From Thioalkalivibrio sulfidiphilus HL-EbGr7 (GTDB lineage: Bacteria > Pseudomonadota > Gammaproteobacteria > Ectothiorhodospirales > Ectothiorhodospiraceae): 64,000 nucleotides of DNA. Positions 1-64,000 of this stretch are shown piece by piece. The notes under the pieces were generated by a model that saw nothing but the letters and a program-made list of their open reading frames with translations, was not told where the DNA came from and searched no databases. Each line of letters starts with the position of its first letter. The first letter of the stretch is position 1. The stretch is from contig NC_011901.1 of assembly GCF_000021985.1 (NCBI RefSeq), positions 2,924,501 to 2,988,500 on the forward strand, given 5' to 3'. The translations under genes were made by a program, and so were the position numbers.

Positions 1-10
1 GTGTTGTTTG

Positions 11-62
11 GGGGTCAGGGGTCAGGGGTCAGGGGTCAGGGGTCAGGGGTCAGGGGTCAGGG
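11..62. repeat. Heptanucleotide tandem repeat (GGGGTCA)n
   Basis: Seven perfect tandem copies of GGGGTCA fill 11-59, followed by a partial copy. The array lies upstream of the toxin-antitoxin pair and is open in one frame, but the antitoxin start is further downstream, so it is most likely non-coding. Copy number of such arrays often varies by slippage. Confidence 0.9.
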
Positions 63-144
63 CATGGCGGATATTTCTTTGGACAAAAACTTCATATACT
101 TTGTCTATACTTTTTCATTACGTTGTCCGAGGGGAGATGCCGAT

Positions 145-426
145 ATGGCCAAAGAAACTGTTTTCACCATGAAAATGGAGAAGGACCTCAGGGACGAGTT
201 CATGGCCGAGGCCAAGGCCGCCGACCGTCCCGCTTCCCAAGTTGTCAGGGAGTTGATGCGTGAGTTCATACAGCGACAGCGGGAAGCCCGCGAATATGAG
301 TCCTATATTCACCACAAGGTGCAGCTGGCACGCGATTCCGTTAACCGCGGACAGGGACTCAGTCATGAAGAGGTCGAAGCGGTCTTTACAGCACGCCGTA
401 AAGCGATGGGGGGCGAGCACGATTAG
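145..426 (+). CDS. Putative antitoxin of a RelE/ParE-type toxin-antitoxin pair
   Basis: A 93-residue protein with an N-terminal segment (MAKETVFTMKMEKDLRDEF) typical of ribbon-helix-helix or RelB-like antitoxins, followed by charged helices. I chose the ATG at 145 because GGGGAG lies about 8 bases upstream. The longer open frame back to position 1 would translate the GGGGTCA array. The stop is two bases before the start of the toxin gene, the usual tight antitoxin-toxin coupling. By family rule it should bind and neutralise the downstream toxin and repress its own operon. The exact antitoxin family is uncertain. Confidence 0.75.
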   Translation: MAKETVFTMKMEKDLRDEFMAEAKAADRPASQVVRELMREFIQRQREAREYESYIHHKVQLARDSVNRGQGLSHEEVEAVFTARRKAMGGEHD

Positions 427-428
427 CT

Positions 429-713
429 ATGAAAGCCATTTGGACGGCGGAAGCCATGCGCGACAGGGAAGTCATATTCGAGTATGTCGCACGCGATAAC
501 CCCATGGCGGCCATCAAACTTGACGAATGTTTCGGCGAGGCTGTTGCGCTGCTCGCCACACACCCCCATCTAGGCAAGGAGGGGCTGGTCAGTGGTACTC
601 GCGAATTCATCCCACACGAAAGCTACCGGCTGATCTACGAGGTCGATGCCGACACCCTGTGGATTCTTGCCGTAGTTCATACGGCACGATGCTGGCCGCC
701 GGTGCGGGGTTGA
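429..713 (+). CDS. RelE/ParE family toxin
   Basis: A 94-residue protein with the compact RelE/ParE plan: an N-terminal MKAIWTAEAMRDREVIFEYV helix, a middle AVALLATHPHLGKEG turn, and the C-terminal strands GTREFIPHESYRLIYEV and ILAVVHTARCWPP. The segment RLIYEVDADTLWILAVVH closely follows the ParE/YoeB-like core. It sits two bases after the antitoxin gene, so the two are almost certainly co-translated. Members either cleave mRNA at the ribosome (RelE) or poison gyrase (ParE), and the sequence alone does not decide which. Confidence 0.85.
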   Translation: MKAIWTAEAMRDREVIFEYVARDNPMAAIKLDECFGEAVALLATHPHLGKEGLVSGTREFIPHESYRLIYEVDADTLWILAVVHTARCWPPVRG

Positions 714-790
714 GCTGGATGGTCCGGATTGTGAGGCTGGTATCGCTGTCGGCCTGAAGGCCGACCTACGGCAATGCATGATGCGCGCAT

Positions 791-816
791 AAAAAAGGGC
801 GCGGTTGCCCGCGCCC
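791..816 (-). terminator. Rho-independent terminator of the porin gene
   Basis: Read on the minus strand, an 8-bp stem (797-804 paired with 809-816, loop of four) is followed by six T. It lies about 30 bases past the porin stop codon. Confidence 0.85.
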
Positions 817-846
817 TCAAGACTCAACTCTTGGGATGACTTCAGA

Positions 847-1866
847 TCAGAAATCGAACTTGAAGTTGTGCATCACGCCGAAGCTGATGATGGAGGGGGA
901 GGAACCACCCACCACGCCGGGGATGTTGTCACCATGGCCGCCGCCAGCGGGACGATAGGTGGCAGTGTCATCATTGTCGGTCATGGCATAGGCGGCGTAG
1001 AAGCTGGTCTGGCGGGTCAGGTTGTACTGCACACCCAGGGCCAGCATGGCGGCATCAGCATCGGTGCCGTCGTTGTCGGTCCAGTAGTACTGGGCCTTCA
1101 GCTGGGTCTTGCCCATGGTGTAGCGCACGCCCAGACCGAAGGTGTTCAGGTCGTTGTCGGCGGCGTCGGTGGCGGCCTGGTACAGACCGGTGAAGCGGAA
1201 GGCGTCCATGTCGTAGTAGGCACCCAGACGGGTGGCCTTGTTGTCGGTGCCGTTGGCGAAATCACGGGCCTCGTAGCCCAGACCGATGTACAGGGGGCCT
1301 TCGCGGTAGACGGCACCCAGGCTGTAGGCCTGGTCGTCGTTGCTGTCGGCAGCGGTGCTGTTGGTGTTGTCGTTGGTGGAGTACTCAACGCTCACGGTGA
1401 CGGGGCCCAGCTTCGGGCTGGTGTAGAACAGGGCATTGCGGAAGCGCTGGTCACCGATGCCGTTGAGCATGTTGCGGGAGTCACCGGCCTGGTCACCGAA
1501 CAGATCGGTGGCGCGGCTGATGCCCTTGGTGACGGTGTCGCTGTAACCGGCGCGAATGCGACCGAAGCCGCCTTCCAGACCCACGAAGGTGTTGCGGGTG
1601 CCCAGACGACCGTTGTTGGAATCACCAGCGGCCTCGAAGTTGGACTCGACCTGGAAGAAACCCTTCAGATCGTCGGTCAGCTGCTGGGAACCGCGCACGC
1701 CGACGCGGCTGGAGTTGTTGGAGACGTTGGTGGCGCTGTAGTCGCCATCGTTATCCAGGTAGTCAAAGGACACATGGGCACGGCCGTAGATGCTGGCATC
1801 GGCCATGGCCACGGCGGGCACAGCGAGGGCAGCGGCCACGGCCACCACGAGCACTTGCTTCTTCAT
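847..1866 (-). CDS. Outer-membrane porin (Gram-negative general porin type)
   Basis: A 339-residue protein that begins with a clear signal peptide (MKKQVLVVAVAAALAVPAVAMA, cleavage near residue 22). The mature start DASIYGRAHVSFDY is typical of trimeric porins, and the protein ends in phenylalanine (HNFKFDF), the usual outer-membrane beta-barrel C-terminal signal. Alternating hydrophobic strands and Asp/Asn-rich turns run throughout. A GGGGAG ribosome site lies 8 bases before the ATG. It is a single-gene unit with its own terminator. Members are passive channels for small hydrophilic solutes; selectivity cannot be read here. Confidence 0.9.
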   Translation of the reverse strand: MKKQVLVVAVAAALAVPAVAMADASIYGRAHVSFDYLDNDGDYSATNVSNNSSRVGVRGSQQLTDDLKGFFQVESNFEAAGDSNNGRLGTRNTFVGLEGGFGRIRAGYSDTVTKGISRATDLFGDQAGDSRNMLNGIGDQRFRNALFYTSPKLGPVTVSVEYSTNDNTNSTAADSNDDQAYSLGAVYREGPLYIGLGYEARDFANGTDNKATRLGAYYDMDAFRFTGLYQAATDAADNDLNTFGLGVRYTMGKTQLKAQYYWTDNDGTDADAAMLALGVQYNLTRQTSFYAAYAMTDNDDTATYRPAGGGHGDNIPGVVGGSSPSIISFGVMHNFKFDF

Positions 1867-2386
1867 GTTTGGATCTCCCCAGGGGATTGGAAGTGGTTGA
1901 TGAAGTCATCACGTCAATGACGGGCGTCTTTGTACCAATCCCGGAGGGGGTGATTAAATCGCTGTTTGGTAAAGTTTTTTGAAGTTTTTGTTGCCCTGGA
2001 CGCCTGCTGGACGAGCCACTTCGTTGCTGCGCACGGGACCATTCCGCAGAAAGCGCTTATATTCTGGTGGCTTATGGGACATTCCACTTGCCCATGCGCG
2101 GGCTTATGGAATATGACGGTTTCATGAGGCAGTCATATTGAGCGGGTTTTGTGTTGGCATGGGCGCCACAGATCCACGCAGAAGCGCGCAACAAGCGTTG
2201 CGGAATGGCAACGGGGCAGGCGCTCAGTGCCTGGCTTGAAGGTGATGAAGGATGCTGGGTTCGGTCCGGGGTCGGGCCTCCTAGGAGAGCAATCTCTGCG
2301 CGATCAGACCACCGGACCTGGGCGCCGGATGCGCTGTGCTTATCCGGCCTACGTGCTACGAATGGTGGTGAAACATGCGGGCCAGC
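1867..2386. other. Intergenic region with porin leader and a REP-like palindrome
   Basis: About 520 bases separate the divergent porin and higBA genes. I see no convincing gene here. The porin promoter should lie in the left part, where AT-rich stretches occur around 1950-2000. At 2322-2352 a palindromic unit (cgccggatgcg ... tatccggcctac) resembles the REP-type repeats of enterobacteria. Confidence 0.5.
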
Positions 2387-2415
2387 TTGACGTATTACGT
2401 ATAACGTACTAATTT
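2387..2415 (+). promoter_or_regulatory. Candidate higBA promoter with overlapping dyad
   Basis: TTGACG (2387-2392) and TAATTT (2410-2415) are spaced 17 bp. Between them is the inverted repeat TACGT-ATA-ACGTA (2396-2408), a plausible HigA operator for autorepression. The higB ATG at 2422 follows so closely that the transcript would be almost leaderless. Confidence 0.5.
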
Positions 2416-2421
2416 AGTTCA

Positions 2422-2867
2422 ATGATCAAGTCATTCCGCGATAAGGAAACCGCGGCGCTTTTTCTGGGCGAACGCGTCAGGCGCATACCGCCCGCAATCC
2501 GGCAGGTTGCCCGCCGCAAACTCATGCAACTGGAACAGGCTGCTAGGAGCCTGTCGGACTTAGGTGCCCGTAGCGAGCCGGTGGGAGAGCGAGGCCATTT
2601 TCCCGATCGTTTGAGGAGAATAGCCGTCGCTATTTGACGAAAAGGATCGGGAAAATGGGCCGCTCTCCCACCGGCGCAGTAGGTGCAGCCTAAGTCCGAC
2701 AGGCTCCTCACATCGAAGAACTGCGCATCCCACCGGGCAACCGGCTTGAGGCCTTGTCGGGCGACCGTGCAGGTTACTGGAGCATCCGAATCAATGACCA
2801 GTGGCGCCTGTGCTTTCGATTTGAAGATGGCGATGCGTGGGATGTGGAAATTGTTGATTACCACTGA
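2422..2867 (+). pseudogene. higB: higB toxin gene split by a 164-bp insertion
   Basis: The first 41 codons (2422-2544) encode the normal HigB N-terminus. The reading frame then enters an inserted palindromic element and stops at about 2637. After the element, codons 2709-2867 encode the rest of HigB, including PPGNRLEALSGDRAG and WRLCFRFEDGDAWDVEIVDY. Removing 2545-2708 joins the halves in frame and restores a protein of 93 residues, the usual HigB length. Intact HigB is a RelE-like mRNA interferase. Here the toxin should be inactive because neither half carries the whole fold. Confidence 0.88.
2545..2708. mobile_element. MITE-like palindromic element inside higB
   Basis: A 164-bp element bounded by perfect 20-bp terminal inverted repeats, AGGAGCCTGTCGGACTTAGG at 2545-2564 and its complement at 2689-2708. 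Inside is a second long stem (around 2578-2610 against 2644-2673). It encodes no protein. No clear target duplication is visible. The size and ends suggest a non-autonomous element moved by a transposase elsewhere in the genome. Confidence 0.85.
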
Positions 2868-2876
2868 AGCGTGAAG

Positions 2877-3230
2877 ATGATGACTATCCGACGAGAAGAA
2901 ATCACCCGCATGGATTTTTCCGATGTGGTGGAGCCCGGCGAGAAACTGCCGCCCGTCCACCCGGGGGAAATCCTGCTCCATGACTTCATGAAACCTCTCG
3001 CACTTTCAGCCAACGGGCTGGCGGCTCGTCTTCATGTTCCCGCCAACCGCATCAGCGGCATCGTCAATGGCTCGCGCGCCGTGACTGCGGACACCGCACT
3101 GCGCCTGGCGCGATATTTTGGCACCACGGCGGAGTTCTGGGTCGGGTTGCAAAAAGATTATGAGCTCGAGGTTGCCCGGCGGGCGGCCCTAGCCAGCATC
3201 GAGAAAGAGGTTTCGCCGAGGGCGGCTTAG
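2877..3230 (+). CDS. higA: HigA family antitoxin, XRE-type DNA-binding protein
   Basis: About 117 residues with the HigA signature PPVHPGEILLHDFMKPL followed by a helix-turn-helix (LSANGLAARLHVPANRISGI and ADTALRLARYFG). Tandem ATGs at 2877 and 2880 and a GTG at 2871 are possible starts. HigA neutralises HigB and represses the operon from dyads such as the one at 2396-2408. The gene is intact although its toxin partner is split by a MITE, so it may survive as a lone repressor. Confidence 0.88.
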   Translation: MMTIRREEITRMDFSDVVEPGEKLPPVHPGEILLHDFMKPLALSANGLAARLHVPANRISGIVNGSRAVTADTALRLARYFGTTAEFWVGLQKDYELEVARRAALASIEKEVSPRAA

Positions 3231-3420
3231 TATTACAGGGGGGGGTGGCGGGCACGGCCCGCCCTATGGGACCTAACGCTTCGCCGATTCACTCCCGGCG
3301 AATCGGTGTTCAACCCATCCATGGGGCTTCACCCTCCAGGCCCCCTTCGGTCGCGCCGATTCGCTCCCGGCGAATCGGTCGAACCTGGGGCCAGATTCTC
3401 ATGCCGTGCTCAAGCCAAAT

Positions 3421-3455
3421 AAAAAGGGGCCCGCTGTTCGCGAGCCCCTTTTTTA
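3421..3455. terminator. Duplicated terminator hairpin (copy A)
   Basis: The stem GGGGC/GCCCC is flanked by A-run and T-run, so it can act on both strands. It is the duplicate of the tRNA-Gln terminator at 3591-3626. Confidence 0.7.
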
Positions 3456-3590
3456 TTTGGCTGGGGGACCAGGATTGTTCGGCCCATCCATGGGCCTCAC
3501 CCTCCGGGCTCCCTTCGGTCGCGCCGATTCGCTCCCGGCGAATCGGTCGAACCTGGGGCCAGGTTCTCATGCCGTGCTCTCGAGCCAAAT

Positions 3591-3626
3591 AAAAAAGGGG
3601 CCCGCTGTTCGCGAGCCCCTTTTTTA
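3591..3626 (-). terminator. tRNA-Gln terminator
   Basis: Immediately downstream of the tRNA on the minus strand, a GGGGC...GCCCC hairpin is followed by six T and an AT-rich tail. The symmetrical A/T runs allow bidirectional action. Confidence 0.8.
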
Positions 3627-3628
3627 TT

Positions 3629-3702
3629 TGGCTGGGGGACCAGGATTCGAACCTGGGTTGACGGAGTCAGAGTCCGTAGTCCTACCGCTAGACGATCCCC
3701 CA
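3629..3702 (-). tRNA. tRNA-Gln (anticodon CTG)
   Basis: On the minus strand the sequence folds as a full cloverleaf. The acceptor TGGGGGA pairs with TCCCCCA, the discriminator is G, and CCA is encoded. The T arm contains GGTTCGAATCC. The anticodon stem ACGGA/TCCGT encloses the loop CTCTGAC, giving anticodon CUG, which reads CAG. A terminator follows directly. Confidence 0.95.
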
Positions 3703-3707
3703 AGAAC

Positions 3708-4132
3708 AGTGGCTAGTGGCAAGTCTCAAGTGGCTAGGACTGCTTACGATAGTGCTCAAGCAACCCGTGCAGCATTTTGGACAATTCGGTGGCTTCCTTC
3801 AAGTAAGCCCGGGCCGGTGTCTCGGGAAGCAACTTGGCCCGAACCCCAATCATGAGTTGAGTTCTGAGCTCACCGCATGACCCCTTGGCCACTTTCAGGA
3901 ACTGCACCCTCTCCCTGGATGAATCCCTTTCGTACCCCTCAGCAATGTTTGAGGGAACGGACAGACCGGAACGCACCAACTGATCGCGAAAGGACCTGTC
4001 CTTACATGTCTGCGTGCATTCGAATAATGCAACAGACAAGGCGCAGGCCCTCTTCCAGACATCCAATGATTCGTAGGAATTTGCTTCCATGCAGTCTCAC
4101 TCCTTGAGACTTGCCACTTGCAACTTGCCACT
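3708..4132. repeat. Inverted repeats bounding the S23-like gene
   Basis: The left repeat (3708-3737) and the inverted right repeat (4103-4132) share the core AGTGGCAAGTCTCAAG and flank the gene at 3734-4090. The gene's stop codon lies inside the left repeat. The same core builds the palindromes at 5437-5549 and 7918-7992, so this 425-bp block looks like a discrete repeat-bounded unit. Confidence 0.75.
3734..4090 (-). CDS. Four-helix-bundle protein (S23/23S rRNA intervening-sequence family)
   Basis: A 118-residue protein with the hallmarks of the family: N-terminal YESLDVWKRACALSVALFE, then SGLSVPSNIAEGYERDS, FLKVAKGSCGELRTQL and a final helix ending in HGLLEHYRK. The fold is related to the Avd accessory protein of diversity-generating retroelements. 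No cellular role is established for most members. No reverse transcriptase or variable repeat is visible here. The gene is bounded by inverted repeats whose relatives occur as gene-less palindromes nearby. Confidence 0.85.
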   Translation of the reverse strand: MEANSYESLDVWKRACALSVALFECTQTCKDRSFRDQLVRSGLSVPSNIAEGYERDSSRERVQFLKVAKGSCGELRTQLMIGVRAKLLPETPARAYLKEATELSKMLHGLLEHYRKQS

Positions 4133-4155
4133 GCGCCGTAGCGCAGCGAGGCGCT

Positions 4156-4548
4156 TTAACGCTTACTGAACTGCGTGGCGCGGCGGGCCTTGCGCAGGCC
4201 GACCTTCTTGCGCTCGACCTCGCGGGCGTCGCGGGTCATGAAACCGGCGGCACGCATGGAGCCGCGCAGCGTTTCATCGTATTCCACCAGGGCGCGGGCG
4301 ATGCCGAGACGGATGGCACCGGCCTGGCCGTTGGCGCCGCCACCGGCGGTGGTGGCGAACACGTCGAAGCGGTTACCGGCCTGGGCCACTTCCAGGGGCT
4401 GACGGACCACCATGCGGGAGGTCTCGCGGCCGAAGTAGGCGTCCAGGGGCTTGCCGTTGACGACGATGTCACCCTTGCCGGGGCGCAGGAAGACGCGCGC
4501 GGAGGCGGTCTTGCGGCGGCCGGTACCGTAGTTCTGAGTCGTTGCCAT
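4156..4548 (-). CDS. rpsI: 30S ribosomal protein S9
   Basis: A 130-residue protein with the universal S9 features: [17 protein letters not shown] near the N-terminus, the [36 protein letters not shown] core (uS9), and the C-terminal tail [11 protein letters not shown] that reaches the ribosomal P site. It is the second gene of the conserved rplM-rpsI operon, 59 bases after rplM on the same strand. The downstream neighbour is the repeat-bounded S23-like gene. Confidence 0.98.
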
Positions 4549-4607
4549 AAATGTCCTGCCGAATCTTGAGTCTGGCTTGGGTGCGGCCTGGGCCGCGGTG
4601 AAAATCC

Positions 4608-5036
4608 TTACAGCTCCAGCGCCTGGGGCTGCTGGGCGGTGTGTTTGTGCTCGGTGCCGGCGTAGACCTTGAGCTTCTTGAACATGGCCCGGCCCAGCGG
4701 GTTCTTGGGCAGCATGCCCTTCACCGCGAACTCGATGGCACGCTCGGGAGCGCGCTCCATCAGCTGGTTGAAGTTCATGGACTTCATGTGGCCGATGTAA
4801 CCGGTGTGGTGGTAGTACATCTTGTCCTGGGCCTTCTTGCCGGAGACACGCACCTTGTCGGCATTGATGATGACGATGTAGTCACCGGTATCCACGTGGG
4901 GGGTATATTCGGGCTTGTGCTTGCCACGCAGACGACGAGCCACTTCGCTGGCCAGGCGACCCAGGGTTTTGCCGGAGGCATCCACCAGGTACCAGTCGCG
5001 TTTGACTTCAGCAGGCTTGGCGCTAAAGGTCTTCAT
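4608..5036 (-). CDS. rplM: 50S ribosomal protein L13
   Basis: A 142-residue protein starting [20 protein letters not shown], with the signature [21 protein letters not shown] and the end [17 protein letters not shown], matching bacterial L13 over its full length. L13 is an early assembly protein of the large subunit. I set the start at the ATG ending at 5036; upstream codons would translate the leader palindrome. The transcript leader contains a 30-bp perfect hairpin (5092-5168) and, further upstream, a terminator-like stem (5186-5213). Confidence 0.97.
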
Positions 5037-5091
5037 GCAATACTCCAAAAAGCACGTGCTGTTCGGGAAAGAGCGGGATGATAAATGCGCT

Positions 5092-5168
5092 AGAGGCAAG
5101 ATACAAGGGGCAAGAGACAAGTGAAGACCTGGTCCCGTCTTGTCTCTTGCCCCTTGTATCTTGCCTCT
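5092..5168. repeat. 30-bp perfect inverted repeat in the rplM leader
   Basis: Arms at 5092-5121 and 5139-5168 are exact complements, with a 17-base spacer. The arms are built from variations of AGGCAAGA/GGGCAAGAG words, also seen in degenerate form at 8743-8833. The palindrome lies 56 bases upstream of rplM. Confidence 0.9.
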
Positions 5169-5185
5169 GCCCGCGGCAGCGGGCC

Positions 5186-5213
5186 AAAAAAAAGCGCGGC
5201 ACTGGGCCGCGCT
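5186..5213 (-). terminator. Intrinsic terminator or attenuator upstream of rplM
   Basis: On the minus strand an 8-bp stem (5206-5213 with 5193-5200) is followed by eight T. The nearest upstream gene on this strand ends at 5548, so the element either ends that transcript late or attenuates transcription entering rplM-rpsI. Confidence 0.75.
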
Positions 5214-5436
5214 AATAACCACCAAAGGAGGATGGAGGAGTCCACTGAGTCCGGGGAGGGCCCGGAATTCAGTATGTGAGTAGTTTCTAATATTAGATTG
5301 TGGCTGTCAACAGGAATTTGGTCACAAAACCGGGGATCGGGGTTGGCGGGGACAAACGGCCTGTTTCGGGGGATGAGCGGCGCGACTTCGGGCCGGCGCG
5401 GGAAGTGGGGGCTGTTCGCGGCGGGGTCGTTCAGGC
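5214..5436. other. Intergenic region with a candidate minus-strand -35 box
   Basis: There is no coding signal. A perfect TTGACA on the minus strand (plus-strand 5305-5310) is followed by an AT-rich stretch, but no -10 box stands at ideal spacing. A transcript starting here would run about 80 bases to the terminator at 5186-5213, giving either a short RNA or an attenuated leader for rplM-rpsI. Confidence 0.35.
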
Positions 5437-5549
5437 AGTGGCTAGTGGCAAGTCTCAAGTGGCTAGGGAAACCGCCCCCACCCCAACCCTCTCCCTGAGG
5501 GGGAAGGAGTTAAGCTCTTGACCTTCCTAGCCACTTGAGACTAGCCACT
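5437..5549. repeat. Palindromic intergenic repeat (AGTGGCAAGTCTCAAG family)
   Basis: The left arm is 5437-5467 and the inverted right arm 5526-5549, separated by about 58 bases of C-rich sequence. It belongs to the same family as the ends of the S23-like unit. The right arm supplies the stop codon of the ferredoxin gene (TAG at 5548-5550 on the minus strand). Confidence 0.85.
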
Positions 5550-5853
5550 AAATCCTCAGGCGCTCAACCACCCGCCCGTGGACCAGGTGCTCCTGGAGGA
5601 TCTCCTCCACGTCCTGTTCGTCCACGTAGGTGTACCAGACGCCTTCGGGGTAGACCACGGCCACGGGGCCCTCGTTGCAGCGGTCCAGACAGCCGGCGGT
5701 GTTGACCCGCACCCCGCCCTTGCCGGTGATGCCCAACTCCTTGGCGCGCTGCTTGGCGTAGGCGCGGATCTGGCTGGCGCCGTAGTTTTCACAGCAGTTG
5801 CCGTCTTCCCGGCAGTTGGTGCAGAAGAAGATGTGGCGCTGGTAGTAGGACAT
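5548..5853 (-). CDS. Thioredoxin-like [2Fe-2S] ferredoxin
   Basis: A 101-residue protein with CTNC (residues 11-14), CC (20-21), C55 and C59, the cysteine layout of thioredoxin-fold 2Fe-2S ferredoxins. The motifs VNTAGCLDRCNEGPVAVVYPEGVWYT fit the NuoE/Shethna-type fold. Such proteins carry one 2Fe-2S cluster and act as small electron carriers; the partner is unknown. The stop codon falls within a palindromic repeat, so the last residues may have changed when the repeat was acquired. Confidence 0.88.
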   Translation of the reverse strand: MSYYQRHIFFCTNCREDGNCCENYGASQIRAYAKQRAKELGITGKGGVRVNTAGCLDRCNEGPVAVVYPEGVWYTYVDEQDVEEILQEHLVHGRVVERLRI

Positions 5854-5875
5854 GGACGGGCGGCTCCGGCAGGGT

Positions 5876-6613
5876 TTACCAGAAATTGTAAACCAGGCTG
5901 ACCGCGGTGATGGTGTCGGTTTTCTCCCGCTCGGGCGGCACGTCGGTGTTGTGCTTGGCGGTGAGCGACAGGCGCATGGCCAGCTTGCTGTTGATGGCGG
6001 CGGTCAGGGTGGTCACCGACTCGATCTCGGTGTTGTCGTTGCCGCTCTGGATGAGCAGGTCCTGGCCCAGCCGGGCGGTCTCGCTCAGGCGGTGTTCGAA
6101 GGACAGGGCGCCGCGCAGGATGGCGTCGTCATCGCGTTCGCCGGATTCGAGCCTGCTCTGGCGGTAACCGGCACCGGCCTCGAGTTCCAGGCGGGTGCGA
6201 TCGGTGTCGATGACCCGGCGGCCGTAACCGGCAGCGACCGAGGACTGGTAGTCATAGCCACTGAAGCGATCCTTCTCGTAGCGCAGGGCGGCGAACAGGT
6301 ATTCCCGGGGGCGAAATTTCCAGTCGCTCTTGAAGTTGCCCACGTAGCGCTCGGCGGTGGAGGTCCCTTCTTCCGAACGCCTCAGCGCCTCCAGCTGCCC
6401 GGTGTGGCGCCAGGATTCCTCCTCGTAGCGCAGGCGGGTCTTGGCGTTGATGGTCTCGGCCTCGGTGTTGCCGGTGGTCCAGACGGCGCCCAGCTCGGCA
6501 AAACCGCTCCATCCCTCGTCGCCCCAGTCGTCGGCGTGCACAGGCATCATGGCCAGCAGGCCGGCACCCAGGAGACTGGTAGAATAGGTGATCGCTTGCT
6601 TCATGAAAGGCAC
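5876..6613 (-). CDS. DUF481/YdiY-like outer-membrane beta-barrel protein
   Basis: About 245 residues, secreted (hydrophobic signal ending VHA before DDWGDEGW), with the DUF481 pattern: GFAELGAVWTTGNTEAETIN, repeated amphipathic strands, and a terminal aromatic residue (SLVYNFW). GGAGG lies 5 bases before a GTG at 6613, which I prefer; an ATG at 6604 is also possible. It is presumed to be an integral outer-membrane protein, and its function is unknown for most members. Confidence 0.85.
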   Translation of the reverse strand: MPFMKQAITYSTSLLGAGLLAMMPVHADDWGDEGWSGFAELGAVWTTGNTEAETINAKTRLRYEEESWRHTGQLEALRRSEEGTSTAERYVGNFKSDWKFRPREYLFAALRYEKDRFSGYDYQSSVAAGYGRRVIDTDRTRLELEAGAGYRQSRLESGERDDDAILRGALSFEHRLSETARLGQDLLIQSGNDNTEIESVTTLTAAINSKLAMRLSLTAKHNTDVPPEREKTDTITAVSLVYNFW

Positions 6614-6686
6614 GCTTTCCTCCCGTTTGGCTTTCAAAACAAGCGGGTTACCTTAACAGACGAGCGGGATCTCTCCCGATTCCCCC

Positions 6687-7940
6687 ATGAATCACAGGCT
6701 TAAAGACACCGATCGCTGCGTCATGTGCGGGCTGTGCCTGCCCCACTGCCCCACCTATGGCCTGAGCCGCCAGGAGGGCGATTCGCCCCGGGGCCGGATC
6801 AGCCTGATGCAGGGGCTGGCCAGCGGACGGCTGGAGGCGGACGACAGGGTGAGCGCTCACCTGGACGGCTGCCTGGAGTGCCGGGCCTGCGAATCGGTGT
6901 GCCCGTCCGGCGTACCCTTCGGGCGGCTGATGGACGAGGCCCGCGCCCTGCTGCGGGAACAGCGCCCGGACCGCCCCGCGCTGCCCGGCGTCGCCCGACC
7001 GATGCTGCGCGGTGGCGCCACGGGCCGGTTCATGGCGGGACTGTTGCACACCGGCCAGCGCCTGGGACTGGCCGGAGTGGCCGGCCGCCTGCCCGGGCTG
7101 GCCGGCAAACCGCTGGGGCGGGCGCTGGCCTTGCTGCCCGCGAAGGCAACACCCGCGACTCCACGCGGCATTCATACACCTGCCGGAGATTGCCTCGGCA
7201 CGGTACAACTGTTCACGGGCTGCACGGGCAATGCCTTCGAAGGCCGGGCGCTGGCCGCAGCCCGGGACCTGCTGCTGGCCCTGGGTTACCGGGTGGAGGT
7301 CCCGCCGACACAGGGTTGCTGCGGGGCCCTGGACCTGCATGCAGGCAAACCGGAGGCCACCCGGCGACTGGCGGCAGGCAATCTCGCTGCCTTCGCGGCG
7401 TCGGACGCGCCGATCATCAGCCTGAACAGTGGCTGCCGGACCCAGCTCCGGGAATACGCGGCGCTGATCCCGGAGGGCGCGGCGCTGGCGGGCCGGGTGC
7501 GGGACCTGTACGGGTTTCTGATGGAGCACGAGGACCGGCTGTTCGGCGAAGAGGGTTTGGTTCGCCCGAAGCCTCCCGAGCACAGGACCAGGCGGGTGGC
7601 GGTGCACCTGCCCTGCACCCTGCGCAACGTGCTCAGGGAGCAGGGAGCGATGCTGGCCCTGCTCAGGCGCCTGCCGGGTCTGGAAGTGGTGGAGCTGGAG
7701 GGCAACGACCGCTGCTGCGGGGCCGCCGGGGCACACATGTTCACCCACCCGGAGGCCGCCGACGCCCTGCTCTCGCCCAAGATCGAAGCGGCCCGACGTC
7801 AGGCGCCGGAGGCCATCATCACGGCCAATATCGGTTGCAGCCTGCATTTCCAGGCGGGTCTGCGGCGGGCGGGGCTTGAGGTGCCGGTGATGACGCCGGC
7901 GGAGTGGCTTGTCAGCCAGTGGCAAGTCTCAAGTGGCTAG
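6687..7940 (+). CDS. glcF: Glycolate oxidase-type iron-sulfur subunit (GlcF-like)
   Basis: A 417-residue protein with two N-terminal 4Fe-4S motifs, CVMCGLCLPHCP (residues 11-22) and CLECRACESVCP (62-73). Two CCG-type domains follow (TQGCCGALDLHAG and NDRCCGAAGAHMF). This order matches GlcF, the electron-transfer subunit of glycolate dehydrogenase. The flavin subunits GlcD/GlcE are not adjacent, so the physiological donor is unproven. The last codons (SQWQVSSG and stop) are encoded by the palindromic repeat at 7918-7992, so the C-terminus was altered by repeat insertion. Confidence 0.82.
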   Translation: MNHRLKDTDRCVMCGLCLPHCPTYGLSRQEGDSPRGRISLMQGLASGRLEADDRVSAHLDGCLECRACESVCPSGVPFGRLMDEARALLREQRPDRPALPGVARPMLRGGATGRFMAGLLHTGQRLGLAGVAGRLPGLAGKPLGRALALLPAKATPATPRGIHTPAGDCLGTVQLFTGCTGNAFEGRALAAARDLLLALGYRVEVPPTQGCCGALDLHAGKPEATRRLAAGNLAAFAASDAPIISLNSGCRTQLREYAALIPEGAALAGRVRDLYGFLMEHEDRLFGEEGLVRPKPPEHRTRRVAVHLPCTLRNVLREQGAMLALLRRLPGLEVVELEGNDRCCGAAGAHMFTHPEAADALLSPKIEAARRQAPEAIITANIGCSLHFQAGLRRAGLEVPVMTPAEWLVSQWQVSSG

Positions 7941-7992
7941 TGGCAAGGAAGGTCAGAGGCTTTTCCTTGCCACTAGCCACTAGCCACTTGTA
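7918..7992. repeat. Palindromic repeat overlapping the end of glcF
   Basis: The left arm 7918-7949 and right arm 7965-7992 are inverted copies of the AGTGGC(T)A(G) family. It encodes the last seven codons or so and the stop of glcF and ends 11 bases before coq7. Confidence 0.85.
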
Positions 7993-8003
7993 CCTTTATT
8001 GAC

Positions 8004-8645
8004 ATGCGACACCTGACCCCCATCGATCGATTGCTGTGCGGCGCGGACAACGCGCTGCGCACCCTGTTTGCCACGCCGGCCGGAACCGGCCGGCCCTTGC
8101 CCGGCGCGGATCTCCCCGAGGCGGAACTCAGTGATGCCGAGCGCGCCCATGCGGGGCGGCTGATGCGCGTGAACCATGCAGGCGAGGTTTCCGCCCAGGG
8201 TCTGTACCAGGGCCAGGCGCTTACCGCCCGCAACGCGGTGGTGCGGGAGAACATGGAGCGCTCCGCCGAGGAGGAGAACGATCACCTGCGCTGGTGCCAG
8301 GCGCGCATGGATGCCCTGGGCGCACACCGCAGCTATCTCAACCCGCTCTGGTACGCGGGCTCCTTCACGCTGGGCGCCATTGCGGGCCTGGCCGGTGACC
8401 GCTGGAGCCTGGGTTTCGTCGGCGAGACGGAACGCCAGGTGGAACACCACCTGGACGAACACCTGGATACCCTGCCCGAGGCCGACGCCCGTTCCCGGGC
8501 GGTGCTCGCGCAGATGCGCGAGGACGAGATCCACCACGGCGCCAAGGCCATGGACCTGGGCGGTGCGGAATTGCCGTGGGTGGTGAGGAAGGTGGTGATG
8601 CCGGCCGTGTCGAAGGTGATGACACGTACCGCATATTGGTTGTAG
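8004..8645 (+). CDS. coq7: 2-polyprenyl-3-methyl-6-methoxy-1,4-benzoquinone monooxygenase (Coq7)
   Basis: A 213-residue protein of the Coq7/CAT5 diiron family. Ligand motifs are visible in order: VNHAGEVSAQGLYQGQ, SAEEENDHLRWC, ETERQVEHHLDEHL and EDEIHHG. The enzyme adds a hydroxyl group in a late step of ubiquinone synthesis and is membrane-associated. Many gammaproteobacteria use Coq7 where enterobacteria use UbiF. It stands alone between two palindromic repeats. Confidence 0.95.
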   Translation: MRHLTPIDRLLCGADNALRTLFATPAGTGRPLPGADLPEAELSDAERAHAGRLMRVNHAGEVSAQGLYQGQALTARNAVVRENMERSAEEENDHLRWCQARMDALGAHRSYLNPLWYAGSFTLGAIAGLAGDRWSLGFVGETERQVEHHLDEHLDTLPEADARSRAVLAQMREDEIHHGAKAMDLGGAELPWVVRKVVMPAVSKVMTRTAYWL

Positions 8646-8655
8646 GCCGGAGGTT

Positions 8656-8726
8656 GTAGGTCGGGCTTCAGCCCGACGCCGGAGCTTCACCGGCCACCTA
8701 CGCCGTCGGGCTGAAGCCCGACCTAC
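8656..8726. repeat. Palindromic repeat downstream of coq7
   Basis: Each arm carries GTCGGGCT and its complement, flanked by GTAGG/CCTAC. Left arm 8656-8677, right arm 8705-8726. It could act as a bidirectional terminator between the convergent coq7 and speD, and a related short hairpin lies at 747-764. Confidence 0.8.
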
Positions 8727-8742
8727 AGTAGAGCGCTAGTTA

Positions 8743-8833
8743 CTAGAGGCAAGAAAGCCCACGCTGTCCGGGCCTTACAACAGGGCAAACCGAAGCCCCC
8801 TCTTGTCTCTAGCAACTTGCCTCTTGCCTCTAG
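8743..8833. repeat. Palindromic repeat (AGAGGCAAG family) overlapping the speD stop
   Basis: The left arm CTAGAGGCAAGA (8743-8754) is inverted in 8816-8833, with about 60 bases between. The words match the rplM-leader palindrome. The right arm supplies the TAG stop of speD (minus strand, 8830-8832). Confidence 0.75.
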
Positions 8834-9672
8834 ATCCTTCCTACATTCTTGCCGTAGAAGATCTCCGCCATCTCCCGCTGCAGGAGGCGCTCGATGCGCT
8901 TGAGCTCCTTGGGGGAGTAGTCTTCCTTGCCCATGCCGAACAGATACTGATCGATGTCGAACTCCTTGATCAGCATCTTGGTGTGGAACAGGTACTCCTG
9001 GTAGACGTTCACATCCACCATCTGGTAGCGGTCCTGGGTGTCCCGGGACAGGAAGTTCTGGATGGAATTGATCTTGTGGTCGATGAAGTGCTTCTTGCCG
9101 CGGATGTCGCGGGTGAAGCCGCGCACCCGGTAGTCCATGATGACGATGTCGGACTCGAGGCTGTGGATCAGGAAGTTCAGGGCGCGCAGGGGCGAGATGC
9201 GCCCGCAGGTGGAGACATCGATGTCCGCCCGGAAGGTGCTGATGCCGCCGGCGGGATGGCTCTCGGGATAGGTGTGGACCGTGATGTGACTCTTGTCCAG
9301 GTGGGCGAGCACGGTCTCGGGCAGGGGGCCGGGGCCCGGGCCCTCAGTGTAGCCGATCTTCTCCGTGGCGATGGGCTCCTCGGAGATCAGCATGGTGACG
9401 CTGGCGCCCTGGGGGTCATAGTCCTGGCGGGAGATATCCAGGATGTTGGCGCCGATGATGTTGGCCACCTCGGTGAGGATCTGGGTGAGCCGCTCGGCGT
9501 TGTAGGCCTCGTCGATGTACTCGATGTACTCGCCACGATGCTGCTCGCTGGGCGCGTAGCAGATGTCGTAGATGTTGAAGCTCAGGCTCTTGGTGAGGTT
9601 GTTGAACCCGTGGAGCTTGAGACGCTTGTCGTGACGTGCCACCAATGTCCGGTCTCCCGCAAAAAGTCGCAT
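8830..9672 (-). CDS. speD: S-adenosylmethionine decarboxylase proenzyme
   Basis: A 280-residue protein collinear with the enterobacterial SpeD ([66 protein letters not shown]). Self-cleavage to give the pyruvoyl cofactor should occur at Ser128 in [10 protein letters not shown]. The product provides aminopropyl groups for spermidine. I chose the ATG at 9672; the longer open frame belongs to antisense sequence. The stop codon is donated by the adjacent palindromic repeat. No speE is nearby. Confidence 0.96.
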
Positions 9673-9704
9673 TGTAGGGGCATCTGCCCCCGAGTCAATC
9701 CAGA

Positions 9705-10109
9705 CTAGCCGCAGGCGCCGGCGATGGGGGGATGCCAGATCATCTGCACCCGGTTGCCCTCGGGATCCCGGCAGTAGAAGCTGCGGGCGCCGTCCCGGTG
9801 GGTGCGCGGGGCGGTATCCATGAGCACCCCGTGGCTTTTGAGGAATTCGTACCAGGGGTCCACGTCCTCCATGCGGCGCAGGATGAAGCCCAGGTGATCC
9901 AGCCGGGTCTCCTCGCCCGATACCTCGCCCACGTGCAGTGCCAGGTTGTCGCAACCGGAGGTAAGGTAGAGGTTTTCCGCGTCCGGGCGCCATTCCACGC
10001 GCATGCCCAGCAGGTCCACATAGAAATGCTCGCTGGCGGCCAGGTCCCGGACGAACAGGGCCAGATGCCGCATGCCCGCCGTGGCGGGTGGCCGGTTGAC
10101 GCTGCTCAT
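9705..10109 (-). CDS. VOC/glyoxalase family protein
   Basis: A 134-residue protein with the vicinal-oxygen-chelate fold: [28 protein letters not shown] in the first beta-alpha module and [17 protein letters not shown] in the second. Candidate metal ligands are H15, H69 and the C-terminal acidic residue in DPEGN. Members include glyoxalases, dioxygenases and thiol transferases; substrate is unknown. Its start overlaps the stop of the OsmC gene by four bases (ATGA), so the two are co-translated. Confidence 0.85.
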
Positions 10110-10555
10110 GCGCCCTCCCCGGCCGGTGACTCGTCGGGACAGACCTCGCGGATCTCGAAATCGTGGGTGATCTCGGCCATGGCGCCCAGCATGATGGAGG
10201 CGGAGCAGTATTTCTCCGCCGACAGCTTCACCGCCCGCTCCACGTGCTTCTCGGACAGGCCGCGCCCGGTGACGATGAAATGCACGTGGATGCGGGTGAA
10301 CACCTTGGGCTCGGTCTCGGCCCGCTCGGCCTCGATCTCCACCTCGCAGCCCGTGATGGTTTGGCGCGAACGTTGCAAGATCATGACCACGTCGAAGCTG
10401 GTGCAGCCGCCCATGCCCAGCAGCAGCATTTCCATGGGCCGGGGCCCCAGATTACGCCCGCCGGCCTCCGGGGGGCCGTCCATGACCACCGAGTGGCCAC
10501 TGCCGGATTCCCCCACGAAACTCATGTGATCAAGCCATTTTATGCGCGCCTTCAT
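10106..10555 (-). CDS. OsmC/Ohr family protein (YhfA-like)
   Basis: A 149-residue protein with the OsmC fold. The reactive cysteines are in [11 protein letters not shown] and AEKYCSAS, the usual pair of thiol peroxidase-type OsmC proteins. The [18 protein letters not shown] motif places it in the YhfA/OsmC-like branch. It is presumed to reduce organic peroxides or act on small thiols. It is the first gene of a two-gene unit with the VOC protein and diverges from crp; this OsmC-crp pairing is common in gammaproteobacteria. Confidence 0.9.
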
Positions 10556-10734
10556 AATTTTCTTTGGCTCCGCGTGTTATGTTGAGCGTGCCGGGGCGGG
10601 TGAAATACCCGATAACCGGCCAAACATTGTGCAAAATCCCGTTTATACTTGTGTAGTTGCAAACCCAGCGGCATCTGGGCCGGGACGCGGCACTTAAGGA
10701 CATCCATCACAGGGTTGCCCCTATGAGGCAGACA

Positions 10735-11372
10735 ATGAACATCCTGCAAAGGCAAAAACCCGTGCAAGACCCGCTTTGGAAAAGCTTCTTTCCCACTGCC
10801 ACCGTCGGCAGTATCCGGCGCGCTCCACCATCGTGCACGCCGGGGATCGTCCGGAGACGCTCTACTATATCATTCAGGGTTCGGTGAGCGTGACCATCGA
10901 GGACGACGAGGGCCACGAGATGGTGCTGGCCTATCTGAATCCCGGTCAGTTCTTCGGCGAGATGGGCATCTTTGCGTCCCAGACGCGCAGCGCCGGGATC
11001 ACCACCCGCACCGCGACCGAAACCGCCGAGATCGCCTACCCCAAGTTTCTGGAACTGGCCATGCAGGATCCGCAGATCCTGTTCCTGCTGGCCTCCCAGC
11101 TGGCGGTGCGCCTGCGCGACACCAGCCGCAAGGTCATCGACCTCGCCTTCCTGGACGTGACCGGCCGCATTGCCCGCACCCTGGTGGAACTCTCTCAGCA
11201 GCCCGACGCGCTGACCCACCCCGACGGCATGCAGATCCGCATCACCCGCCAGGAACTGGCGAAGATCGTGGGCTGCTCCCGGGAGATGGCCGGACGCGTG
11301 CTCAAGGACCTGGAAGAACGCGGCCTGATCACCGCCCATGGCAAGACGATCGTCGTCTTCGGCGTGAGATAA
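10735..11372 (+). CDS. crp: CRP/Vfr-type cAMP receptor protein, with apparent frameshift near the N-terminus
   Basis: The main frame (TTG at 10776 onward, 198 residues) matches Vfr/CRP throughout: [15 protein letters not shown], the cyclic-nucleotide pocket [11 protein letters not shown], the hinge [15 protein letters not shown], and the helix-turn-helix [26 protein letters not shown]. The expected N-terminus [14 protein letters not shown] is present in another frame from ATG 10735, preceded by GAGG. One extra T in the run at 10775-10777 would join them as [14 protein letters not shown]. Either a sequencing error or a real one-base deletion is likely. A TATACT box lies at 10644-10649. Confidence 0.88.
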
Positions 11373-11409
11373 CACCCGCTTCGCTGGACTCTCTCTAGCT
11401 ACGGCCATT

Positions 11410-11496
11410 AACGCAGAGGGCGCAGAGACGCAGAGAGCGCAAAGAATCTATAGGTAAAAACCTTGGCGATCTTCGCGTCTCTGCGCCCTCTGCGTT
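11410..11496. repeat. Perfect 22-bp inverted repeat between crp and trpC
   Basis: Arms at 11410-11431 and 11475-11496 are exact complements built from GCAGAG/GCAGAGAC words. It lies between convergent genes and may serve as a two-way transcription stop, though it lacks T-runs. Confidence 0.85.
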
Positions 11497-11517
11497 CCAA
11501 TCACCAAACCAGCCCGA

Positions 11518-12315
11518 TCACCCGAACAACTCCGCCAACCGCGCTCCCGGATCCGAAGCCCGCATGAAGGCCTCGCCCACCAGGAAGGCATGCACGCCGG
11601 CGTTGCGCATGCGCGCCACATCATCCCGGGTGTGAATTCCGCTCTCGGTCACCACCAGCCGGTCCGCCGGCATCATCGCCAGCAGGTCCAGGGTCGTTTC
11701 CAGCCGCGTCTCGAAACTGCGCAGGTTGCGGTTGTTGATGCCGATCAACCGGGCATCGAGCCTGAGCGCCCGCTCCAGCTCCTCGCGGTCATGGACCTCG
11801 ATCAGCACATTCATGCCCAGCTCGTGGGTCAGCGCGAGCAGGTCACGCAATTTCACATCGTCCAGGGCGGAGACGATCAGCAGCACGCAGTCCGCGCCCA
11901 TCACCCGGGCCTCGTAGACCTGGTAGGGGTCGATCATGAAGTCCTTGCGCAGCACCGGCAGACCACAGGCGGCCCGGGCGTCCTCCAGGTAGGCCTCACT
12001 GCCCTGGAAGAAGTCGTGGTCGGTGAGCACCGACAGACAGGCGGCGCCACCCGCCTCGTAGCGCTTCGCGATGGCCTCGGGGTCGAAATCCTCGCGCAGC
12101 AGTCCCTTGCTGGGGCTGGCCTTCTTGATCTCGGCGATCACCGCGGCCTGCCCGGCATGGATCTTCGCCTCAAGCGCCCCAAGGAAAGGACGCACGGCGG
12201 GAGCGGCATCGACGAAGCGGCGCAGATCCTCCAGGGAGGTGCGCGCACTGCGTTCGGCGACCTCCTCGCGCTTGCGGGCGAGGATCCTGGTCAGAATGTC
12301 GGTGTTGTTGGTCAT
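11518..12315 (-). CDS. trpC: Indole-3-glycerol-phosphate synthase
   Basis: A 265-residue monofunctional TIM-barrel enzyme. Key blocks are visible: [14 protein letters not shown] (catalytic Lys), [30 protein letters not shown] (catalytic Lys), [12 protein letters not shown], and [12 protein letters not shown]. It closes the indole ring in tryptophan synthesis. It is the last gene of the trpG-MFS-trpD-trpC series on the minus strand. It is separated from trpD by about 200 bases filled with a palindromic repeat, so it may have weaker coupling than in the usual operon. Confidence 0.97.
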
Positions 12316-12339
12316 GGGGATTCCGCAATTTAAAGATTA

Positions 12340-12498
12340 CCGCAGAGGCGCGGAGTCGCAGAGAAAAAGATAACGAATGGACTGGATTTACATGATTGAC
12401 ATGATGATTGATCAGGACCCAGTGAGGGTTTGTTCAATCCTGTTAATCATGTAAATCCTGTCGAATTTGTTTTCCTCTGCGACTCCGCGCCTCTGCGG
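12340..12498. repeat. Composite palindrome in the trpD-trpC gap
   Basis: The outer arms (12340-12366 and 12470-12498) carry CGCAGAGGCGCGGAGTCGC and its complement. The inner arms around 12383-12396 and 12443-12457 carry GGATTTACATGATT and its complement. It fills nearly the whole gap between trpD and trpC and would form a long hairpin in the mRNA. Confidence 0.8.
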
Positions 12499-12513
12499 CA
12501 GATGTTGCCGTTT

Positions 12514-13530
12514 TCAGCAGGACGCCGTGAAAGACACCAGCTGCTGAAGTTTCTCAGCGGCGGCGCCGGAGTTGATGGCTTCACGGGCCATTTCGATGCC
12601 TTCTGCGTGGCTGCCGGCAACGTCGGCCACGTACAACGCCGCGCCGGCATTGAGCAGCACGATGTCCCGGGCCGGGCCCGGCTGGCCGTCCAGCACGCCG
12701 CGGATCATGGCGAGACTGCCCGCGGCATCCTCCACGCGAATCCTGGACAGGTCGGCGCGTTCCATGCCGAAATCCTCGGGGGCGATCAGGCGCACCGTGA
12801 CCTCGCCGTCGCGCAGTTCCGCCACCCGGGTGGGCGCGCCGATGCTGATCTCGTCCAGGCCGTCCTCGGCATGGACCACCATCACGTGACGGCTGCCGAG
12901 TCGGCCCAGCACCCGGGCCAGGGGCTCCAGCCAGCGGTTGCTGAACACACCCAGCACCTGGTTGGGCGCACCCGCCGGATTGGTGAGCGGTCCGAGCACG
13001 TTGAACAGGGTGCGCACGCCCATCTCCCGGCGCGGACCGACGGCGTGCTTCATGGCGCCGTGGTGCTTGGGCGCGAACAGGAAACCGACACCCACCTGCT
13101 CGATGCAGCGGGCCACCTGCTCCGGCGACAAGTCCAGGTTCACGCCGGCGGCCTCCAGCACGTCGGCGCTGCCTGACTTGCTGGAGACGGAACGGTTGCC
13201 ATGCTTGGCCACCCGGCCGCCGGCGGCGGCCACCACCAGGGCGCTGGCGGTGGAGATGTTGAAGCTGCCGGAGGCATCGCCGCCGGTGCCGCAGGTGTCC
13301 ACCAGGTGCCCGGCCTGCACCTCGACCCGGGTGGCCAGATCGCGCATCACCCGCGCGGCGGCGGTCACCTCGTCCACCGTCTCGCCCTTCATGGCAAGAC
13401 CCACCAGGAAGCCGCCCATCTGAGCGGGCGTGGCCTCGCCGTTCATGATCAGGCCCATGACCGCGGTCATCTCCTGCTCGCTGAGGTCGATGCGCTGTGT
13501 GACGGCGCGGATGGCTTGCTGCATGTCCAT
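12514..13530 (-). CDS. trpD: Anthranilate phosphoribosyltransferase
   Basis: A 338-residue protein with [17 protein letters not shown] (phosphoribosyl pyrophosphate binding), [16 protein letters not shown], the [26 protein letters not shown] block and [10 protein letters not shown]. It transfers phosphoribosyl to anthranilate, the second step of tryptophan synthesis. I chose the ATG at 13530 ([10 protein letters not shown]); further upstream codons lack homology and overlap the MFS gene. It follows the MFS gene with 31 bases between the MFS stop and this start. Confidence 0.96.
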
Positions 13531-13561
13531 GGTGTCAGGCGTCTCTCGAATCGTGTGTGGT

Positions 13562-14797
13562 TCAGGCCGGATTCTCCGGACCACCGCCGCGGGGGTCAAT
13601 AGACACGGGACGCCCGTAGATCAACCACCACAGCCCCCAGAGCATTGCTGCGGCGAGATAGAGGCCCGTCATGCCGAGGGAGAGCCAGGCCAGGCTGCGG
13701 GACAACACGGTGACCAGCAGCGCCGCCACCAGGGCATTGGCGCTGAGTTGCAGAAAGGCCTGCAGGGCGGAGGCCATGCCGCGCTGATGGGGATAACAGT
13801 CCAGGGCGAGCACGGTGACGTTGGGCATGCACAGGGCAAGGCCGAGGGAATACAACGGCAGCGGCGCGAGCGCGGTGAAGGGCTGGACCGGCAGCCAGTG
13901 GGCCTGCAGCAGGTTGAGACTCACTGCCACGGCCATCACCGCAAAGCCCGTGGTCACCATGGTCACCGGCGGGATGCGCTCGGCCAGTCGGGAAGAGAGC
14001 CAGCCGCCCAGCACGATGCCGCAAACCAGGGGCGCGAACAGGCGCCAGAAATCGTTCACGCCGTAGCCCAGCAGCCCATAGATCAGCTCCGGCGAGGCGG
14101 CGATGTAGAGGAACATGCCGGCGAAGGCCAGGGCGAGAACCAGGACCAGGGCCATGAAGCGCGCATTGGCCAGGGCGCGGCCGTAACTGGCCAGTACGAA
14201 GTGCGGCGCCACGCTGACCCGGGCCACGGGCGGCAGGGTTTCCGGCATGCGCCGGAAGGTGAACAGCCACACCGCGGCCCCGAACAGGGACAGGAACACG
14301 AACACCGAGCGCCAGCCCGCCACATCGTGCAGCAGACCGCCGATCACCGGCGCGAGCGCGGGGGCTGCGCCGAACATCACCATCATCAGCCCCATGACCC
14401 GCTGCGCCTCGTGGCCCGCGTAGATATCCCGCACCAGGGCGCGGCCGATCACCGTGCCCGCGCCGGCCGTCGCGCCCTGGGCGGCGCGCATCAGCAGGAA
14501 GGTCTCCATGCTCTGGGCCAGGGCGCAGCCGATGGAGGCGATCATGTAGCCCACGAGGGCCACCAGCACCACGCGCCGGCGCCCGAAGGCATCGGACAGC
14601 GGCCCGTAGACCAGGGTCATCACGGCAAAGCCCAGCAGGTAGATGCTGAGCGTCTGCTGCATGCGCGCCGGGCCGGCGCCGAACTCCTCGGCGATATCGG
14701 GAAAGGACGGGAGATAGGTATCCAGGGTGAACGGCGCCAGCATGGCCAGCGACGCCACCAGGAGGGCGACACGCCAGCGCGGCAGCGCCGGGCTCAC
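13562..14797 (-). CDS. Bcr/CflA family MFS exporter
   Basis: A 411-residue protein with 12 predicted membrane segments. The Bcr/CflA signatures are present: [15 protein letters not shown] in the first loop, [18 protein letters not shown] (motif A), and [21 protein letters not shown] (motif B/C region). Such transporters export drugs, sulfonamides or small peptides by proton antiport. It lies inside the trp operon, ten bases after trpG and just before trpD on the same strand, so it should be co-transcribed with tryptophan synthesis. The substrate is unknown; an aromatic metabolite is a guess from context only. Confidence 0.9.
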
Positions 14798-14807
14798 CCG
14801 GTGATGT

Positions 14808-15416
14808 TCACGACCGGGCAGGCGCGTCCGCCTCCATGGTCAGGAAGTTACGCAGCAGGTCGTGTCCGTGGCGGGTGAGGATGGACTCCGGGTGGAACTG
14901 CACGCCCTCCACTGCCAGGGTCTTGTGGCGCACGCCCATGATCTCGTCCATCTGCCCGTCCGGGGTCTCGGTCCAGGCGGTGATCTCCAGGCAATCGGGG
15001 ATGCTCTCTTTTTCGATCACCAGGGAGTGATAGCGGGTGGCCTCGAAGGGATTGGGCAGGCCCCTGAACACGCCCTTGCCGGCGTGGTGAATGAGCGAGG
15101 TCTTGCCGTGCATGATCTCCCGGGCGTGCACCACCTTGCCGCCGAACACCTGGCCGATGGCCTGGTGCCCGAGACACACGCCGAACACGGGGATCTCGCC
15201 GGCGAAGCGGCGGATGGTCTCCATGGAGATGCCCGCTTCGTTGGGGGTGCAGGGGCCCGGCGAGATCATGATGCGCTCGGGCACAAGGGCGGCCACATCG
15301 TCCACCGTCAACGCGTCATTGCGCCGCACCTCGACCTGGGCACCCAGCTCGCCCAGGTACTGGACCAGGTTGTAGGTGAAGGAATCGTAGTTGTCGATCA
15401 TCAGCAATTTAACCAT
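14808..15416 (-). CDS. trpG: Anthranilate synthase component II (glutamine amidotransferase)
   Basis: A 202-residue class I amidotransferase. [19 protein letters not shown] opens the protein, [12 protein letters not shown] follows, then the nucleophile elbow [15 protein letters not shown] (Cys) and the His-Glu pair in [10 protein letters not shown]. TrpG supplies ammonia to TrpE for anthranilate synthesis. In close relatives it can also serve PabB for folate. No trpE is adjacent upstream; synteny breaks immediately before this gene. Confidence 0.96.
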
Positions 15417-15967
15417 GACAACCTCTTGTTTTTTCTGTATTTTTTTTACTCATTCTTGGGGCTATATACACAGATATATACACATATACACCGGATTTCG
15501 GCAGCACAAGCGCCGGATAGTGCCCTTGTGGGGCGGCAGCGAGCATGGAGGCTGGCCTCACGGTGCGTCTCTGCAAGGCTCCTTGATGAGACTCCTTGCA
15601 AGACTGCCGGTGAGCGACGCGCACAACCGCGCACCACGAGGACGTGGTGCGCGAGGCGCTACCTATGGCTGGGGGATTTAATGGCATCGGGCAATCTCCT
15701 GAGTCTTGGAGCCGCCGTGCCGGAGAGCCATCTACTGAACCTTGCCCGCCGGTGGGGCGGCAAGGTGCGGATCAAAGCCGCAACGACGTGCCGCTTCTAC
15801 CGGAAGCGCCACCACTGAGCAATGTTGATCGATGCAGTACGGGTCATGGCAGACCGAGTTAAACCGGGGAAGATGCGTAGGAAGCGAATCACCCCACAGC
15901 AGCTTCATATCCGAGGCATTGTAACATGCACCTCTCTTTGCCGTCTAACAGTTGAGCCTGCAAGGAG
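15417..15967. other. Synteny junction with no recognisable gene
   Basis: The stretch begins with a T-rich and TA-repeat sequence (15430-15490: tatatacacagatatatacacatatacacc). It continues into GC-rich sequence with several short open frames that show no recognisable domain. It separates core genes from the accessory block and ends at an IS4-family insertion. It may hold the remnant of the mobile-element boundary, but I find no tRNA, att core or integrase. Confidence 0.5.
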
Positions 15968-17441
15968 CAATCCACCCAAGTTAAGCCATCCCGCGCCCAG
16001 CCTCAGGCACCGACCCGCGGCGCTCCTAGCGAACCCCTCGATTCTTGCAGATTTCGCTTGACACCCATCGCGCTTCGTGAGGCCGCCGCGCTGCTTACGC
16101 CCGCTTCTGGCGCAAGCAGCGCGGCGGCCAGTGAGGTTCGTTTTCGAACCTCAAGCGCCCCATGGACCTCACCCGTCTCTTCAATGCCCTGGCAGAGCAC
16201 CTCGCCTCCGATGCGTTCCTCAACACCGCCCGACATCCTGAGCATCCAGCGGCCTTCTCCCGCCGACGCAAGCTGCCCTTGAACGCACTCGTGGCAAGCT
16301 TGGTCTGTGGCATGTGCAAGAGCGTCCAGGCCGAGTTGGATGGCTTCTTCGGCAGTCTCAAGGCGCAGGCCACCTTGGTCCGACACGTGAGCGCACAGGC
16401 GTTCGCGCAGGCGCGCGCCAAACTCGCGCCCGCTGCACTGCCGGCGCTCAACGACCACCTCATCAAGCTCGCTGAGGACACTGGCAGGGTGCCGCGCTGG
16501 CACGGCCTGCGCCGCATCGCGGTCGACGGCTCCTGTCTGCGGCTGGCGCTGCGCGCCAGCCATGTGCCGCGCGCGGCCAGCCGCGACATGCTGGCCTTGG
16601 GCTGCTACTTGCCCGATGCCCAGCTGATGCTGGCCGCCCAGCTCTACAGCGCCGGCTATGGCGAGCGACAGGCCTTGTTCGAGCAGTTCGAGCGCTTTGG
16701 AACAGGCGATCTGCTGCTGCTCGATCGCGGCTATCCCTGTCGCTGGCTGGTGGCTGCCCTGCAGGGCAAGGGCATCGACTTCTGCATGCGCGTGGACATG
16801 GCCAAGGTCGGCTTTGCTGTGGTCCGGGCGTTCCGTGCCTCGGGTCTTGCCGAGCAGGTCGTGGAGCTGCCTGCCGCCGAGGACCAGGATGTCAGGGACT
16901 TCGAATGCCCCGAGGGTCCGCTGCGCGTGCGCCTGGTCCGCCACGTCAACGCTAACGGCAGCGTGCACATCCTCATGACCAGCCTGATGGACGCCGAGCG
17001 CTTCCCTGTGGCCGTGTTCGGTGAGCTCTACCATCAGCGCTGGTCCATCGAAGAAGCCTTCAAGCGGCTCAAGCATCGGCTCAGCCTCGAACAAGTGACC
17101 GGCCTGAGCCACCTCGCCGTGCAGCAGGACTTCGCCGCCAAGGTGTTGTGCGACAACCTCGCCGCGCTCGCCAGCGCAGAGGCGCGCGGAAGCGAGAACC
17201 TGCCCGCTCACCGCCGCATCAACCGGGCCTACGCGAGAACCGCGCTCAAGCCGCTGATCCCGGCCCTGTTGCTTGGGCTCGCCACAGCGGCGATGCTGAA
17301 GGAGGTGCTGAAGCTGATCGGATCGCAGACCTACAAGCACAGGCCAGGGCTGTCCAAACCGAGGCCGCCGAAACCAAAGCCGCATCCGGCCCTGAGTTAC
17401 AAGGCGTGCTGAGGGTGGGTGGGCTTAACTTGGGTGGATTG
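15968..17441. mobile_element. IS4-family insertion sequence, complete
   Basis: A 1474-bp element with perfect 20-bp terminal inverted repeats, CAATCCACCCAAGTTAAGCC at 15968-15987 and its complement at 17422-17441. A 10-bp target duplication, CTGCAAGGAG, flanks it at 15958-15967 and 17442-17451. It carries one transposase gene. The intact ends and exact duplication indicate a fairly recent insertion. Confidence 0.96.
16162..17412 (+). CDS. IS4-family transposase (DDE)
   Basis: A 416-residue protein with the three acidic residues in IAVDGSCLRLA, LLLDRGYPCRW and the C-terminal YREK box YHQRWSIEEAFKRLK (Y-2-R-3-E-6-K), diagnostic of IS4. The N-terminal region (RHPEHPAAFSRRRKLPLNALV) matches the IS4 DNA-binding domain. 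The gene nearly fills the element and is intact. It catalyses cut-and-paste transposition at the 20-bp ends. Confidence 0.96.
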   Translation: MDLTRLFNALAEHLASDAFLNTARHPEHPAAFSRRRKLPLNALVASLVCGMCKSVQAELDGFFGSLKAQATLVRHVSAQAFAQARAKLAPAALPALNDHLIKLAEDTGRVPRWHGLRRIAVDGSCLRLALRASHVPRAASRDMLALGCYLPDAQLMLAAQLYSAGYGERQALFEQFERFGTGDLLLLDRGYPCRWLVAALQGKGIDFCMRVDMAKVGFAVVRAFRASGLAEQVVELPAAEDQDVRDFECPEGPLRVRLVRHVNANGSVHILMTSLMDAERFPVAVFGELYHQRWSIEEAFKRLKHRLSLEQVTGLSHLAVQQDFAAKVLCDNLAALASAEARGSENLPAHRRINRAYARTALKPLIPALLLGLATAAMLKEVLKLIGSQTYKHRPGLSKPRPPKPKPHPALSYKAC

Positions 17442-17556
17442 CTGCAAGGAGTCGCTTTCCTAGCAAGGCTTCGAGCATCCGATCAAGGTGGGCGTTGACC
17501 CTATTGGCCGTCGAAATTGATTGCGAACTTGGCTCATTTCTTGGTAGCGTGATGTA

Positions 17557-17889
17557 ATGATGCGTATTTTGTTCAGACATAGGCTGGCAGTGATGGCGTT
17601 GCTTCTTGCAACGTTCGTTGTCATCCCTATTGCTGATGCGGTCTTGTGCGCATCTGAGGGTGGGGATACGTATTCATACGTTGAAACCCATAGTGACGAT
17701 AGTAGGGACAAGGGTTCCGACTTCGATCATGGCGCCTGCAGCCACGGGCATTGTCACCATACACACGCTCACGTTCCCCCACACTCAGCGGCCCACGCCG
17801 TTTCCCTGCCCCTGGCGCACCAACGGCCAGACAGTGATGCTATCGCATCACACACGCCTGATGGATTGATGCGACCCCCCAAAGCCTGA
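17557..17889 (+). CDS. Small histidine-rich periplasmic protein of the metal-efflux operon (CzcI-like)
   Basis: A 110-residue protein with a hydrophobic N-terminal signal (MRILFRHRLAVMALLLATFVVIPIADA) and a His-rich segment (HGACSHGHCHHTHAHVPPH) likely to bind metal. Small periplasmic proteins of this kind (CzcI and relatives) often head czc-type operons. It is 65 bases before the outer-membrane factor gene on the same strand. Homology to CzcI itself is not certain; the call rests on composition and position. Confidence 0.65.
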   Translation: MMRILFRHRLAVMALLLATFVVIPIADAVLCASEGGDTYSYVETHSDDSRDKGSDFDHGACSHGHCHHTHAHVPPHSAAHAVSLPLAHQRPDSDAIASHTPDGLMRPPKA

Positions 17890-17953
17890 CGAATCCGGGC
17901 CGTGCTGCTTGCACGGTCGTTTCGTCAACTTTTTTAGCTTTGGGAGCTTTCCT

Positions 17954-19192
17954 ATGTCCATGTTGTTCGGCCGACCGCTATGCGCGGTTGGCTTCGCTGT
18001 GGTCGCCACAGCAATCACGCTGGCACTGCCAGCAAGGGCCGAACCCGCCCCACCTTATGAAACACTGATCGAGCATCTCGATCGAACCCCGGCAACACTT
18101 GAAGCCGAAGCATTACTCGATGCCGCCAGGGCGCGCGCGCAACAAGCCCGTGCGTTGCCTAATCCTTCCATCTCCCTGGAGGCCGAGAACGCTTACGGTC
18201 GCTCGCCGTTCACTGGCTATGGCGCCGCAGAGACCACGTTTTCCGTCAGTCAACCTCTGGAACTGTGGGGACAGCGGGGCGCGCGAATCGGTGCCGCACG
18301 GGCGGAAGCCGACGCGGCCGGCCTGCGCCGCGACCAGTCGCGATGGGCAGTCGCAGGCCGCCTGGCGCTGATCTATGCCGAAGCGGAAGCAGCCTCTTTG
18401 CAGCATGAACTGGCCGCCGAGGCGCTGTCGCTGACGCAGGCGGATGCAAGCGCGGTGATGGCCCTTGTGGAAGAAGGTCGCGAGGCCGTGCTTCGTGGCG
18501 TTCAGGCCGAAAGCGAAGTGGAAGCTGCTCGTGCCGTCGTGGACGAGACACGGGCAAACCGGGATGCAGCTTTCGCGCGCCTCGCCGCAGTGGCGATGCT
18601 GACCGAGCCGGTCACATCCATCGAAACCAGCCTGCTGAATCGCGCACCCAACCCCTTCACGCCGGATGCACGCAATCCCCTGGCTGTTCAAATTGCCGAG
18701 GCCGAGCTGGATGCGGCTGGTGAATTCGTGAACGTGGAGCGACTTCGTGCTCGTCCCGACGTGACTGCTTCGCTCGGTGTCCGGCGATTCGAAGAATACG
18801 ACACCCAAGCACTCACCTTCGGCATCAGCGTGTCCCTTCCACTGTTCGACAGAAACACGGGCGCTATCAGTGCAGCCCGTGCCGAGCAGCGAGCTGCCGA
18901 GGCGCGGCTGGCCAGTTTGAAACTGGAGGCCCAGGCGGATCGCAGCGCTGCACAAGCCCGCCTTGATGCGTCGATCACTCGGACACGTGCTGCCGACAAC
19001 GGCGTCGCTGCTACCGAAGAAGCCTACCGCCTCGCACGCGCCGGGTTCGATGCCGGGCGCATCTCGCAGTTGGAGCTGCGCAGCATACGGGCGGCCTTGA
19101 TTGCCGCACGCAATACCGCAGTGGACGCACGCCTGGCGCGCGTCCGTGCAGAAGTCGAACTCGCGCGCCTCGACGGCCGCGCTCCATTTTGA
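17954..19192 (+). CDS. czcC: Outer-membrane factor of heavy-metal RND efflux (CzcC-like, TolC family)
   Basis: About 412 residues from the ATG at 17954 (GGGAG upstream), with a signal peptide ending in PARA before EPAPPYETLIEHL. Two TolC-type repeats are visible, each with a long coiled helix: ALPNPSISLEAENAYG...TFSVSQPLELWGQRGARIGAARAEADAAG, and RPDVTASLGVRRFEEY...VSLPLFDRNTGAISAARAEQRAAEARL. It forms the outer-membrane channel of the CBA pump. The gene is followed ten bases later by the adaptor gene. Confidence 0.92.
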   Translation: MSMLFGRPLCAVGFAVVATAITLALPARAEPAPPYETLIEHLDRTPATLEAEALLDAARARAQQARALPNPSISLEAENAYGRSPFTGYGAAETTFSVSQPLELWGQRGARIGAARAEADAAGLRRDQSRWAVAGRLALIYAEAEAASLQHELAAEALSLTQADASAVMALVEEGREAVLRGVQAESEVEAARAVVDETRANRDAAFARLAAVAMLTEPVTSIETSLLNRAPNPFTPDARNPLAVQIAEAELDAAGEFVNVERLRARPDVTASLGVRRFEEYDTQALTFGISVSLPLFDRNTGAISAARAEQRAAEARLASLKLEAQADRSAAQARLDASITRTRAADNGVAATEEAYRLARAGFDAGRISQLELRSIRAALIAARNTAVDARLARVRAEVELARLDGRAPF

Positions 19193-19202
19193 GGAAGCAT
19201 TG

Positions 19203-20369
19203 ATGACACCCAAAAATATCCGGCTCCTCTTTGGAGCAGCACTGCTTGCCGCACTTGGAGCGGGCTTTGGCCTTGCCCAACTGATCCCCCACACGGAGCA
19301 CGCTGCTCACGTCAAGGGCGATGATCACGATGACCATGACGACCACGATGACGAGGCGCCCGAAGGTGTTGTCATCCTGACGGCGCGACAAATCGAGGCG
19401 TCAGGCATCGGTATCGTCGCGGTGGGTCGTGGCGGCGGCAACGAGACTCGACTGACGGGGCGGGTCGAATCCGCCCTGGACGCACGCACAGCGATCTCCG
19501 CCATCGTGGGCGGCCGAGTCGAGCAGGTACAGGTCGCACCCGGCTCTCCGGTTGAAGCGGGCCAGACGCTGGTTGTGGTGATCAGCGGCGAAGCCGCCAC
19601 TCTGCGCGCCAATGCCGAGGCCGCGGCCGCCGAAGCGGAAGCCTCACGCCTGGAGTATCGACGTGACTCGAATCTGGTTGAACTGGGCGTGGTTGCCCGC
19701 CGGGAACTGGAAGCGTCCCGCGCCCGCTCACTGGCCGCCGATGCGGCAGCCAGGGCGGCACAGGCACAGGTGGTGGCAGCCGGCGCCCCCGACGCACAGG
19801 GCCGTGTCGCCATCGTCAGCCCGATCGCGGGTGTTGTCGGCACAGTCCAAGTCACGCCGGGCGGATTCGTCGCTGCCGGTGGTGGCGTCGCGGAGGTCTC
19901 CAATCCCGCGCAGACCGAACTCGTCTTCACCGCGCCACCGGCCCTGGCGGCGCAGGTGATCTCCGGATCTCGCATCGAAGTCAGAAGCCCCTCCGGCGAT
20001 TTCGAAGCGGTGGTATTAGGGGTGGCCGCCAATGTGCGTGAGCAAGGCAATGCCACCCTCATCCGGGCTCGTCCGGTTTCGGGCGTCCTGCCACCCGCCG
20101 GCTCGCCAGTGACGGGGGTCATTGTTACCGATAGGCAGGAAGATGGCCTGACCGTCCCCGCCGACGCGGTGCAAACGGTGGACGGGCGATCGGTGGTGTT
20201 CGTCGCCACTGACGAAGGCTTCCGGGCAACGCCGGTGCTCGCTGGCCGTCAAGCTGGCGGCCATATCGAGATACTGAACGGGCTTGATGGCTCAGAGCGC
20301 ATCGTTGGGATCAACGCCTTCCTCTTAAAAGCCGAACTCGCCAAAGGCGAGGCCGAACACAGCCACTGA
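19203..20369 (+). CDS. czcB: Membrane fusion (adaptor) protein of heavy-metal RND efflux (CzcB-like)
   Basis: A 388-residue protein with one N-terminal membrane anchor (LFGAALLAALGAGFGLAQLI), a His/Asp-rich stretch (HVKGDDHDDHDDHDDEAPEG) likely to bind metal in the periplasm, two lipoyl-like halves (VGGRVEQVQVAPGSPVEAGQ; IAGVVGTVQVTPGGFV) around a helical hairpin, and a C-terminal His tail (AEHSH). It links the RND pump to the outer-membrane factor. I chose ATG 19203 because GAGGAAGC lies just upstream; the longer frame overlaps czcC. Confidence 0.93.
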   Translation: MTPKNIRLLFGAALLAALGAGFGLAQLIPHTEHAAHVKGDDHDDHDDHDDEAPEGVVILTARQIEASGIGIVAVGRGGGNETRLTGRVESALDARTAISAIVGGRVEQVQVAPGSPVEAGQTLVVVISGEAATLRANAEAAAAEAEASRLEYRRDSNLVELGVVARRELEASRARSLAADAAARAAQAQVVAAGAPDAQGRVAIVSPIAGVVGTVQVTPGGFVAAGGGVAEVSNPAQTELVFTAPPALAAQVISGSRIEVRSPSGDFEAVVLGVAANVREQGNATLIRARPVSGVLPPAGSPVTGVIVTDRQEDGLTVPADAVQTVDGRSVVFVATDEGFRATPVLAGRQAGGHIEILNGLDGSERIVGINAFLLKAELAKGEAEHSH

Positions 20370-20380
20370 GGAAGCAACCC

Positions 20381-23300
20381 ATGTTCAAGTTCATTATCGA
20401 AACCTCAGTGCGCTTTCGCTGGTTCGTGGTGATCGCCGCCGCCGTGGTGGCCGCCTATGGCCTGCTCGAACTGAACCGGCTGCCGATCGACGCGGTACCG
20501 GACATCACCAACCGCCAGGTACAGATCAACACAGTGGCGCCCGCGCTCGCGCCCGAGCAGATCGAGCGGCTGGTCACCTATCCGCTGGAAACGGGGCTTG
20601 CCGGCATCCCTGGCCTGACCCACACCCGTTCACTGTCGCGCAACGGCTTCTCTCAGATCACCGCCGTGTTCACGGACCAGACCGACATCTACTTCGCGCG
20701 CCAGCAGGTCGCGGAGCGGATGCGTGAAGTCCAGGAAGACTTGCCCGAGGGCGCCGTTCCGGTGATGTCGCCGGTCACTACCGGGCTTGGCGAAGTGCTG
20801 ATGTGGACGGTGGACTATATACCGTTCAACAGCACTAATCTCGCCGAGCCCGGTCAACCCGGCTGGCAGGAGGGCGAGGTCTATCTGACGCCGGAAGGTG
20901 AACGGCTGATCACGCCCGAGGCGCGCGCCACCTATTTGCGCACGGTCCAGGACTGGATCATCGCACCGCAGATGCGCTCTACGCCGGGCCTGGCGGGCAT
21001 CGACACCACCGGCGGTTATGTCAAGGAATACGCGGTGCGGCCCGATCCGGCCAGGCTCGCTGCCCATGGACTCGGCCTCAGCGATCTGGTCCAGGCGCTG
21101 GAGCGCGCGAACGTCCAGGCCGGCGCGGGGTTCATCCAGCGCGGCGGCGAAGGTCTGGTGGTGCGGGCCGATGCACTGGCCGAGACGGTGGAAGACCTCG
21201 CCCAAGCACCGGTGGCCAATCGCGCCGGTCTGGTCGTGCGCGTCGCCGATGTGGCGACCGTCGAGATCGGCCAGGCACCGCGCCAGGGGGCGGCGACGCG
21301 CGATGGTCATGAAGCGGTACTCGGCACCGCGCTGATGATCGCCGGCGGCAACAGCCGCACCGCCGCCCAGGCAGCGGCTGCGCGGTTGTCGCAAGTCAGC
21401 CAGTCGCTGCCCCCAGGCATCATCGCAGAGCCGGTGCTTGATCGCAGCGTGCTGGTCAATGCCACGATCAGGACGGTCGCCACAAACCTGACGGAAGGCG
21501 CACTGCTGGTGATAGCAGTGCTGTTCCTGCTGCTCGGCAATATCCGCGCGGCGGCGATCACTGCGCTGGTGATCCCGCTGTCCTTCCTGTTCGCGGTCAT
21601 CGGCATGAACCGGTTCGGGATCAGCGGCAACCTGATGAGCCTGGGCGCTCTCGACTTCGGCATTCTGGTCGATGGGGCGGTGATCGTGATCGAAGCGACG
21701 CTACTGATGCTCGGCCAGCGGCGTCAGGAGTTGGGTCGGCCGCTGACCGCGATGGAACGCCTGGGTGTCGCCATGCAAGCAGCTCGCAAGATGGTGAGGC
21801 CCGCCGCCTTTGGCCAGCTCATCATTCTGTTGGTGTTCGCGCCGATCCTGACTCTCGAAGGGGTAGAAGGAAAAACCTTCCAGCCGATGGCAGCCACCTT
21901 CATGCTGGCCCTTGCAGGTGCGTTCATCTTCTCCTTTACCTTCGTACCGGCGATGGCCGCGCTGTTCGTGCGTGAGCCCAAGTCCGTCCCAGAGATCGAT
22001 GAGGGCCATCACGAAACCCGCGTGATCCGCTTTGTACGGCACGGGATCGAGCCGGTGATTCGCGCCGCCATCGTGCGGCCCCGGATCGTGCTGGGATCGG
22101 CGCTGCTGGCGCTGGTCATCGGGGCCTCGGCATTCCTATCCCTGGGACGGGAGTTCACGCCGACGCTGGACGAGGGTGACATCGCCATGCAGGCACTGCG
22201 GGTACCGTCCGCCTCCCTGGAACAGTCGTTGAGTATGCATATGGCGCTGGAACGGGCGATCACGGCCCAGCCTGAAGTGCGCACGGTCTTCTCCCGTACC
22301 GGCACTGCCGAGGCTGCGGTGGACCCCATGCCACCGAACATCTCCGACGCCGTGATCATGCTCAAACCTCGGAGTGACTGGCCCGACCCGTCGCTCGGCA
22401 AGGAGGCACTGGTCGAACGGATCGCCGCTGTCGCCGACGAACAGATCGGCAACGCCTACGAGTTCAGCCAGCCGATCGAGCTGCGTTTCAATGAACTGAT
22501 CTCGGGCGTGCGCACCGATCTTGCCGTCATGGTCTTCGGTGATGACTTCACGGTACTGCAAGGAATCGCGGACCAGGTGGCGAACCGGCTGCGCCAGATC
22601 GAAGGCGCGGCGGATGTGCGTGTCGAGCAGGTGTCGGGGCTGCCAACCCTGACCGTGCAGGTCGATCGGTCGGCCGCGGCGGCTTACGGGCTTGCCGCCG
22701 CCGACGTCAGCGAAGCCGTGGCCATCGGCATTGGCGGCATGGCCGCCGGACGTATTTTCGAAGGCGATCGCCGCTTCGACGTGGTGGTTCGGCTGGATGA
22801 GGAAGCCCGCAGCGATCCCGCCAGCCTGGCCGCGCTGCCGATCACAACCCCCACTGGCACCACGGTGCCCCTGTCTTCGGTGGCACGCATTCAGATCAGC
22901 GAAGGTCCGAACCAGATCAGTCGTGAAAACGGCAGCCGCCGCATGGTGGTGCAGGCCAACGTCCGTGGCCGCGACCTGGGCGGCTTCGTCGCCGAGGCGC
23001 AGGACGCGGTGGCCGGCGTCGCGCTGCCGGCCGGCGTCCATCTCGACTGGGGCGGCCAGTTCGAGAATCTTCAGCGCGCCGAGCAGCGGCTGATGGTAGT
23101 GGTCCCGTTCGTCTTCGTGCTGATCGGCGTACTGCTGTTCATGGCCCTGGGCAGTATCAGGGAAGCCGGCCTGGTGTTCGTCTGTGTCCCCCTTGCGCTG
23201 GTCGGCGGCGCGCTGGCCCTGCTGGTGCGCGGGATGCCCTTCTCAGTGTCGGCAGCCGTGGGCTTTATCGCCGTGTCAGGTGTGGCGACACTCAACGGCC

Positions 23301-23593
23301 TGGTGCTGATGCAGGCGATTCGCGAACGTCTGACTGCCGGCGATCCGCCGCTGGAAGCCGCCGCTGCCGGTGCCGCCAGTCGTCTGCGGGCCGTCCTGAC
23401 CACCGCGCTGGTCGCCATCGTCGGCTTCATTCCGATGGCGATCGCCACAGGCGCAGGCGCGGAAGTACAAAAGCCGCTTGCCACCGTAGTGATCGGCGGA
23501 TTGCTGACCGCAACTGCACTAACCCTGCTGGTGCTGCCTACCTTCGCCGCGCGAGCTGCGAAGCCACATATCAATAGAGGAGCCAGCGCATGA
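20381..23593 (+). CDS. czcA: Heavy-metal efflux RND transporter (CzcA family)
   Basis: A 1070-residue inner-membrane pump with 12 membrane segments and two large periplasmic loops. The heavy-metal RND signature DFGILVDGAVIVIE is present in the fourth membrane helix, giving the proton-relay aspartates and the glutamate. Other blocks fit CzcA: LNRLPIDAVPDITNRQVQ, PRQGAATRDG, and LGREFTPTLDEGDI. It exports Zn, Co and/or Cd from cytoplasm or periplasm; exact specificity is unproven. Its stop overlaps the start of the next ATPase gene by four bases. Confidence 0.95.
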   Translation: MFKFIIETSVRFRWFVVIAAAVVAAYGLLELNRLPIDAVPDITNRQVQINTVAPALAPEQIERLVTYPLETGLAGIPGLTHTRSLSRNGFSQITAVFTDQTDIYFARQQVAERMREVQEDLPEGAVPVMSPVTTGLGEVLMWTVDYIPFNSTNLAEPGQPGWQEGEVYLTPEGERLITPEARATYLRTVQDWIIAPQMRSTPGLAGIDTTGGYVKEYAVRPDPARLAAHGLGLSDLVQALERANVQAGAGFIQRGGEGLVVRADALAETVEDLAQAPVANRAGLVVRVADVATVEIGQAPRQGAATRDGHEAVLGTALMIAGGNSRTAAQAAAARLSQVSQSLPPGIIAEPVLDRSVLVNATIRTVATNLTEGALLVIAVLFLLLGNIRAAAITALVIPLSFLFAVIGMNRFGISGNLMSLGALDFGILVDGAVIVIEATLLMLGQRRQELGRPLTAMERLGVAMQAARKMVRPAAFGQLIILLVFAPILTLEGVEGKTFQPMAATFMLALAGAFIFSFTFVPAMAALFVREPKSVPEIDEGHHETRVIRFVRHGIEPVIRAAIVRPRIVLGSALLALVIGASAFLSLGREFTPTLDEGDIAMQALRVPSASLEQSLSMHMALERAITAQPEVRTVFSRTGTAEAAVDPMPPNISDAVIMLKPRSDWPDPSLGKEALVERIAAVADEQIGNAYEFSQPIELRFNELISGVRTDLAVMVFGDDFTVLQGIADQVANRLRQIEGAADVRVEQVSGLPTLTVQVDRSAAAAYGLAAADVSEAVAIGIGGMAAGRIFEGDRRFDVVVRLDEEARSDPASLAALPITTPTGTTVPLSSVARIQISEGPNQISRENGSRRMVVQANVRGRDLGGFVAEAQDAVAGVALPAGVHLDWGGQFENLQRAEQRLMVVVPFVFVLIGVLLFMALGSIREAGLVFVCVPLALVGGALALLVRGMPFSVSAAVGFIAVSGVATLNGLVLMQAIRERLTAGDPPLEAAAAGAASRLRAVLTTALVAIVGFIPMAIATGAGAEVQKPLATVVIGGLLTATALTLLVLPTFAARAAKPHINRGASA

Positions 23594-26010
23594 CGAACAA
23601 ACTGCGTCTCGATCTTCCCATCCTGCTGCCGAACATTCTGCACGACGCCGATGCCTGCGTGGGACGGCTCCTGGCCGAGCTGCGGGGCCAGACTGGTGTG
23701 GAGGATGCCCATGTCCGAAGCGATGGCTCCCCGGCAACCCATCAACTCTGCATCCACTATGACCCCGACACGCTTCCGCTCGCGCGCATCCGCGAACTGG
23801 TCGAGGTGGCAGGTGCGCGCATTACCGAACAGTTCGGCCATCTCGTCTGGAACATCGAGGGCATCACCCACCAGCGGCGGGCGCGAACAGTAACCGAACA
23901 GTTACTGAATCTACCCGGCGTGCTCGAAGCCGAGGTCAGCGTCGGCGGCGTGGTACGGCTGGAGTTCGACCGTCAGCAGACATCAGAGGACGACATTCGT
24001 GCAGCGCTGGCAGAGGCCGGCGTGGGTCGCAAGTCCGAAACACATCGGCATGAGGCGGATGGCGACCACCGCCACGGCGGTATCTTCGGCGCCAACAGCG
24101 AGCTGATCTTTTCTCTGATTTGCGGTGGACTCCTCGTTACCGGGTTTGCAATCGAAAAACTGACGCCTTTGCCAGGCTGGCTGCCGCTTGCCTGTTATCT
24201 CGGCGCCTACTTCTTCGGCGGCTTCTACACCGTCGGAGAAGCGGTCCAGAACCTGAAGCTCAAGCGTTTCGAGATCGACACGCTGATGCTGGTCGCTGCG
24301 GCTGGCGCGGCGGCGCTCGGGGCATGGGCCGAAGGTGCGCTGCTGCTGTTCCTGTTCAGCCTCGGTCATTCACTCGAACACTACGCCATGGGTCGCGCCA
24401 AGCGCGCGATCGAAGCGCTCGCCGAACTTGCTCCGGCGACCGCAAAGGTTCGTCGTGGCGACACGATCATGGAGGTCGCAGTGGAGACACTGGCGCTGGG
24501 CGATGTCGTGATCGTCCTCCCCAATGAGCGCCTGCCGGCAGACGGGTTCGTGGTGTCAGGTGAAAGCAGCGTCGATCAGGCTCCCGTCACCGGAGAGAGT
24601 GTGCCAGTCGATAAACGTCCAGTTCCCGACCGCGCGAAAGCCACCGCACGGCCCGATCTGCTGGATGCGGCGCATCGCGTGTTCGCAGGCACCATCAATG
24701 GCTCTGGCGCGATCGAGATCGTGGTGACCAAACGTTCCTCGGAGAGCGCGCTGGCGCGCATCGTGAAAATGGTCAGCGAAGCTGAGACGCGAAGATCGCC
24801 GACCCAGCGGTTCACCGATCGGTTCGAGCGTGTTTTCGTTCCGGCAGTGCTGGCGCTGGCCGTGTTGCTGCTGTTCGCGTGGGTCGTCGTGGACGAGCCA
24901 TTCCGGGATAGCTTCTATCGCGCGATGGCCGTTCTCGTCGCGGCCAGCCCTTGCGCACTCGCCATCGCCACGCCGAGCGCCGTGCTTTCTGGTATCGCCC
25001 GCGCTGCACGGGGCGGTGTTCTGATCAAAGGTGGTGCTCCACTCGAAAAGCTCGGATCGCTCAATGCGCTCGCGTTTGACAAGACCGGCACGCTCACAGA
25101 AGGACGACCGCGCATCACTGACGTATCACCGGCACCCGACATTGACGAGGCCGAGTTACTGGCAACGGCGGTTGCGGTCGAAGCATTAAGCGATCATCCC
25201 CTGGCCCGCGCGATTGTGCGCGACGGCACGCAACGTCTTGGTGGTGCGCCTCTGCCTACTGCGTCCGGGCTTCGCAGCCTGACCGGACAGGGTGTGGTCG
25301 CTCGGATCGAAGACGATACAGTGCAGATCGGCAAGGCCGAGATGTTCGGCGCTGATGGCCTGCCGCCCTTGTCGGAGTCTGTTGCCTTCGCTGTCGAACA
25401 GCTCCGCAATGAGGGGCGGACCACCATGGTGGTCCGCCGGAATGGGCGCGACCTTGGCGTGATCGGCCTCATGGACACACCACGCGCATCGGCACGGTCT
25501 GCGCTTGAGCGACTACGGAAGATCGGCATCACCCGCATGATCATGATCTCTGGCGACAACCAGCGAGTCGCTGATGCTGTCGCCAAGCAAGTCGGCCTGG
25601 ATGAGGCGTGGGGCGACCTGATGCCGGAAGACAAGGTGGAGGCGATCGAGAAGCTTCGAGAAGCCGGTGAGGTCGCGATGGTTGGCGATGGCGTCAACGA
25701 TGCTCCAGCCATGGCCAATGCAACCGTGGGAATCGCCATGGGCGCGGCAGGATCGGACGTAGCGCTGGAAACGGCCGACGTTGCCCTGATGGCCGATGAC
25801 CTCTCCCATCTGCCGTTCGCCGTCGGACTCAGCCGGCAGGCGCGCATGATCATTCGGCAGAACCTGTTCATCAGTCTTGGCGTCGTGGCACTACTGGTGC
25901 CTGCGACGATCCTGGGGCTCGGCATCGGTCCAGCGGTTGCGGCCCATGAAGGCTCGACGCTGGTAGTTGTGTTCAACGCGCTCAGGCTGCTTGCCTATCG
26001 GGAGAGATAA
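23590..26010 (+). CDS. czcP: P1B-4-type metal-translocating ATPase (CzcP/CoaT-like)
   Basis: An 806-residue P-type ATPase. The sixth membrane helix carries ASPCALAIATPSA, with Ser replacing the first Cys of CPC, and the last pair carries HEGSTLVVVFNALRLL. SPC plus HEGST marks the P1B-4 class that exports Zn, Cd or Co. DKTGTLTEGRP is the phosphorylation site; TGES and GDGVNDAPA are intact. The first 150 residues resemble metal-binding domains but lack CxxC and end in a His-rich run (ETHRHEADGDHRHGG). Co-translation with the RND pump (ATGA overlap) suggests joint cytoplasmic and periplasmic export. Confidence 0.92.
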   Translation: MTNKLRLDLPILLPNILHDADACVGRLLAELRGQTGVEDAHVRSDGSPATHQLCIHYDPDTLPLARIRELVEVAGARITEQFGHLVWNIEGITHQRRARTVTEQLLNLPGVLEAEVSVGGVVRLEFDRQQTSEDDIRAALAEAGVGRKSETHRHEADGDHRHGGIFGANSELIFSLICGGLLVTGFAIEKLTPLPGWLPLACYLGAYFFGGFYTVGEAVQNLKLKRFEIDTLMLVAAAGAAALGAWAEGALLLFLFSLGHSLEHYAMGRAKRAIEALAELAPATAKVRRGDTIMEVAVETLALGDVVIVLPNERLPADGFVVSGESSVDQAPVTGESVPVDKRPVPDRAKATARPDLLDAAHRVFAGTINGSGAIEIVVTKRSSESALARIVKMVSEAETRRSPTQRFTDRFERVFVPAVLALAVLLLFAWVVVDEPFRDSFYRAMAVLVAASPCALAIATPSAVLSGIARAARGGVLIKGGAPLEKLGSLNALAFDKTGTLTEGRPRITDVSPAPDIDEAELLATAVAVEALSDHPLARAIVRDGTQRLGGAPLPTASGLRSLTGQGVVARIEDDTVQIGKAEMFGADGLPPLSESVAFAVEQLRNEGRTTMVVRRNGRDLGVIGLMDTPRASARSALERLRKIGITRMIMISGDNQRVADAVAKQVGLDEAWGDLMPEDKVEAIEKLREAGEVAMVGDGVNDAPAMANATVGIAMGAAGSDVALETADVALMADDLSHLPFAVGLSRQARMIIRQNLFISLGVVALLVPATILGLGIGPAVAAHEGSTLVVVFNALRLLAYRER

Positions 26011-26057
26011 ATCGGCGATGCGTGCTGTACGAGTCACGCACAAATAGGAGGCGCTCC

Positions 26058-26942
26058 ATGGAACTACGCCATCTTCGATGCTTCATTGCCGTGGCTGAAG
26101 AACGCAGCTTCAGTCGGGCCGCTGAGCGCCTGCACATCGAGCAATCTCCTCTTTCACGCACTATCAAGAAGCTCGAATCCGATCTGGGCGTTGTTCTGTT
26201 CCAACGCACGTCTCGCGGCACACGCCTGACGTGGGCCGGCCAGGTCTTTCTGGAAGATGCCCGCCGCGTCCTTGTTGCCCTAGAACAGGCGAAGACCAAC
26301 GCAAAGGCCGCTGCAACCGGCTATCGCGGCACTTTGCGTGTAGCCCTATCTGACGGCATCGCCCGAACCCGTCTAAGCGCATTGCTCGCCCTGTGCAGAG
26401 AAGAGGAGCCGGAAGTCGAGATACGGCTATTTGAAATGCCGTTTTCCCAACAGCTACGGGGCTTACGCCATGATCTGTACGATGTCGGTTTCACCCTGGC
26501 CGATGCAGTCGCGCCTGGCATCATTGCTCAGCCAGTTTGGCGTGATCCATTGGTGGTGGCTGTTCCAGCCAGACATCCATTGCTGGCGCACAAGCACTTG
26601 CCACTGAATGAAGTGGTGAACTACCCCTTGGTGCTGTGCCATCCCGAAGTCTGCGAGGGCTGCAACCAACAGTTGGAACGTCTGCTTCGCTCGGTCGATG
26701 CGGAGCCCACCGTTGTTGAGCGAGTAGCCTCGCATGACCTGATGTTGGCACTGGTAGCGGCCGGCTATGGAGTCGGATTTTCCAGTGCGGCGCACATCGA
26801 AGCTTGCAGGAGCACGGACGTGATCGCGCGTCCTCTGGCCGAACGCGCCTTTACGTTCACGACCTACCTGCTAAGGCCCAACAACGAGCCGTCCGAACAG
26901 TTGAGCAACTTTATTCGCCGAGTCGGCAAGGTAGCCACGTAA
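26058..26942 (+). CDS. LysR-family transcriptional regulator
   Basis: About 294 residues from the ATG at 26058, which follows TAGGAGG by 6 bases. The N-terminal winged helix-turn-helix is MELRHLRCFIAVAEERSFSRAAERLHI followed by SPLSRTIKKLESDLGVVLF. The effector domain follows with LRVALSDGIARTRLSALL and PVWRDPLVVAVPARHPL. The segment CHPEVCEGCNQQLE is cysteine-rich, a possible metal or redox sensor, though this is only suggestive. It closes the efflux block and may regulate it. Its target is unknown. Confidence 0.92.
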   Translation: MELRHLRCFIAVAEERSFSRAAERLHIEQSPLSRTIKKLESDLGVVLFQRTSRGTRLTWAGQVFLEDARRVLVALEQAKTNAKAAATGYRGTLRVALSDGIARTRLSALLALCREEEPEVEIRLFEMPFSQQLRGLRHDLYDVGFTLADAVAPGIIAQPVWRDPLVVAVPARHPLLAHKHLPLNEVVNYPLVLCHPEVCEGCNQQLERLLRSVDAEPTVVERVASHDLMLALVAAGYGVGFSSAAHIEACRSTDVIARPLAERAFTFTTYLLRPNNEPSEQLSNFIRRVGKVAT

Positions 26943-27471
26943 ATTCGGCGATTCAAAGTCGTTACCTTTTAGGTCTCCATCAAGACCTGCGTGGTATGCG
27001 TCGTAGTGATCTTCGCTACCAGACTGCAATCAGCGCGATATGCGTATGCACTCGGGCTTTATAGACGTGGACCGGCATCACACGCACACCCAGCGACGCC
27101 CATTCAAGAATCCGCTGTAGGCTGCCGCCCAGGTCAGCCTTGAGACCTTTCAGGTCTGGACCCCGCCCGTGGAGCACGACGAATCTCATCAAGACCTTTC
27201 TGGTCTTTACGGTGCCGTGACAAGCAAGAAAACTCCAAGGTCCGCAACTAACCAACACCAACCGGGAGGCGGAAGCACTTGGCTACGATGAAATCAGGAC
27301 TGTCAGCGAAATGGCAGGAATCGAAGACGTTGAGGATACAGCGCCCAGACACATCCTCATAGCGACTAGCCACCACACCAGTCCTACCCTTGCCGGATCG
27401 CGCCCAGGCAGCGATAGCGGCATGACGACATCCGTCCAAGTGAAACCTGGAAGCACTGTCGGAGGAGACGG
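26943..27471. other. Low-information spacer with one possible small minus-strand ORF
   Basis: There is no strong gene in this 530-base gap. A minus-strand frame at 27016-27189 could encode 57 residues (MRFVVLHGRGPDLKGLKADL and on). Short direct words such as AAGACCTTTC/GAGACCTTTC recur at 27145-27215. Confidence 0.4.
27016..27189 (-). CDS. Possible small conserved ORF
   Basis: A frame of 57 residues with an even mix of charged and hydrophobic residues (DLGGSLQRILEWASLGVRVMPVHVYKARV). It has protein-like composition and a plausible ATG at 27189, but I recognise no family and see no clear ribosome site. It could be chance. Confidence 0.3.
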   Translation of the reverse strand: MRFVVLHGRGPDLKGLKADLGGSLQRILEWASLGVRVMPVHVYKARVHTHIALIAVW

Positions 27472-28239
27472 ATGGCTGGCACAGAAACGCGCAAGACAGG
27501 TGACCTTCACCATTCCAAGGTGTTTTATCGCCCCATCGAGGCCGCCATCCGCTGGAGCAGGCTGACCCGGTTTGAACCCCGCATTCTCGACACATTGGGC
27601 GCCAGGCCGATACCCGACCCAGGCGACTTTCCGAGATGGCCGATGCTTCGCCTCAACACCGAGCGCATATTCGACGCGATCAGGAACGGCGACCTCCCGT
27701 ATGGCAAAGCCGGCATTACCTGCGACGATCCCTCGCTGATCGATGATCCAGATCTCACCGTTCGGCACGTCGATCTTAAGACATGGATGTCGCGCTTCTA
27801 TCCCGACCAGAGACCTGCCTTTCTTTTCGACGCGATAGAGCGCCGGCTCCACCCGGCGGTCAGCATCGAAACCGTCCAGACGCTGCTTGCCGAACAGGAA
27901 GCGCTCAGGATTCGCCTCGCGGACCGCGAACAATCCTTCAGCACTCTGCATGAGCAACATGAGCTGCTGTGCCGACAGGCCGAGAGCTGGGACTCGGCAG
28001 GTCGTGAAGTCACACCCCGGAGCGAAACGACCTATCTCAATATCGTTGGCGGGCTGCTGACCTTGCTGCTCGGCAAGTCACCGGGCGGGAGGCCGTACTC
28101 GTCGTTCGAGACGACGGATTCCGTCATCAGCGCATTGCTTGCCCACTACGAAGGCCGGCCCGGAATCAGCGAGCGCACTTTATGGGCAAAATTCTCTGCG
28201 GCAAGGCGGCATCTGGACGCCAGCGATCGCCGACGGTAG
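27472..28239 (+). CDS. Hypothetical protein of the ICE accessory region
   Basis: A 255-residue soluble protein preceded by GGAGGAGACGG. It has a mid-protein block WPMLRLNTERIFDAIRNGDLPYGKAGI, a coiled helix (LLAEQEALRIRLADREQSFSTLHEQHELL), and a C-terminal segment ISERTLWAKFSAARRHLDASD. Proteins like this occur in the variable parts of proteobacterial ICEs, but I know no function. The last 24 codons lie in the 72-bp direct repeat that recurs at 32043-32114, where a truncated second copy of the C-terminus remains. Confidence 0.7.
   Translation: MAGTETRKTGDLHHSKVFYRPIEAAIRWSRLTRFEPRILDTLGARPIPDPGDFPRWPMLRLNTERIFDAIRNGDLPYGKAGITCDDPSLIDDPDLTVRHVDLKTWMSRFYPDQRPAFLFDAIERRLHPAVSIETVQTLLAEQEALRIRLADREQSFSTLHEQHELLCRQAESWDSAGREVTPRSETTYLNIVGGLLTLLLGKSPGGRPYSSFETTDSVISALLAHYEGRPGISERTLWAKFSAARRHLDASDRRR
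28163..28234 (+). repeat. 72-bp direct repeat, left copy (cadmium module boundary)
   Basis: Identical base for base to 32043-32114, with further weaker similarity on both sides. It overlaps the 3' end of the gene at 27472. The two copies bracket cadR, cadA and the methyltransferase gene. Confidence 0.92.
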
Positions 28240-28301
28240 TTGTAGTCGAACCGCTCTCGGAGGGGCAGCTCGTCAAGAAACAAACGCGAAATGCTGTGGT
28301 A

Positions 28302-28862
28302 TCACAGAGTCTGCGCCCGCGAGGTTCTACTCTTGGCCTCCTTTGGAGTCAACTGGCGAGTCCGACCGCCAGTGCGCGTCGGGCGCGCGCCGTTTGGCAC
28401 ATCCACTGCAGCAACCAACAGTTCGGCCTGCGGATTGGGATTCCGAAGGTCGGCGTCGTGGCAATCGCCATCTGACAACCCCTGCAAGATGCCGCACGCT
28501 TCCACCGGCCGAGCACCCGAGCACGTCTCGCGCAGTGCGAGCAAGTGCCGTTTCAACTGCAACAGCGCCTCCATGCGGACTTCCACCTGCTGGATATGAG
28601 CGTCCAGCAGCGCATTGACCTCGCCACAATCCCGAGTCGGGCTATCTCGCAGGCCCAATAGCGTCCGGATCTCGCTCAGCGACATGTCGAGAGAACGGCA
28701 GTGGCGGATGAAACGCAAACGCTCGACGTGCGCGGCGCCGTACAACCGGAAGTTGCCGTCGCTGCGCGCGGGCTCTGGCAACAACCCTTCCTTCTCGTAG
28801 TAGCGGATGGTCACGACCTCGCATCCTGTCCGCTTCGCAAGCTCTCCAATCTTGATTTCCAT
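28302..28862 (-). CDS. cadR: MerR-family Cd/Pb/Zn-responsive regulator (CadR/PbrR type)
   Basis: A 186-residue protein with a MerR winged helix (MEIKIGELAKRTGCEVVTIRYYEKEGLLP), a long dimerisation helix, and the CadR/PbrR metal ligands: C79 in TRDCGEVNALL and the pair in ETCSGARPVEACGIL. The C-terminal tail is longer than in typical CadR and carries further Cys/His. It diverges from cadA across a promoter with a 19-bp spacer and a perfect dyad, the standard MerR switch. It should activate cadA on binding Cd, Pb or Zn. Confidence 0.92.
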   Translation of the reverse strand: MEIKIGELAKRTGCEVVTIRYYEKEGLLPEPARSDGNFRLYGAAHVERLRFIRHCRSLDMSLSEIRTLLGLRDSPTRDCGEVNALLDAHIQQVEVRMEALLQLKRHLLALRETCSGARPVEACGILQGLSDGDCHDADLRNPNPQAELLVAAVDVPNGARPTRTGGRTRQLTPKEAKSRTSRAQTL

Positions 28863-28884
28863 AGCTCATCTACCCATCTATCAC

Positions 28885-28915
28885 TTGACTCTATAGTAAC
28901 TATAGAGATTCTAAT
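28885..28915 (+). promoter_or_regulatory. MerR-type cadA promoter and CadR operator
   Basis: TTGACT (28885-28890) and TCTAAT (28910-28915) are separated by 19 bp, longer than normal. The dyad CTCTATAG-TAA-CTATAGAG (28889-28907) fills the spacer. This is the textbook architecture for activation by DNA distortion through a MerR-family protein. Confidence 0.9.
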
Positions 28916-28954
28916 GGGCAACAACATAGATGACCCATGTGACGGAACTTATTC

Positions 28955-31357
28955 ATGAGCGAACACAGCCCAGAAGGGTGTGACTGTGCGGCCACACCGA
29001 TCATTCCAGCCGCAACGCAAGCCCGACCTATCGCCGAATCGGCCGAGGCTGTCTACCGCATCGAGAACATGGATTGCCCGACTGAAGAGGCACTGATCCG
29101 AAGCAAACTAGGCGGCCTATCGGGTGTGATCGGACTCGACTTCAATCTGATGCAGCGTACCTTGGCGGTGCGACATGAACTGCCTTCGCTGTTGCCGGTT
29201 GAACAAGCCCTGAAGGCGATCGGCATGCAGGCTGTACGCATGGATGCAGCCGTGGCCGGGCAGACCACCAGATTATCCATTGCCAAGATGGATTGCCCGA
29301 CCGAAGAAACGCTGATCCGTAACAAGCTGGCAACCGTGGCCGGCGTCTCCTATCTCGATTTCAATCTGGTGCAACGCACCCTGTCCGTGCGTCATGCCGA
29401 CCACGCGCTGCCAAATGTGCTCGCCGCACTGCAAGCGCTTGGATTCGAGGCACAGGTGCTTGAGGCAGCGGACACCACTACATCGGCTGCCCCGGCGACA
29501 GCACCTACCAAGTGGTGGCCGCTTGCCGTCTCCCTAGTGGCGGCATCGGCAGCGGAGGTCGTCTACTGGCTTCATGACGGCAACCACTGGTCAGTCATCG
29601 CTCTGGCGCTCGTCGCCATTTTCACGGGAGGTCTCTCCACCTACAAGAAGGGCTGGTTTGCGCTCAAGAACCTCAATCTCAACATGAACGCCCTGATGTC
29701 GATTGCCGTCACGGGCGCAATGCTGATCGGTCACTGGCCGGAAGCGGCGATGGTGATGGCGCTTTTCACGCTGGCCGAGGTGATCGAAGCCAGATCGCTG
29801 GATCGCGCCCGTAACGCCATACGCGGGCTACTCGACTTGGCCCCGGAAAAGGCCACCGTGCGACAACCCGACGACACATGGCGCGATGTGGACGCCAAGC
29901 AGGTCGCCATTGGCGCCCGTGTTCGAGTCAAACCGGGAGAACGGATCGCCCTCGACGGCGAAATACTGGTAGGACATTCCACGGTCAATCAGGCGCCGAT
30001 CACCGGCGAAAGCCTCCCGGTTGAAAAGACGCTTGGCGATCCGGTGTTCGCCGGCACGATCAACGAATCCGGTTCGTTCGAATACCGCGTCACAGCCATA
30101 GCCACCAACTCTACGCTAGCCCGCATCATCCATGCCGTAGAGGCCGCCCAAGGCAGCCGTGCGCCGACCCAGCGCTTTGTGGATCAGTTTGCCCGCTGGT
30201 ACACCCCAATCGTCTTCGTCGTAGCCATCGTCGTCGCATTGGTACCACCGCTGTTCATGGGCGCAGCGTGGCTGGACTGGATTTACCGCGCGCTGGTTCT
30301 GTTGGTCGTTGCCTGTCCGTGCGCTCTCGTGATTTCCACGCCTGTCACCATCGTCAGCGGATTGGCCGCCGCTGCGCGCCGCGGCATTCTCATCAAGGGT
30401 GGTGTCTATCTGGAAGAAGGCCGCAAGCTGCGCTGGCTGGCGCTGGACAAGACCGGCACGATCACGCATGGCAAGCCAGCGCAATCCGATTTCGTGGCGT
30501 GGGCCAATGCACAGCCTAGCGACAGCCGCAGAATTGCCGCGAGTCTGGCGGCTCGCTCGGACCATCCCGTATCCAAGGCTGTGGCGCAAGCCGCCAAGGC
30601 TGATGGGGTCGCCTTGCTCGAAGTTGCCGATTTCACCGCATTGCCCGGCAGAGGGGTGAGTGGCCGCATCGACGGTGAGACCTATCACCTCGGCAACCAT
30701 CGGATGCTCGAAGAGCTGGGGCACTGCACGCCGGAACTGGAACAGCGCATCTCCGCGATGGAAGTCGAAGGCAAGACCGTGGTGACGCTGGTATGTACAA
30801 GTGGCGCGCAAGCCCTTATCGCGGTAGCGGACACCATCAAGGACAGCAGCACGAGCGCCATCGAGGATCTGCATGCCCTGGGCATCAAAACCATGATGCT
30901 GACCGGCGACAACCCACATACGGCACAGGCCATTGCCAGGCAAGCCGGCATCGACCGCGCGCAGGGCAACCTATTGCCAGACGACAAACTGCGCGAGATC
31001 GAACAACTGGCGCGGACGGGGAAGGTCGGCATGGTGGGCGACGGCATCAACGATGCGCCCGCCTTGGCTCGCGCTGACATCGGCTTCGCGATGGGTGCCG
31101 CCGGTACCGACACGGCCATCGAAACGGCTGACGTAGCGCTGATGGATGACGACCTGCGCAAGATTCCGACGTTCATTCGCCTGTCACGTGCAACCGCGCG
31201 CGTGCTGACGCAGAACATCGTGCTGGCGCTTGGCATCAAGGCGGTCTTTCTTGCGCTCACTTTCTCGGGACACGCCACGATGTGGATGGCGGTGTTCGCC
31301 GACATGGGCGCAAGCCTGATTGTGGTGCTCAACGGATTGCGTTTGCTGCGCCACTGA
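28955..31357 (+). CDS. cadA: Cd/Zn/Pb-translocating P1B-2-type ATPase
   Basis: An 800-residue ATPase with two N-terminal HMA-like domains whose motif is MDCPTEE rather than CxxC (around residues 38-45 and 110-116), preceded by a Cys-containing leader (EGCDCAAT). The membrane metal site ACPCALVISTP (CPC) places it in P1B-2. The DKTGTITHGKP phosphorylation site, TGES and GDGINDAPA are intact. It exports Cd, Zn or Pb. It is driven by the CadR promoter and followed 19 bases later by a methyltransferase gene. Confidence 0.95.
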   Translation: MSEHSPEGCDCAATPIIPAATQARPIAESAEAVYRIENMDCPTEEALIRSKLGGLSGVIGLDFNLMQRTLAVRHELPSLLPVEQALKAIGMQAVRMDAAVAGQTTRLSIAKMDCPTEETLIRNKLATVAGVSYLDFNLVQRTLSVRHADHALPNVLAALQALGFEAQVLEAADTTTSAAPATAPTKWWPLAVSLVAASAAEVVYWLHDGNHWSVIALALVAIFTGGLSTYKKGWFALKNLNLNMNALMSIAVTGAMLIGHWPEAAMVMALFTLAEVIEARSLDRARNAIRGLLDLAPEKATVRQPDDTWRDVDAKQVAIGARVRVKPGERIALDGEILVGHSTVNQAPITGESLPVEKTLGDPVFAGTINESGSFEYRVTAIATNSTLARIIHAVEAAQGSRAPTQRFVDQFARWYTPIVFVVAIVVALVPPLFMGAAWLDWIYRALVLLVVACPCALVISTPVTIVSGLAAAARRGILIKGGVYLEEGRKLRWLALDKTGTITHGKPAQSDFVAWANAQPSDSRRIAASLAARSDHPVSKAVAQAAKADGVALLEVADFTALPGRGVSGRIDGETYHLGNHRMLEELGHCTPELEQRISAMEVEGKTVVTLVCTSGAQALIAVADTIKDSSTSAIEDLHALGIKTMMLTGDNPHTAQAIARQAGIDRAQGNLLPDDKLREIEQLARTGKVGMVGDGINDAPALARADIGFAMGAAGTDTAIETADVALMDDDLRKIPTFIRLSRATARVLTQNIVLALGIKAVFLALTFSGHATMWMAVFADMGASLIVVLNGLRLLRH

Positions 31358-31376
31358 TTCGCCAGGAGAGAAAAGA

Positions 31377-31991
31377 ATGTCAGATCAACACTATTGGGAA
31401 AGTAAAGCGCGCATCTACGATCGAATCACCGCCCCGTTGGCGCGTCCTATGAAAAGCGCCGCTATCCTTGCGGCGGATGCCGTCCGCGGCGAGAACCGGG
31501 TTCTTGAGGTTGCCGCCGGCACCGGCTTGTTCACCACTGCTATCGCAGGTGCGGCACGCGAGGTCGTTGCCACGGATTACGCCACCGCAATGGTGGCCAT
31601 ACTAGCGAAACGAGTACAGGAGGCAGGGTTCCAGAACGTCCGTTGCGAGCAAGCCGACATCAAAGCACTGCACTTTGATCGTGCCTCATTCGACTGTGTT
31701 GTCGCTGCGAACGTGCTGCACCTAATGCCTGACCTTGCCGCAACGCTTGCGGCGCTGAGACGGGTGCTACGACCAGACGGAAAACTCGTTGTGCCAACGT
31801 TCTGTCACGACGAAACCAGATTGGCTACCGTCCTGTCGAGATTACTTTCACTTACGGGCTTTCCCATCAAGCATCGCTTCTCCACCCGCTCGCTGTGCAA
31901 CGCACTAGAAGCTGCCGGCGTGCGTGTCACGCGCTTCAAGACCTTACCGGGCCTTATTCCGGTTGGCTACGTCGAGGGTGTATTCGACTGA
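31377..31991 (+). CDS. Class I SAM-dependent methyltransferase of the cadmium module
   Basis: About 204 residues from the ATG at 31377 (GGAGAG upstream). The AdoMet motif I is VLEVAAGTGLFTTAI; motif II/III follow in VVATDYATAMVAIL and FDCVVAANVLHLMPD, then LRRVLRPDGKLVVPTF. It resembles UbiE-like small-molecule methyltransferases. It is often found beside CadA-type ATPases in mobile elements, but its substrate there is not known. Its frame is intact and probably co-transcribed with cadA. Confidence 0.85.
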   Translation: MSDQHYWESKARIYDRITAPLARPMKSAAILAADAVRGENRVLEVAAGTGLFTTAIAGAAREVVATDYATAMVAILAKRVQEAGFQNVRCEQADIKALHFDRASFDCVVAANVLHLMPDLAATLAALRRVLRPDGKLVVPTFCHDETRLATVLSRLLSLTGFPIKHRFSTRSLCNALEAAGVRVTRFKTLPGLIPVGYVEGVFD

Positions 31992-32042
31992 GACTCAACC
32001 CCCTCATCAACGTGCTGCTCGTGCATTGCGAGAGTCACCTAA

Positions 32043-32114
32043 GAATCAGCGAGCGCACTTTATGGGCAAAATTCTCTGCGGCAAGGCGGCATCTGGACGC
32101 CAGCGATCGCCGAC
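32043..32114 (+). repeat. 72-bp direct repeat, right copy
   Basis: Identical to 28163-28234. The bases just before it (about 31995-32042) still resemble the corresponding part of the left gene, but only weakly, so this is the tail of a diverged second copy of the gene at 27472 with a homogenised end. Confidence 0.92.
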
Positions 32115-32222
32115 TGTAATTGCAGTCGAACCGTCTGCAGTTGCAGTGCAATCCGTTCCGATGCGCTATTGAATACGAGGCACTTTCCGAACAGCGCCGA
32201 TGAGCGTCAAGGAGTGCCCACC

Positions 32223-32441
32223 ATGTCTTCGCAGACCACCGCCCCGGCGACGCCGGTTGAACGTCGCATCCTGCGCCGCGCCGAAGTCGAAGCCAAAACC
32301 GGCTTCAAGCGCGCGCACATTTACAGCCTGATGAAAGAAGGCAGGTTCCCCAAGGCGCTGCGTTTGGGTGTGCGCGCAGTGGGCTGGGACTCGACCGAGA
32401 TCGACCAGTGGATCGCTGATCGCCTCAAAGAACGCGCCTGA
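32223..32441 (+). CDS. alpA: AlpA-family excisionase/transcriptional regulator
   Basis: A 72-residue protein with the AlpA/MerR-like winged helix: ILRRAEVEAKTGFKRAHIYSLMKEGRFP and the end WDSTEIDQWIADRLKE. AlpA proteins regulate or assist excision of integrated elements. It leads the alpA-parA-small ORF-parB-DUF2857 series, the same order as the alpA operon of ICEclc where these genes control transfer competence. The start at 32223 leaves 44 bases before parA. Confidence 0.88.
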   Translation: MSSQTTAPATPVERRILRRAEVEAKTGFKRAHIYSLMKEGRFPKALRLGVRAVGWDSTEIDQWIADRLKERA

Positions 32442-32485
32442 CGCTTCTCCTTTTCCGGTTCATCTCATTCCGTGAGGAGAAGCCC

Positions 32486-33337
32486 ATGCAGGTGGTATCC
32501 ATCATTTCGACCAAGGGCGGCGTGGGCAAGACGACCACGGCGGCCAACCTGGGCGGCTTCGCGGCCGACGCAGGGCTGCGCGTGCTGCTGCTAGACCTGG
32601 ACGTGCAGCCCACTTTGTCGAGCTATTTCGAGCTGCAAACGCGCGCCCCCGCCGGCATCTACGAGTTGCTGGCCTTCAACGAGCAGGACATCGGCCGGCT
32701 GGTGTCGCGTACCGAGATCGCTGGCCTGGACCTGGTGCTCTCCAACGACGACAAAGGGCAGTTGAACACCCTGTTGCTGCACGCGCCGGACGGACGGCTC
32801 CGGCTGCGCAATCTGTTGCCCGCGTTCCGCGAACACTACGACCTGCTGCTGATCGACACGCAGGGCGCTCGCAGTGTCCTGTTGGAGATGGCCGTGCTTG
32901 CCTCCGATCTGGCGGTGTCGCCGGTCACGCCGGAGATCCTCGCCGCTCGCGAGTTCCGGCGCGGCACCTTGCAACTAATGCGGGACATCGCGCCATACCG
33001 GCGCCTCGGCATCGAGCCGCCGCCGCTGCGCCTGCTCATCAACCGCGTGCATCCGGTTTCCAGCAACGCGCGGCTCATACAGCAGGCACTGCGCGACCTG
33101 TTCCGATCCGAGCCTGGTATCGCCGTGCTCGATACCAGCATTCCCGCCATCGAAGCCTATCCGCGCGCATCGACCCAGGCCTTGCCGGTGCATCGGGTGG
33201 AACACCGACGCCCTACGGGGCGGACGACGCCGGCCGCTTTCGACACGATGCGCGCACTCGCCTGCGAACTGCTGACGAATTGGGAACCCTCGTTCACTCG
33301 GCTGAAAGCGGGGACGCACCGGAGGGGCAACACATGA
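32486..33337 (+). CDS. parA: ParA-family ATPase of the ICE
   Basis: A 283-residue protein with the deviant Walker A STKGGVGKTTTAANL at the N-terminus, LLLDLDVQPTLS, and LLLIDTQGARSVLLEMAVLASD. ParA proteins segregate DNA; in ICEclc the homologue also affects host cell growth in the transfer-competent subpopulation. The stop codon overlaps the start of the next small gene (ATGA at 33334-33337). Confidence 0.93.
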   Translation: MQVVSIISTKGGVGKTTTAANLGGFAADAGLRVLLLDLDVQPTLSSYFELQTRAPAGIYELLAFNEQDIGRLVSRTEIAGLDLVLSNDDKGQLNTLLLHAPDGRLRLRNLLPAFREHYDLLLIDTQGARSVLLEMAVLASDLAVSPVTPEILAAREFRRGTLQLMRDIAPYRRLGIEPPPLRLLINRVHPVSSNARLIQQALRDLFRSEPGIAVLDTSIPAIEAYPRASTQALPVHRVEHRRPTGRTTPAAFDTMRALACELLTNWEPSFTRLKAGTHRRGNT

Positions 33338-33591
33338 CCACCGCGCGCTCCCTCCATCGTCTAAACAAGCGGTTGAAGCCGCTCATCGACTTCGCCCTGA
33401 AGGAAGGCTGGGAGGTCGTTCGCACAGCGGGCGGACACCTGAAATTCACCAAGCCGGGCCTGCCTCCGATCTACACCGGCTCGACGCCCGGCGATCGCCG
33501 CGCCGGCCTCAACGCGCGCGCTCGACTGCGCCGCACCGACCGCGCCATCGACCCGAAAGCGACGACCAGGGAGGCCGACGCCGATGGCTGA
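33334..33591 (+). CDS. Small HicA-like protein between parA and parB (Shi-position)
   Basis: An 85-residue protein with the HicA-like double-stranded RNA-binding core FALKEGWEVVRTAGGHLKFTKPG and YTGSTPGDRRAGLNARARLRR, including the conserved glycine-histidine turn GGHLKF. No HicB partner is present. The same position between parA and parB in ICEclc holds shi, a small gene linked to growth inhibition of the donor cell. The ATGA overlap with parA and the 8-base overlap with parB imply tight translational coupling. Confidence 0.75.
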   Translation: MTTARSLHRLNKRLKPLIDFALKEGWEVVRTAGGHLKFTKPGLPPIYTGSTPGDRRAGLNARARLRRTDRAIDPKATTREADADG

Positions 33592-35305
33592 ACCGACCCC
33601 CCAGGACATGGCAGCCAAGTTGCTGGCCGACCGCTTCGAGCGCAGCGGCCCGGTCGCCGATGCACTGAGCGATCCCATCGCCGATACTCCCATGACGGTG
33701 ACGCTGGACCAGCTCCAGCCGTATGACCTCAATCCGCGCGTCACGCGCAATCCGCGTTACGACGACATCAAGGCATCGATCCGGGAGCGTGGCCTCGACG
33801 CGCCGCCGGCCATCACCCGCCGGCCCGGCGGGACGCACTACATCATTCGTAATGGCGGCAACACGCGACTCGCCATCCTGCGCGAGTTGTGGAGCGAAAC
33901 GAAGGACGAGCGCTTCTTCCGCATCCCCTGCCTGTTCCGGCCCTGGCCCGAGCGCGGTGAAATCATCGCGCTGACCGGCCACCTGGCCGAGAATGAACTG
34001 CACGGCGGCCTGTCATTCATCGAGCGCGCCCTGGGCGTGGAGAAGGCCCGCGAACTCTACGAACAAGAGTTGGGCCAGGCGCTGACGCAGAGCGAGCTGG
34101 CGCGTCGCCTCAGTGCCGACGGCTATCCGATCGCCCAACCACACATCAGCCGTATGCAGGACGCCGTGCGCTACCTGCTGCCGGCGATCCCGGCCGTGCT
34201 CTACGGCGGCCTGGGCCGGCCCCAGGTGGAACGGCTGACAGCCCTGCGCAGGGCGAGCGCACGGATATGGGACGCGCGCGGTGCGAGCAAACGGCTGGCC
34301 GTCGATTTCCCGTCGCTGTTCAACGACGTGCTCGCCGTGTTCGACGGCGACACCGACGGCTTCTCGATCAAGCGGGTGCAGGATGAACTCATTGGGCAGA
34401 TGGCCGAGCTGCTGGACGCCGACTACGACAGCCTGACGCTGGAGATCGGCGAGACCGAGAACCGGCAGCGTGCGCTGACCAGCGATCCGTCGCCCCCCGC
34501 ACCGCAGTCCGGCAATGCCGCGGCCGCGCCCGTGACGCCACAGCCACCGCACTCGCCCAACCCGGCGCCGCCAGTTCCCATGGCGCAGCCCCCGGCCACA
34601 TCGCCGAAGCCACCACGGATGCCGGAACCCCCGGCATCGCCCCCGCCCTCGGAAACGCCCGGCAGTGCGCAGCCTCCGAACGACGATCACGACGAACGCC
34701 TGCGAGGCCATATCGTGTCGCCGGCGCCGACCACCGAACGCTTGCAGGCGATCCAGCGCCTGGTGGCCGATCAGACCGGCGAGGCACTGCCGAACTTCGA
34801 GGCGAACGTCTTGCAGGCGATTCCGGTGCAGGCCGGCGGTCTCTACCCGATTTCCGATGTCTGGTACATCGAACCGGGCCTGGACGCGCCGGATCGGTTG
34901 CGCGTGCATATCGCGCAGTTCGCGCGCGAGATCGCCGAGGAAGCCGGACAGGCCGAGCGCATCGAGACCATCGACGACGGCATCGGCTTCCTTTGCGACA
35001 TAGGCGCCCTATCGACGGACCCGCAGGCGATGCCGCTCATCGCCCGCGCGACGCTCACCCTGCTGCACGCCCTCAGTGCGGGATACCGGCCGGCGGCCGC
35101 AGCACCCACCGCACTCGACAACCTGCGCCTGACCGATGCCCTGGGGCCGCTGCTGCAGGGCCGGAAGAATGGCGACAAAGCGCAGGCCTCGCGCCTGAGC
35201 GACAGCGGCCTGGTCAAACTCTTTCGCCTGCTGCGGCTCGCGCGCCGGCTGCTGGAGCTGGAATCCGGCACGGCATCGGGCGCGCACGCCGCCACCGAAC
35301 CGTAA
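33584..35305 (+). CDS. parB: ParB-family protein of the ICE (PFGI-1 class)
   Basis: A 573-residue protein. The N-terminal ParB/Srx-like domain has VTLDQLQPYDLNPRVTRNP, RPGGTHYIIRNGGNTRLAIL and TGHLAENELHGGLSFIERA, followed by a helix-turn-helix (LTQSELARRLSADGYPIAQPHISRMQ). A long proline-rich linker (about 305-360) joins a C-terminal domain specific to ICE ParB proteins. It partners ParA in element maintenance. The length and linker are typical of the class. Confidence 0.92.
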   Translation: MAEPTPQDMAAKLLADRFERSGPVADALSDPIADTPMTVTLDQLQPYDLNPRVTRNPRYDDIKASIRERGLDAPPAITRRPGGTHYIIRNGGNTRLAILRELWSETKDERFFRIPCLFRPWPERGEIIALTGHLAENELHGGLSFIERALGVEKARELYEQELGQALTQSELARRLSADGYPIAQPHISRMQDAVRYLLPAIPAVLYGGLGRPQVERLTALRRASARIWDARGASKRLAVDFPSLFNDVLAVFDGDTDGFSIKRVQDELIGQMAELLDADYDSLTLEIGETENRQRALTSDPSPPAPQSGNAAAAPVTPQPPHSPNPAPPVPMAQPPATSPKPPRMPEPPASPPPSETPGSAQPPNDDHDERLRGHIVSPAPTTERLQAIQRLVADQTGEALPNFEANVLQAIPVQAGGLYPISDVWYIEPGLDAPDRLRVHIAQFAREIAEEAGQAERIETIDDGIGFLCDIGALSTDPQAMPLIARATLTLLHALSAGYRPAAAAPTALDNLRLTDALGPLLQGRKNGDKAQASRLSDSGLVKLFRLLRLARRLLELESGTASGAHAATEP

Positions 35306-35321
35306 GGCCGGGGGAGACGCG

Positions 35322-35882
35322 ATGTCGGCACCACATCCACTCAACCAAGCCGTGATCGCCCAGGCGCTGCACGATCTGCGCAACGGCCAGTTGCGCCGCT
35401 GCAAGGCCATGGGTTTCGGCGACCGGGAGCTGGACGCACTCAAACACCCGGAGCTGGTCAGCATGCTGGTCAACGCCACGGTGTCCTGGTGCTCGGTCAA
35501 GGTGAACCGCGAGGTGCTGCAACGCCTGTTGCACCAGGTGGAAGACGTCGAGAAGGAGATTGCCACCGTCGATCGCATGCTCCGCCTGGGCGCGAGCACA
35601 GCGATGGTCAGCAAGTTCTACGGCCTGACCCATCAGGAAGTGGCATTGCGCCGGGACGTTCTCGGCCTGCCCAAACGCAAGGGCCGCCATCCGGTATTGA
35701 GCGAGGAACAGGACACCGGCTTGTGGGGGCGCTGGAAGCCCGCCGTCGAGCAACGCGGCATCGCGCTGGACGACGACATGGCGATGCTCCATCTCACCCT
35801 CGATCTTGCCGAAGAACTCGCCCTGCCGGCCTCCGTCATCTGGGCGACGATTCGCGGCTGGATCGACCAAGGATTGGTGTAG
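35322..35882 (+). CDS. DUF2857 family protein (InrR-position)
   Basis: A 186-residue protein matching DUF2857: an N-terminal NQAVIAQALHDLRNGQLRRCKAMGF, a middle helix pair, and a helix-turn-helix-like ASTAMVSKFYGLTHQEVALRRDVLGLPKRKGR. In ICEclc the gene in this position is inrR, an activator of the bistable transfer programme. Orthology here is inferred from order and family. It follows parB by 16 bases and precedes the replication gene by three. Confidence 0.82.
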   Translation: MSAPHPLNQAVIAQALHDLRNGQLRRCKAMGFGDRELDALKHPELVSMLVNATVSWCSVKVNREVLQRLLHQVEDVEKEIATVDRMLRLGASTAMVSKFYGLTHQEVALRRDVLGLPKRKGRHPVLSEEQDTGLWGRWKPAVEQRGIALDDDMAMLHLTLDLAEELALPASVIWATIRGWIDQGLV

Positions 35883-35885
35883 GCC

Positions 35886-37091
35886 ATGGAGATCGACAAG
35901 CCTCATCGGGGAGGCGGTCCGGTCTCGCTCTCCGCCCTGCTGGATGAGGCCGCTCAACGCTTGCCGCCCCGACAGGCCGGGCCGACGGCCAGCGATGGAT
36001 TCCTGTTCAGCGGCAACCGCCATGAGAGCGTGCCGCGCGCGCTGTTCTTCGATCATCGCCTCACGCCACTGGAACGCAACGCCTGGCAGGTGTTCCGGCT
36101 GCTGCTCGACGACGACGGCATCACCGCCTTTCCCACCTACGAACAACTCCGCCCCTACCTTGCCTCGACGCCGTGCGCGCCGAAGGCCTCCCACGAGACG
36201 GTGGCGCGCGCGCTCACGCTGCTGCGCCTGACGCGCTGGCTCAGTCTGGTGCGGCGTCGGCGCGATCCGCGCACCGGGCGCATCCAGGGCAACCTGTACG
36301 TGCTGCACGATGAGCCGCTGACGCCCTTCGAGGCCATGCAGCTCGATCCCGACTACCTGGACCTGGTAAGCCAGGCGCTGACCCATGCGAGCAAGGCGGT
36401 GCAGCACGTCGGCGTCCACACACTTCAGGAAGTCGCTGAAGACCCACTGCTCAACGGCCGCGCCCTGCCCACGCGCCTGCAGGTGCTGGCGCAGCGGTTG
36501 GCAAGCCAGGAGTGGAACCCACTCGAAAGTTATCCACAGGACGCGACGATTCACGAAACCGAAGAAGGCCCGAAAGCCCTTCTTCGGCACAGAGAACAGC
36601 AGCCTTCGGAATCCGAAGCGGGTCGCAAAGCCCCGTCAGACGCCCTTCTTCGGAATCCGAAGCAGGACCGTACTGTACGTAAAGAAAGTATTAAAAATAA
36701 TAAAATACGTACAGTACCGCGCGCGCGAGAAAACCTTCGTCTGCCTCATCGCTTTCTCGCCTTGAAGGAGGAACAGCAGTCCGGCGCACTAGTCGCACTT
36801 CAGCGGGTGGACGACACCCTGCAACAGGCGGTGCTCGACGAATGGGCGGCCCGCTGCCAGGCCGGCGGCATCCGCAATCCCGCAGGTTATCTCTTCGGGG
36901 TCATCCAGAAAGCGATCAAGGGCGAGTTCCATGCCTGGGCTGGTCAGCCGGAACACGCACCGACTGCTATTTCACCGTCGTCTCTGGAATCGCTGCGCGC
37001 GCCCGAGCGCGACTGGTCTCCGCCAGCGATCGATCACGAAGCCGCGCAGCAGCATCTGACCCGCCTGCACGACCTGTTCAAGGAGTCTTGA
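35886..37091 (+). CDS. STY4528-family ICE replication protein
   Basis: A 401-residue protein with an N-terminal winged-helix replication-initiator-like domain (SGNRHESVPRALFFDHRLTPLERNAWQVFRLLL; TYEQLRPYL; SHETVARALTLLRLTRWLSLVRRRRDPRTGRIQGNLYVLHDEPL). A low-complexity middle and a C-terminal helical region (LDEWAARCQAGGIRNPAGYLFGVIQKAIKG) follow. It matches the pathogenicity-island replication family. Its middle part contains an AT-rich dyad (36670-36717) unlike the rest of the GC-rich gene. Confidence 0.85.
   Translation: MEIDKPHRGGGPVSLSALLDEAAQRLPPRQAGPTASDGFLFSGNRHESVPRALFFDHRLTPLERNAWQVFRLLLDDDGITAFPTYEQLRPYLASTPCAPKASHETVARALTLLRLTRWLSLVRRRRDPRTGRIQGNLYVLHDEPLTPFEAMQLDPDYLDLVSQALTHASKAVQHVGVHTLQEVAEDPLLNGRALPTRLQVLAQRLASQEWNPLESYPQDATIHETEEGPKALLRHREQQPSESEAGRKAPSDALLRNPKQDRTVRKESIKNNKIRTVPRARENLRLPHRFLALKEEQQSGALVALQRVDDTLQQAVLDEWAARCQAGGIRNPAGYLFGVIQKAIKGEFHAWAGQPEHAPTAISPSSLESLRAPERDWSPPAIDHEAAQQHLTRLHDLFKES
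36670..36717. repeat. AT-rich dyad inside the replication gene (candidate origin site)
   Basis: Perfect 12-bp arms GTACTGTACGTA (36670-36681) and TACGTACAGTAC (36706-36717) enclose 24 bases that are almost entirely A/T. It lies within the STY4528-type gene, just after repeated CCTTCTTCGGAATCCGAAGC words at 36555-36665. Repeats plus an AT-rich dyad in an initiator gene resemble a plasmid origin. Confidence 0.6.
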
Positions 37092-37098
37092 AGCCAGC

Positions 37099-37121
37099 GC
37101 GCTATACCAGTGGTATAGCGC
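37099..37121. promoter_or_regulatory. Palindromic operator candidate, copy 1
   Basis: The perfect dyad GCGCTATACCA-G-TGGTATAGCGC lies in the 146-base gap before the TIGR03761 gene. Its core TATACCAGTGGTATA recurs at 39034-39048 before the next transcription unit. Confidence 0.7.
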
Positions 37122-37237
37122 AACAGACTGCCTTCCCGACGCTGCAAACAGGCGGCGGCGCAATGCGGTTTGTTGACTGACAGCCTTCCCCTGCTTGTCG
37201 ATGCTGGCGACTCGTTCATTCACAGCGAGTCGCTCTT

Positions 37238-38026
37238 ATGGCAAACGAACCCCTGCAACTGAACCTCGGGTCGCTGCGCAGCGCGATGGCGTTGACGCTG
37301 CACACGCATCACGCCTCACGCATCTGGCACGGTCGCACGCCCGCCGAAGGCCGGCCCGGCATCATCGGCCTGAACGGCTTCATCTCCATCATGAACAAGC
37401 TCAAGCGCGGCGCCGAGCAGGACGACCCCTACTCGGACTGGTGGATGCTGCGCATCGAGGAAAAGATCGCCGACACCAAGACGCGCCTGCAAACGCTGCG
37501 CGAACAGGTTGACCAGGCGCTGGCCGACGTACCGCCCGCTCTCAGCCTGGGCGAGAACCTCAACGTGCAGCCGGTCAAGCTGCCCCTGTTCGTCAATTCG
37601 CAGTTGGGGTTCATGGCGGTCTACCTGCTGGCCGACTACGACGACCTAGCGCGGCGCCTGATCCTGGCGCATCACACGGCATTGATCGATCGCAGCACCT
37701 TGGAACGCTGGCTCAACGATGGCGCGCACGCGCTGCGCAGCCTGTTCTCCCTGGCCCAGCAGTACCGCTACTCCGGCACGACGCGCGATGACTTCGCGGC
37801 GAAGAACGCAGCAGCGCGCGCGGCATTGGAGAAGTTCGGCGAGCTGCCGACCGACGTGCTCGAAGGCACACGCCGCTCGCGCTTCGCGCCGCCGATCAAC
37901 CGCCGGTCATCGCAGGATGGCAAGCAGGAAAGGACGGATACCCCGAGCGCTGCGCCAACCGACGAAGCCACGGAAGACGACGCGAACGACGACGGCGCCG
38001 CATCCGATGAGGATGAGCCAGCATGA
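37238..38026 (+). CDS. TIGR03761-family ICE protein (PFL_4669 type)
   Basis: A 262-residue protein with the family core LNLGSLRSAMALTLHTHHASRIWHGR and GIIGLNGFISIMNKLKRGAEQDDPYSDWWMLRIEEK, and an acidic C-terminal tail (ATEDDANDDGAASDEDEPA). It is a conserved gene of the ICE replication/maintenance block, with unknown biochemical role. It overlaps the next gene by four bases. The upstream palindrome at 37099-37121 may control this unit. Confidence 0.87.
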   Translation: MANEPLQLNLGSLRSAMALTLHTHHASRIWHGRTPAEGRPGIIGLNGFISIMNKLKRGAEQDDPYSDWWMLRIEEKIADTKTRLQTLREQVDQALADVPPALSLGENLNVQPVKLPLFVNSQLGFMAVYLLADYDDLARRLILAHHTALIDRSTLERWLNDGAHALRSLFSLAQQYRYSGTTRDDFAAKNAAARAALEKFGELPTDVLEGTRRSRFAPPINRRSSQDGKQERTDTPSAAPTDEATEDDANDDGAASDEDEPA

Positions 38027-38574
38027 CGGAATCCACTCTCACCGACACACCGACACGCTTCACGCCGCTGGAACAGGCGGACTTCCAGCGCCTGGAACAC
38101 GCAGCCTACCTAAAGGGCCTTTTACAACCTTTTAAGGGTAAGGGACGTTTGGAGTCCTGGGCCAACCAGTGTGCGGCGCTGCGCGACGACCTGATCGTGC
38201 TGGCGCAGCGACGGGTGCTGCCCCAAGCACGCGGCTATCCCTTCAGCCTGCTCGGTGTGCAACTGGCCCAGCAGACCACTGGCGCAGGCACGACCTTTCT
38301 GCGCTGGCGCAATCTCGACCGTTCCAGCATGGGCGTCGCCTTGTGGGAGGCGCTGCTGGCCGATCCCGCGACACCGGCATCGCTGATCGACGACCTCTAC
38401 GCGATGGAGCTGCAACGCATCGCGCTGAACATGCAGATCAGCCTCACGCACAGCATTGCCCGCCAAACCCTGGACTGCGCCGGAAAGATGGCCCAGGCCG
38501 AAGCGGCTTACCTGCGGCGTATCCAGGGGCACGCCGCCTCGATCAACCCCACCACTTCCAAGGAGTCACCATGA
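38023..38574 (+). CDS. DUF3158 family protein
   Basis: A 183-residue protein of the ICE-specific DUF3158 family, with FTPLEQADFQRLEHAAYLKGLLQPFKGKGRLESWANQC at the N-terminus and a C-terminal helical region ending in RRIQGHAASINP. It overlaps both neighbours by four bases (PFL_4669 type and SSB), the mark of tight co-translation. Function is unknown; it is conserved next to ICE single-stranded DNA-binding genes. Confidence 0.85.
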   Translation: MTESTLTDTPTRFTPLEQADFQRLEHAAYLKGLLQPFKGKGRLESWANQCAALRDDLIVLAQRRVLPQARGYPFSLLGVQLAQQTTGAGTTFLRWRNLDRSSMGVALWEALLADPATPASLIDDLYAMELQRIALNMQISLTHSIARQTLDCAGKMAQAEAAYLRRIQGHAASINPTTSKESP

Positions 38575-38969
38575 GCACGCATTTCTTCGGCGAGGGCAAC
38601 ATCGGCTCTGCGCCAGACTATCGCGAGTTTGCCAACGGCAACGACGAGCCGCGCCGGCTGCTGCGCCTGAACGTCTACTTCGACAACCCGGTGCCGATGA
38701 AGGATGGCACTTTCGAGGACCGTGGAGGGTTCTGGGCGCCGGTGGAACTGTGGCACCGCGAGGCCGAACACTGGAGCACGCTGTACCAGAAGGGCATGCG
38801 CGTGCTGGTCGAAGGCCGCACCGTGCGCGACGAGTGGGAAGACGCCGACGAGAACGAGCGCGTGACCTTCAAGATCGAAGCGCGCCGGGTTGGCATCCTG
38901 CCGTATCGCGTCGAGGGTGTAACGCTGGGTGCCAAGGGGCAGGCCATGGAGCAACCCCACGACGAGTAG
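38571..38969 (+). CDS. ssb: ICE-encoded single-stranded DNA-binding protein
   Basis: A 132-residue OB-fold protein: HFFGEGNIGSAPDYREF, RRLLRLNVYFDNPVPMKDGTFEDRGGFWAPVELW, and GMRVLVEGRTVRDEWED. This matches the SSB type found in PFGI-1/ICEclc elements. Start is the ATG at 38571, overlapping DUF3158. It should coat single-stranded DNA during transfer or element replication. A gap with a palindromic operator follows. Confidence 0.87.
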   Translation: MSTHFFGEGNIGSAPDYREFANGNDEPRRLLRLNVYFDNPVPMKDGTFEDRGGFWAPVELWHREAEHWSTLYQKGMRVLVEGRTVRDEWEDADENERVTFKIEARRVGILPYRVEGVTLGAKGQAMEQPHDE

Positions 38970-39033
38970 CCGCTGCGCAGGATCGTGTGAGCGGCTGGAC
39001 CAGCCGCTCACCGTGCGCCAGTCGTGCGCGTTT

Positions 39034-39048
39034 TATACCAGTGGTATA
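39034..39048. promoter_or_regulatory. Palindromic operator candidate, copy 2
   Basis: TATACCA-G-TGGTATA, identical in core to the dyad at 37099-37121. It stands between ssb and the candidate defence pair, originally perhaps upstream of topB. Confidence 0.68.
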
Positions 39049-39176
39049 GCGCCATTGACGTCCATGGAGGGCCAATCGTCATGGACTTGAGCACTACTTC
39101 GATCTATAACTTGTTGTTTTTCCAATCTGTGAAATGGCTTGCCCCTAAGCCATCTTCCTAGAACGAGATAAGCAGC

Positions 39177-39959
39177 ATGATCGGAGTCAGGACTCGTTAT
39201 TCACTAGCTCAATTCCTTGAACTGCAGGAGCCCGCCGTGTGTGCCGTGATATTGGGCAAGTACGGCGTTCAGCACCTGTCGCTGTCGAGGGGGCAACTGC
39301 TGTACGACCTACTAAACACACTGCGCGGACTTGATGACCGCACGCTCATGCTGGCGCTGTCCGAGGTGGTTGCAACCACAGGCGATCTTCGGGCCAGAGT
39401 CAATCCGAAGTATCGGTTTGACGAGCGCATGCACGACCTGGCGCAGTGCCTGCTGCTGGACGGCTACATCATCCAGGAAAAGAAACTGGTCCAGACCGAT
39501 CCGTCGATTGCCGATGCCGCGCCCTTGGAAGATGACCTGGTTACGGCATTGCAGAACTCCGGCGCCCCCCGCGCGCAGGACATCATCGTCAAGATCAACG
39601 ACTCGGCCGAGGCATTCCGGGCGACGCCGCCCGACTACAACGCATCGCTCGTCAACGCCCGAGTGGCGCTGGAAACCCTGGCCGTTGACGTGGCCGCCCA
39701 TGTCGCTTCGCTGCAGCAGAGTCCCACCACCTACAACCCGTCAAAATGGGGCGAGGTACTTTCGTTCCTGCGCAGCAGCGGCGAGATCACGGTCGAAGAG
39801 GAAAAGGGGCTGGCTGGCGTGTTCGGTTTTCTGAGCCCTGGCGCCCATCGCCCGGTTGGCATCCCGGAAGACCAGATGACGCGGCTTGGTCGCTCCTTCG
39901 CGCTCAATATGTGCTGGTTCCTGCTCAAGAACCATCTCGCGCGAAGCCACCGGCCTTGA
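39177..39959 (+). CDS. Uncharacterised protein with Abi-C/HEPN-like C-terminal domain (first gene of candidate defence pair)
   Basis: A 260-residue soluble, mainly helical protein. The N-terminal half is novel to me. The C-terminal half (NARVALETLAVDVA ... KWGEVLSFLRSSGEITVEEE ... FGFLSPGAHRPVG ... LNMCWFLLKNHL) has the spacing seen in abortive-infection C-terminal and HEPN-like domains, although no unambiguous Rx4-6H catalytic pair stands in the usual place. It is followed 33 bases later by a DUF4917 gene. Both lie between ssb and topB, a spot not occupied in the ICE backbone, so they are cargo. Confidence 0.6.
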   Translation: MIGVRTRYSLAQFLELQEPAVCAVILGKYGVQHLSLSRGQLLYDLLNTLRGLDDRTLMLALSEVVATTGDLRARVNPKYRFDERMHDLAQCLLLDGYIIQEKKLVQTDPSIADAAPLEDDLVTALQNSGAPRAQDIIVKINDSAEAFRATPPDYNASLVNARVALETLAVDVAAHVASLQQSPTTYNPSKWGEVLSFLRSSGEITVEEEKGLAGVFGFLSPGAHRPVGIPEDQMTRLGRSFALNMCWFLLKNHLARSHRP

Positions 39960-39992
39960 ACTCACTGACTTCGATGCGCAAGGGAAAACGAG

Positions 39993-41018
39993 ATGCCGTT
40001 TGAAATCAGACCTTGGGAAGAAATCTCCAGAAGCTACGGATGCACGATCCTGCTCGGCAACGGCGCCAGCATTGCCGTCAGCCCGAGCTTCTCCTATGGA
40101 TCACTGCTCAGGCATGCCGTTGAACAGCGCTTCCTTCCCGACGACGCCCAACGACTGTTCCAGTTCTTTCAGACCAACGATTTCGAGTTGGTTCTTCGGA
40201 TCGTATGGCAGGCGTCGAACGTCAATCGGTCGTTGCAAATCCCGGACCACCGAACCCATGCCGCCTACGTGAGTCTCAGAGACTGCCTCATTCAGACAGT
40301 CCGCAACATTCACCCGGAATACGATCAGGTCAGCGCGCACCTGCCGAGCATCTATCAATTCCTGAAACGCTTCAGCACTGTCATCTCACTCAACTATGAC
40401 TTGGTGGTGTACTGGGTCATGACCTATGGCCTGGAGATCGAGGATCAGCATGCATTCAAGGATTGCTTCATAGGAGGCGGCGTCTTCTCCGACGACTGGC
40501 AGCGGTTCAGGCAGCCGATCGGCAGGGAGCGCTCGACCACACTGGTGTTCCATGCCCATGGCAGTCTTGTACTGTGCAGGAATTTGGTCGAGCAAGAACT
40601 GAAGATACACAACAGGGACGCTGGTCTTCTCGAAGCGATACTTCAGCTCTGGCAGAGTGAAAGCGTTGTTCCGTTGTTCGTGAGCGAAGGAACGTGGCAG
40701 CAAAAAGTCACATCCATCCAGAACAGCTACTACCTCTCCACGGTCTACAGAGAAGTTCTGAAGTCACCGCGGAACACTCTCGTTGTTTACGGCTGGGGAT
40801 TCTCCGAACAAGATCTCCATCTCTTGCAACGGATGAGTGGAACAGGGATCAATCGTGTGGCGGTGTCGGTGTTCCGAGGGGATCAGGCCTATTGCAACAG
40901 GGTCTTCCAGACGATCCGCGATACCTTGGGGTGGCACGTTGAGGTGGAGTTTTTCGACAGCGAGAGTCCCGGTTGCTGGATTCACGCTGATCAGCAGGGT
41001 CTGCGCCCGGTCCCATAG
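39993..41018 (+). CDS. DUF4917-family protein with SIR2-like motifs (second gene of candidate defence pair)
   Basis: A 341-residue protein. The order of motifs is that of a SIR2-like Rossmann fold: GCTILLGNGASIAVSP (residues about 16-31), FSTVISLNYDLVVYWV, LVFHAHGSL, and VVYGWGFSEQDLHLL. FVSEGTWQQKVTSIQNSYYL is a DUF4917 signature. SIR2-like proteins in phage defence hydrolyse NAD+ after infection. Whether this one keeps activity is not testable by eye. Its partner gene and location in an ICE cargo site support a defence role. Confidence 0.72.
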   Translation: MPFEIRPWEEISRSYGCTILLGNGASIAVSPSFSYGSLLRHAVEQRFLPDDAQRLFQFFQTNDFELVLRIVWQASNVNRSLQIPDHRTHAAYVSLRDCLIQTVRNIHPEYDQVSAHLPSIYQFLKRFSTVISLNYDLVVYWVMTYGLEIEDQHAFKDCFIGGGVFSDDWQRFRQPIGRERSTTLVFHAHGSLVLCRNLVEQELKIHNRDAGLLEAILQLWQSESVVPLFVSEGTWQQKVTSIQNSYYLSTVYREVLKSPRNTLVVYGWGFSEQDLHLLQRMSGTGINRVAVSVFRGDQAYCNRVFQTIRDTLGWHVEVEFFDSESPGCWIHADQQGLRPVP

Positions 41019-41155
41019 ACCTGCAAAGCCAAACACCGCATCCTGAACCCGCACAAGTTGGTGTCTGCTGCTGTCGCGTTGTTTGCTGCCGCATTCATTG
41101 CCCTCTGGGATGCTGACGATCATTCGATGACCGTCACGCACACTCAGGAGGCTTT

Positions 41156-43171
41156 ATGCGCGTGTTTCTGTGCGAAAAGCCTTCGCAAGGCAAGGACATC
41201 GCCAGGGTGTTGGGCGCCCGGCAGCGCGGCAACGGCTGCTACAGCGGTTCGGGTATCACGGTGACATGGTGCATCGGCCATCTTGTCGAGGCGGCACCGC
41301 CGGAAACCTACGGCGAGCAGTACAAGCAGTGGTCCATCGAGCAGTTGCCTATTCTTCCAGAGCGCTGGCGCATCGAGGTCAAGGCCAAGACCGCCGCGCA
41401 GTTCAAGATCGTGAAGCAGTTCGTCGCCCAGGCCGGCGAGCTGGTGATCGCCACCGACGCCGACCGCGAAGGCGAAATGATCGCGCGCGAGATCATCGAT
41501 CTGTGCGGCTACCGTGGCCCGATCCAGAGGCTGTGGCTGTCGGCGCTCAACGATGCGTCGATCCGCAAGGCGCTGACTCAACTCAAGCCGGGTGGCGAAA
41601 CGCTGCCACTGTATTTTTCCGCACTGGCCCGTTCGCGCGCGGATTGGCTGATCGGCATGAACCTGAGCCGCCTGTTCACGGTGCTGGGTCGGCGGTCTGG
41701 GTATCAGGGCGTGCTGTCGGTCGGTCGCGTACAGACACCGACACTGAAACTGGTGGTGGACCGCGACCGCGAGATCGCACGCTTCGTCTCCGTACCGTAT
41801 TGGACCATCGACGTCACGCTGTCCCACGCGGGCCAGTCCTTCGCGGCAAGCTGGATGCCGCCCGACGGCACCACGGATGCAGCCGGTCGCTGCCTGCAGC
41901 AGCCAGTGGCGCAGCAGGCTGCCGACCGCATCCGTGCGGGTCGTGAATCGAAGGTGCTGTCGGTGGAAACCGAGCGTGTGCGCGAAGCCGCACCGCTGCC
42001 GTTCGACCTCGGCACCTTGCAGGAAGTGTGTTCGCGGCAACTCGGGCTGGACGTACAGGAGACGCTGGACATCGCGCAGTCCTTGTACGAAACGCACAAG
42101 GCGACGACTTATCCGCGCAGTGACTCCGGCTACCTGCCCGAGAGCATGCTGGCCGAAGTGCCGACCGTGCTCGACGCGCTGCTCGCCACCGATCCCGGCC
42201 TACGCCCGTTGATCGACCGGCTCGACAGGACACAGCGCTCGCGCGTCTGGAACGACAGCAAGATAACGGCGCACCACGGCATCATTCCCACGCTGGAGCC
42301 TGCGAACCTCTCGGCCATGTCGGAGAAGGAGCTGGCGGTATACGCGCTGATCCGGGCGCACTACCTGGCGCAGTTCCTGCCGCATCACGAATTCGACCGC
42401 ACACTGGTGATGCTCGACTGTGCAGGGCAATCGTTACAGGCCGTCGGCAAACGGGTGATCGTGCCTGGCTGGCACCTGGCGCTCCCCGGCAAGGGGCAGG
42501 ATGCGGCGGACGACGAGCCGGCCCAGCGCAGCCAGATCCTGCCGCCGCTGGACACCGGAGCGCGCTGCGGTGTCCAGCAGGTCGAACTGAAGGCACTGAA
42601 GACGCTGCCCCCCAAGCCTTACACCCAGGGCGAATTGATCAAGGCGATGAAGGGTGTCGCCAAGCTGGTCACCGATCCACGGCTGAAGCAGAAGCTGAAG
42701 GAGACGACGGGCATCGGCACCGAAGCCACGCGCGCCGGCATCATCAACGGCCTGTTGGCTCGCGGCTATCTGGTGAAGAAGGGTCGCGCCATCCGCGCGT
42801 CGGATGCTGCCTTCACACTCATCGACGCGGTGCCGGCGGCGATCACCGATCCCGGCACGACGGCGATCTGGGAACAGGCGCTGGACATGATCGAGGCCGG
42901 CCAGATGACGCTGGACACCTTCATCAACAAGCAATCGGCCTGGGTCGCGCAGTTGGTTCAGCAATATCGAGGCACCGTCCTGTCGATCAAGCTGCCCGAA
43001 GGGCCGGCCTGCCCGGTATGCGGTGCGGCGACGCGCCAGCGCAACGGCAAGAACGGTGCCTTCTGGTCGTGCAGCCGCTATCCCGACTGCAAGGGCACGC
43101 TGCCGGCCGAATCCTCGACGGGCAGGCGCAGGGCTTCGCGCCAGCGGCGCGCTGCGCCCAAGGCATCCTGA
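41156..43171 (+). CDS. topB: DNA topoisomerase III of the ICE
   Basis: A 671-residue type IA topoisomerase. The TOPRIM domain opens with MRVFLCEKPSQGKDIARVLG and ATDADREGEMIAREII. The central domain contains LSVGRVQTPTLKLVVDRD, and the catalytic tyrosine is in KATTYPRSDSGYLPE. A C-terminal zinc ribbon CPVCGAATRQR ... FWSCSRYPDC is present. It decatenates DNA, presumably during element replication or transfer. It is about 20 residues longer than chromosomal TopB because of the zinc ribbon and is the ICE-type paralogue. Confidence 0.96.
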   Translation: MRVFLCEKPSQGKDIARVLGARQRGNGCYSGSGITVTWCIGHLVEAAPPETYGEQYKQWSIEQLPILPERWRIEVKAKTAAQFKIVKQFVAQAGELVIATDADREGEMIAREIIDLCGYRGPIQRLWLSALNDASIRKALTQLKPGGETLPLYFSALARSRADWLIGMNLSRLFTVLGRRSGYQGVLSVGRVQTPTLKLVVDRDREIARFVSVPYWTIDVTLSHAGQSFAASWMPPDGTTDAAGRCLQQPVAQQAADRIRAGRESKVLSVETERVREAAPLPFDLGTLQEVCSRQLGLDVQETLDIAQSLYETHKATTYPRSDSGYLPESMLAEVPTVLDALLATDPGLRPLIDRLDRTQRSRVWNDSKITAHHGIIPTLEPANLSAMSEKELAVYALIRAHYLAQFLPHHEFDRTLVMLDCAGQSLQAVGKRVIVPGWHLALPGKGQDAADDEPAQRSQILPPLDTGARCGVQQVELKALKTLPPKPYTQGELIKAMKGVAKLVTDPRLKQKLKETTGIGTEATRAGIINGLLARGYLVKKGRAIRASDAAFTLIDAVPAAITDPGTTAIWEQALDMIEAGQMTLDTFINKQSAWVAQLVQQYRGTVLSIKLPEGPACPVCGAATRQRNGKNGAFWSCSRYPDCKGTLPAESSTGRRRASRQRRAAPKAS

Positions 43172-43767
43172 TGCCAATGAACACCTCTGCCGCGCCGGGA
43201 TTTCACTGACGGCGAGGCAAACCGTCCCGCGCCCCGTGGGACTCCCCAGCGCGCGTCTCCTTCTGCAACGGTGTGCGCGTTCCGCCTGGCCGATACAGGC
43301 CACGGGACGAGAAGGTCGTTTCTCCACGAATGGCGCTCGCCGCCATTCCATTGATCGGTGTTCCTTCCGTTGATCGCGAGGGGTCTCCTGACGACTTGCC
43401 GGCCCTCCGGCGCTGCGCGAATCGTCAGGAGACCCCTCGGGTCCACGGTACTCGGTGCCGGTGCCCGCCGGCGAAACAACGGGTTCCCTTTGTGCGCGGA
43501 TGTGTGCCAGAGGTTTCCGACCCCAGCCACGAAACGGGTCGGGTGAGATTGCTGGACCAGCGGCAGGCTTTGACGACGGCCACGCCCTGCAACAGCCCAC
43601 GGGTGGTGATTCCTCCCCGCCGAAGGCTCGCGCCTTCGGCTGCTTTTCCCTTCACGCCAGCTTTCGCTGCGCCGACGCACCACGCTCGGCAAGCAATCGG
43701 GCGATCACCGCGAGCGGATTTCGGCTCGCCAATGCAGGCCAAGCCTCCGAACCTACACCCCATGCGC
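43172..43767. other. Non-coding region downstream of topB with strong inverted repeats
   Basis: No credible gene in about 600 bases. A perfect 17-bp inverted repeat (43378-43394 against 43422-43438, 27-base spacer) and a 9-bp hairpin with TGCTTTT tail (43619-43640) stand out. The region leads directly into the first structured RNA leader. It could contain an origin of transfer or regulatory RNA. Confidence 0.55.
43378..43438. repeat. 17-bp perfect inverted repeat
   Basis: GAGGGGTCTCCTGACGA at 43378-43394 is exactly complementary to 43422-43438. The 27-base spacer is GC-rich. There is no adjacent T-run, so it is unlikely to be a simple terminator. Confidence 0.85.
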
Positions 43768-43848
43768 GCTGACCTCCGTCAGCACCATGCCCAGGCAGCT
43801 TCGGTCTTCAAAGCTGCGGCGCGGTTCTTCCGCGTTGACCGATCCAGT
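43768..43848 (+). ncRNA. Structured leader RNA, copy A
   Basis: Stem 1 GCTGAC/GTCAGC (43768-43773/43778-43783), then the conserved linker ACCATGCCCAG, stem 2 GCAGCTT/AAGCTGC (43795-43801/43811-43817) with loop CGGTCTTC, and stem 3 CGCGG/CCGCG. It ends in TTGACCGATCCAGT. Copies B and C show the same plan with compensating base changes. It precedes the small ICE gene at 43972. Confidence 0.72.
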
Positions 43849-43971
43849 CCGCTTCGCATCGCTCCTGCGGACGATCGCCATGTCCTGGCGACGATGCTTC
43901 GTTCCACCCCACGGGAATCCGCTTCATCCCGTCGGGATGCGGCGCTTCCCATCCCTTCATAGGAGAGCACC

Positions 43972-44205
43972 ATGTCCTTCGATCCTGTCGCACTCAAGCC
44001 CACAGGCCCTTCGGGTCTGCTGGCGCTGGCGTATGTGGGCAAAAGCCTGCCCTTGCAGGTGCTGCGCAGTGCCACCGGGCACTACATCGGCACCTTCGAC
44101 GACGACGGCCCCGTCTCCCGCGAGTCCGTCGAGTATTTCCCGAGCCACGAGGCCGCTCGCCATGCCCTGGAAACCGGCGCATGGACGCAGCGCCAGTACC
44201 CGTGA
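43972..44205 (+). CDS. Small hypothetical ICE protein
   Basis: A 77-residue protein, MSFDPVALKPTGPSGLLALAYVGKSLPLQVL and GTFDDDGPVSRESVEYFPSHEAARHALETGAW. I recognise no domain, but the frame, ribosome site (AGGAG) and position suggest a real ICE gene. The leader RNA copy A lies 120 bases upstream. Confidence 0.7.
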   Translation: MSFDPVALKPTGPSGLLALAYVGKSLPLQVLRSATGHYIGTFDDDGPVSRESVEYFPSHEAARHALETGAWTQRQYP

Positions 44206-44238
44206 TCCCCATCCATCTGTCATCAGGAGAACCTCGTC

Positions 44239-44628
44239 ATGAATCCGATGAGCCAGCAGGCGATCTTTGACGAGATCGCGCGCAACGATCTGCACTTCTC
44301 GAAAGCCCCCGACGCCTTTTTCCACGCCTGGAAGCGCGGCGTCGAACTGGTCGGCCCCGACCTGTTCAACGGTACGCAGGAATGTCTGGACCTGGCAGAG
44401 GACAAGTGGGACTTGTGCCCGAACGTCGCTGTCATCAGGAAGACCATCGGCGCCATGAGTTCCGGCGAAAGGGTCTTTCTCGCCGCGATGGTGAGCTTCT
44501 ACAACTCCAAGGACGGCGGTGCGCTGCTCAAGCGCGTTGGCGTCCACGGTCTGGCCGACCTGGGCGGCCTGGACCTGGAGCGACGCAAGATCATCGCCAC
44601 GCTGATCCTCAACTACACCGGCTGGTAA
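44239..44628 (+). CDS. Conserved hypothetical ICE protein
   Basis: A 129-residue protein with FDEIARNDLHFSKAPDAFFHAWKRGVELVGPDLF and a C-terminal AMVSFYNSKDGGALLKRVGVHGLADLGGLDLERRKIIATLILNY. It is mainly helical and soluble. Similar genes recur in this part of ICEs, but the role is unknown. GGAG lies 11 bases before the ATG. A small hairpin with TTTC tail follows the stop codon. Confidence 0.7.
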   Translation: MNPMSQQAIFDEIARNDLHFSKAPDAFFHAWKRGVELVGPDLFNGTQECLDLAEDKWDLCPNVAVIRKTIGAMSSGERVFLAAMVSFYNSKDGGALLKRVGVHGLADLGGLDLERRKIIATLILNYTGW

Positions 44629-44679
44629 CAGCACCGGCGGCCCGTCATTCGTGACGGGCACCGTTTCTTTCATCCCTCT

Positions 44680-44715
44680 GGGGTCGATCCCCGGCAGGGG
44701 ATCGGCTCCGCCTTT
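44680..44715 (+). promoter_or_regulatory. Nested leader hairpin before the gene at 44735
   Basis: The outer stem GGGGTC (44680-44685) with GGCTCC (44704-44709) continues into the inner stem GATCCCC/GGGGATC (44686-44692/44697-44703), and a pyrimidine run follows. The ribosome site (TGGAG) is about 10 bases further on. First of six similar elements. Confidence 0.6.
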
Positions 44716-44734
44716 CCTCTACTGGAGAACCATC

Positions 44735-45460
44735 ATGAACCCCAATGCCAATCCTGTTTCCAATCCCTTCGTCCGTGGCTACAACGGCCTTTCCATTCAG
44801 CGAATGATCGCCATTGCCTACGATGACGACTGCCCGCTGACCTATCTTCCGCTGCATGCCTCGCAGTCCCATCTGCGGGACGACCAGATCCAGCGGCATG
44901 AATGCGTCTTCTGCGACGACTTCACCTTGATCACTCAAGGCCAAGCCGTGCCGGATGAACTGGACGCTCAATGCCGGAACCATGGCATCGCGCGCACGGT
45001 GATCTATGCCGTCATGGCGGACGACTCCGGGACGCCAGTGCATGTCGGCGATACCTATTCCGAGGAAGCCGCCCGCGACGTGGTGCGGCGTCTGACCTTC
45101 GACACCGGCCACTACAGCCGATGCTGGGAGATCAGTTCCGGGCACCTTCCCGAGGAAACGATGCAGTACCTCGAAGACCTCGCGGACACATCCACGCTCA
45201 CCGGCCTGTTGTTTGAAGCCTTCAGGATTCCCGACAGCGATGCCGTGGGCGTGAAGTTGATCGCTACGCCCTGGACTGACGCCAATCTCGAAATCGTCGA
45301 TGGCCGCAATGCCCAAGCACTGCACAGCGATCAGACGGATGCGTGCGTCCCCACGCCGCTGCTGAACGTGCTGCACCTGGCCGCCATGGCAGACGTGCGC
45401 ATACTGGTCTTCGATCCGAACGCCGCGATACTGAACGGCCTGCCTGTCTACGAAGACTGA
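44735..45460 (+). CDS. Conserved ICE protein (DUF5983-like)
   Basis: A 241-residue protein from the ATG at 44735 (GGAGAAC upstream). The N-terminal segment YNGLSIQRMIAIAYDDDCPLTYL, the CVFCDDF patch and the C-terminal DVRILVFDPNAAILNGLPVYED fit a conserved ICE family I provisionally place with DUF5983. Function is unknown. A nested leader hairpin precedes it and a terminator follows, making it a discrete unit next to the inserted arsenic operon. Confidence 0.65.
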   Translation: MNPNANPVSNPFVRGYNGLSIQRMIAIAYDDDCPLTYLPLHASQSHLRDDQIQRHECVFCDDFTLITQGQAVPDELDAQCRNHGIARTVIYAVMADDSGTPVHVGDTYSEEAARDVVRRLTFDTGHYSRCWEISSGHLPEETMQYLEDLADTSTLTGLLFEAFRIPDSDAVGVKLIATPWTDANLEIVDGRNAQALHSDQTDACVPTPLLNVLHLAAMADVRILVFDPNAAILNGLPVYED

Positions 45461-45473
45461 ATTCCTCCATCTT

Positions 45474-45497
45474 GAGCCCCTTCGAGGGGCTCTTTCC
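45474..45497 (+). terminator. Rho-independent terminator
   Basis: GAGCCCC (45474-45480) pairs with GGGGCTC (45486-45492) over a five-base loop and is followed by TTTCCTT. It closes the unit before the arsenic operon. Confidence 0.75.
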
Positions 45498-45652
45498 TTG
45501 TGCGGCCCGCAGGCACGCCACGAAACCAGCGGCTGCTCCGCCACTACGGTCGCCGATGCGTCATCCAGAGCAAAGCCAGCAGAACGATGTTCGTTGCCGC
45601 CAACCAGTGGGGTGAGCACCGTCCCAACGGCGGTGGTACGCGGCAAGGTCGG

Positions 45653-46720
45653 TCATGGCCGCACGGGAGCGGTTGCGGGGAACCACTTCTCGCCCAGTCG
45701 CAGGGCCACATGAACCAGCATGATCAGCACCGGCACTTCCACCAGTGGGCCGATGATGGTCGTGAACGCGACGGGCGACGCCAACCCGAACGCCGCGATG
45801 GCGACCGCGATCGCCAGCTCGAAGTTGTTGCCGGCCGCCGTGAAGGCGATCGCGGTAGTGCGCGGATAATCGATTTCGATCAGCTTCCCCATGAAGAAGC
45901 TGACGAGGAACTGGACGATGAAATAAATCGTCAGCGGCACGGCGATCAGCAGCACGTCCATCGGCAACCGCACCACGTCGCCGCCCTTGAGACTGAACAT
46001 GGCGACGATGGTGAACAGCAGCGCCGCCAGCGTGATCGGGCTAATCCTGGGCAGGAAGACGCGCTCGTACCATTCGGCACCCTTCCTGCCGATCAGGATG
46101 CGGCGGGTCAGGAAGCCGGCCAGGAATGGAATGCCCAGGTAGATCAGCACGGCCTCGGTGATGGTCCAGAAGCTGACGTCGATGACGCTACCCTGCAAGC
46201 CGAACAGCGGTGGCAGCACCGACAGGAAGAACCAGGCATAGGTCGAGAAGAACAGGATCTGGAAGATGGAATTGAACGCGACCAGGCCCGCGACATACTG
46301 GTTGTCGCCCCGCGCCAACTGATTCCAGACCAGCACCATCGCGATGCAGCGGGCCAGGCCGATCAGGATCAGGCCCGTCATGTACTCGGGATGGTCGCGC
46401 AGGAAGATCACCGCCAGCGCAAACATCAGCACCGGCCCGATCAGCCAGTTCTGCACCAGGGAGAGCAGCAGCACGCGCTTGTCGGCGAACACCCGATGCA
46501 ATTCCTCGTAGCGCACCTTCGCCAGCGGCGGGTACATCATCAGGATCAGGCCGATGGCGATCGGGATGTTGGTGGTGCCGACCGACATCGCGTTCAGCGC
46601 GTCGGGCAGGCCCTTGAAGATCATGCCCAGCACCACGCCCAGCGTCATGGCGGCGAATATCCAGAGCGTAAGGTAGCGGTCCAGAAAGGACAGGCGGGAT
46701 GCCGGTTGCGGCGATGCCAT
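45653..46720 (-). CDS. acr3: ACR3-family arsenite efflux permease
   Basis: A 355-residue membrane protein with ten predicted helices. The ACR3 signatures are present: [60 protein letters not shown] (with the essential Cys), and [19 protein letters not shown]. It exports arsenite by proton antiport. I chose the ATG at 46720 (GGAG upstream). It is the last gene of arsR-arsI-arsC-acr3. Confidence 0.95.
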
Positions 46721-46774
46721 CAGGGTAATCTCCAAAAATTCGGTTCGGCTAGAGCCGGCGTCGTTCAACCTCGC

Positions 46775-47272
46775 TCACTGCTTGCCGATATCACGCACCT
46801 GGTTCTGCAAGGACATGCTGTCCAGGCTTCGCAGAGGCAGGGACAGGAACAGTTCGATACGACGCCGGAAGACACGGGCGGTGTCCGCGAAGGCCAGGTG
46901 CTTCTCGACCTCGCTGCCTTCCACTGCGGCTGGGTCCGGCACACCCCAATGGGCGCTGACGGGCTGCCCCGGCCAGACCGGGCAGGCCTCGCCAGCGGCG
47001 TTGTCGCAGACCGTGATGATGAAATCCAGCAGCGGCGCGTCGGGCAGCGTGAACTCATCCCAGCTCTTGCTGCGATATCCCGTGGTCGGCAGTTCCAGCT
47101 TCTTCAGGGTCGCCAGCGCGATCGGATGCACTTCACCCTTGGGCATGCTGCCGGCCGAATAGCCGCGGAACTTGCCTTTGCCGAAGTGGTTGAGGAGTCC
47201 TTCGGCGATGATGGAGCGCGCCGAGTTGCCTGTGCAGAGGAACAGGACGTTGTAGATTCTTTCGGTAGTCAT
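46775..47272 (-). CDS. arsC: Arsenate reductase, low-molecular-weight phosphatase type
   Basis: A 165-residue protein with the P-loop LFLCTGNSARSIIAEGLL (CX5R) and VCDNAAGEACPVWPGQP with the second Cys. The conserved NxAxEACPxxPG motif and FADTARVFRRRIELFL end are those of LMW-phosphatase-like ArsC. It reduces arsenate to arsenite for export by ACR3. It follows arsI by 15 bases and precedes acr3 by 54. Confidence 0.94.
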   Translation of the reverse strand: MTTERIYNVLFLCTGNSARSIIAEGLLNHFGKGKFRGYSAGSMPKGEVHPIALATLKKLELPTTGYRSKSWDEFTLPDAPLLDFIITVCDNAAGEACPVWPGQPVSAHWGVPDPAAVEGSEVEKHLAFADTARVFRRRIELFLSLPLRSLDSMSLQNQVRDIGKQ

Positions 47273-47287
47273 AGGAAATTTCTCGAA

Positions 47288-47770
47288 TCAGCAGCAGGAA
47301 GACTTGGCCTTCACGGCGATGCCGGCAGGCCGGTCACTTACTCCGGCAGGCGCACAACACGAACCCGCAGCCGGAGCAGCCGCTGGTTCCGCGCCCTCAT
47401 GAAACACCGGGATGTTCCCCAGGGAGTGGAAATGCTCCCAAGCCACGCCTTGTGGATCGGTGACCCAATGCTTCTCGCTGCGCGCGTAGCAGCACGTCGT
47501 CTCGCCGTCATCGAGCAGGGCGATATCGGCCGCCTGCGCACGCGCCTTCAGGGCGGCGAGTTCTTCGGTGGAATCGGTCTGAATGCCGAGATGGTCGATG
47601 CCCGGCTTGTCGCCGCGCGTGGAGATCGCGAAGTTGACCGGCGGGTCTTCGAGCATCCACTTTGCGTAGTCGGACTCGACACGCGCCGGTTGGGCGGCGA
47701 AGAGCTGCGAGTAGAAGCCGATGCTGCGGTTCAGGTCATCGACGTTCAGGTGGACATGGAATCGCTTCAT
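47288..47770 (-). CDS. arsI: ArsI/CadI-type VOC protein (organoarsenical C-As lyase family)
   Basis: A 160-residue protein. The VOC fold begins MKRFHVHLNVDDLNRSIGFYSQLF. The vicinal cysteine pair in DGETTCCYARSEKHWVTDPQG and the metal ligands in IDHLGIQT and AWEHFHS match ArsI. Cys-rich C-terminus GSCCAPAG...KSSCC may bind arsenic. ArsI splits the carbon-arsenic bond of methyl- or aromatic arsenicals; CadI is the alternative name for close relatives. Start is the ATG at 47770. Confidence 0.88.
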   Translation of the reverse strand: MKRFHVHLNVDDLNRSIGFYSQLFAAQPARVESDYAKWMLEDPPVNFAISTRGDKPGIDHLGIQTDSTEELAALKARAQAADIALLDDGETTCCYARSEKHWVTDPQGVAWEHFHSLGNIPVFHEGAEPAAAPAAGSCCAPAGVSDRPAGIAVKAKSSCC

Positions 47771-47784
47771 GAATACTGCTCCTT

Positions 47785-48111
47785 TCAACAGGACGCACAA
47801 GAGTCCGAATCGGAGACTTCGCAGGCAGAGCCCTGGCAGCAGTGCTCGGTCATGTAGCCGAGCAGGCCATTCATCTGCGCGAAATCGGCGCGATAGATCA
47901 GGTTGCGCCCCTGCTGCTCGACCGTGACCAGCCCGGCGTGGGCCAGCTCCTTCAGATGAAAGGAGAGTGTGTTGCGGGCCACTTCGAGCTGGTCGGCCAG
48001 GACGCTGGGCGTCAGGCCGGCCGGCCCCGTCACCACGAGGGCGCGGAACACGCGCAACCTCTGGGTGTGGGCCAATGCACTGAGAGCGGTAACTGCCTGA
48101 TCTTCATTCAT
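47785..48111 (-). CDS. arsR: ArsR-family metalloregulator
   Basis: A 108-residue winged-helix repressor with LSALAHTQRLRVFRALV, LADQLEVARNTLSFHLKELAHAGLVTVEQQGRNLIYRADF. The metal site is the C-terminal Cys cluster EHCCQGSACEVSDSDSCASC, of the type found in the Acidithiobacillus ferrooxidans ArsR rather than the classical ELCVCDL site. It should repress its own operon until arsenite binds. First gene of the arsenic operon. Confidence 0.95.
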   Translation of the reverse strand: MNEDQAVTALSALAHTQRLRVFRALVVTGPAGLTPSVLADQLEVARNTLSFHLKELAHAGLVTVEQQGRNLIYRADFAQMNGLLGYMTEHCCQGSACEVSDSDSCASC

Positions 48112-48117
48112 ATTTCA

Positions 48118-48147
48118 ATGATACAACGATTATCGAACTATTAGCAA
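48118..48147 (-). promoter_or_regulatory. Candidate arsR promoter
   Basis: On the minus strand TTGCTA (48142-48147) and TATCAT (48118-48123) are 18 bp apart, with AT-rich dyad words between (ATAGTTCGATAATCG). The ATG lies so close to the -10 box that a nearly leaderless arsR transcript is implied. Confidence 0.5.
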
Positions 48148-48270
48148 GAAACCATTCCCTCTCACCGAGATGTACGCCGTCAGTGCCCTGATCGACAAAG
48201 GGGGAGCGCGCAAAAACACATTGCGGCGCGACACCCCCGCACGGCTCTTCCATGCTTGCGGCCATGTTCC

Positions 48271-48349
48271 GCTGATCCGTCAGCGACATGCCCAGGTAGC
48301 CACGGTCTTCGAGGCTACGACGCGGTTCCGACCACGTGACCGATCCAGT
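48271..48349 (+). ncRNA. Structured leader RNA, copy B
   Basis: Stem 1 GCTGA/TCAGC (48271-48275/48280-48284), linker GACATGCCCAG, and stem 2 GTAGCC/GGCTAC (48296-48301/48313-48318) with loop ACGGTCTTCGA, then ACGCGG and the GTGACCGATCCAGT end. It shares the core with copies A and C. It lies 160 bases upstream of the DUF3577 gene. A published RNA motif is named after DUF3577 genes, and this may be a member. Confidence 0.75.
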
Positions 48350-48438
48350 TCGCACCAGCATCCCATGCGCGAACGTTCGCCCCTCCCAGGGTGATGGATG
48401 CACAAGCAGTACCTGGATCGTTCGATCCATCAACCCGC

Positions 48439-48487
48439 GCGGGGGTTATGCCTCCCCGCCGGGGTGGGTGTGTCTCCGCCTTCTTGT
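48439..48487 (+). promoter_or_regulatory. Nested leader hairpin before the DUF3577 gene
   Basis: Outer stem GCGGGGG (48439-48445) with TCTCCGC (48473-48479, two G-T pairs); inner CCCC/GGGG (48454-48457/48461-48464); a TTCTTGT tail follows. The ribosome site GGAG is about 12 bases downstream. The element stands directly between leader RNA copy B and the gene. Confidence 0.55.
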
Positions 48488-48509
48488 CCCTCAAGTCTGG
48501 AGATTCACC

Positions 48510-49037
48510 ATGACCACTTCATCCGAAAAGTCCTACTTCGACCTGCACATCACCGGCCTCGGGTATCTCAATCGCATCCGCGAAGTGAAGCCCAAGAAAG
48601 GCGATGCCTTCCTGGCCTGCGACATCGCAGCGCTCAATGGTCCCAGCGATAAGCCGGAGTACCGCCGTTTCGACGTGCGTGTATCCGGCAGCGAAGCGCA
48701 GCACCTGATCCGCCGTTGCGTCCCCGCCGTCGAGGCCGAACGCAAAGTGCTGATCGGCTTTCGTCTGGGCGATCTGTGGACCGACATCTTCACCTACAGC
48801 AAGGGGAAGCGTGTCGGCGAACAGAGCGTCAGCCTGAAGGCCCGCCTGCTCTTCGTGAGCTGGATCAAGGTCGATGGCCAGCTCGTCTACAAGGCCGAAC
48901 CCAAGGCCTCCGAGGAATCGGCTCGCGACGAAGCGCCCAGCGTTTCGAGCGAACCCGCTGTCCAGGATGCACCCGCATCCGAGACGGTTTCCGACGACGA
49001 AGCAGCCGAAGTACCGGCGTTGGCCGAGTCGTTCTGA
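48510..49037 (+). CDS. DUF3577 family ICE protein (STY4534 type)
   Basis: A 175-residue protein with the OB-like core YFDLHITGLGYLNRIREVKPKKGDAFLACDIAALNG, RFDVRVSGSEAQHLIRR and SLKARLLFVSWIKVDGQLVY. It matches STY4534-family ICE replication proteins (DUF3577), often grouped with ICE replication genes. The acidic C-terminus is low in complexity. Start is the ATG at 48510 with GGAG before it. The leader contains RNA copy B and a nested hairpin, so expression is probably controlled at the RNA level. Confidence 0.88.
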   Translation: MTTSSEKSYFDLHITGLGYLNRIREVKPKKGDAFLACDIAALNGPSDKPEYRRFDVRVSGSEAQHLIRRCVPAVEAERKVLIGFRLGDLWTDIFTYSKGKRVGEQSVSLKARLLFVSWIKVDGQLVYKAEPKASEESARDEAPSVSSEPAVQDAPASETVSDDEAAEVPALAESF

Positions 49038-49137
49038 ACCCACAAGGCCCCTCACCGGGGCCTTGCTTCCTTTCCATCCAACGAACCGCCGGTCTTTCCG
49101 GTCGGCGTCTCGTGACCTCATCGTAAGGAGCTGACCC

Positions 49138-49749
49138 ATGATTACGCTTCCCGGCCAATTGGCCATCAAGACCATCCACGGCAGGAACGGCGACTTCAAC
49201 GTCGGCCGCCTCGCCACCTCCATCGGCGAGTTCGTCATCAAGAACGCCGAGCTGGACCAGTACCGCGAAGGCAAGTACGAGGGCGATTTCGTCATCACCG
49301 AGATTCGTCCTTCGACGTACAACACCAGCGGCCGCATGGTCATCGAGATCCGCGCGCACCTGGGCGGAATGACCTTATCGAACATCGACCACCTGAGCCG
49401 CGATGAAGCCAACCGGCTGAGTCCGCAGGAAGTCGATCCGATCGACGAGGAAGCGCAACGGCCTGTCCCTTCCACTTCGGCACCTGCCGAAGCGAAGGCG
49501 GCAACGTCCAGCGATCCCCTGGTCGATACCACGCCGTTCGGTGCCGACGTTCCCGCTAAGCCGGCTTCCAAGCCGGTAACGCAGGACGACGACGCCACGC
49601 TGTTCGGCGCTCTCTGGCCGCTGGGCGAGATCGTCAAGCTCGATGCCACCGTCGATCGCCGCCTGTTGCGTCAGCAACGCGACCGTCTCGGTGCCTTGGG
49701 CTACGAGTTCGCGCCGCTGTCCCAGGACTGGCATATCGCCTCCGCCTGA
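49138..49749 (+). CDS. DUF3275 family protein
   Basis: A 203-residue protein. The N-terminal domain MITLPGQLAIKTIHGRNGDFNVGRLATSIGEFVIKNAELDQYREGKYEGDFVI is DUF3275, and a C-terminal segment DDATLFGALWPLGEIVKLDATVDRRLLRQQRDRLGALGYEF is shared with ICE relatives. A flexible Ala/Pro/Ser-rich linker joins the two. AAGGAG precedes the ATG. Function is unknown; it is a standard gene of this ICE block. Confidence 0.85.
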   Translation: MITLPGQLAIKTIHGRNGDFNVGRLATSIGEFVIKNAELDQYREGKYEGDFVITEIRPSTYNTSGRMVIEIRAHLGGMTLSNIDHLSRDEANRLSPQEVDPIDEEAQRPVPSTSAPAEAKAATSSDPLVDTTPFGADVPAKPASKPVTQDDDATLFGALWPLGEIVKLDATVDRRLLRQQRDRLGALGYEFAPLSQDWHIASA

Positions 49750-49784
49750 TCCATCTGTCGCTTCCCGCGACGTTCCAACCACCC

Positions 49785-49827
49785 GCCGGGGTATTTCCCC
49801 CGTCGGGGGAGTGCTCCGGCTTTTTTT
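49785..49827 (+). promoter_or_regulatory. Nested leader hairpin before the gene at 49843
   Basis: Outer stem GCCGG/CCGGC (49785-49789/49816-49820), inner CCCCC/GGGGG (49797-49801/49805-49809), then seven T. The ribosome site AGGAG begins only a few bases after the T-run, so the terminator-like hairpin sits immediately before the gene. Confidence 0.72.
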
Positions 49828-49842
49828 CACAGGAGAATTCCC

Positions 49843-50223
49843 ATGGGCTGGTATTTCTCGCGGCAAACCCGCGACCAACTGATCCGCGAACTGATCGAAC
49901 CGCAGGAGGGCGAAAACGCTCGCTCGGAGGTCATCGCCCACGCCCTGCGCGGCAACGTGCTGTGGTCCGTGGCGCGCATCACCGCCAAGCAGGCGGGATT
50001 CATGAAGCTCGCTGCCGGCGATTCCATCAACGTCATCCGTTGCGACCTGCTGCAAGGCTCGGGCGGCGAATGGGGCCACAAGCCCCTGGATGAATCCATG
50101 CACCCCTACTACTACTCGTGCCCGTTGCGCTATCTCGACATGGCGCCGGTGCAATCCCCCGAGTGGCGGGAAGGTGTGCTTGCCCATCACGCACGTCGTC
50201 GCACGCCAGCGGCGGTGGCCTGA
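49843..50223 (+). CDS. Conserved hypothetical ICE protein
   Basis: A 126-residue protein, MGWYFSRQTRDQLIRELIEPQEG, with SEVIAHALRGNVLWSVARITAKQAG, INVIRCDLLQ and GEWGHKPLDESMHPYYYSCPLRYLDMAP. Similar proteins occur widely in mobile elements (some listed as DUF6927), with no known function. It follows a terminator-like leader by about 15 bases and is followed closely by a small gene, so control probably acts on both. Confidence 0.75.
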   Translation: MGWYFSRQTRDQLIRELIEPQEGENARSEVIAHALRGNVLWSVARITAKQAGFMKLAAGDSINVIRCDLLQGSGGEWGHKPLDESMHPYYYSCPLRYLDMAPVQSPEWREGVLAHHARRRTPAAVA

Positions 50224-50241
50224 GCACGGGAGGTACACGTC

Positions 50242-50502
50242 ATGGACCCGATCCTGGCCGCCCTCCCGGCATCGTTGCTGCGCCTCGTCGAAGAGCAGTT
50301 GTCCAACAACGAAGTTTCCTCCGACGAGGAACTGCTCGATCACTTCATCAGCGACGGTCTCACCGAGGAACAGGCACGGCAGGCGTTGACCTACCGCGAC
50401 CAGTACCTCGCCAACCTCTACCTGGACGGTTTCACACCGATCCTCAAAGGGAGCGAAGCGCTTCGCTTCAACCCCTACAGCCGGCAATTCGAGCCGGACT
50501 GA
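50242..50502 (+). CDS. Small hypothetical ICE protein
   Basis: An 86-residue acidic helical protein: MDPILAALPASLLRLVEEQLSNNEVSSDEELLDHFISDGLTEEQARQALTYRDQYLANLY. I recognise no domain. It lies 18 bases after the preceding gene in the same direction, suggesting one transcript that ends at 50556-50578. Confidence 0.7.
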   Translation: MDPILAALPASLLRLVEEQLSNNEVSSDEELLDHFISDGLTEEQARQALTYRDQYLANLYLDGFTPILKGSEALRFNPYSRQFEPD

Positions 50503-50555
50503 ACCGCAGGCCCGTGCTTCACGGGGCTGCATTCCTCTTTACCTGACCCACCCAG

Positions 50556-50578
50556 GCCCTGCTCCGCAGGGCTTTTTT
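50556..50578 (+). terminator. Rho-independent terminator
   Basis: GCCCTGC (50556-50562) pairs with GCAGGGC (50566-50572) over a three-base loop and is followed by six T. Confidence 0.88.
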
Positions 50579-50654
50579 CTTTGTCCCATGCAATCGCGCA
50601 TCCGGCTTTGCGCCTCTCGATGCCGATTGCTCCAATCCTCAGAAGGAGATAGTC

Positions 50655-51482
50655 ATGAAACTCGCATCCCGCTTTTCTTATCGTTCTCCGGTGCTGCGTT
50701 CGGATCATCCGTTGTCGGATGATCAGATCCGCACCGTCGCTCCATCCATCTTCGCGGAGACCCCGCACGAAAGCCGTTCCCAGCGCTACAGCTACATCCC
50801 GACCGCAGCCGTGTTGACGGAGCTGCGCAAGGAGGGGTTCCAACCGTTCATGGTGTGCCAGACACGTGTGCGCCACGAAGATCGCCGTGACTACACCAAG
50901 CACATGCTGCGGCTTCGCCACGAGAGCCAGATCAACGGCACCGAGGCGAACGAGATCATCCTGCTCAACTCGCACGACGGCACCAGCAGCTATCAGATGC
51001 TGGCGGGCATGTTCCGCTTCGTCTGCCAGAACGGCTTGGTGTGCGGCGACACCTTCGCCGACGTCCGCGTTCCTCACAAGGGCAACGTCACCGATCACGT
51101 CATCGAGGGCGCCTACGAAGTCTTGCAGGGTTTCGAGCAAGTGCAACACTCGCGCGATGCCATGGGTGCCATCACACTCGACTACGGTGAGGCCGAGGTC
51201 TTCGCCAGATCGGCGTTGACCCTCAAGTACGACGATCCCGGCAAGACCTTGCCGATCACGGAGAGTCAGGTTCTGCGGCCACGTCGTTTCGACGACAACC
51301 GTTCGGACCTGTGGTCCACCTTCAATCGAGTTCAGGAGAACCTCGTCAAAGGCGGCCTGACCGGCCGCACCGCAAACGGGCGCCAGCAACGCACGCGGCC
51401 CGTTCAAGGCATTGACCAGAACGTCCGGCTGAACCGGGCGCTATGGCTGCTGGCGGAAGGTCTGCGTCAGTTGAAAGCCTGA
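50655..51482 (+). CDS. DUF932 domain-containing ICE protein
   Basis: A 275-residue protein with the DUF932 pattern: YSYIPTAAVLTELRKEGFQPFMVCQTRVR, RLRHESQINGTEANEIILLNSHDGTSSYQMLAGMFRFVCQNGLVCGD, and the final WSTFNRVQENLVKGG. Members are common on plasmids and ICEs. The function is unknown. AGAAGGAG stands before the ATG. It has its own terminator at 51489-51526. Confidence 0.88.
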   Translation: MKLASRFSYRSPVLRSDHPLSDDQIRTVAPSIFAETPHESRSQRYSYIPTAAVLTELRKEGFQPFMVCQTRVRHEDRRDYTKHMLRLRHESQINGTEANEIILLNSHDGTSSYQMLAGMFRFVCQNGLVCGDTFADVRVPHKGNVTDHVIEGAYEVLQGFEQVQHSRDAMGAITLDYGEAEVFARSALTLKYDDPGKTLPITESQVLRPRRFDDNRSDLWSTFNRVQENLVKGGLTGRTANGRQQRTRPVQGIDQNVRLNRALWLLAEGLRQLKA

Positions 51483-51488
51483 CCCTCA

Positions 51489-51526
51489 AGCGGATCATGC
51501 CCATGACGGCATGGTCCGCTTTTTTT
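51489..51526 (+). terminator. Rho-independent terminator of the DUF932 gene
   Basis: A 13-bp stem (51489-51501 with 51508-51520, one G-T pair) is followed by a T-run. Confidence 0.88.
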
Positions 51527-51633
51527 GTTCGGCAGACACCCCTTCGGAGCCCCCTTTGCAAACAGGGTGGCGTCGCGTGACGGTTTTTCGCTCCCGCTCA
51601 CCGGCCTGTTGAAGCAGGCTACTTCCCATGTCC

Positions 51634-51705
51634 GTCGGCGTTGCCGACAACATGCCCAGGTAGCCAAGACCTTCAAGGCTACGGTGCGTTGCGACGCACT
51701 GGTTG
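51634..51705 (+). ncRNA. Structured leader RNA, copy C
   Basis: Stem 1 GTCGGC/GCCGAC (51634-51639/51643-51648), linker AACATGCCCAG, stem 2 GTAGCC/GGCTAC (51660-51665/51677-51682) with loop AAGACCTTCAA, and stem 3 GTGCGT/ACGCAC (51684-51689/51694-51699). All stems differ in sequence from copy A yet pair fully, which is compensating change. Confidence 0.75.
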
Positions 51706-51749
51706 TTCTCTTTGCCAAGACGCTCACGGGCGTTCCCTTCCATCCCCTT

Positions 51750-51788
51750 GGGGCAGTGACTGCCCTCGCGGGTGGTGCTGCCTCTGTT
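51750..51788 (+). promoter_or_regulatory. Nested leader hairpin before the gene at 51807
   Basis: Outer stem GGCAG/CTGCC (51752-51756/51778-51782), inner GCCC/GGGT, then TCTGTTTT. It is placed between leader RNA copy C and the start codon, as in the DUF3577 leader. Confidence 0.62.
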
Positions 51789-51806
51789 TTCTTCGAGGAC
51801 ATCACC

Positions 51807-52454
51807 ATGCCTGCATCTACATCACCCAATGTGCTCTACCGCATCGACGAATGCCCCGACCTCATGGCCGACGGCTGCATCGGCGACGAGCACGGCAACC
51901 TCGTCTTCCTGTCCGTCTGGGCGCGCGATACCGCCGTCCAGGAGTTCCTTGCCCGTCTGACCCTCGGTCGGTCCGAGCAGGGACTGGACCAGTTCCATCT
52001 CGTCACCGATCAGGCGTCGATTCCGGTCTTCGTCGGCAATCCCGACAACCTGGAGAAGCGCACCACGCGCGCCTTCCGGCGCACGCTGTTCGGTTCCATG
52101 TCTCATCTGTGGCTGTTCGACAAGCGCTGCGTGAAGCCCGACAAGGCCAACGCCAGCGCATTGGCGCTACTGCCCAGGACAGTGACCGACCACACCGAAC
52201 GCCTATGGGCGCTGGTGCGGGAGACCTGCCCCCTGCCGCTGCTCGATCACTGGCGCGATGCCGTGCTGGAGCTGCTGCAATCACGGGACATGCTGACGCG
52301 CCTTCCGTTCGCCCTCGGGCCGCTGGAGGGCCATCGGCTGGCCCTGGACGTTCCGGCGCTGACCACGGCGCTGGGCGAACTGATCCGCAACGGCACCCTT
52401 GGTGTTTCGCAGGTCGAGCTGGCCTCGGGCAAACCGCTGCGGCGGGTGGCCTGA
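51807..52454 (+). CDS. Hypothetical ICE protein with leader RNA
   Basis: A 215-residue protein: VLYRIDECPDLMADGCIGDEHGNLVFLSVW at the N-terminus and a C-terminal DMLTRLPFALGPLEGHRLALDVPALTTALGELIRNGTLG. I recognise no domain. The frame is long, GC-rich and preceded by a leader RNA and nested hairpin shared with ICE genes, which supports a real gene. The start is the ATG at 51807. Confidence 0.72.
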   Translation: MPASTSPNVLYRIDECPDLMADGCIGDEHGNLVFLSVWARDTAVQEFLARLTLGRSEQGLDQFHLVTDQASIPVFVGNPDNLEKRTTRAFRRTLFGSMSHLWLFDKRCVKPDKANASALALLPRTVTDHTERLWALVRETCPLPLLDHWRDAVLELLQSRDMLTRLPFALGPLEGHRLALDVPALTTALGELIRNGTLGVSQVELASGKPLRRVA

Positions 52455-52522
52455 CGCTCACCACACGGGCATGTGCGTCGCGCGTGCCCCGCTTTCATCC
52501 CACTTCTTCACAGGAGATTCCC

Positions 52523-53632
52523 ATGGCTCTCATGTTTCCGCGCCTTGCGCGCAACTTCATCAAGAACGGCTACTTCCCGACAGACGAACCCACGTTGGAA
52601 AGAGCCCTGACCGCACTGGCGCCGTCCTCTGGCCCCATGTGCATCCTCGATCCCTGCGCCGGCGAAGGCGTCGCGATCGCCGAAGCCGCTCATGCCCTCG
52701 GGCGCGAACAGGTGAAGGCATTTGCCGTCGAGTACGACGCGGAGCGCGCCACCCATGCGCGCAGACTCGTCGATCGTTGTCTGCATGGCGACCTGATGGA
52801 CTCGCTGATTTCCCGCCAGTCCTTCGGACTGCTGTGGCTCAATCCGCCTTATGGCGATCTGACGCGGGGCGTCGATGGCAACATCGGCTACCAGGGTCAG
52901 GGGCGCGCACGGTTGGAGAAGCTGTTCTATCAGCGCAGTCTGCCGCTGTTGCAATACGACGGTGTGCTGGTGCTCATCATCCCGGCCTATGTACTCGATG
53001 CCGAGTTCGTCGGCTGGCTGACCCGCCACTTCGCCGATCTGCGCATCTACCGTGCGGTGGACGTGCAGTTCAAGCAGGTGGTGATCTTCGGCCGGCGCGT
53101 GCGTCAGCGCGAGCAGGTGCCGGAGGACGCCAAGACGGCGCGCAGCCTTTTGCTGCAAGTCGGGCAAGGCGACATCGAAGCCGAGGAATTGCCCTGCGAA
53201 TGGCCGTTCCAGCCTTACACGGTTCCGGCGTCTCCCGTCGAACCGGAGCACTTCTATCGCGTCACGCTCGAACCCGAGCAATTCGCCGACGAGGTACAGC
53301 GCCTGCAAGGGCTGTGGCCGTCAATCGACACGCACCTGGGCGCCGCGCAGCAACTGCCACGGCCCCCGGCGCGCGCCCTGTCGCACTGGCATCTCGCCCT
53401 GGCTCTGGCCGCAGGCGCGGTTTCAGGCGTCGTGCAATCGAAGAACGGCCGCACGCTCGTCGTCAAAGGTGATACCCACAAGGAGAAGTCTCACCAGACG
53501 GAATACACCGAGCGTGACGATGGCTCCGTGGCCGAGACGCGCATCCTCACCGACAGGTTCGTGCCTGTTATCAGGGCGTGGGACATGACCCTTGGCTCTC
53601 CCACATGGGGCCAGGTACTGACCATTCGCTGA
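52523..53632 (+). CDS. Putative adenine-specific DNA methyltransferase (DUF6094-like)
   Basis: A 369-residue protein with AdoMet motif I CILDPCAGEGVAIAEAAHAL and catalytic LLWLNPPYGDLTRG (NPPY), so an amino-methyltransferase, probably N6-adenine. The N-terminus RLARNFIKNGYFPTDEPTLERAL is typical of ICE-borne DUF6094 proteins. No restriction nuclease is adjacent. It could protect the element from host restriction or form part of a larger complex with the helicase 500 bases downstream. Ribosome site CAGGAG. Confidence 0.85.
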   Translation: MALMFPRLARNFIKNGYFPTDEPTLERALTALAPSSGPMCILDPCAGEGVAIAEAAHALGREQVKAFAVEYDAERATHARRLVDRCLHGDLMDSLISRQSFGLLWLNPPYGDLTRGVDGNIGYQGQGRARLEKLFYQRSLPLLQYDGVLVLIIPAYVLDAEFVGWLTRHFADLRIYRAVDVQFKQVVIFGRRVRQREQVPEDAKTARSLLLQVGQGDIEAEELPCEWPFQPYTVPASPVEPEHFYRVTLEPEQFADEVQRLQGLWPSIDTHLGAAQQLPRPPARALSHWHLALALAAGAVSGVVQSKNGRTLVVKGDTHKEKSHQTEYTERDDGSVAETRILTDRFVPVIRAWDMTLGSPTWGQVLTIR

Positions 53633-53675
53633 TCGTTGTTCCTTGACGGTTCGCCGTCGTTTTCATCCACCCACC

Positions 53676-53717
53676 GGGGTCATGTCGCCCCTGTGGGGTG
53701 CCGTGGCCCCTTATTTT
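53676..53717 (+). promoter_or_regulatory. Nested leader hairpin before the gene at 53733
   Basis: Outer stem GGGGTCA/TGGCCCC (53676-53682/53704-53710), inner GCCCC/GGGGT (53687-53691/53695-53699), then TTATTTTT. The ribosome site GAGAGG follows at once. Confidence 0.72.
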
Positions 53718-53732
53718 TGAGAGGTAATCACC

Positions 53733-54029
53733 ATGGCACTCGCAGTTCTGTCTCAACCACGCTTTCGGGCCGGAAAATTGCTCATGACCGCAGACGTGAA
53801 TGACCTTGTTCAACGGGGTGTGTTCAACCCCGGACCCTATCTCCAGCGCCATCTCGATGGCGATTGGGGCGATCTCTGCGACGACGACAGGCGGCAGAAC
53901 GATGCCGCTTTGAAGTCCGGCGAGGATCGATTGTTCTCGTCCTACCAAGTCACTTCCGACCTGAAGATCTGGATCATCACCGAGTGGGATCGCAGCGTAA
54001 CCACGCTGCTGTTGCCCAGCGAGTATTGA
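53733..54029 (+). CDS. Small hypothetical ICE protein
   Basis: A 98-residue protein: ALAVLSQPRFRAGKLLMTADVNDLVQRGVFNPGPYLQRHLDGDWGDLCDDDRRQND, ending TSDLKIWIITEWDRSVTTLLLPSEY. Proteins of this style occur beside methyltransferase and helicase genes in ICEs and plasmids, with no defined function. The nested hairpin precedes its ribosome site by a few bases. Confidence 0.78.
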   Translation: MALAVLSQPRFRAGKLLMTADVNDLVQRGVFNPGPYLQRHLDGDWGDLCDDDRRQNDAALKSGEDRLFSSYQVTSDLKIWIITEWDRSVTTLLLPSEY

Positions 54030-54075
54030 TCTGTTTTCACCGCGGCGCTTGAACGTCGCGTTTCTTCCCACCCCT

Positions 54076-54123
54076 GGGGCATGTCATCGCCCCATCGGGG
54101 GAGGTGCATGCCCCATTTTTTTT
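54076..54123 (+). promoter_or_regulatory. Nested leader hairpin before the helicase gene
   Basis: Perfect 8-bp outer stem GGGGCATG/CATGCCCC (54076-54083/54107-54114), inner CCCC/GGGG (54090-54093/54097-54100), and eight T ending at 54123, only 12 bases before the ATG. It is the clearest of the six leader hairpins. Confidence 0.8.
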
Positions 54124-54134
54124 GGAGCATCACC

Positions 54135-56405
54135 ATGTCCCTCGATCTTGAAACTGTTCCCGATACCGCCGTGCAGGGCGACCTGCTGGAAGCGGCGGCT
54201 TCTCCACTCACGATCAGCTTGCAGGACTTCGTATCGGAGTTCGGCGATGAGCTGCTCGACTCTCTCAACCGCGCCAACCCGCCTGTCTACGCCGGACAGG
54301 CACGGGCGCATCGCCAGACCATCCTGGCCGGCCTGAAGCGGAAGTTGTTTCCCGCCCAGGCCGAAGTCGTCCATGCCGTCACCGAGCTGCTGGTCGATCG
54401 TGGCGAACGTGCCGCGATCGTCAACGGCGAGATGGGCTGCGGCAAGACGACCGTCGGCATCGCCACGGCCGCCGTGCTCAATGCCGAAGGCTACCGCCGC
54501 ACCCTGGTGCTCTCGCCACCCCACCTAGTCTACAAGTGGCGGCGCGAAATTCAGGAGACGGTGGCCGGCGCCAAGGTCTGGGTGCTCAACGGCCCGGACA
54601 CGCTGGTCAAGCTGCTGAAACTGCGCGAGCAGTTGGGCGTACCACCCCAGGGGCAGGAGTTCTTCGTCCTCGGCCGTGTGCGCATGCGCATGGGCTTTCA
54701 CTGGAAGCCGGTGTTCGTGCGTTGGCGTACCCGTCACGGCGACGTGGGGGCGTGCCCGCATTGCGGCCATGTCATCACCGACCTGGACGGCGAGCCGATC
54801 AACCCGGTGGAACTCGAAGCGGAGGAAACCCGCCGCAAGTGCGGACACTGCGCCTCGGCGCTGTGGACGCTGATCCGTCCCCGGCGCCTGTCGGTCAACG
54901 ACCAGTCGCAAGCCGTGCTCAAGGCGCTCAAGCGTATTCCCACCATCGGCGAAGTCACGGCACAGAAGCTGATGAAGAAGTTCGGCGAGTCGTTCCTGGC
55001 TTCGATGCTGGGCGACAACCTGTACGAGTTCATCAATCTCATGGACGACAACGGCGAGCTGGTGTTTTCCGACCGGCAGGCCCAGCGCATGGAACGTGCG
55101 ATGGCCTCGATGGAGTTCGGCTTCGGCGAAGGTGGCTATCAGCCTTCGGAATACGTCAAACGCTACCTGCCGCAAGGCACGTTCGACCTGCTCATCGCCG
55201 ACGAGGCGCACGAGTACAAGAACGCGGGTTCCGCCCAAGGGCAGGCGATGGGGGTCTTGGCCTCCAAGTCACGCAAGACGCTGCTGCTGACCGGCACCTT
55301 GATGGGCGGCTACGGCGACGACCTGTTCTACCTGCTGTTCCGCGCCCTGCCTGGGCGAATGATCGAAGACGGCTACCGGCCGAGCAAGCAAGGCAGTCTG
55401 ACGCCGGCCGCGATGGCGTTCATGCGCGATCACGGCGTGCTCAAAGACATCTACTCCGAGAGCAACGGCTCGGCCCACAAGACCGCCAAGGGCAGCAAGA
55501 TCACGGTGCGAACCGTGAAGGCCCCCGGCTTCGGTCCCAAGGGCGTGCTGCGCTGCGTATTGCCGTTCACGGTCTTCCTCAAGTTGAAGGACATCGGTGG
55601 CAACGTGCTGCCGCCCTACGACGAGGAGTTCCGCGAAGTGGCGATGGACGCGGAGCAGGCGCAGGCCTATGGACGCCTGGCGGGGCAACTGACCGCCGAG
55701 CTGAAGCAGGCGCTGGCGCGCCGCGACACGACGCTGCTGGGTGTGGTCCTCAACGTGCTGCTGGCCTGGCCGGACACGTGCTTTCGGTCCGAGACGGTCA
55801 AGCATCCGCGCACCCGCAACCTGCTGGCGTTCACGCCGTCGCTGTTCACCGATCTGGAGGTCATGCCGAAGGAGCGGGAGCTGATCGATATCTGCCGCGA
55901 GGAAAAAGCGGCGGGACGCAAGGTGCTGGTCTACAGCGTCTATACCGGCACGCGCGACACCACATCGCGCTTGAAGGTGCTGCTGGAGCAGGAAGGCTTC
56001 AAGGTGGCGGTACTGCGCGCGAGCGTGGATGCCTCCCGCCGGGAAGACTGGATCGCCGAGCAGTTGGATCGCGGCATCGACGTGCTCATCACCAACCCCG
56101 AACTGGTGAAAACCGGCCTGGACCTGTTGGAGTTTCCGACCATCGTGTTCATGCAGTCGGGCTACAACGTGTACTCGCTGCAGCAGGCCGCGCGCCGTTC
56201 CTGGCGTATCGGGCAGAAGCAGCCGGTCCGGGTGATCTACCTCGGCTACGCGGCCACCTCGCAGATGACTTGCCTGGGGCTGATGGCCAAGAAGATCACG
56301 GTGTCGCAGAGCACGTCGGGAGACGTGCCGGAATCAGGGTTGGACGTTCTCAATCAGGACGGCGACTCGGTGGAAGTGGCACTGGCACGGCAGTTGGTAC
56401 ATTGA
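54135..56405 (+). CDS. SNF2-type DEAH helicase of the ICE
   Basis: A 756-residue superfamily 2 ATPase with Walker A VNGEMGCGKTTVGI, Walker B LLIADEAHEYKNAG (DEAH), the LLLTGTLMGG motif III, and SNF2-type motif VI LQQAARRSWRIGQKQPVRVI. A four-Cys zinc site (CPHCGH...CGHC) is inserted after motif I, and an extra helical region lies between. Such helicases are common in ICEs and in phage-defence operons with methyltransferases. The gene has its own terminator and a strong leader hairpin. Confidence 0.9.
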   Translation: MSLDLETVPDTAVQGDLLEAAASPLTISLQDFVSEFGDELLDSLNRANPPVYAGQARAHRQTILAGLKRKLFPAQAEVVHAVTELLVDRGERAAIVNGEMGCGKTTVGIATAAVLNAEGYRRTLVLSPPHLVYKWRREIQETVAGAKVWVLNGPDTLVKLLKLREQLGVPPQGQEFFVLGRVRMRMGFHWKPVFVRWRTRHGDVGACPHCGHVITDLDGEPINPVELEAEETRRKCGHCASALWTLIRPRRLSVNDQSQAVLKALKRIPTIGEVTAQKLMKKFGESFLASMLGDNLYEFINLMDDNGELVFSDRQAQRMERAMASMEFGFGEGGYQPSEYVKRYLPQGTFDLLIADEAHEYKNAGSAQGQAMGVLASKSRKTLLLTGTLMGGYGDDLFYLLFRALPGRMIEDGYRPSKQGSLTPAAMAFMRDHGVLKDIYSESNGSAHKTAKGSKITVRTVKAPGFGPKGVLRCVLPFTVFLKLKDIGGNVLPPYDEEFREVAMDAEQAQAYGRLAGQLTAELKQALARRDTTLLGVVLNVLLAWPDTCFRSETVKHPRTRNLLAFTPSLFTDLEVMPKERELIDICREEKAAGRKVLVYSVYTGTRDTTSRLKVLLEQEGFKVAVLRASVDASRREDWIAEQLDRGIDVLITNPELVKTGLDLLEFPTIVFMQSGYNVYSLQQAARRSWRIGQKQPVRVIYLGYAATSQMTCLGLMAKKITVSQSTSGDVPESGLDVLNQDGDSVEVALARQLVH

Positions 56406-56423
56406 GCATCGCTCGATTTTTGG

Positions 56424-56447
56424 CGGCCCCTTCGGGGGCCGTTTTCT
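56424..56447 (+). terminator. Rho-independent terminator of the helicase gene
   Basis: CGGCCCC/GGGGCCG (56424-56430/56435-56441) with a TTCG loop, followed by TTTTC. It separates the helicase gene from the transfer module. Confidence 0.82.
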
Positions 56448-56585
56448 TTTCTGTCGGGCCGGTGCGTAATCGGCCCCGCGATACCTGGCAGTCGAAAAAT
56501 CGGGCGGCCCGCAGTTCCCTTTGTTCGCTGATGCGACGGCCTTCCCCTGCGAAGGTGGCATCACGAAGCCCCTGGGAGCCGCCGC

Positions 56586-57092
56586 ATGCCATCCATTCGC
56601 CGCCCATACCCGACCGGACACGCCGCGCTTGCCGCCGGCCTGATCGCCGCCGCTCTGACCGCCGGATGCGCCACGTCATCCGTCGCGCCACCCGTCATCG
56701 AACCGAAGCCGGAAACACAAGCCCGGCCCGTGCCGGACGGCTGGATTCCCATCGTTCGGTATGGCCGCTACACGCTGGTGGAGCTGGTCCCGGAGGCCGC
56801 CCAGCAAGACCTGCTGTTGCAGGTCATCGACGTGTCGATGCCGGCAACCCTGCCCGCGACGGTCGGCGAGGCCCTGCGCTACGTGCTGCTGCGCTCCGGC
56901 TACACCCTTTGCGAAGCCGGTTCCGACGCCGCAGTGTTCCATGACCTTCCGTTGCCGGCAGCGCACCTGCGGCTTGGGCCGCTGTTTCTGCGCGACGCCC
57001 TGCTGACGTTGGCGGGGCCGGCCTGGGAGCTTCACGTCGATGATGTGGGGCGGCGGGTGTGCTTCACCCAGGAACAGGAGCCTCTGCCATGA
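56586..57092 (+). CDS. PilL N-terminal-type lipoprotein of the transfer module
   Basis: A 168-residue protein with a lipoprotein signal (AAGLIAAALTAGCATS; lipobox LTAGC). The mature part GWIPIVRYGRYTLVELVPEAAQQDLLLQVIDVSMPATLPATVGEALRYVLLRSGY fits the PilL N-terminal domain of PFGI-1-type ICEs. It is presumed to be a periplasmic or outer-membrane component of the conjugative apparatus. It is the first gene of a run in which most neighbours overlap or touch. Confidence 0.78.
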   Translation: MPSIRRPYPTGHAALAAGLIAAALTAGCATSSVAPPVIEPKPETQARPVPDGWIPIVRYGRYTLVELVPEAAQQDLLLQVIDVSMPATLPATVGEALRYVLLRSGYTLCEAGSDAAVFHDLPLPAAHLRLGPLFLRDALLTLAGPAWELHVDDVGRRVCFTQEQEPLP

Positions 57093-57748
57093 CCCTGCCT
57101 CCTGACTTCCATCCGGCATCCCGTACCCGTCTCCTGCAAGTCGCCGCAGCAACCTGGCTGCTGCTGGTCAGCGCGGCCGTCGTCGTCAATCACGTGGCCC
57201 TGTCCCGTCTGGCCGGGGATGTGCGCACCAGCGCGCCGGCCATTGAGGTCGCGCTGCTCGATAGCCGCCTCACCGAACTGGAACTGCTGACGGACAGCAC
57301 CGGGCACCAGCCAGAACCGCTGACCCAGGCCAGCCTCGACGCGGTTCGCCAGGCGCTGGAGGAACGGCTCGCCCGGCTCGAACAGACGGACGCCGAACCG
57401 CCTGCCACGACCGACATCGCACACCTGGAAAGCCGCCTCGATCAGCTCGAAGCGCGCTTGAAGGAAGTCCGCCAGCCACCGCCACCCGCTGCCGCGCCGG
57501 CACGTCGCCCGCCTCCGGCCGAGGCCGCACGGCCCGCGACCGTCGAACCGCCATTCCGGCTGCTGGACATCGAACTGCGTGCGGGCGAGCGCTTCCTGTC
57601 CATCGCACCCACCGATTCCCGCTCGCTCGCGGCGGTCCGCGTGCTGCGTCTCGGCGAGACCGAGAGCGGTTGGCGGCTCGAATCCCTCGAAGGGCGGACC
57701 GCGACCTTTCTGTTCAACGGGCAGGCGCGGCGTTTGAGCGTGCCGTAG
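57089..57748 (+). CDS. Membrane-anchored coiled-coil protein of the transfer module
   Basis: A 219-residue protein overlapping the preceding gene by four bases. One N-terminal membrane helix (LLQVAAATWLLLVSAAVVVNHV), a long coiled coil (residues 45-150, EERLARLEQTDAEP...LESRLDQLEARLKEV), a Pro/Ala-rich linker and a small C-terminal beta-rich domain (FRLLDIELRAGERFLSIAPTD). I do not recognise a named family, but the plan is that of a periplasmic transfer component. Confidence 0.7.
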   Translation: MTLPPDFHPASRTRLLQVAAATWLLLVSAAVVVNHVALSRLAGDVRTSAPAIEVALLDSRLTELELLTDSTGHQPEPLTQASLDAVRQALEERLARLEQTDAEPPATTDIAHLESRLDQLEARLKEVRQPPPPAAAPARRPPPAEAARPATVEPPFRLLDIELRAGERFLSIAPTDSRSLAAVRVLRLGETESGWRLESLEGRTATFLFNGQARRLSVP

Positions 57749-57757
57749 GAGGTCTTC

Positions 57758-58489
57758 GTGAAGCCGTGGTTCGTTCGTTTCGTTCTCGCCTTCGCCGTGG
57801 CGTCGATGGCTTCGGCGATCGCCGTCGCGCAGAACGCGCCCGCCGCCGACTCTCGCATCGTCCAGAGCCGCGACCGGACCGCCATCGACGCCGATCTCGA
57901 CGAACGCCTGGCACGGGATTGGGGGCTGCAAAACGAGGAGTGGGCACGCTACCGCCAGTTGATGCAGGGGCCGCTGGGCGTGTACTCGCCCGGCCTCGAT
58001 CCCTTCACGGCCCTGGGCATCGAAGCGCGCACGAACGAGGAACGCCGCCGCTACGCGGAGCTTCAGGTGCAGGCCGAGGCCCGCCGCGTCGAGAAGCTGC
58101 TGGCGTACCAGCGCGCCTATGACGATGCCTGGAAGCGGCTCCATCCCACGCTTCAGCCCGTCGTCCTGACCGATGCCGGTGCCACTCCCGCCACGTCCGG
58201 CGCCCTGGGCCGGCTGGCGGTCTTCGTCAAGGACGACTGCCCGCCCTGCGAACAGCGCGTGCGGCAATTGCAGACAGCAGGCACGGCCTTTGATCTCTAC
58301 ATGGTCGGCAGCCGCCAGGACGATGCGCGCATCCGGCAATGGGCGGCCAAGGCGGGCATCGAGCCGGCCAAGGTGCGCGCACGGACCATCACCCTGAATC
58401 ACGACGCCGGCCGGTGGCTATCGATCGGTGTGCCGGGCGAGCTGCCGGCCGTCGTGCGCGAGGTCAACGGGCAATGGCTGCGTCAGTGA
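57758..58489 (+). CDS. TIGR03759-family ICE transfer protein (PFL_4693 type)
   Basis: A 243-residue secreted protein (signal ending ...AIAVAQ before NAPAADSR). ARDWGLQNEEWARYRQLMQGPLGVYSPGLDPFTALGIEAR is a signature of the family, and the C-terminal half has a thioredoxin-like CPPC (VFVKDDCPPCEQRV), suggesting a disulfide-related function in the periplasm. It overlaps the transglycosylase gene by 16 bases. Confidence 0.85.
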   Translation: MKPWFVRFVLAFAVASMASAIAVAQNAPAADSRIVQSRDRTAIDADLDERLARDWGLQNEEWARYRQLMQGPLGVYSPGLDPFTALGIEARTNEERRRYAELQVQAEARRVEKLLAYQRAYDDAWKRLHPTLQPVVLTDAGATPATSGALGRLAVFVKDDCPPCEQRVRQLQTAGTAFDLYMVGSRQDDARIRQWAAKAGIEPAKVRARTITLNHDAGRWLSIGVPGELPAVVREVNGQWLRQ

Positions 58490-59058
58490 GCCTTTGCCGG
58501 GCAGGCGTCCTGTGCCTGCTCTGCCTCGCTGTCTGGACCGCGCCCGTCCTGGCGCGGGAGATTCCGCCGCCGGCCTATCAACTGGCCGCGCACGACGCCG
58601 GCATTCCCTCGGCGGTGTTGTACGCCGTGGCCTTGCAGGAAAGCGGCATCGCGCTGCGCGGGCAGCGAACTCCGTGGCCCTGGACCTTGAATGTCGCCGG
58701 CCAGGCACGGCGGTTCCAGACCCGCGAGGCCGCCTGCGCAAACCTGCGGCGCGCGCTGCGGGAGGTGCCGGCGACGCGCATCGACGTTGGTCTGGGGCAG
58801 ATCAACCTCGGCTACCAGGCGCACCGTTTCGATCACCCCTGCGAACTGCTGGACCCGTACCGGAATCTCGCGGTCGCCGCCGCGATCCTGCGCGAACACC
58901 ACAGGCCCGGCGATGACTGGCTGCTCGCCATCGGCCGCTATCACCGCCCCGCCGGTGGCGCACCGGCAGCCCGCTACCGCCGCAGCGTTCAAAAACATCT
59001 GGCGCGTGTGCAGGGCAGCCCGGTTCCGTCCATCGCATCGAGGAGTCATCGACCATGA
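58474..59058 (+). CDS. Lytic transglycosylase-like protein of the transfer module
   Basis: A 194-residue protein with a signal peptide (VLCLLCLAVWTAPVLA) and an SLT domain: AGIPSAVLYAVALQESGIALRG (catalytic Glu in QESG) and DVGLGQINLGYQAHRF. Such enzymes open peptidoglycan for the transfer channel. I chose the ATG at 58474, which overlaps the previous gene. The following gene starts at 59055 with a four-base overlap. Confidence 0.87.
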   Translation: MAASVSLCRAGVLCLLCLAVWTAPVLAREIPPPAYQLAAHDAGIPSAVLYAVALQESGIALRGQRTPWPWTLNVAGQARRFQTREAACANLRRALREVPATRIDVGLGQINLGYQAHRFDHPCELLDPYRNLAVAAAILREHHRPGDDWLLAIGRYHRPAGGAPAARYRRSVQKHLARVQGSPVPSIASRSHRP

Positions 59059-59591
59059 ACATCCGCCTGTGCGTACTGCCGCTGCTGGGTCTGCTGGCCC
59101 TCACCGCCCATGCCGCCGACCAGACCCTTGTTGTCGTCGAGGATCGGGGCGGCGCGTCCGCCTTGCCCTACTACCAGGCGCTGAACCTCCAGCCCCGAAA
59201 CCCTCGCCAGGCACTACCGCCACCGCATATCGAGGTGCCGCCGCTGCCGGGGGAACGTCACGGCGAGGCCGACATGCTGCCAGTGCGCTCGACGCTGTTG
59301 ACGCCGGGCACGGTGGAGCGTCGGGTGATCGAGGCGCAGGGGTTGCGCCCGCTGTTCCTCGTCGGTGATGACGAACGCTCACGCGCCTGGCTGCGTCAGC
59401 GCGTGGAAGTCTTGCACGAACTCGGCGCGGTCGGCCTCGTGGTCAACGTCGAGTCCCAGGTCGCGCTGGATGCCCTGCGACGCCTGACGCCGGAACTGAT
59501 CCTGTCCCCGATCTCCGCCGACGACCTGGCCCGACGGCTTGGCATCCGCCACTACCCCGTGCTCATCACCGCCACGGGGATCGAGCAGTGA
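59055..59591 (+). CDS. TIGR03765-family ICE transfer protein (PFL_4695 type)
   Basis: A 178-residue secreted protein (LCVLPLLGLLALTAHA signal). The core DQTLVVVEDRGGASALPYYQALNLQP and ELILSPISADDLARRLGIRHYPVLIT fits TIGR03765, and the YPVLIT ending resembles a TrbC/thioredoxin-like fold. It is presumed to be a periplasmic component of mating-pair formation. It is followed one base later by traD. Confidence 0.83.
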   Translation: MNIRLCVLPLLGLLALTAHAADQTLVVVEDRGGASALPYYQALNLQPRNPRQALPPPHIEVPPLPGERHGEADMLPVRSTLLTPGTVERRVIEAQGLRPLFLVGDDERSRAWLRQRVEVLHELGAVGLVVNVESQVALDALRRLTPELILSPISADDLARRLGIRHYPVLITATGIEQ

Positions 59592-59592
59592 C

Positions 59593-61758
59593 ATGGCCCA
59601 GCCGCATTCGGTGGAAGTCCTGCTGCGTCCGGCGGTCGAGCTTTACACCGTCGCGGTCTGCCTCGGCGCCGCCGTTCTCTGCCTCGCCGCGCCCTGGTCG
59701 CTGGCACTGAGCCCGCTGGTGGGCCTGGCCGGTGCGCTGGCCTTTCTGACCTTCGGCACCATCCGCTTCTACGAAGCCTGGGCGATCCTGCGCTATCGCC
59801 GCAACATCCGCCGCATGCCGCGCTACGTGATGGCCAGTCGCGACGTGCCGGTGAGCCAGCATCGCCTGTTCGTGGGCCGGGGTTTTCGCTGGGATCAGCG
59901 CCACACCCACAGGCTGATGCAGACATACCGGCCGGAGTTTCGCCGCTACGTCGAGCTGACACCGCTCTACCGATCCGTGCGCCGGCTGGAGGAGCGTTTG
60001 GAGTTCGCGCCTCGCCCGCTGCCTCTGCTGGCCCGCGTGACTGCGTGGGACAACCCGTTGAACCCGGCGCGGCCGCTGCCGCCGGTCGGCGGCCTGCCAC
60101 GGTTACACGGCATTGAACCGCACGAGGTCGATGTGTCGCTGCCGCTGGGCGAGCGTGTCGGCCACACGCTGGTGCTCGGCACCACCCGTGTCGGCAAGAC
60201 GAGACTCGCGGAGTTGTTCATCACCCAGGACATCCGCCGCAGGGTCAATGGCGAACACGAGGTCGTGATCGTCTTTGACCCCAAGGGCGACGCGGACCTG
60301 TTGAAAAGAATGTACGTGGAGGCCCAGCGCGCAGGACGCGCAGGGGAGTTCTATTGCTTTCATCTCGGCTGGCCGGACATCTCCGCGCGCTACAACGCGG
60401 TGGGCCGCTTCGGACGAATTTCGGAGGTCGCCACGCGCATCGCCGGCCAGCTCTCCGGCGAAGGCAACAGCGCAGCGTTTCGCGAGTTCGCCTGGCGTTT
60501 CGTGAACATCATCGCGCGTGCCCTGGTGGAATTGGGACGACGCCCGGACTACCTGCTGATCCAGCGCCACGTCGTCAACATCGATGCGTTGTTCATCGAA
60601 TACGCGCAGCACTTTTTCGCCAAGGCCGAACCGAAGGCCTGGGAGGTCATCGTCCAGCTCGAAGGCAGGCTGAACGACAAGAACATTCCCCGTCACATGA
60701 TCGGGCGGGAAAAGCGCGTGGTGGCGATCGAGCAGTATCTGTCGCAGGTGCGCATCTACGACCCGGTGCTCGACGGCCTGCGTTCGGCGGTGCGCTACGA
60801 CCGCACCTACTTCGACAAGATCGTCGCCTCGCTGCTGCCGCTGCTGGAAAAGCTCACCACGGGCAAGATCGCGCAACTCCTGGCGCCGAACTATGCCGAT
60901 CTCGATGATCCGCGACCGATCTTCGATTGGTTGCAGATCATCCGCAAACGCGCGGTGGTGTACGTGGGCCTGGATGCACTCTCGGACGCTGAGGTCGCGG
61001 CGGCCGTGGGCAACTCGATGTTCTCCGACCTGGTATCGGTCGCCGGGCACATCTACAAGTTCGGCATCGACGACGGCCTGCCCGGCGCCTCGACCGGCGC
61101 CAAGGTGCCGATCAATGTGCATGCCGACGAGTTCAACGAATTGATGGGCGATGAATTCATCCCCATGGTGAACAAGGGCGGCGGCGCCGGTATGCAGGTC
61201 ACGGCGTACACGCAAACACTCAGCGACATCGAGGCGCGCATCGGCAACCGCGCCAAGGCCGGTCAGGTCATCGGCAACTTCAACAACCTGTTCATGTTGC
61301 GCGTGCGGGAGACGATCACCGCCGAGTTGCTGACCCAGCAGTTGCCCAAGGTCGAGGTGTACACCACCTCAATCGTCAGCGGCGCCACGGATACCTCCGA
61401 TCCCCAGGGGCACACCGCGTTCACGTCCAACACGCAGGATCGCATCACCACCACCAGCGTCCCACTGATCGAACCGGCGCACGTGGTCAATCTGCCGAAG
61501 GGGCAGGCCTTCGCGCTGCTCGAAGGCGGCAACCTGTGGAAGATCCGCATGCCGCTGCCCGCGCCCGACGCCGACGAGGCCATGCCCAAGGACTTGCAGG
61601 AGCTGGCCGACTACATGCGCCAGCACTACGTCGATGCCGGCGACTGGTGGGAAAGCCAGGGCCTGCCGGCGTTGCAGCACGAGGCGCTGCCGGCAGACCT
61701 GCTCGACGACTTCAAGCAAATGGCCTTCGCCGATACTGCCGAGGATGGAAGGGCATGA
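59593..61758 (+). CDS. traD: Conjugative coupling factor TraD (SXT/TOL-type)
   Basis: A 721-residue type IV coupling ATPase. Two N-terminal membrane segments (VAVCLGAAVLCLAAPWSLALS and nearby) anchor it. Walker A is TLVLGTTRVGKTRLAEL, DPKGDADLLKRM follows, and NVHADEFNELMGDEF carries the Walker B residues. It should bring the relaxase-DNA complex to the secretion channel. The neighbouring TIGR03747 gene overlaps by four bases. Confidence 0.93.
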   Translation: MAQPHSVEVLLRPAVELYTVAVCLGAAVLCLAAPWSLALSPLVGLAGALAFLTFGTIRFYEAWAILRYRRNIRRMPRYVMASRDVPVSQHRLFVGRGFRWDQRHTHRLMQTYRPEFRRYVELTPLYRSVRRLEERLEFAPRPLPLLARVTAWDNPLNPARPLPPVGGLPRLHGIEPHEVDVSLPLGERVGHTLVLGTTRVGKTRLAELFITQDIRRRVNGEHEVVIVFDPKGDADLLKRMYVEAQRAGRAGEFYCFHLGWPDISARYNAVGRFGRISEVATRIAGQLSGEGNSAAFREFAWRFVNIIARALVELGRRPDYLLIQRHVVNIDALFIEYAQHFFAKAEPKAWEVIVQLEGRLNDKNIPRHMIGREKRVVAIEQYLSQVRIYDPVLDGLRSAVRYDRTYFDKIVASLLPLLEKLTTGKIAQLLAPNYADLDDPRPIFDWLQIIRKRAVVYVGLDALSDAEVAAAVGNSMFSDLVSVAGHIYKFGIDDGLPGASTGAKVPINVHADEFNELMGDEFIPMVNKGGGAGMQVTAYTQTLSDIEARIGNRAKAGQVIGNFNNLFMLRVRETITAELLTQQLPKVEVYTTSIVSGATDTSDPQGHTAFTSNTQDRITTTSVPLIEPAHVVNLPKGQAFALLEGGNLWKIRMPLPAPDADEAMPKDLQELADYMRQHYVDAGDWWESQGLPALQHEALPADLLDDFKQMAFADTAEDGRA

Positions 61759-62504
61759 GCGATCCGGCCGTCGCGGCGCAACGCCAACAGGTACGCCAGA
61801 GAGGTTTTCTCGCCAGCCTTGTCACCTTGCCGTTTCGCTTCTTCGGCGTGCTGTGCGGGTCGCTGTTGCTGTGCATCCTGATCGAATGGATCGGCATGCA
61901 CCTGTTCTGGCCGGAACAGGGATGGCGCCACGCGCAGGACATGGTGGCCTACGAGCTGGACCAGCTATCGACCTACTTCACGCGCAGCGTGGTGGTGCAG
62001 GAACCGGGGCGCACCGCCCATCGGGTTGTCGAGTGGGCGTATGAATGGGTCTTCCTCAAGACCGGGCTGCTGGAGTGGGTGCAGAACGCCTCCGCGCAGG
62101 CCAGCGCCGGCAGCCACGGTCAGACCAGGGATTTCCGGTATTACCTGAGCCAGGTCTATGTCCACCTGGAAAGCTATCTGATCGCGGCGGCGTACACGGT
62201 GCTGGTGTTCCTCGTGCGCCTGCTGGTGCTGTGCCTGATGCTGCCGCTGTTCCTCATGGCGGCTTTCACGGGCCTCGTGGACGGCCTGGTGCGCCGTGAC
62301 ATCCGCCGCTTCGGCGCGGGGCGCGAATCCGGCTTCGTCTATCACCGCGCCAAGGCGGCCTTGATGCCCCTGGTGGTACTGCCGTGGGCGGTCTACCTCG
62401 CGTTGCCGATCAGCGTGAGCCCGATCCTGATTCTCTTGCCGAGTGCCGTGCTGCTGGGCGTGGTCGTGGACATCGCGGCCGGAAGCTTCAAGAAATACCT
62501 GTAG
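61755..62504 (+). CDS. TIGR03747-family ICE membrane protein (PFL_4697 type)
   Basis: A 249-residue integral membrane protein with three to four helices (FFGVLCGSLLLCILIEWIGM, AYTVLVFLVRLLVLCLMLPLFLMAAF, ALMPLVVLPWAVYLALPI, ILILLPSAVLLGVVVDIA) and a central soluble part. It matches the membrane protein that follows TraD in PFGI-1-type ICEs. It ends the transfer run in this window; an IS5-family insertion follows 95 bases later, so the rest of the backbone is displaced. Confidence 0.87.
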   Translation: MSDPAVAAQRQQVRQRGFLASLVTLPFRFFGVLCGSLLLCILIEWIGMHLFWPEQGWRHAQDMVAYELDQLSTYFTRSVVVQEPGRTAHRVVEWAYEWVFLKTGLLEWVQNASAQASAGSHGQTRDFRYYLSQVYVHLESYLIAAAYTVLVFLVRLLVLCLMLPLFLMAAFTGLVDGLVRRDIRRFGAGRESGFVYHRAKAALMPLVVLPWAVYLALPISVSPILILLPSAVLLGVVVDIAAGSFKKYL

Positions 62505-62599
62505 TTACGTACACTAGCTACTAAACTTGGGGGTTAAAACAAAGGGTTGCCAGCTAGAGCCAGAGAAGCCTGACGTAACCCGACACGCCAATAGCCTAG

Positions 62600-63763
62600 G
62601 GCATCTCTGAATAACCCAGCCCATTTGGCATAATCCCGGCATCGCATCCAACCCGAGCCATTCGCCATGAGCCAGCTGACTTTCGCAGAAGCCGAATACG
62701 AGAACAAGAAGCACAAGACCCGGCGTGAGTTGTTCCTGGAGCGGATGGAAGGGCTGATTCCGTGGAAGCGGCTGGAGAAGAAGATCATTCGCTACTACGC
62801 CAAGGCCGGTCCGCAGGGCGGTCGGCCTGCCTACCCGTTGCCGACCATGCTACGCGTGCACTGCCTGCAGTTGTTCTACAACCTGAGTGATCCGGGGCTG
62901 GAGGACGCGCTGTACGAAGTGGAGTCGATGCGCCGCTTCGCCGGCTTGAAGTTGGACCGGATCCCCGATGAGACGACGATCCTGAACTTTCGACGCCTGC
63001 TGGAACGCCACAACCTGGCAGCGAAGCTGTTCAAGGAGATCAACCAGACTCTGGCTGAGCAGGGCTTGATGCTGAAGGAGGGCACGATCGTGGATGCCAG
63101 CATTCTGTCGGCGCCGAGTTCGACCAAGAATGCGTCTGGCGAGCGCGATCCGGAGATGCACCAGACCAAGAAGGGCAACGCCTGGCATTTCGGCATGAAG
63201 GTGCATGTGGGCGTGGATGACACGCTGGGCCTGATCCACAGCCTGGAGACGACGCCCGCCAATGAAGCCGATATCAACGTGGCCGACAAACTGCTGCATG
63301 GTGAGGAAAAAGTGGTGTGGGCCGATGCCGGCTATCAGGGCATCGAGAGGCGCGAAGAGCATCAAGATCGCCGGGTGGACTGGCGCATCGCGATGCGGCC
63401 AGGCAAGCGCGCGGCGCTGCCGAAGAGATCGCCCTTGCACAAGATCGAGAAGAACAAGGCGAGCATGCGCGCAAAGGTGGAGCATGTGTTCCAGCGCATC
63501 AAGCAGATGTTTGGCTATGCCAAGGTTCGCTATCGTGGCCTGGCCAAGAACACGAGCCGACTGTACCTGCTGGCAGGGTTTACAAACCTGCTGCGGGCGG
63601 AACCCTACATGCTCGCGTAGGGGTAGTACGCCTGTTTTCCACCCCAAACCGGCGGGAAATGGGCGGAATGAGCCCCTTTGGGGGGTAGCATTGATCGAAA
63701 TTTGAACGACTAGACTGCGGAAGCAGATTTTTTTGGCATCAGGCTGGGTTATTCAGAGATGCC
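62600..63763. mobile_element. IS5-family insertion sequence, complete
   Basis: A 1164-bp element with perfect 22-bp terminal inverted repeats (62600-62621 and 63742-63763, beginning GGCATCTCTGAATAACCCAG). It is flanked by a CTAG duplication (62596-62599 and 63764-63767), of the YTAR type expected for the IS5 group. One transposase gene is inside. The 95 bases between TIGR03747 and the element hold no gene. Confidence 0.95.
62667..63620 (+). CDS. IS5-family transposase
   Basis: A 317-residue DDE transposase. The N-terminus SQLTFAEAEYENKKHKTRRELFLERMEGLIPW and the three catalytic regions TIVDASILSAPSS, VWADAGYQGIERR and MRAKVEHVFQRIKQMFGYAKVRYRGLAKN are those of IS5 (D-D-E with the HF/Q-R-I-K context). 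The frame is complete, so the element is likely active. Confidence 0.96.
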   Translation: MSQLTFAEAEYENKKHKTRRELFLERMEGLIPWKRLEKKIIRYYAKAGPQGGRPAYPLPTMLRVHCLQLFYNLSDPGLEDALYEVESMRRFAGLKLDRIPDETTILNFRRLLERHNLAAKLFKEINQTLAEQGLMLKEGTIVDASILSAPSSTKNASGERDPEMHQTKKGNAWHFGMKVHVGVDDTLGLIHSLETTPANEADINVADKLLHGEEKVVWADAGYQGIERREEHQDRRVDWRIAMRPGKRAALPKRSPLHKIEKNKASMRAKVEHVFQRIKQMFGYAKVRYRGLAKNTSRLYLLAGFTNLLRAEPYMLA

Positions 63764-63777
63764 CTAGGGGAATACAG

Positions 63778-64000
63778 ATGAAGCTGCGTCATGCAAAGAT
63801 CAAGAACTTCCGGTTACTCGCAGACGTGCAGCTTGCTCTGGAGGATTTGACTACTGTTGTCGTGGGGCGAAACAACAGTGGCAAAACTTCACTGTCCGAG
63901 ATCATACGGCGACTACTAGCCGAAGGCAGCGCAGCATTTCAACTCGAAGATTTCTCCAGTGCCTGCTACGACAGGTTCTGCACGGCACTGGAAGCTCATA
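63778..64000 (+). CDS. AAA ATPase, OLD/AbiL-like, partial (runs off the window)
   Basis: The first 74 codons encode MKLRHAKIKNFRLLADVQLAL and the Walker A VVVGRNNSGKTSLSEI, the N-terminus of SMC/OLD-like ATPases (AAA_15/AAA_23) found in Gabija, OLD and related anti-phage nucleases. GGGGAA precedes the ATG by about 7 bases. The gene starts 11 bases after the IS5 target duplication, so the IS separates it from its former promoter. The class of the full protein cannot be settled from this fragment. Confidence 0.75.
   Translation, partial: MKLRHAKIKNFRLLADVQLALEDLTTVVVGRNNSGKTSLSEIIRRLLAEGSAAFQLEDFSSACYDRFCTALEAH

Follow-up and report, generated by a model that had tools for sequence, protein, structure and literature searches.

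A SIR2-like DUF4917 gene and a predicted HEPN-fold companion as candidate defence cargo in the ssb-topB gap of a Thioalkalivibrio sulfidiphilus ICE

The gap between ssb and topB in an ICE of Thioalkalivibrio sulfidiphilus HL-EbGr7 carries two genes, referred to here as gene 1 and gene 2. With slightly better than even confidence, the locus is read as ICE defence cargo in which a SIR2-type suicide effector, gene 2, is combined with an interchangeable HEPN-fold companion, gene 1. The locus lies in a window of 64,000 nucleotides, by which the whole stretch of DNA that was analysed is meant, and its features are collected in Table 1. As the original prediction held, the two genes adjoin each other between ssb and topB. 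They lie on one strand, 33 nt apart, both frames are open, and the flanking genes match PF00436 and PF01131. The host genome is a single contig of 3.46 Mb and has one copy of gene 2. The G+C content is 61% in gene 1 and 55% in gene 2, compared with 64% in the DUF3158 gene and ssb and 66% in topB. Purifying selection acts on both genes in the pairs scored, with dN/dS values of 0.10-0.16 for gene 1 (seven of seven pairs) and 0.06-0.09 for gene 2 (four of five pairs; the fifth, with the copy in L028, had no usable dS). Because these ratios are low, gene 1 and gene 2 are not chance open reading frames. No sigma-70-like promoter was found at 38900-41250, and the same region has 2 terminator-like sites against 2.2 expected. 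The sole tRNA gene in the window is a tRNA-Gln (ctg) at 3629-3702 on the minus strand.

Table 1. Features of the ssb-topB region, in window positions.
Feature	Position	Strand	Description
DUF3158 gene, ICE backbone	38023..38574	+	PF11358, E 1.3e-87
ssb, ICE backbone, left border of the slot	38571..38969	+	PF00436, E 1.2e-12
Stretch non-homologous to the empty elements L080 and L081, holding both genes	38937..41051		blastn
Gene 1	39177..39959	+	260 aa; uncatalogued family, HEPN-like at about residues 127-256 in the model
Gene 2	39993..41018	+	341 aa; DUF4917 / PADLOC PDC-S21, SIR2-like model
topB, ICE backbone, right border of the slot	41156..43171	+	PF01131, E 1.4e-110

The ssb-topB gap is a recurrent cargo site. 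In blastn comparisons, the homology between the window and the elements L080 and L081 stops at 38936 and restarts at 41052, and thus 2115 bp of the window replace 209 bp in L080 and 216 bp in L081. The gap is empty in L080, L081 and L082, where it measures about 300-340 bp. In three more distant elements (L083, L084 and L085) other genes are found between ssb and the topoisomerase, which in L084 and L085 is a different gene, annotated as topA. These six elements were found by way of DUF3158 and not of gene 1; five came from the 15 plasmid records with DUF3158, and the sixth from G306, which apart from the host genome is the only one with DUF3158 in a set of 369 from the class. The slot had originally been described as normally free of extra genes, and this view was dropped after the comparison of the DUF3158-anchored elements, since the slot is empty in only three of the six. 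Moreover, gene 1 or a fragment of it lies inside the slot in 8 of 39 gene-1 loci (L026, L027, L028, L029, L031 and L034, with fragments in L047 and L048), and gene 2 is absent from seven of these eight. The DUF3158-ssb stretch had no match in the E. coli genomes searched, and no relative of DUF3158 was found among the viral contigs searched.

Palindromes are also present in the backbone. The exact palindrome TATACCAGTGGTATA occurs twice in the window, at 37103-37117 and 39034-39048, one site being ahead of the DUF3158-ssb operon region and the other directly past ssb. L027-L029 and the empty elements L080-L082 have related palindromes (TATCCCCAGGGGATA and the like) at corresponding sites. The palindrome is perhaps an operator of the ICE. 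In L029 (3084-4988) copies of the TATACCAGTGGTATA palindrome with similar following bases flank the gene 1 cargo, as if the cargo had entered between repeats, and a variant is also found in L027.

Gene 2 adds a member to a candidate family that is already catalogued. The DUF4917 signature that had been noticed in it proved to be a match to the full profile of PF16263 (593.7 bits with a cut-off of 28, E 1.2e-178, positions 1-311 of 311), and gene 2 also matches PADLOC PDC-S21 (413 bits, E 2.4e-124, positions 9-331 of 336). All four motifs of the SIR2-like order were located: GNGAS at residues 22-26, LNYDLVVYW at 133-141, FHAHGSL at 186-192 and YGWGFSEQD at 266-274. A structure model built from 14 sequences has moderate confidence (pLDDT 69) and is weakest at residues 24-34, beside GNGAS, and at the C-terminus. 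In Foldseek the only hits of this model with E<=0.001 were two chains of E. coli SIR2-HerA (E 8.0e-5 and 2.8e-4). A second structure comparison ranked SIR2-HerA, KomC (which we take to be a SIR2 protein), DSR2, SPARSA and ThsA above the sirtuins, the best match having a Z of 10.7 and an rmsd of 4.8 over 294 aligned residues. Z values of 7-8 are common background in such lists, and the weight of the fold assignment therefore rests on the Foldseek E-values and the SIR2-titled list. The model thus gives gene 2 a predicted SIR2 fold, as the motif order had suggested.

Residues N134, D136 and H189 are invariant in all 14 aligned gene 2 sequences. PMC11087589 reports that mutants of N133 and H171 in DSR2 no longer cleave NAD+; N134 and H189 of gene 2 are matched to these residues via motif order and not by superposition. 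According to a review, Sir2 and TIR defence proteins end in NAD+ depletion (PMC10952713). A search of the annotated phage collection with gene 2 gave no match. DUF4917 proteins are found in twelve viral-contig loci (L067-L078), with 40-57% identity to gene 2 in the best segment. Solved structures searched by sequence with gene 1 and gene 2 returned nothing useful. In the full-text literature, with most subscription journals and preprints outside it, no functional study of DUF4917 was found, one paper having a table entry, and PDC-S21 gave no paper.

Gene 1 belongs to a family, uncatalogued and predicted to have the HEPN fold, that lies below the cut-offs of the library releases scanned. The window protein had no family above cut-off in NCBIfam, PADLOC, PHROGs (scanned with window proteins only) or Pfam, and none of its 23 relatives had one in Pfam. 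Among sub-threshold Pfam matches, DMP19 appears in 2 of the 23 relatives (best E 0.0035), and DUF4145 (PF13643) scores 13.4 bits against a cut-off of 23.1 in the window protein (E 0.085) and reaches E<=1 in three relatives (best 0.021). The sub-threshold NCBIfam matches have E-values of 0.064 or worse. An Abi-C/HEPN-like C-terminal region had been proposed for this protein; the HEPN part agrees with the AlphaFold model, but Abi_C gave no Pfam match at E<=10. The model, built from 23 sequences, is confident (pLDDT 90.9), and the placement of the two halves of the protein is unsure because the pTM is 0.56. When residues 127-256 were compared with solved structures, HepT was matched with a Z of 10.9 (rmsd 4.0, 121 aligned residues), a value that helical bundles can also reach without kinship, by common arrangement. 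It was followed by the HEPN domain of sacsin (10.3), TM0613 (8.9), LsoA and AbiA (both 8.7), and then by rhodopsins at 7.8 and below. Foldseek ranked TM0613 first (probability 0.99, E 0.26). The C-terminal half is therefore assigned a HEPN fold as a prediction, to be read with the same caution about helical bundles. Neither Pfam nor the structure comparisons gave a recombinase family match or fold.

Gene 1 has two clusters of invariant residues, S220-x-G222-x-H224-x-P226 and R236-x-G238-R239. The window protein departs from the canonical Rx4-6H motif of HEPN RNases, as H224 is invariant and no Arg is found 5-7 residues before it; an Arg at this spacing is present in 3 of the 23 relatives (L032, L038 and L040). 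The 2013 HEPN survey (PMC3710099) describes some families that have the His but not the Arg, and suggests that where the canonical motif is missing, other residues may form the active site. Gene 1 is rare. It was found in 5 of 398 genomes of the phylum and 2 of 369 of the class, the window's own being included in each and some of the others being fragments. A search of 47 genomes in the window's own order returned only the window itself, and eight genomes in the order of G306 gave no match. In the same literature, most subscription journals and preprints being outside it, PDC-M68 gave no paper, and searches on HEPN and SIR2 combinations and on the ssb-topB slot gave none on gene 1 or gene 2.

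Gene 1 and gene 2 are optional to each other and do not form an obligate pair. Gene 2 is found in 10 of the 39 gene-1 loci from bacterial genomes, directly after gene 1 in nine and ahead of it in L028, and it is truncated in L018. In L014 (7682-9294) gene 2 is split by other DNA and the adjoining gene 1 is intact. This adjacency is not due to chance, because gene 1 is rare and DUF4917 occurs in 11 of the 369 genomes of the class. The two-gene system of the original prediction is borne out to this extent, in two arrangements, but a conserved pairing was not found. The 35 gene-2 plasmid records all lack gene 1, and the four with gene 1 all lack gene 2. Gene 1 is likewise absent from all 12 viral-contig gene-2 loci and from all 14 gene-2 loci of 10 genomes (flanks of at most 1.5 kb, several of the loci being weak or partial). 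Across the same four loci the synonymous divergence is 0.60-0.74 for gene 1 and 1.18-1.73 for gene 2, and with such different values strict joint inheritance is not suggested.

PDC-M68A and PDC-M68B are found ahead of gene 1 in eight of the nine loci in which gene 2 directly follows it (L013 was scanned, the other loci were assigned by blastp cluster). By rough gene calls, an 82-aa gene lies between PDC-M68A and PDC-M68B in seven of the eight. In a tree of 37 gene 1 sequences, from which broken and partial copies were left out, the eight PDC-M68-linked copies form one clade (99/96) and L028 falls in another. When only the gene-2 rows and the five remaining slot rows are compared, 22 rows belonging to neither group, the gene-2 label changes twice on this tree; one change could be a gain and the other a loss. 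Seven intact PDC-M68 loci are homologous to the window from gene 1 to about ten codons short of the gene 2 stop, and not upstream of gene 1. Gene 1 and gene 2 therefore moved without PDC-M68. Descent from one cassette explains most of the adjacency of the two genes.

The upstream neighbours of gene 1 vary between loci. In 21 of 41 loci the upstream gene or cassette was assigned to a known or candidate defence system, the scans (PADLOC, Pfam and NCBIfam) covering one representative per cluster and part of the neighbours; L003, L044, L047 and L048 were left out of the count as fragments or as cut at the locus edge. PDC-M68B is found upstream in eight loci, IetS in three, HmaC in two (L040, scanned, and L049, by cluster, both 480 bp from gene 1) and AbiEii in two (L039, whose gene clusters with the one annotated in L007, a locus with a gene 1 fragment). 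Abi-alpha (L036), a weakly TIR-like protein (L051) and DUF4917 (L028) were each found once. A SNF2-type helicase and a methylase precede gene 1 in L045, HNH with methylase and ATPase genes in L006, and GIY-YIG near a type II R-M unit in L005. A cassette with Hachiman HamA (L022 scanned) is divergent from gene 1 in L019, L022 and L023. Upstream genes outside defence include a molybdopterin oxidoreductase (L046) and, further up, integrases (L037); others are ssb itself (L027, L029 and L034), a HATPase protein (L031) and genes without a match. In L088, from the phylum sample, the gene before gene 1 is presumably HsdR-like, judged by eye, and a 232-aa gene after gene 1 in L088 (2311-3009) and L090 (2245-2943) is one that, also by eye, we take to be DUF3800-like. 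A gene of about 183-243 aa follows gene 1, in the opposite orientation, in L019, L023, L026, L027, L029, L039, L047 and L048. It occurs inside and outside the slot, and the L027 copy, which was scanned, had no Pfam match.

Gene 1 and its upstream neighbour share a strand in 37 of 41 loci, compared with 173 of 259 other genes of the same loci (p 0.0016), a statistic in which the loci are not independent and the ORF calls are rough. Errors of the ORF picker include an antisense frame for ssb at L029 and a missed gene 2 at L017. Downstream there is no bias, as the neighbour is on the same strand for gene 1 in 24 of 39 cases and for control genes in 186 of 265; on these figures the notion that gene 1 invariably ends its operon was dropped. 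In L019, L022, L023 and L039 the homology to the window is restricted to the coding region of gene 1, with 79-83% protein identity in the best segment, and gene 1 therefore changes partners over short distances.

How do other explanations of the locus compare with these observations? An obligate two-gene system, in which gene 1 would sense infection or restrain gene 2 and gene 2 would be the effector, is unlikely. It draws on an adjacency far above chance, on the movement of both genes without PDC-M68 in seven loci and on L028, which links the genes in reverse order. However, the plasmid records, the 26 further gene-2 loci without gene 1 and the unequal synonymous divergence speak against it. 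We think it very improbable that PDC-M68 (ATPase) modules end with gene 1 and that the window contains the tail end of one beside an independent DUF4917 gene. Although PDC-M68 genes precede most of the gene 1-gene 2 loci and the eight linked copies are a single clade, only 8 of the 39 gene-1 loci have PDC-M68, and upstream of gene 1 the window shows no homology to it.

Gene 1 might also be a mobile hitchhiker, or a factor in the movement of cargo, without a role in defence. Its recurrence in one ICE slot, the four loci in which only its coding region is homologous to the window and the integrases upstream at L037 would be consistent with this. Against it, gene 1 has no recombinase match or fold, is under purifying selection, lies beside defence genes outside the slot too and has a strand bias on its upstream side only; we regard a hitchhiker as distinctly unlikely. 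A broader suggestion is that the gene 1 family is a plug-in companion for unrelated systems (PDC-M68, IetAS, Hma, AbiE, Abi-alpha, R-M and DUF4917), with a non-canonical site made of SxGxHxP and RxGR, and that it serves them as a shared second-line toxin or as a brake on the partner. This can be put forward only tentatively, as a possibility of less than even likelihood.

In the preferred reading, defence cargo of the ICE, gene 2 and gene 1 would occupy the ssb-topB slot together and may be co-transcribed. Gene 2 is probably a SIR2-family effector with NADase activity, so that NAD+ would be its presumed substrate. Phage infection may trigger the destruction of NAD+ by gene 2, and the loss of NAD+ would then stop growth or kill the cell. 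Gene 1 would be a facultative companion whose defence neighbour differs from element to element and is gene 2 in the present one. Its most likely role may be that of a second-line toxin or a regulator restrained by its neighbour. With the active site lost or alternative, a role in binding or regulation is almost as likely.

With gene 2, a candidate defence family on which no functional paper was found gains a member carried by an ICE. Gene 1 matters more, since one small family accompanies at least six unrelated defence systems, known or candidate. Should gene 1 modify its neighbours, a component common to several systems is absent from defence annotation, and a single gene would allow the earlier idea of a coupling between immunity and suicide genes to be tested in several systems.

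Both proteins can be compared with known systems. Gene 2 matches DUF4917 (PF16263) and PDC-S21 over nearly its full length; the copies in all 35 plasmid records stand without gene 1, whereas the copy in the window is accompanied by it. The predicted fold of gene 2 is common to the SIR2 effectors (SIR2-HerA/Nezha, DSR2, ThsA, SPARSA and KomC), and the conserved Asn and His occur in matching motif order. Unlike these effectors, gene 2 has no HerA, TIR, argonaute or long sensor part, and its partner is a protein predicted to have a HEPN fold; pairwise identity in the structure alignments is about 8-15%. Gene 1 was set beside part of the HEPN families of the survey in PMC3710099. Two of them, c2405 and HEPN-T Parep1/8, resemble gene 1 in having the conserved His and lacking the Arg (PMC3710099). 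The comparison with c2405 is by description only, and that family is described with a fused N-terminal AbiTii domain, which Pfam did not find in gene 1. HEPN proteins coupled to R-M systems, such as PrrC and clades of the survey, likewise place a HEPN-type protein beside a primary defence (PMC3710099). Gene 1 differs from them in that the arginine of Rx4-6H is absent, no ABC ATPase domain was matched and several of its neighbours are not R-M systems. In the PrrC-PrrI model the HEPN-type protein is inactive under the primary system and is freed when that system fails; PMC3710099 and PMC3506569 propose a second line of this kind for HEPN genes that adjoin R-M systems. By analogy, gene 1 would extend the PrrC-PrrI model beyond R-M systems, with an active site that is lost or alternative.
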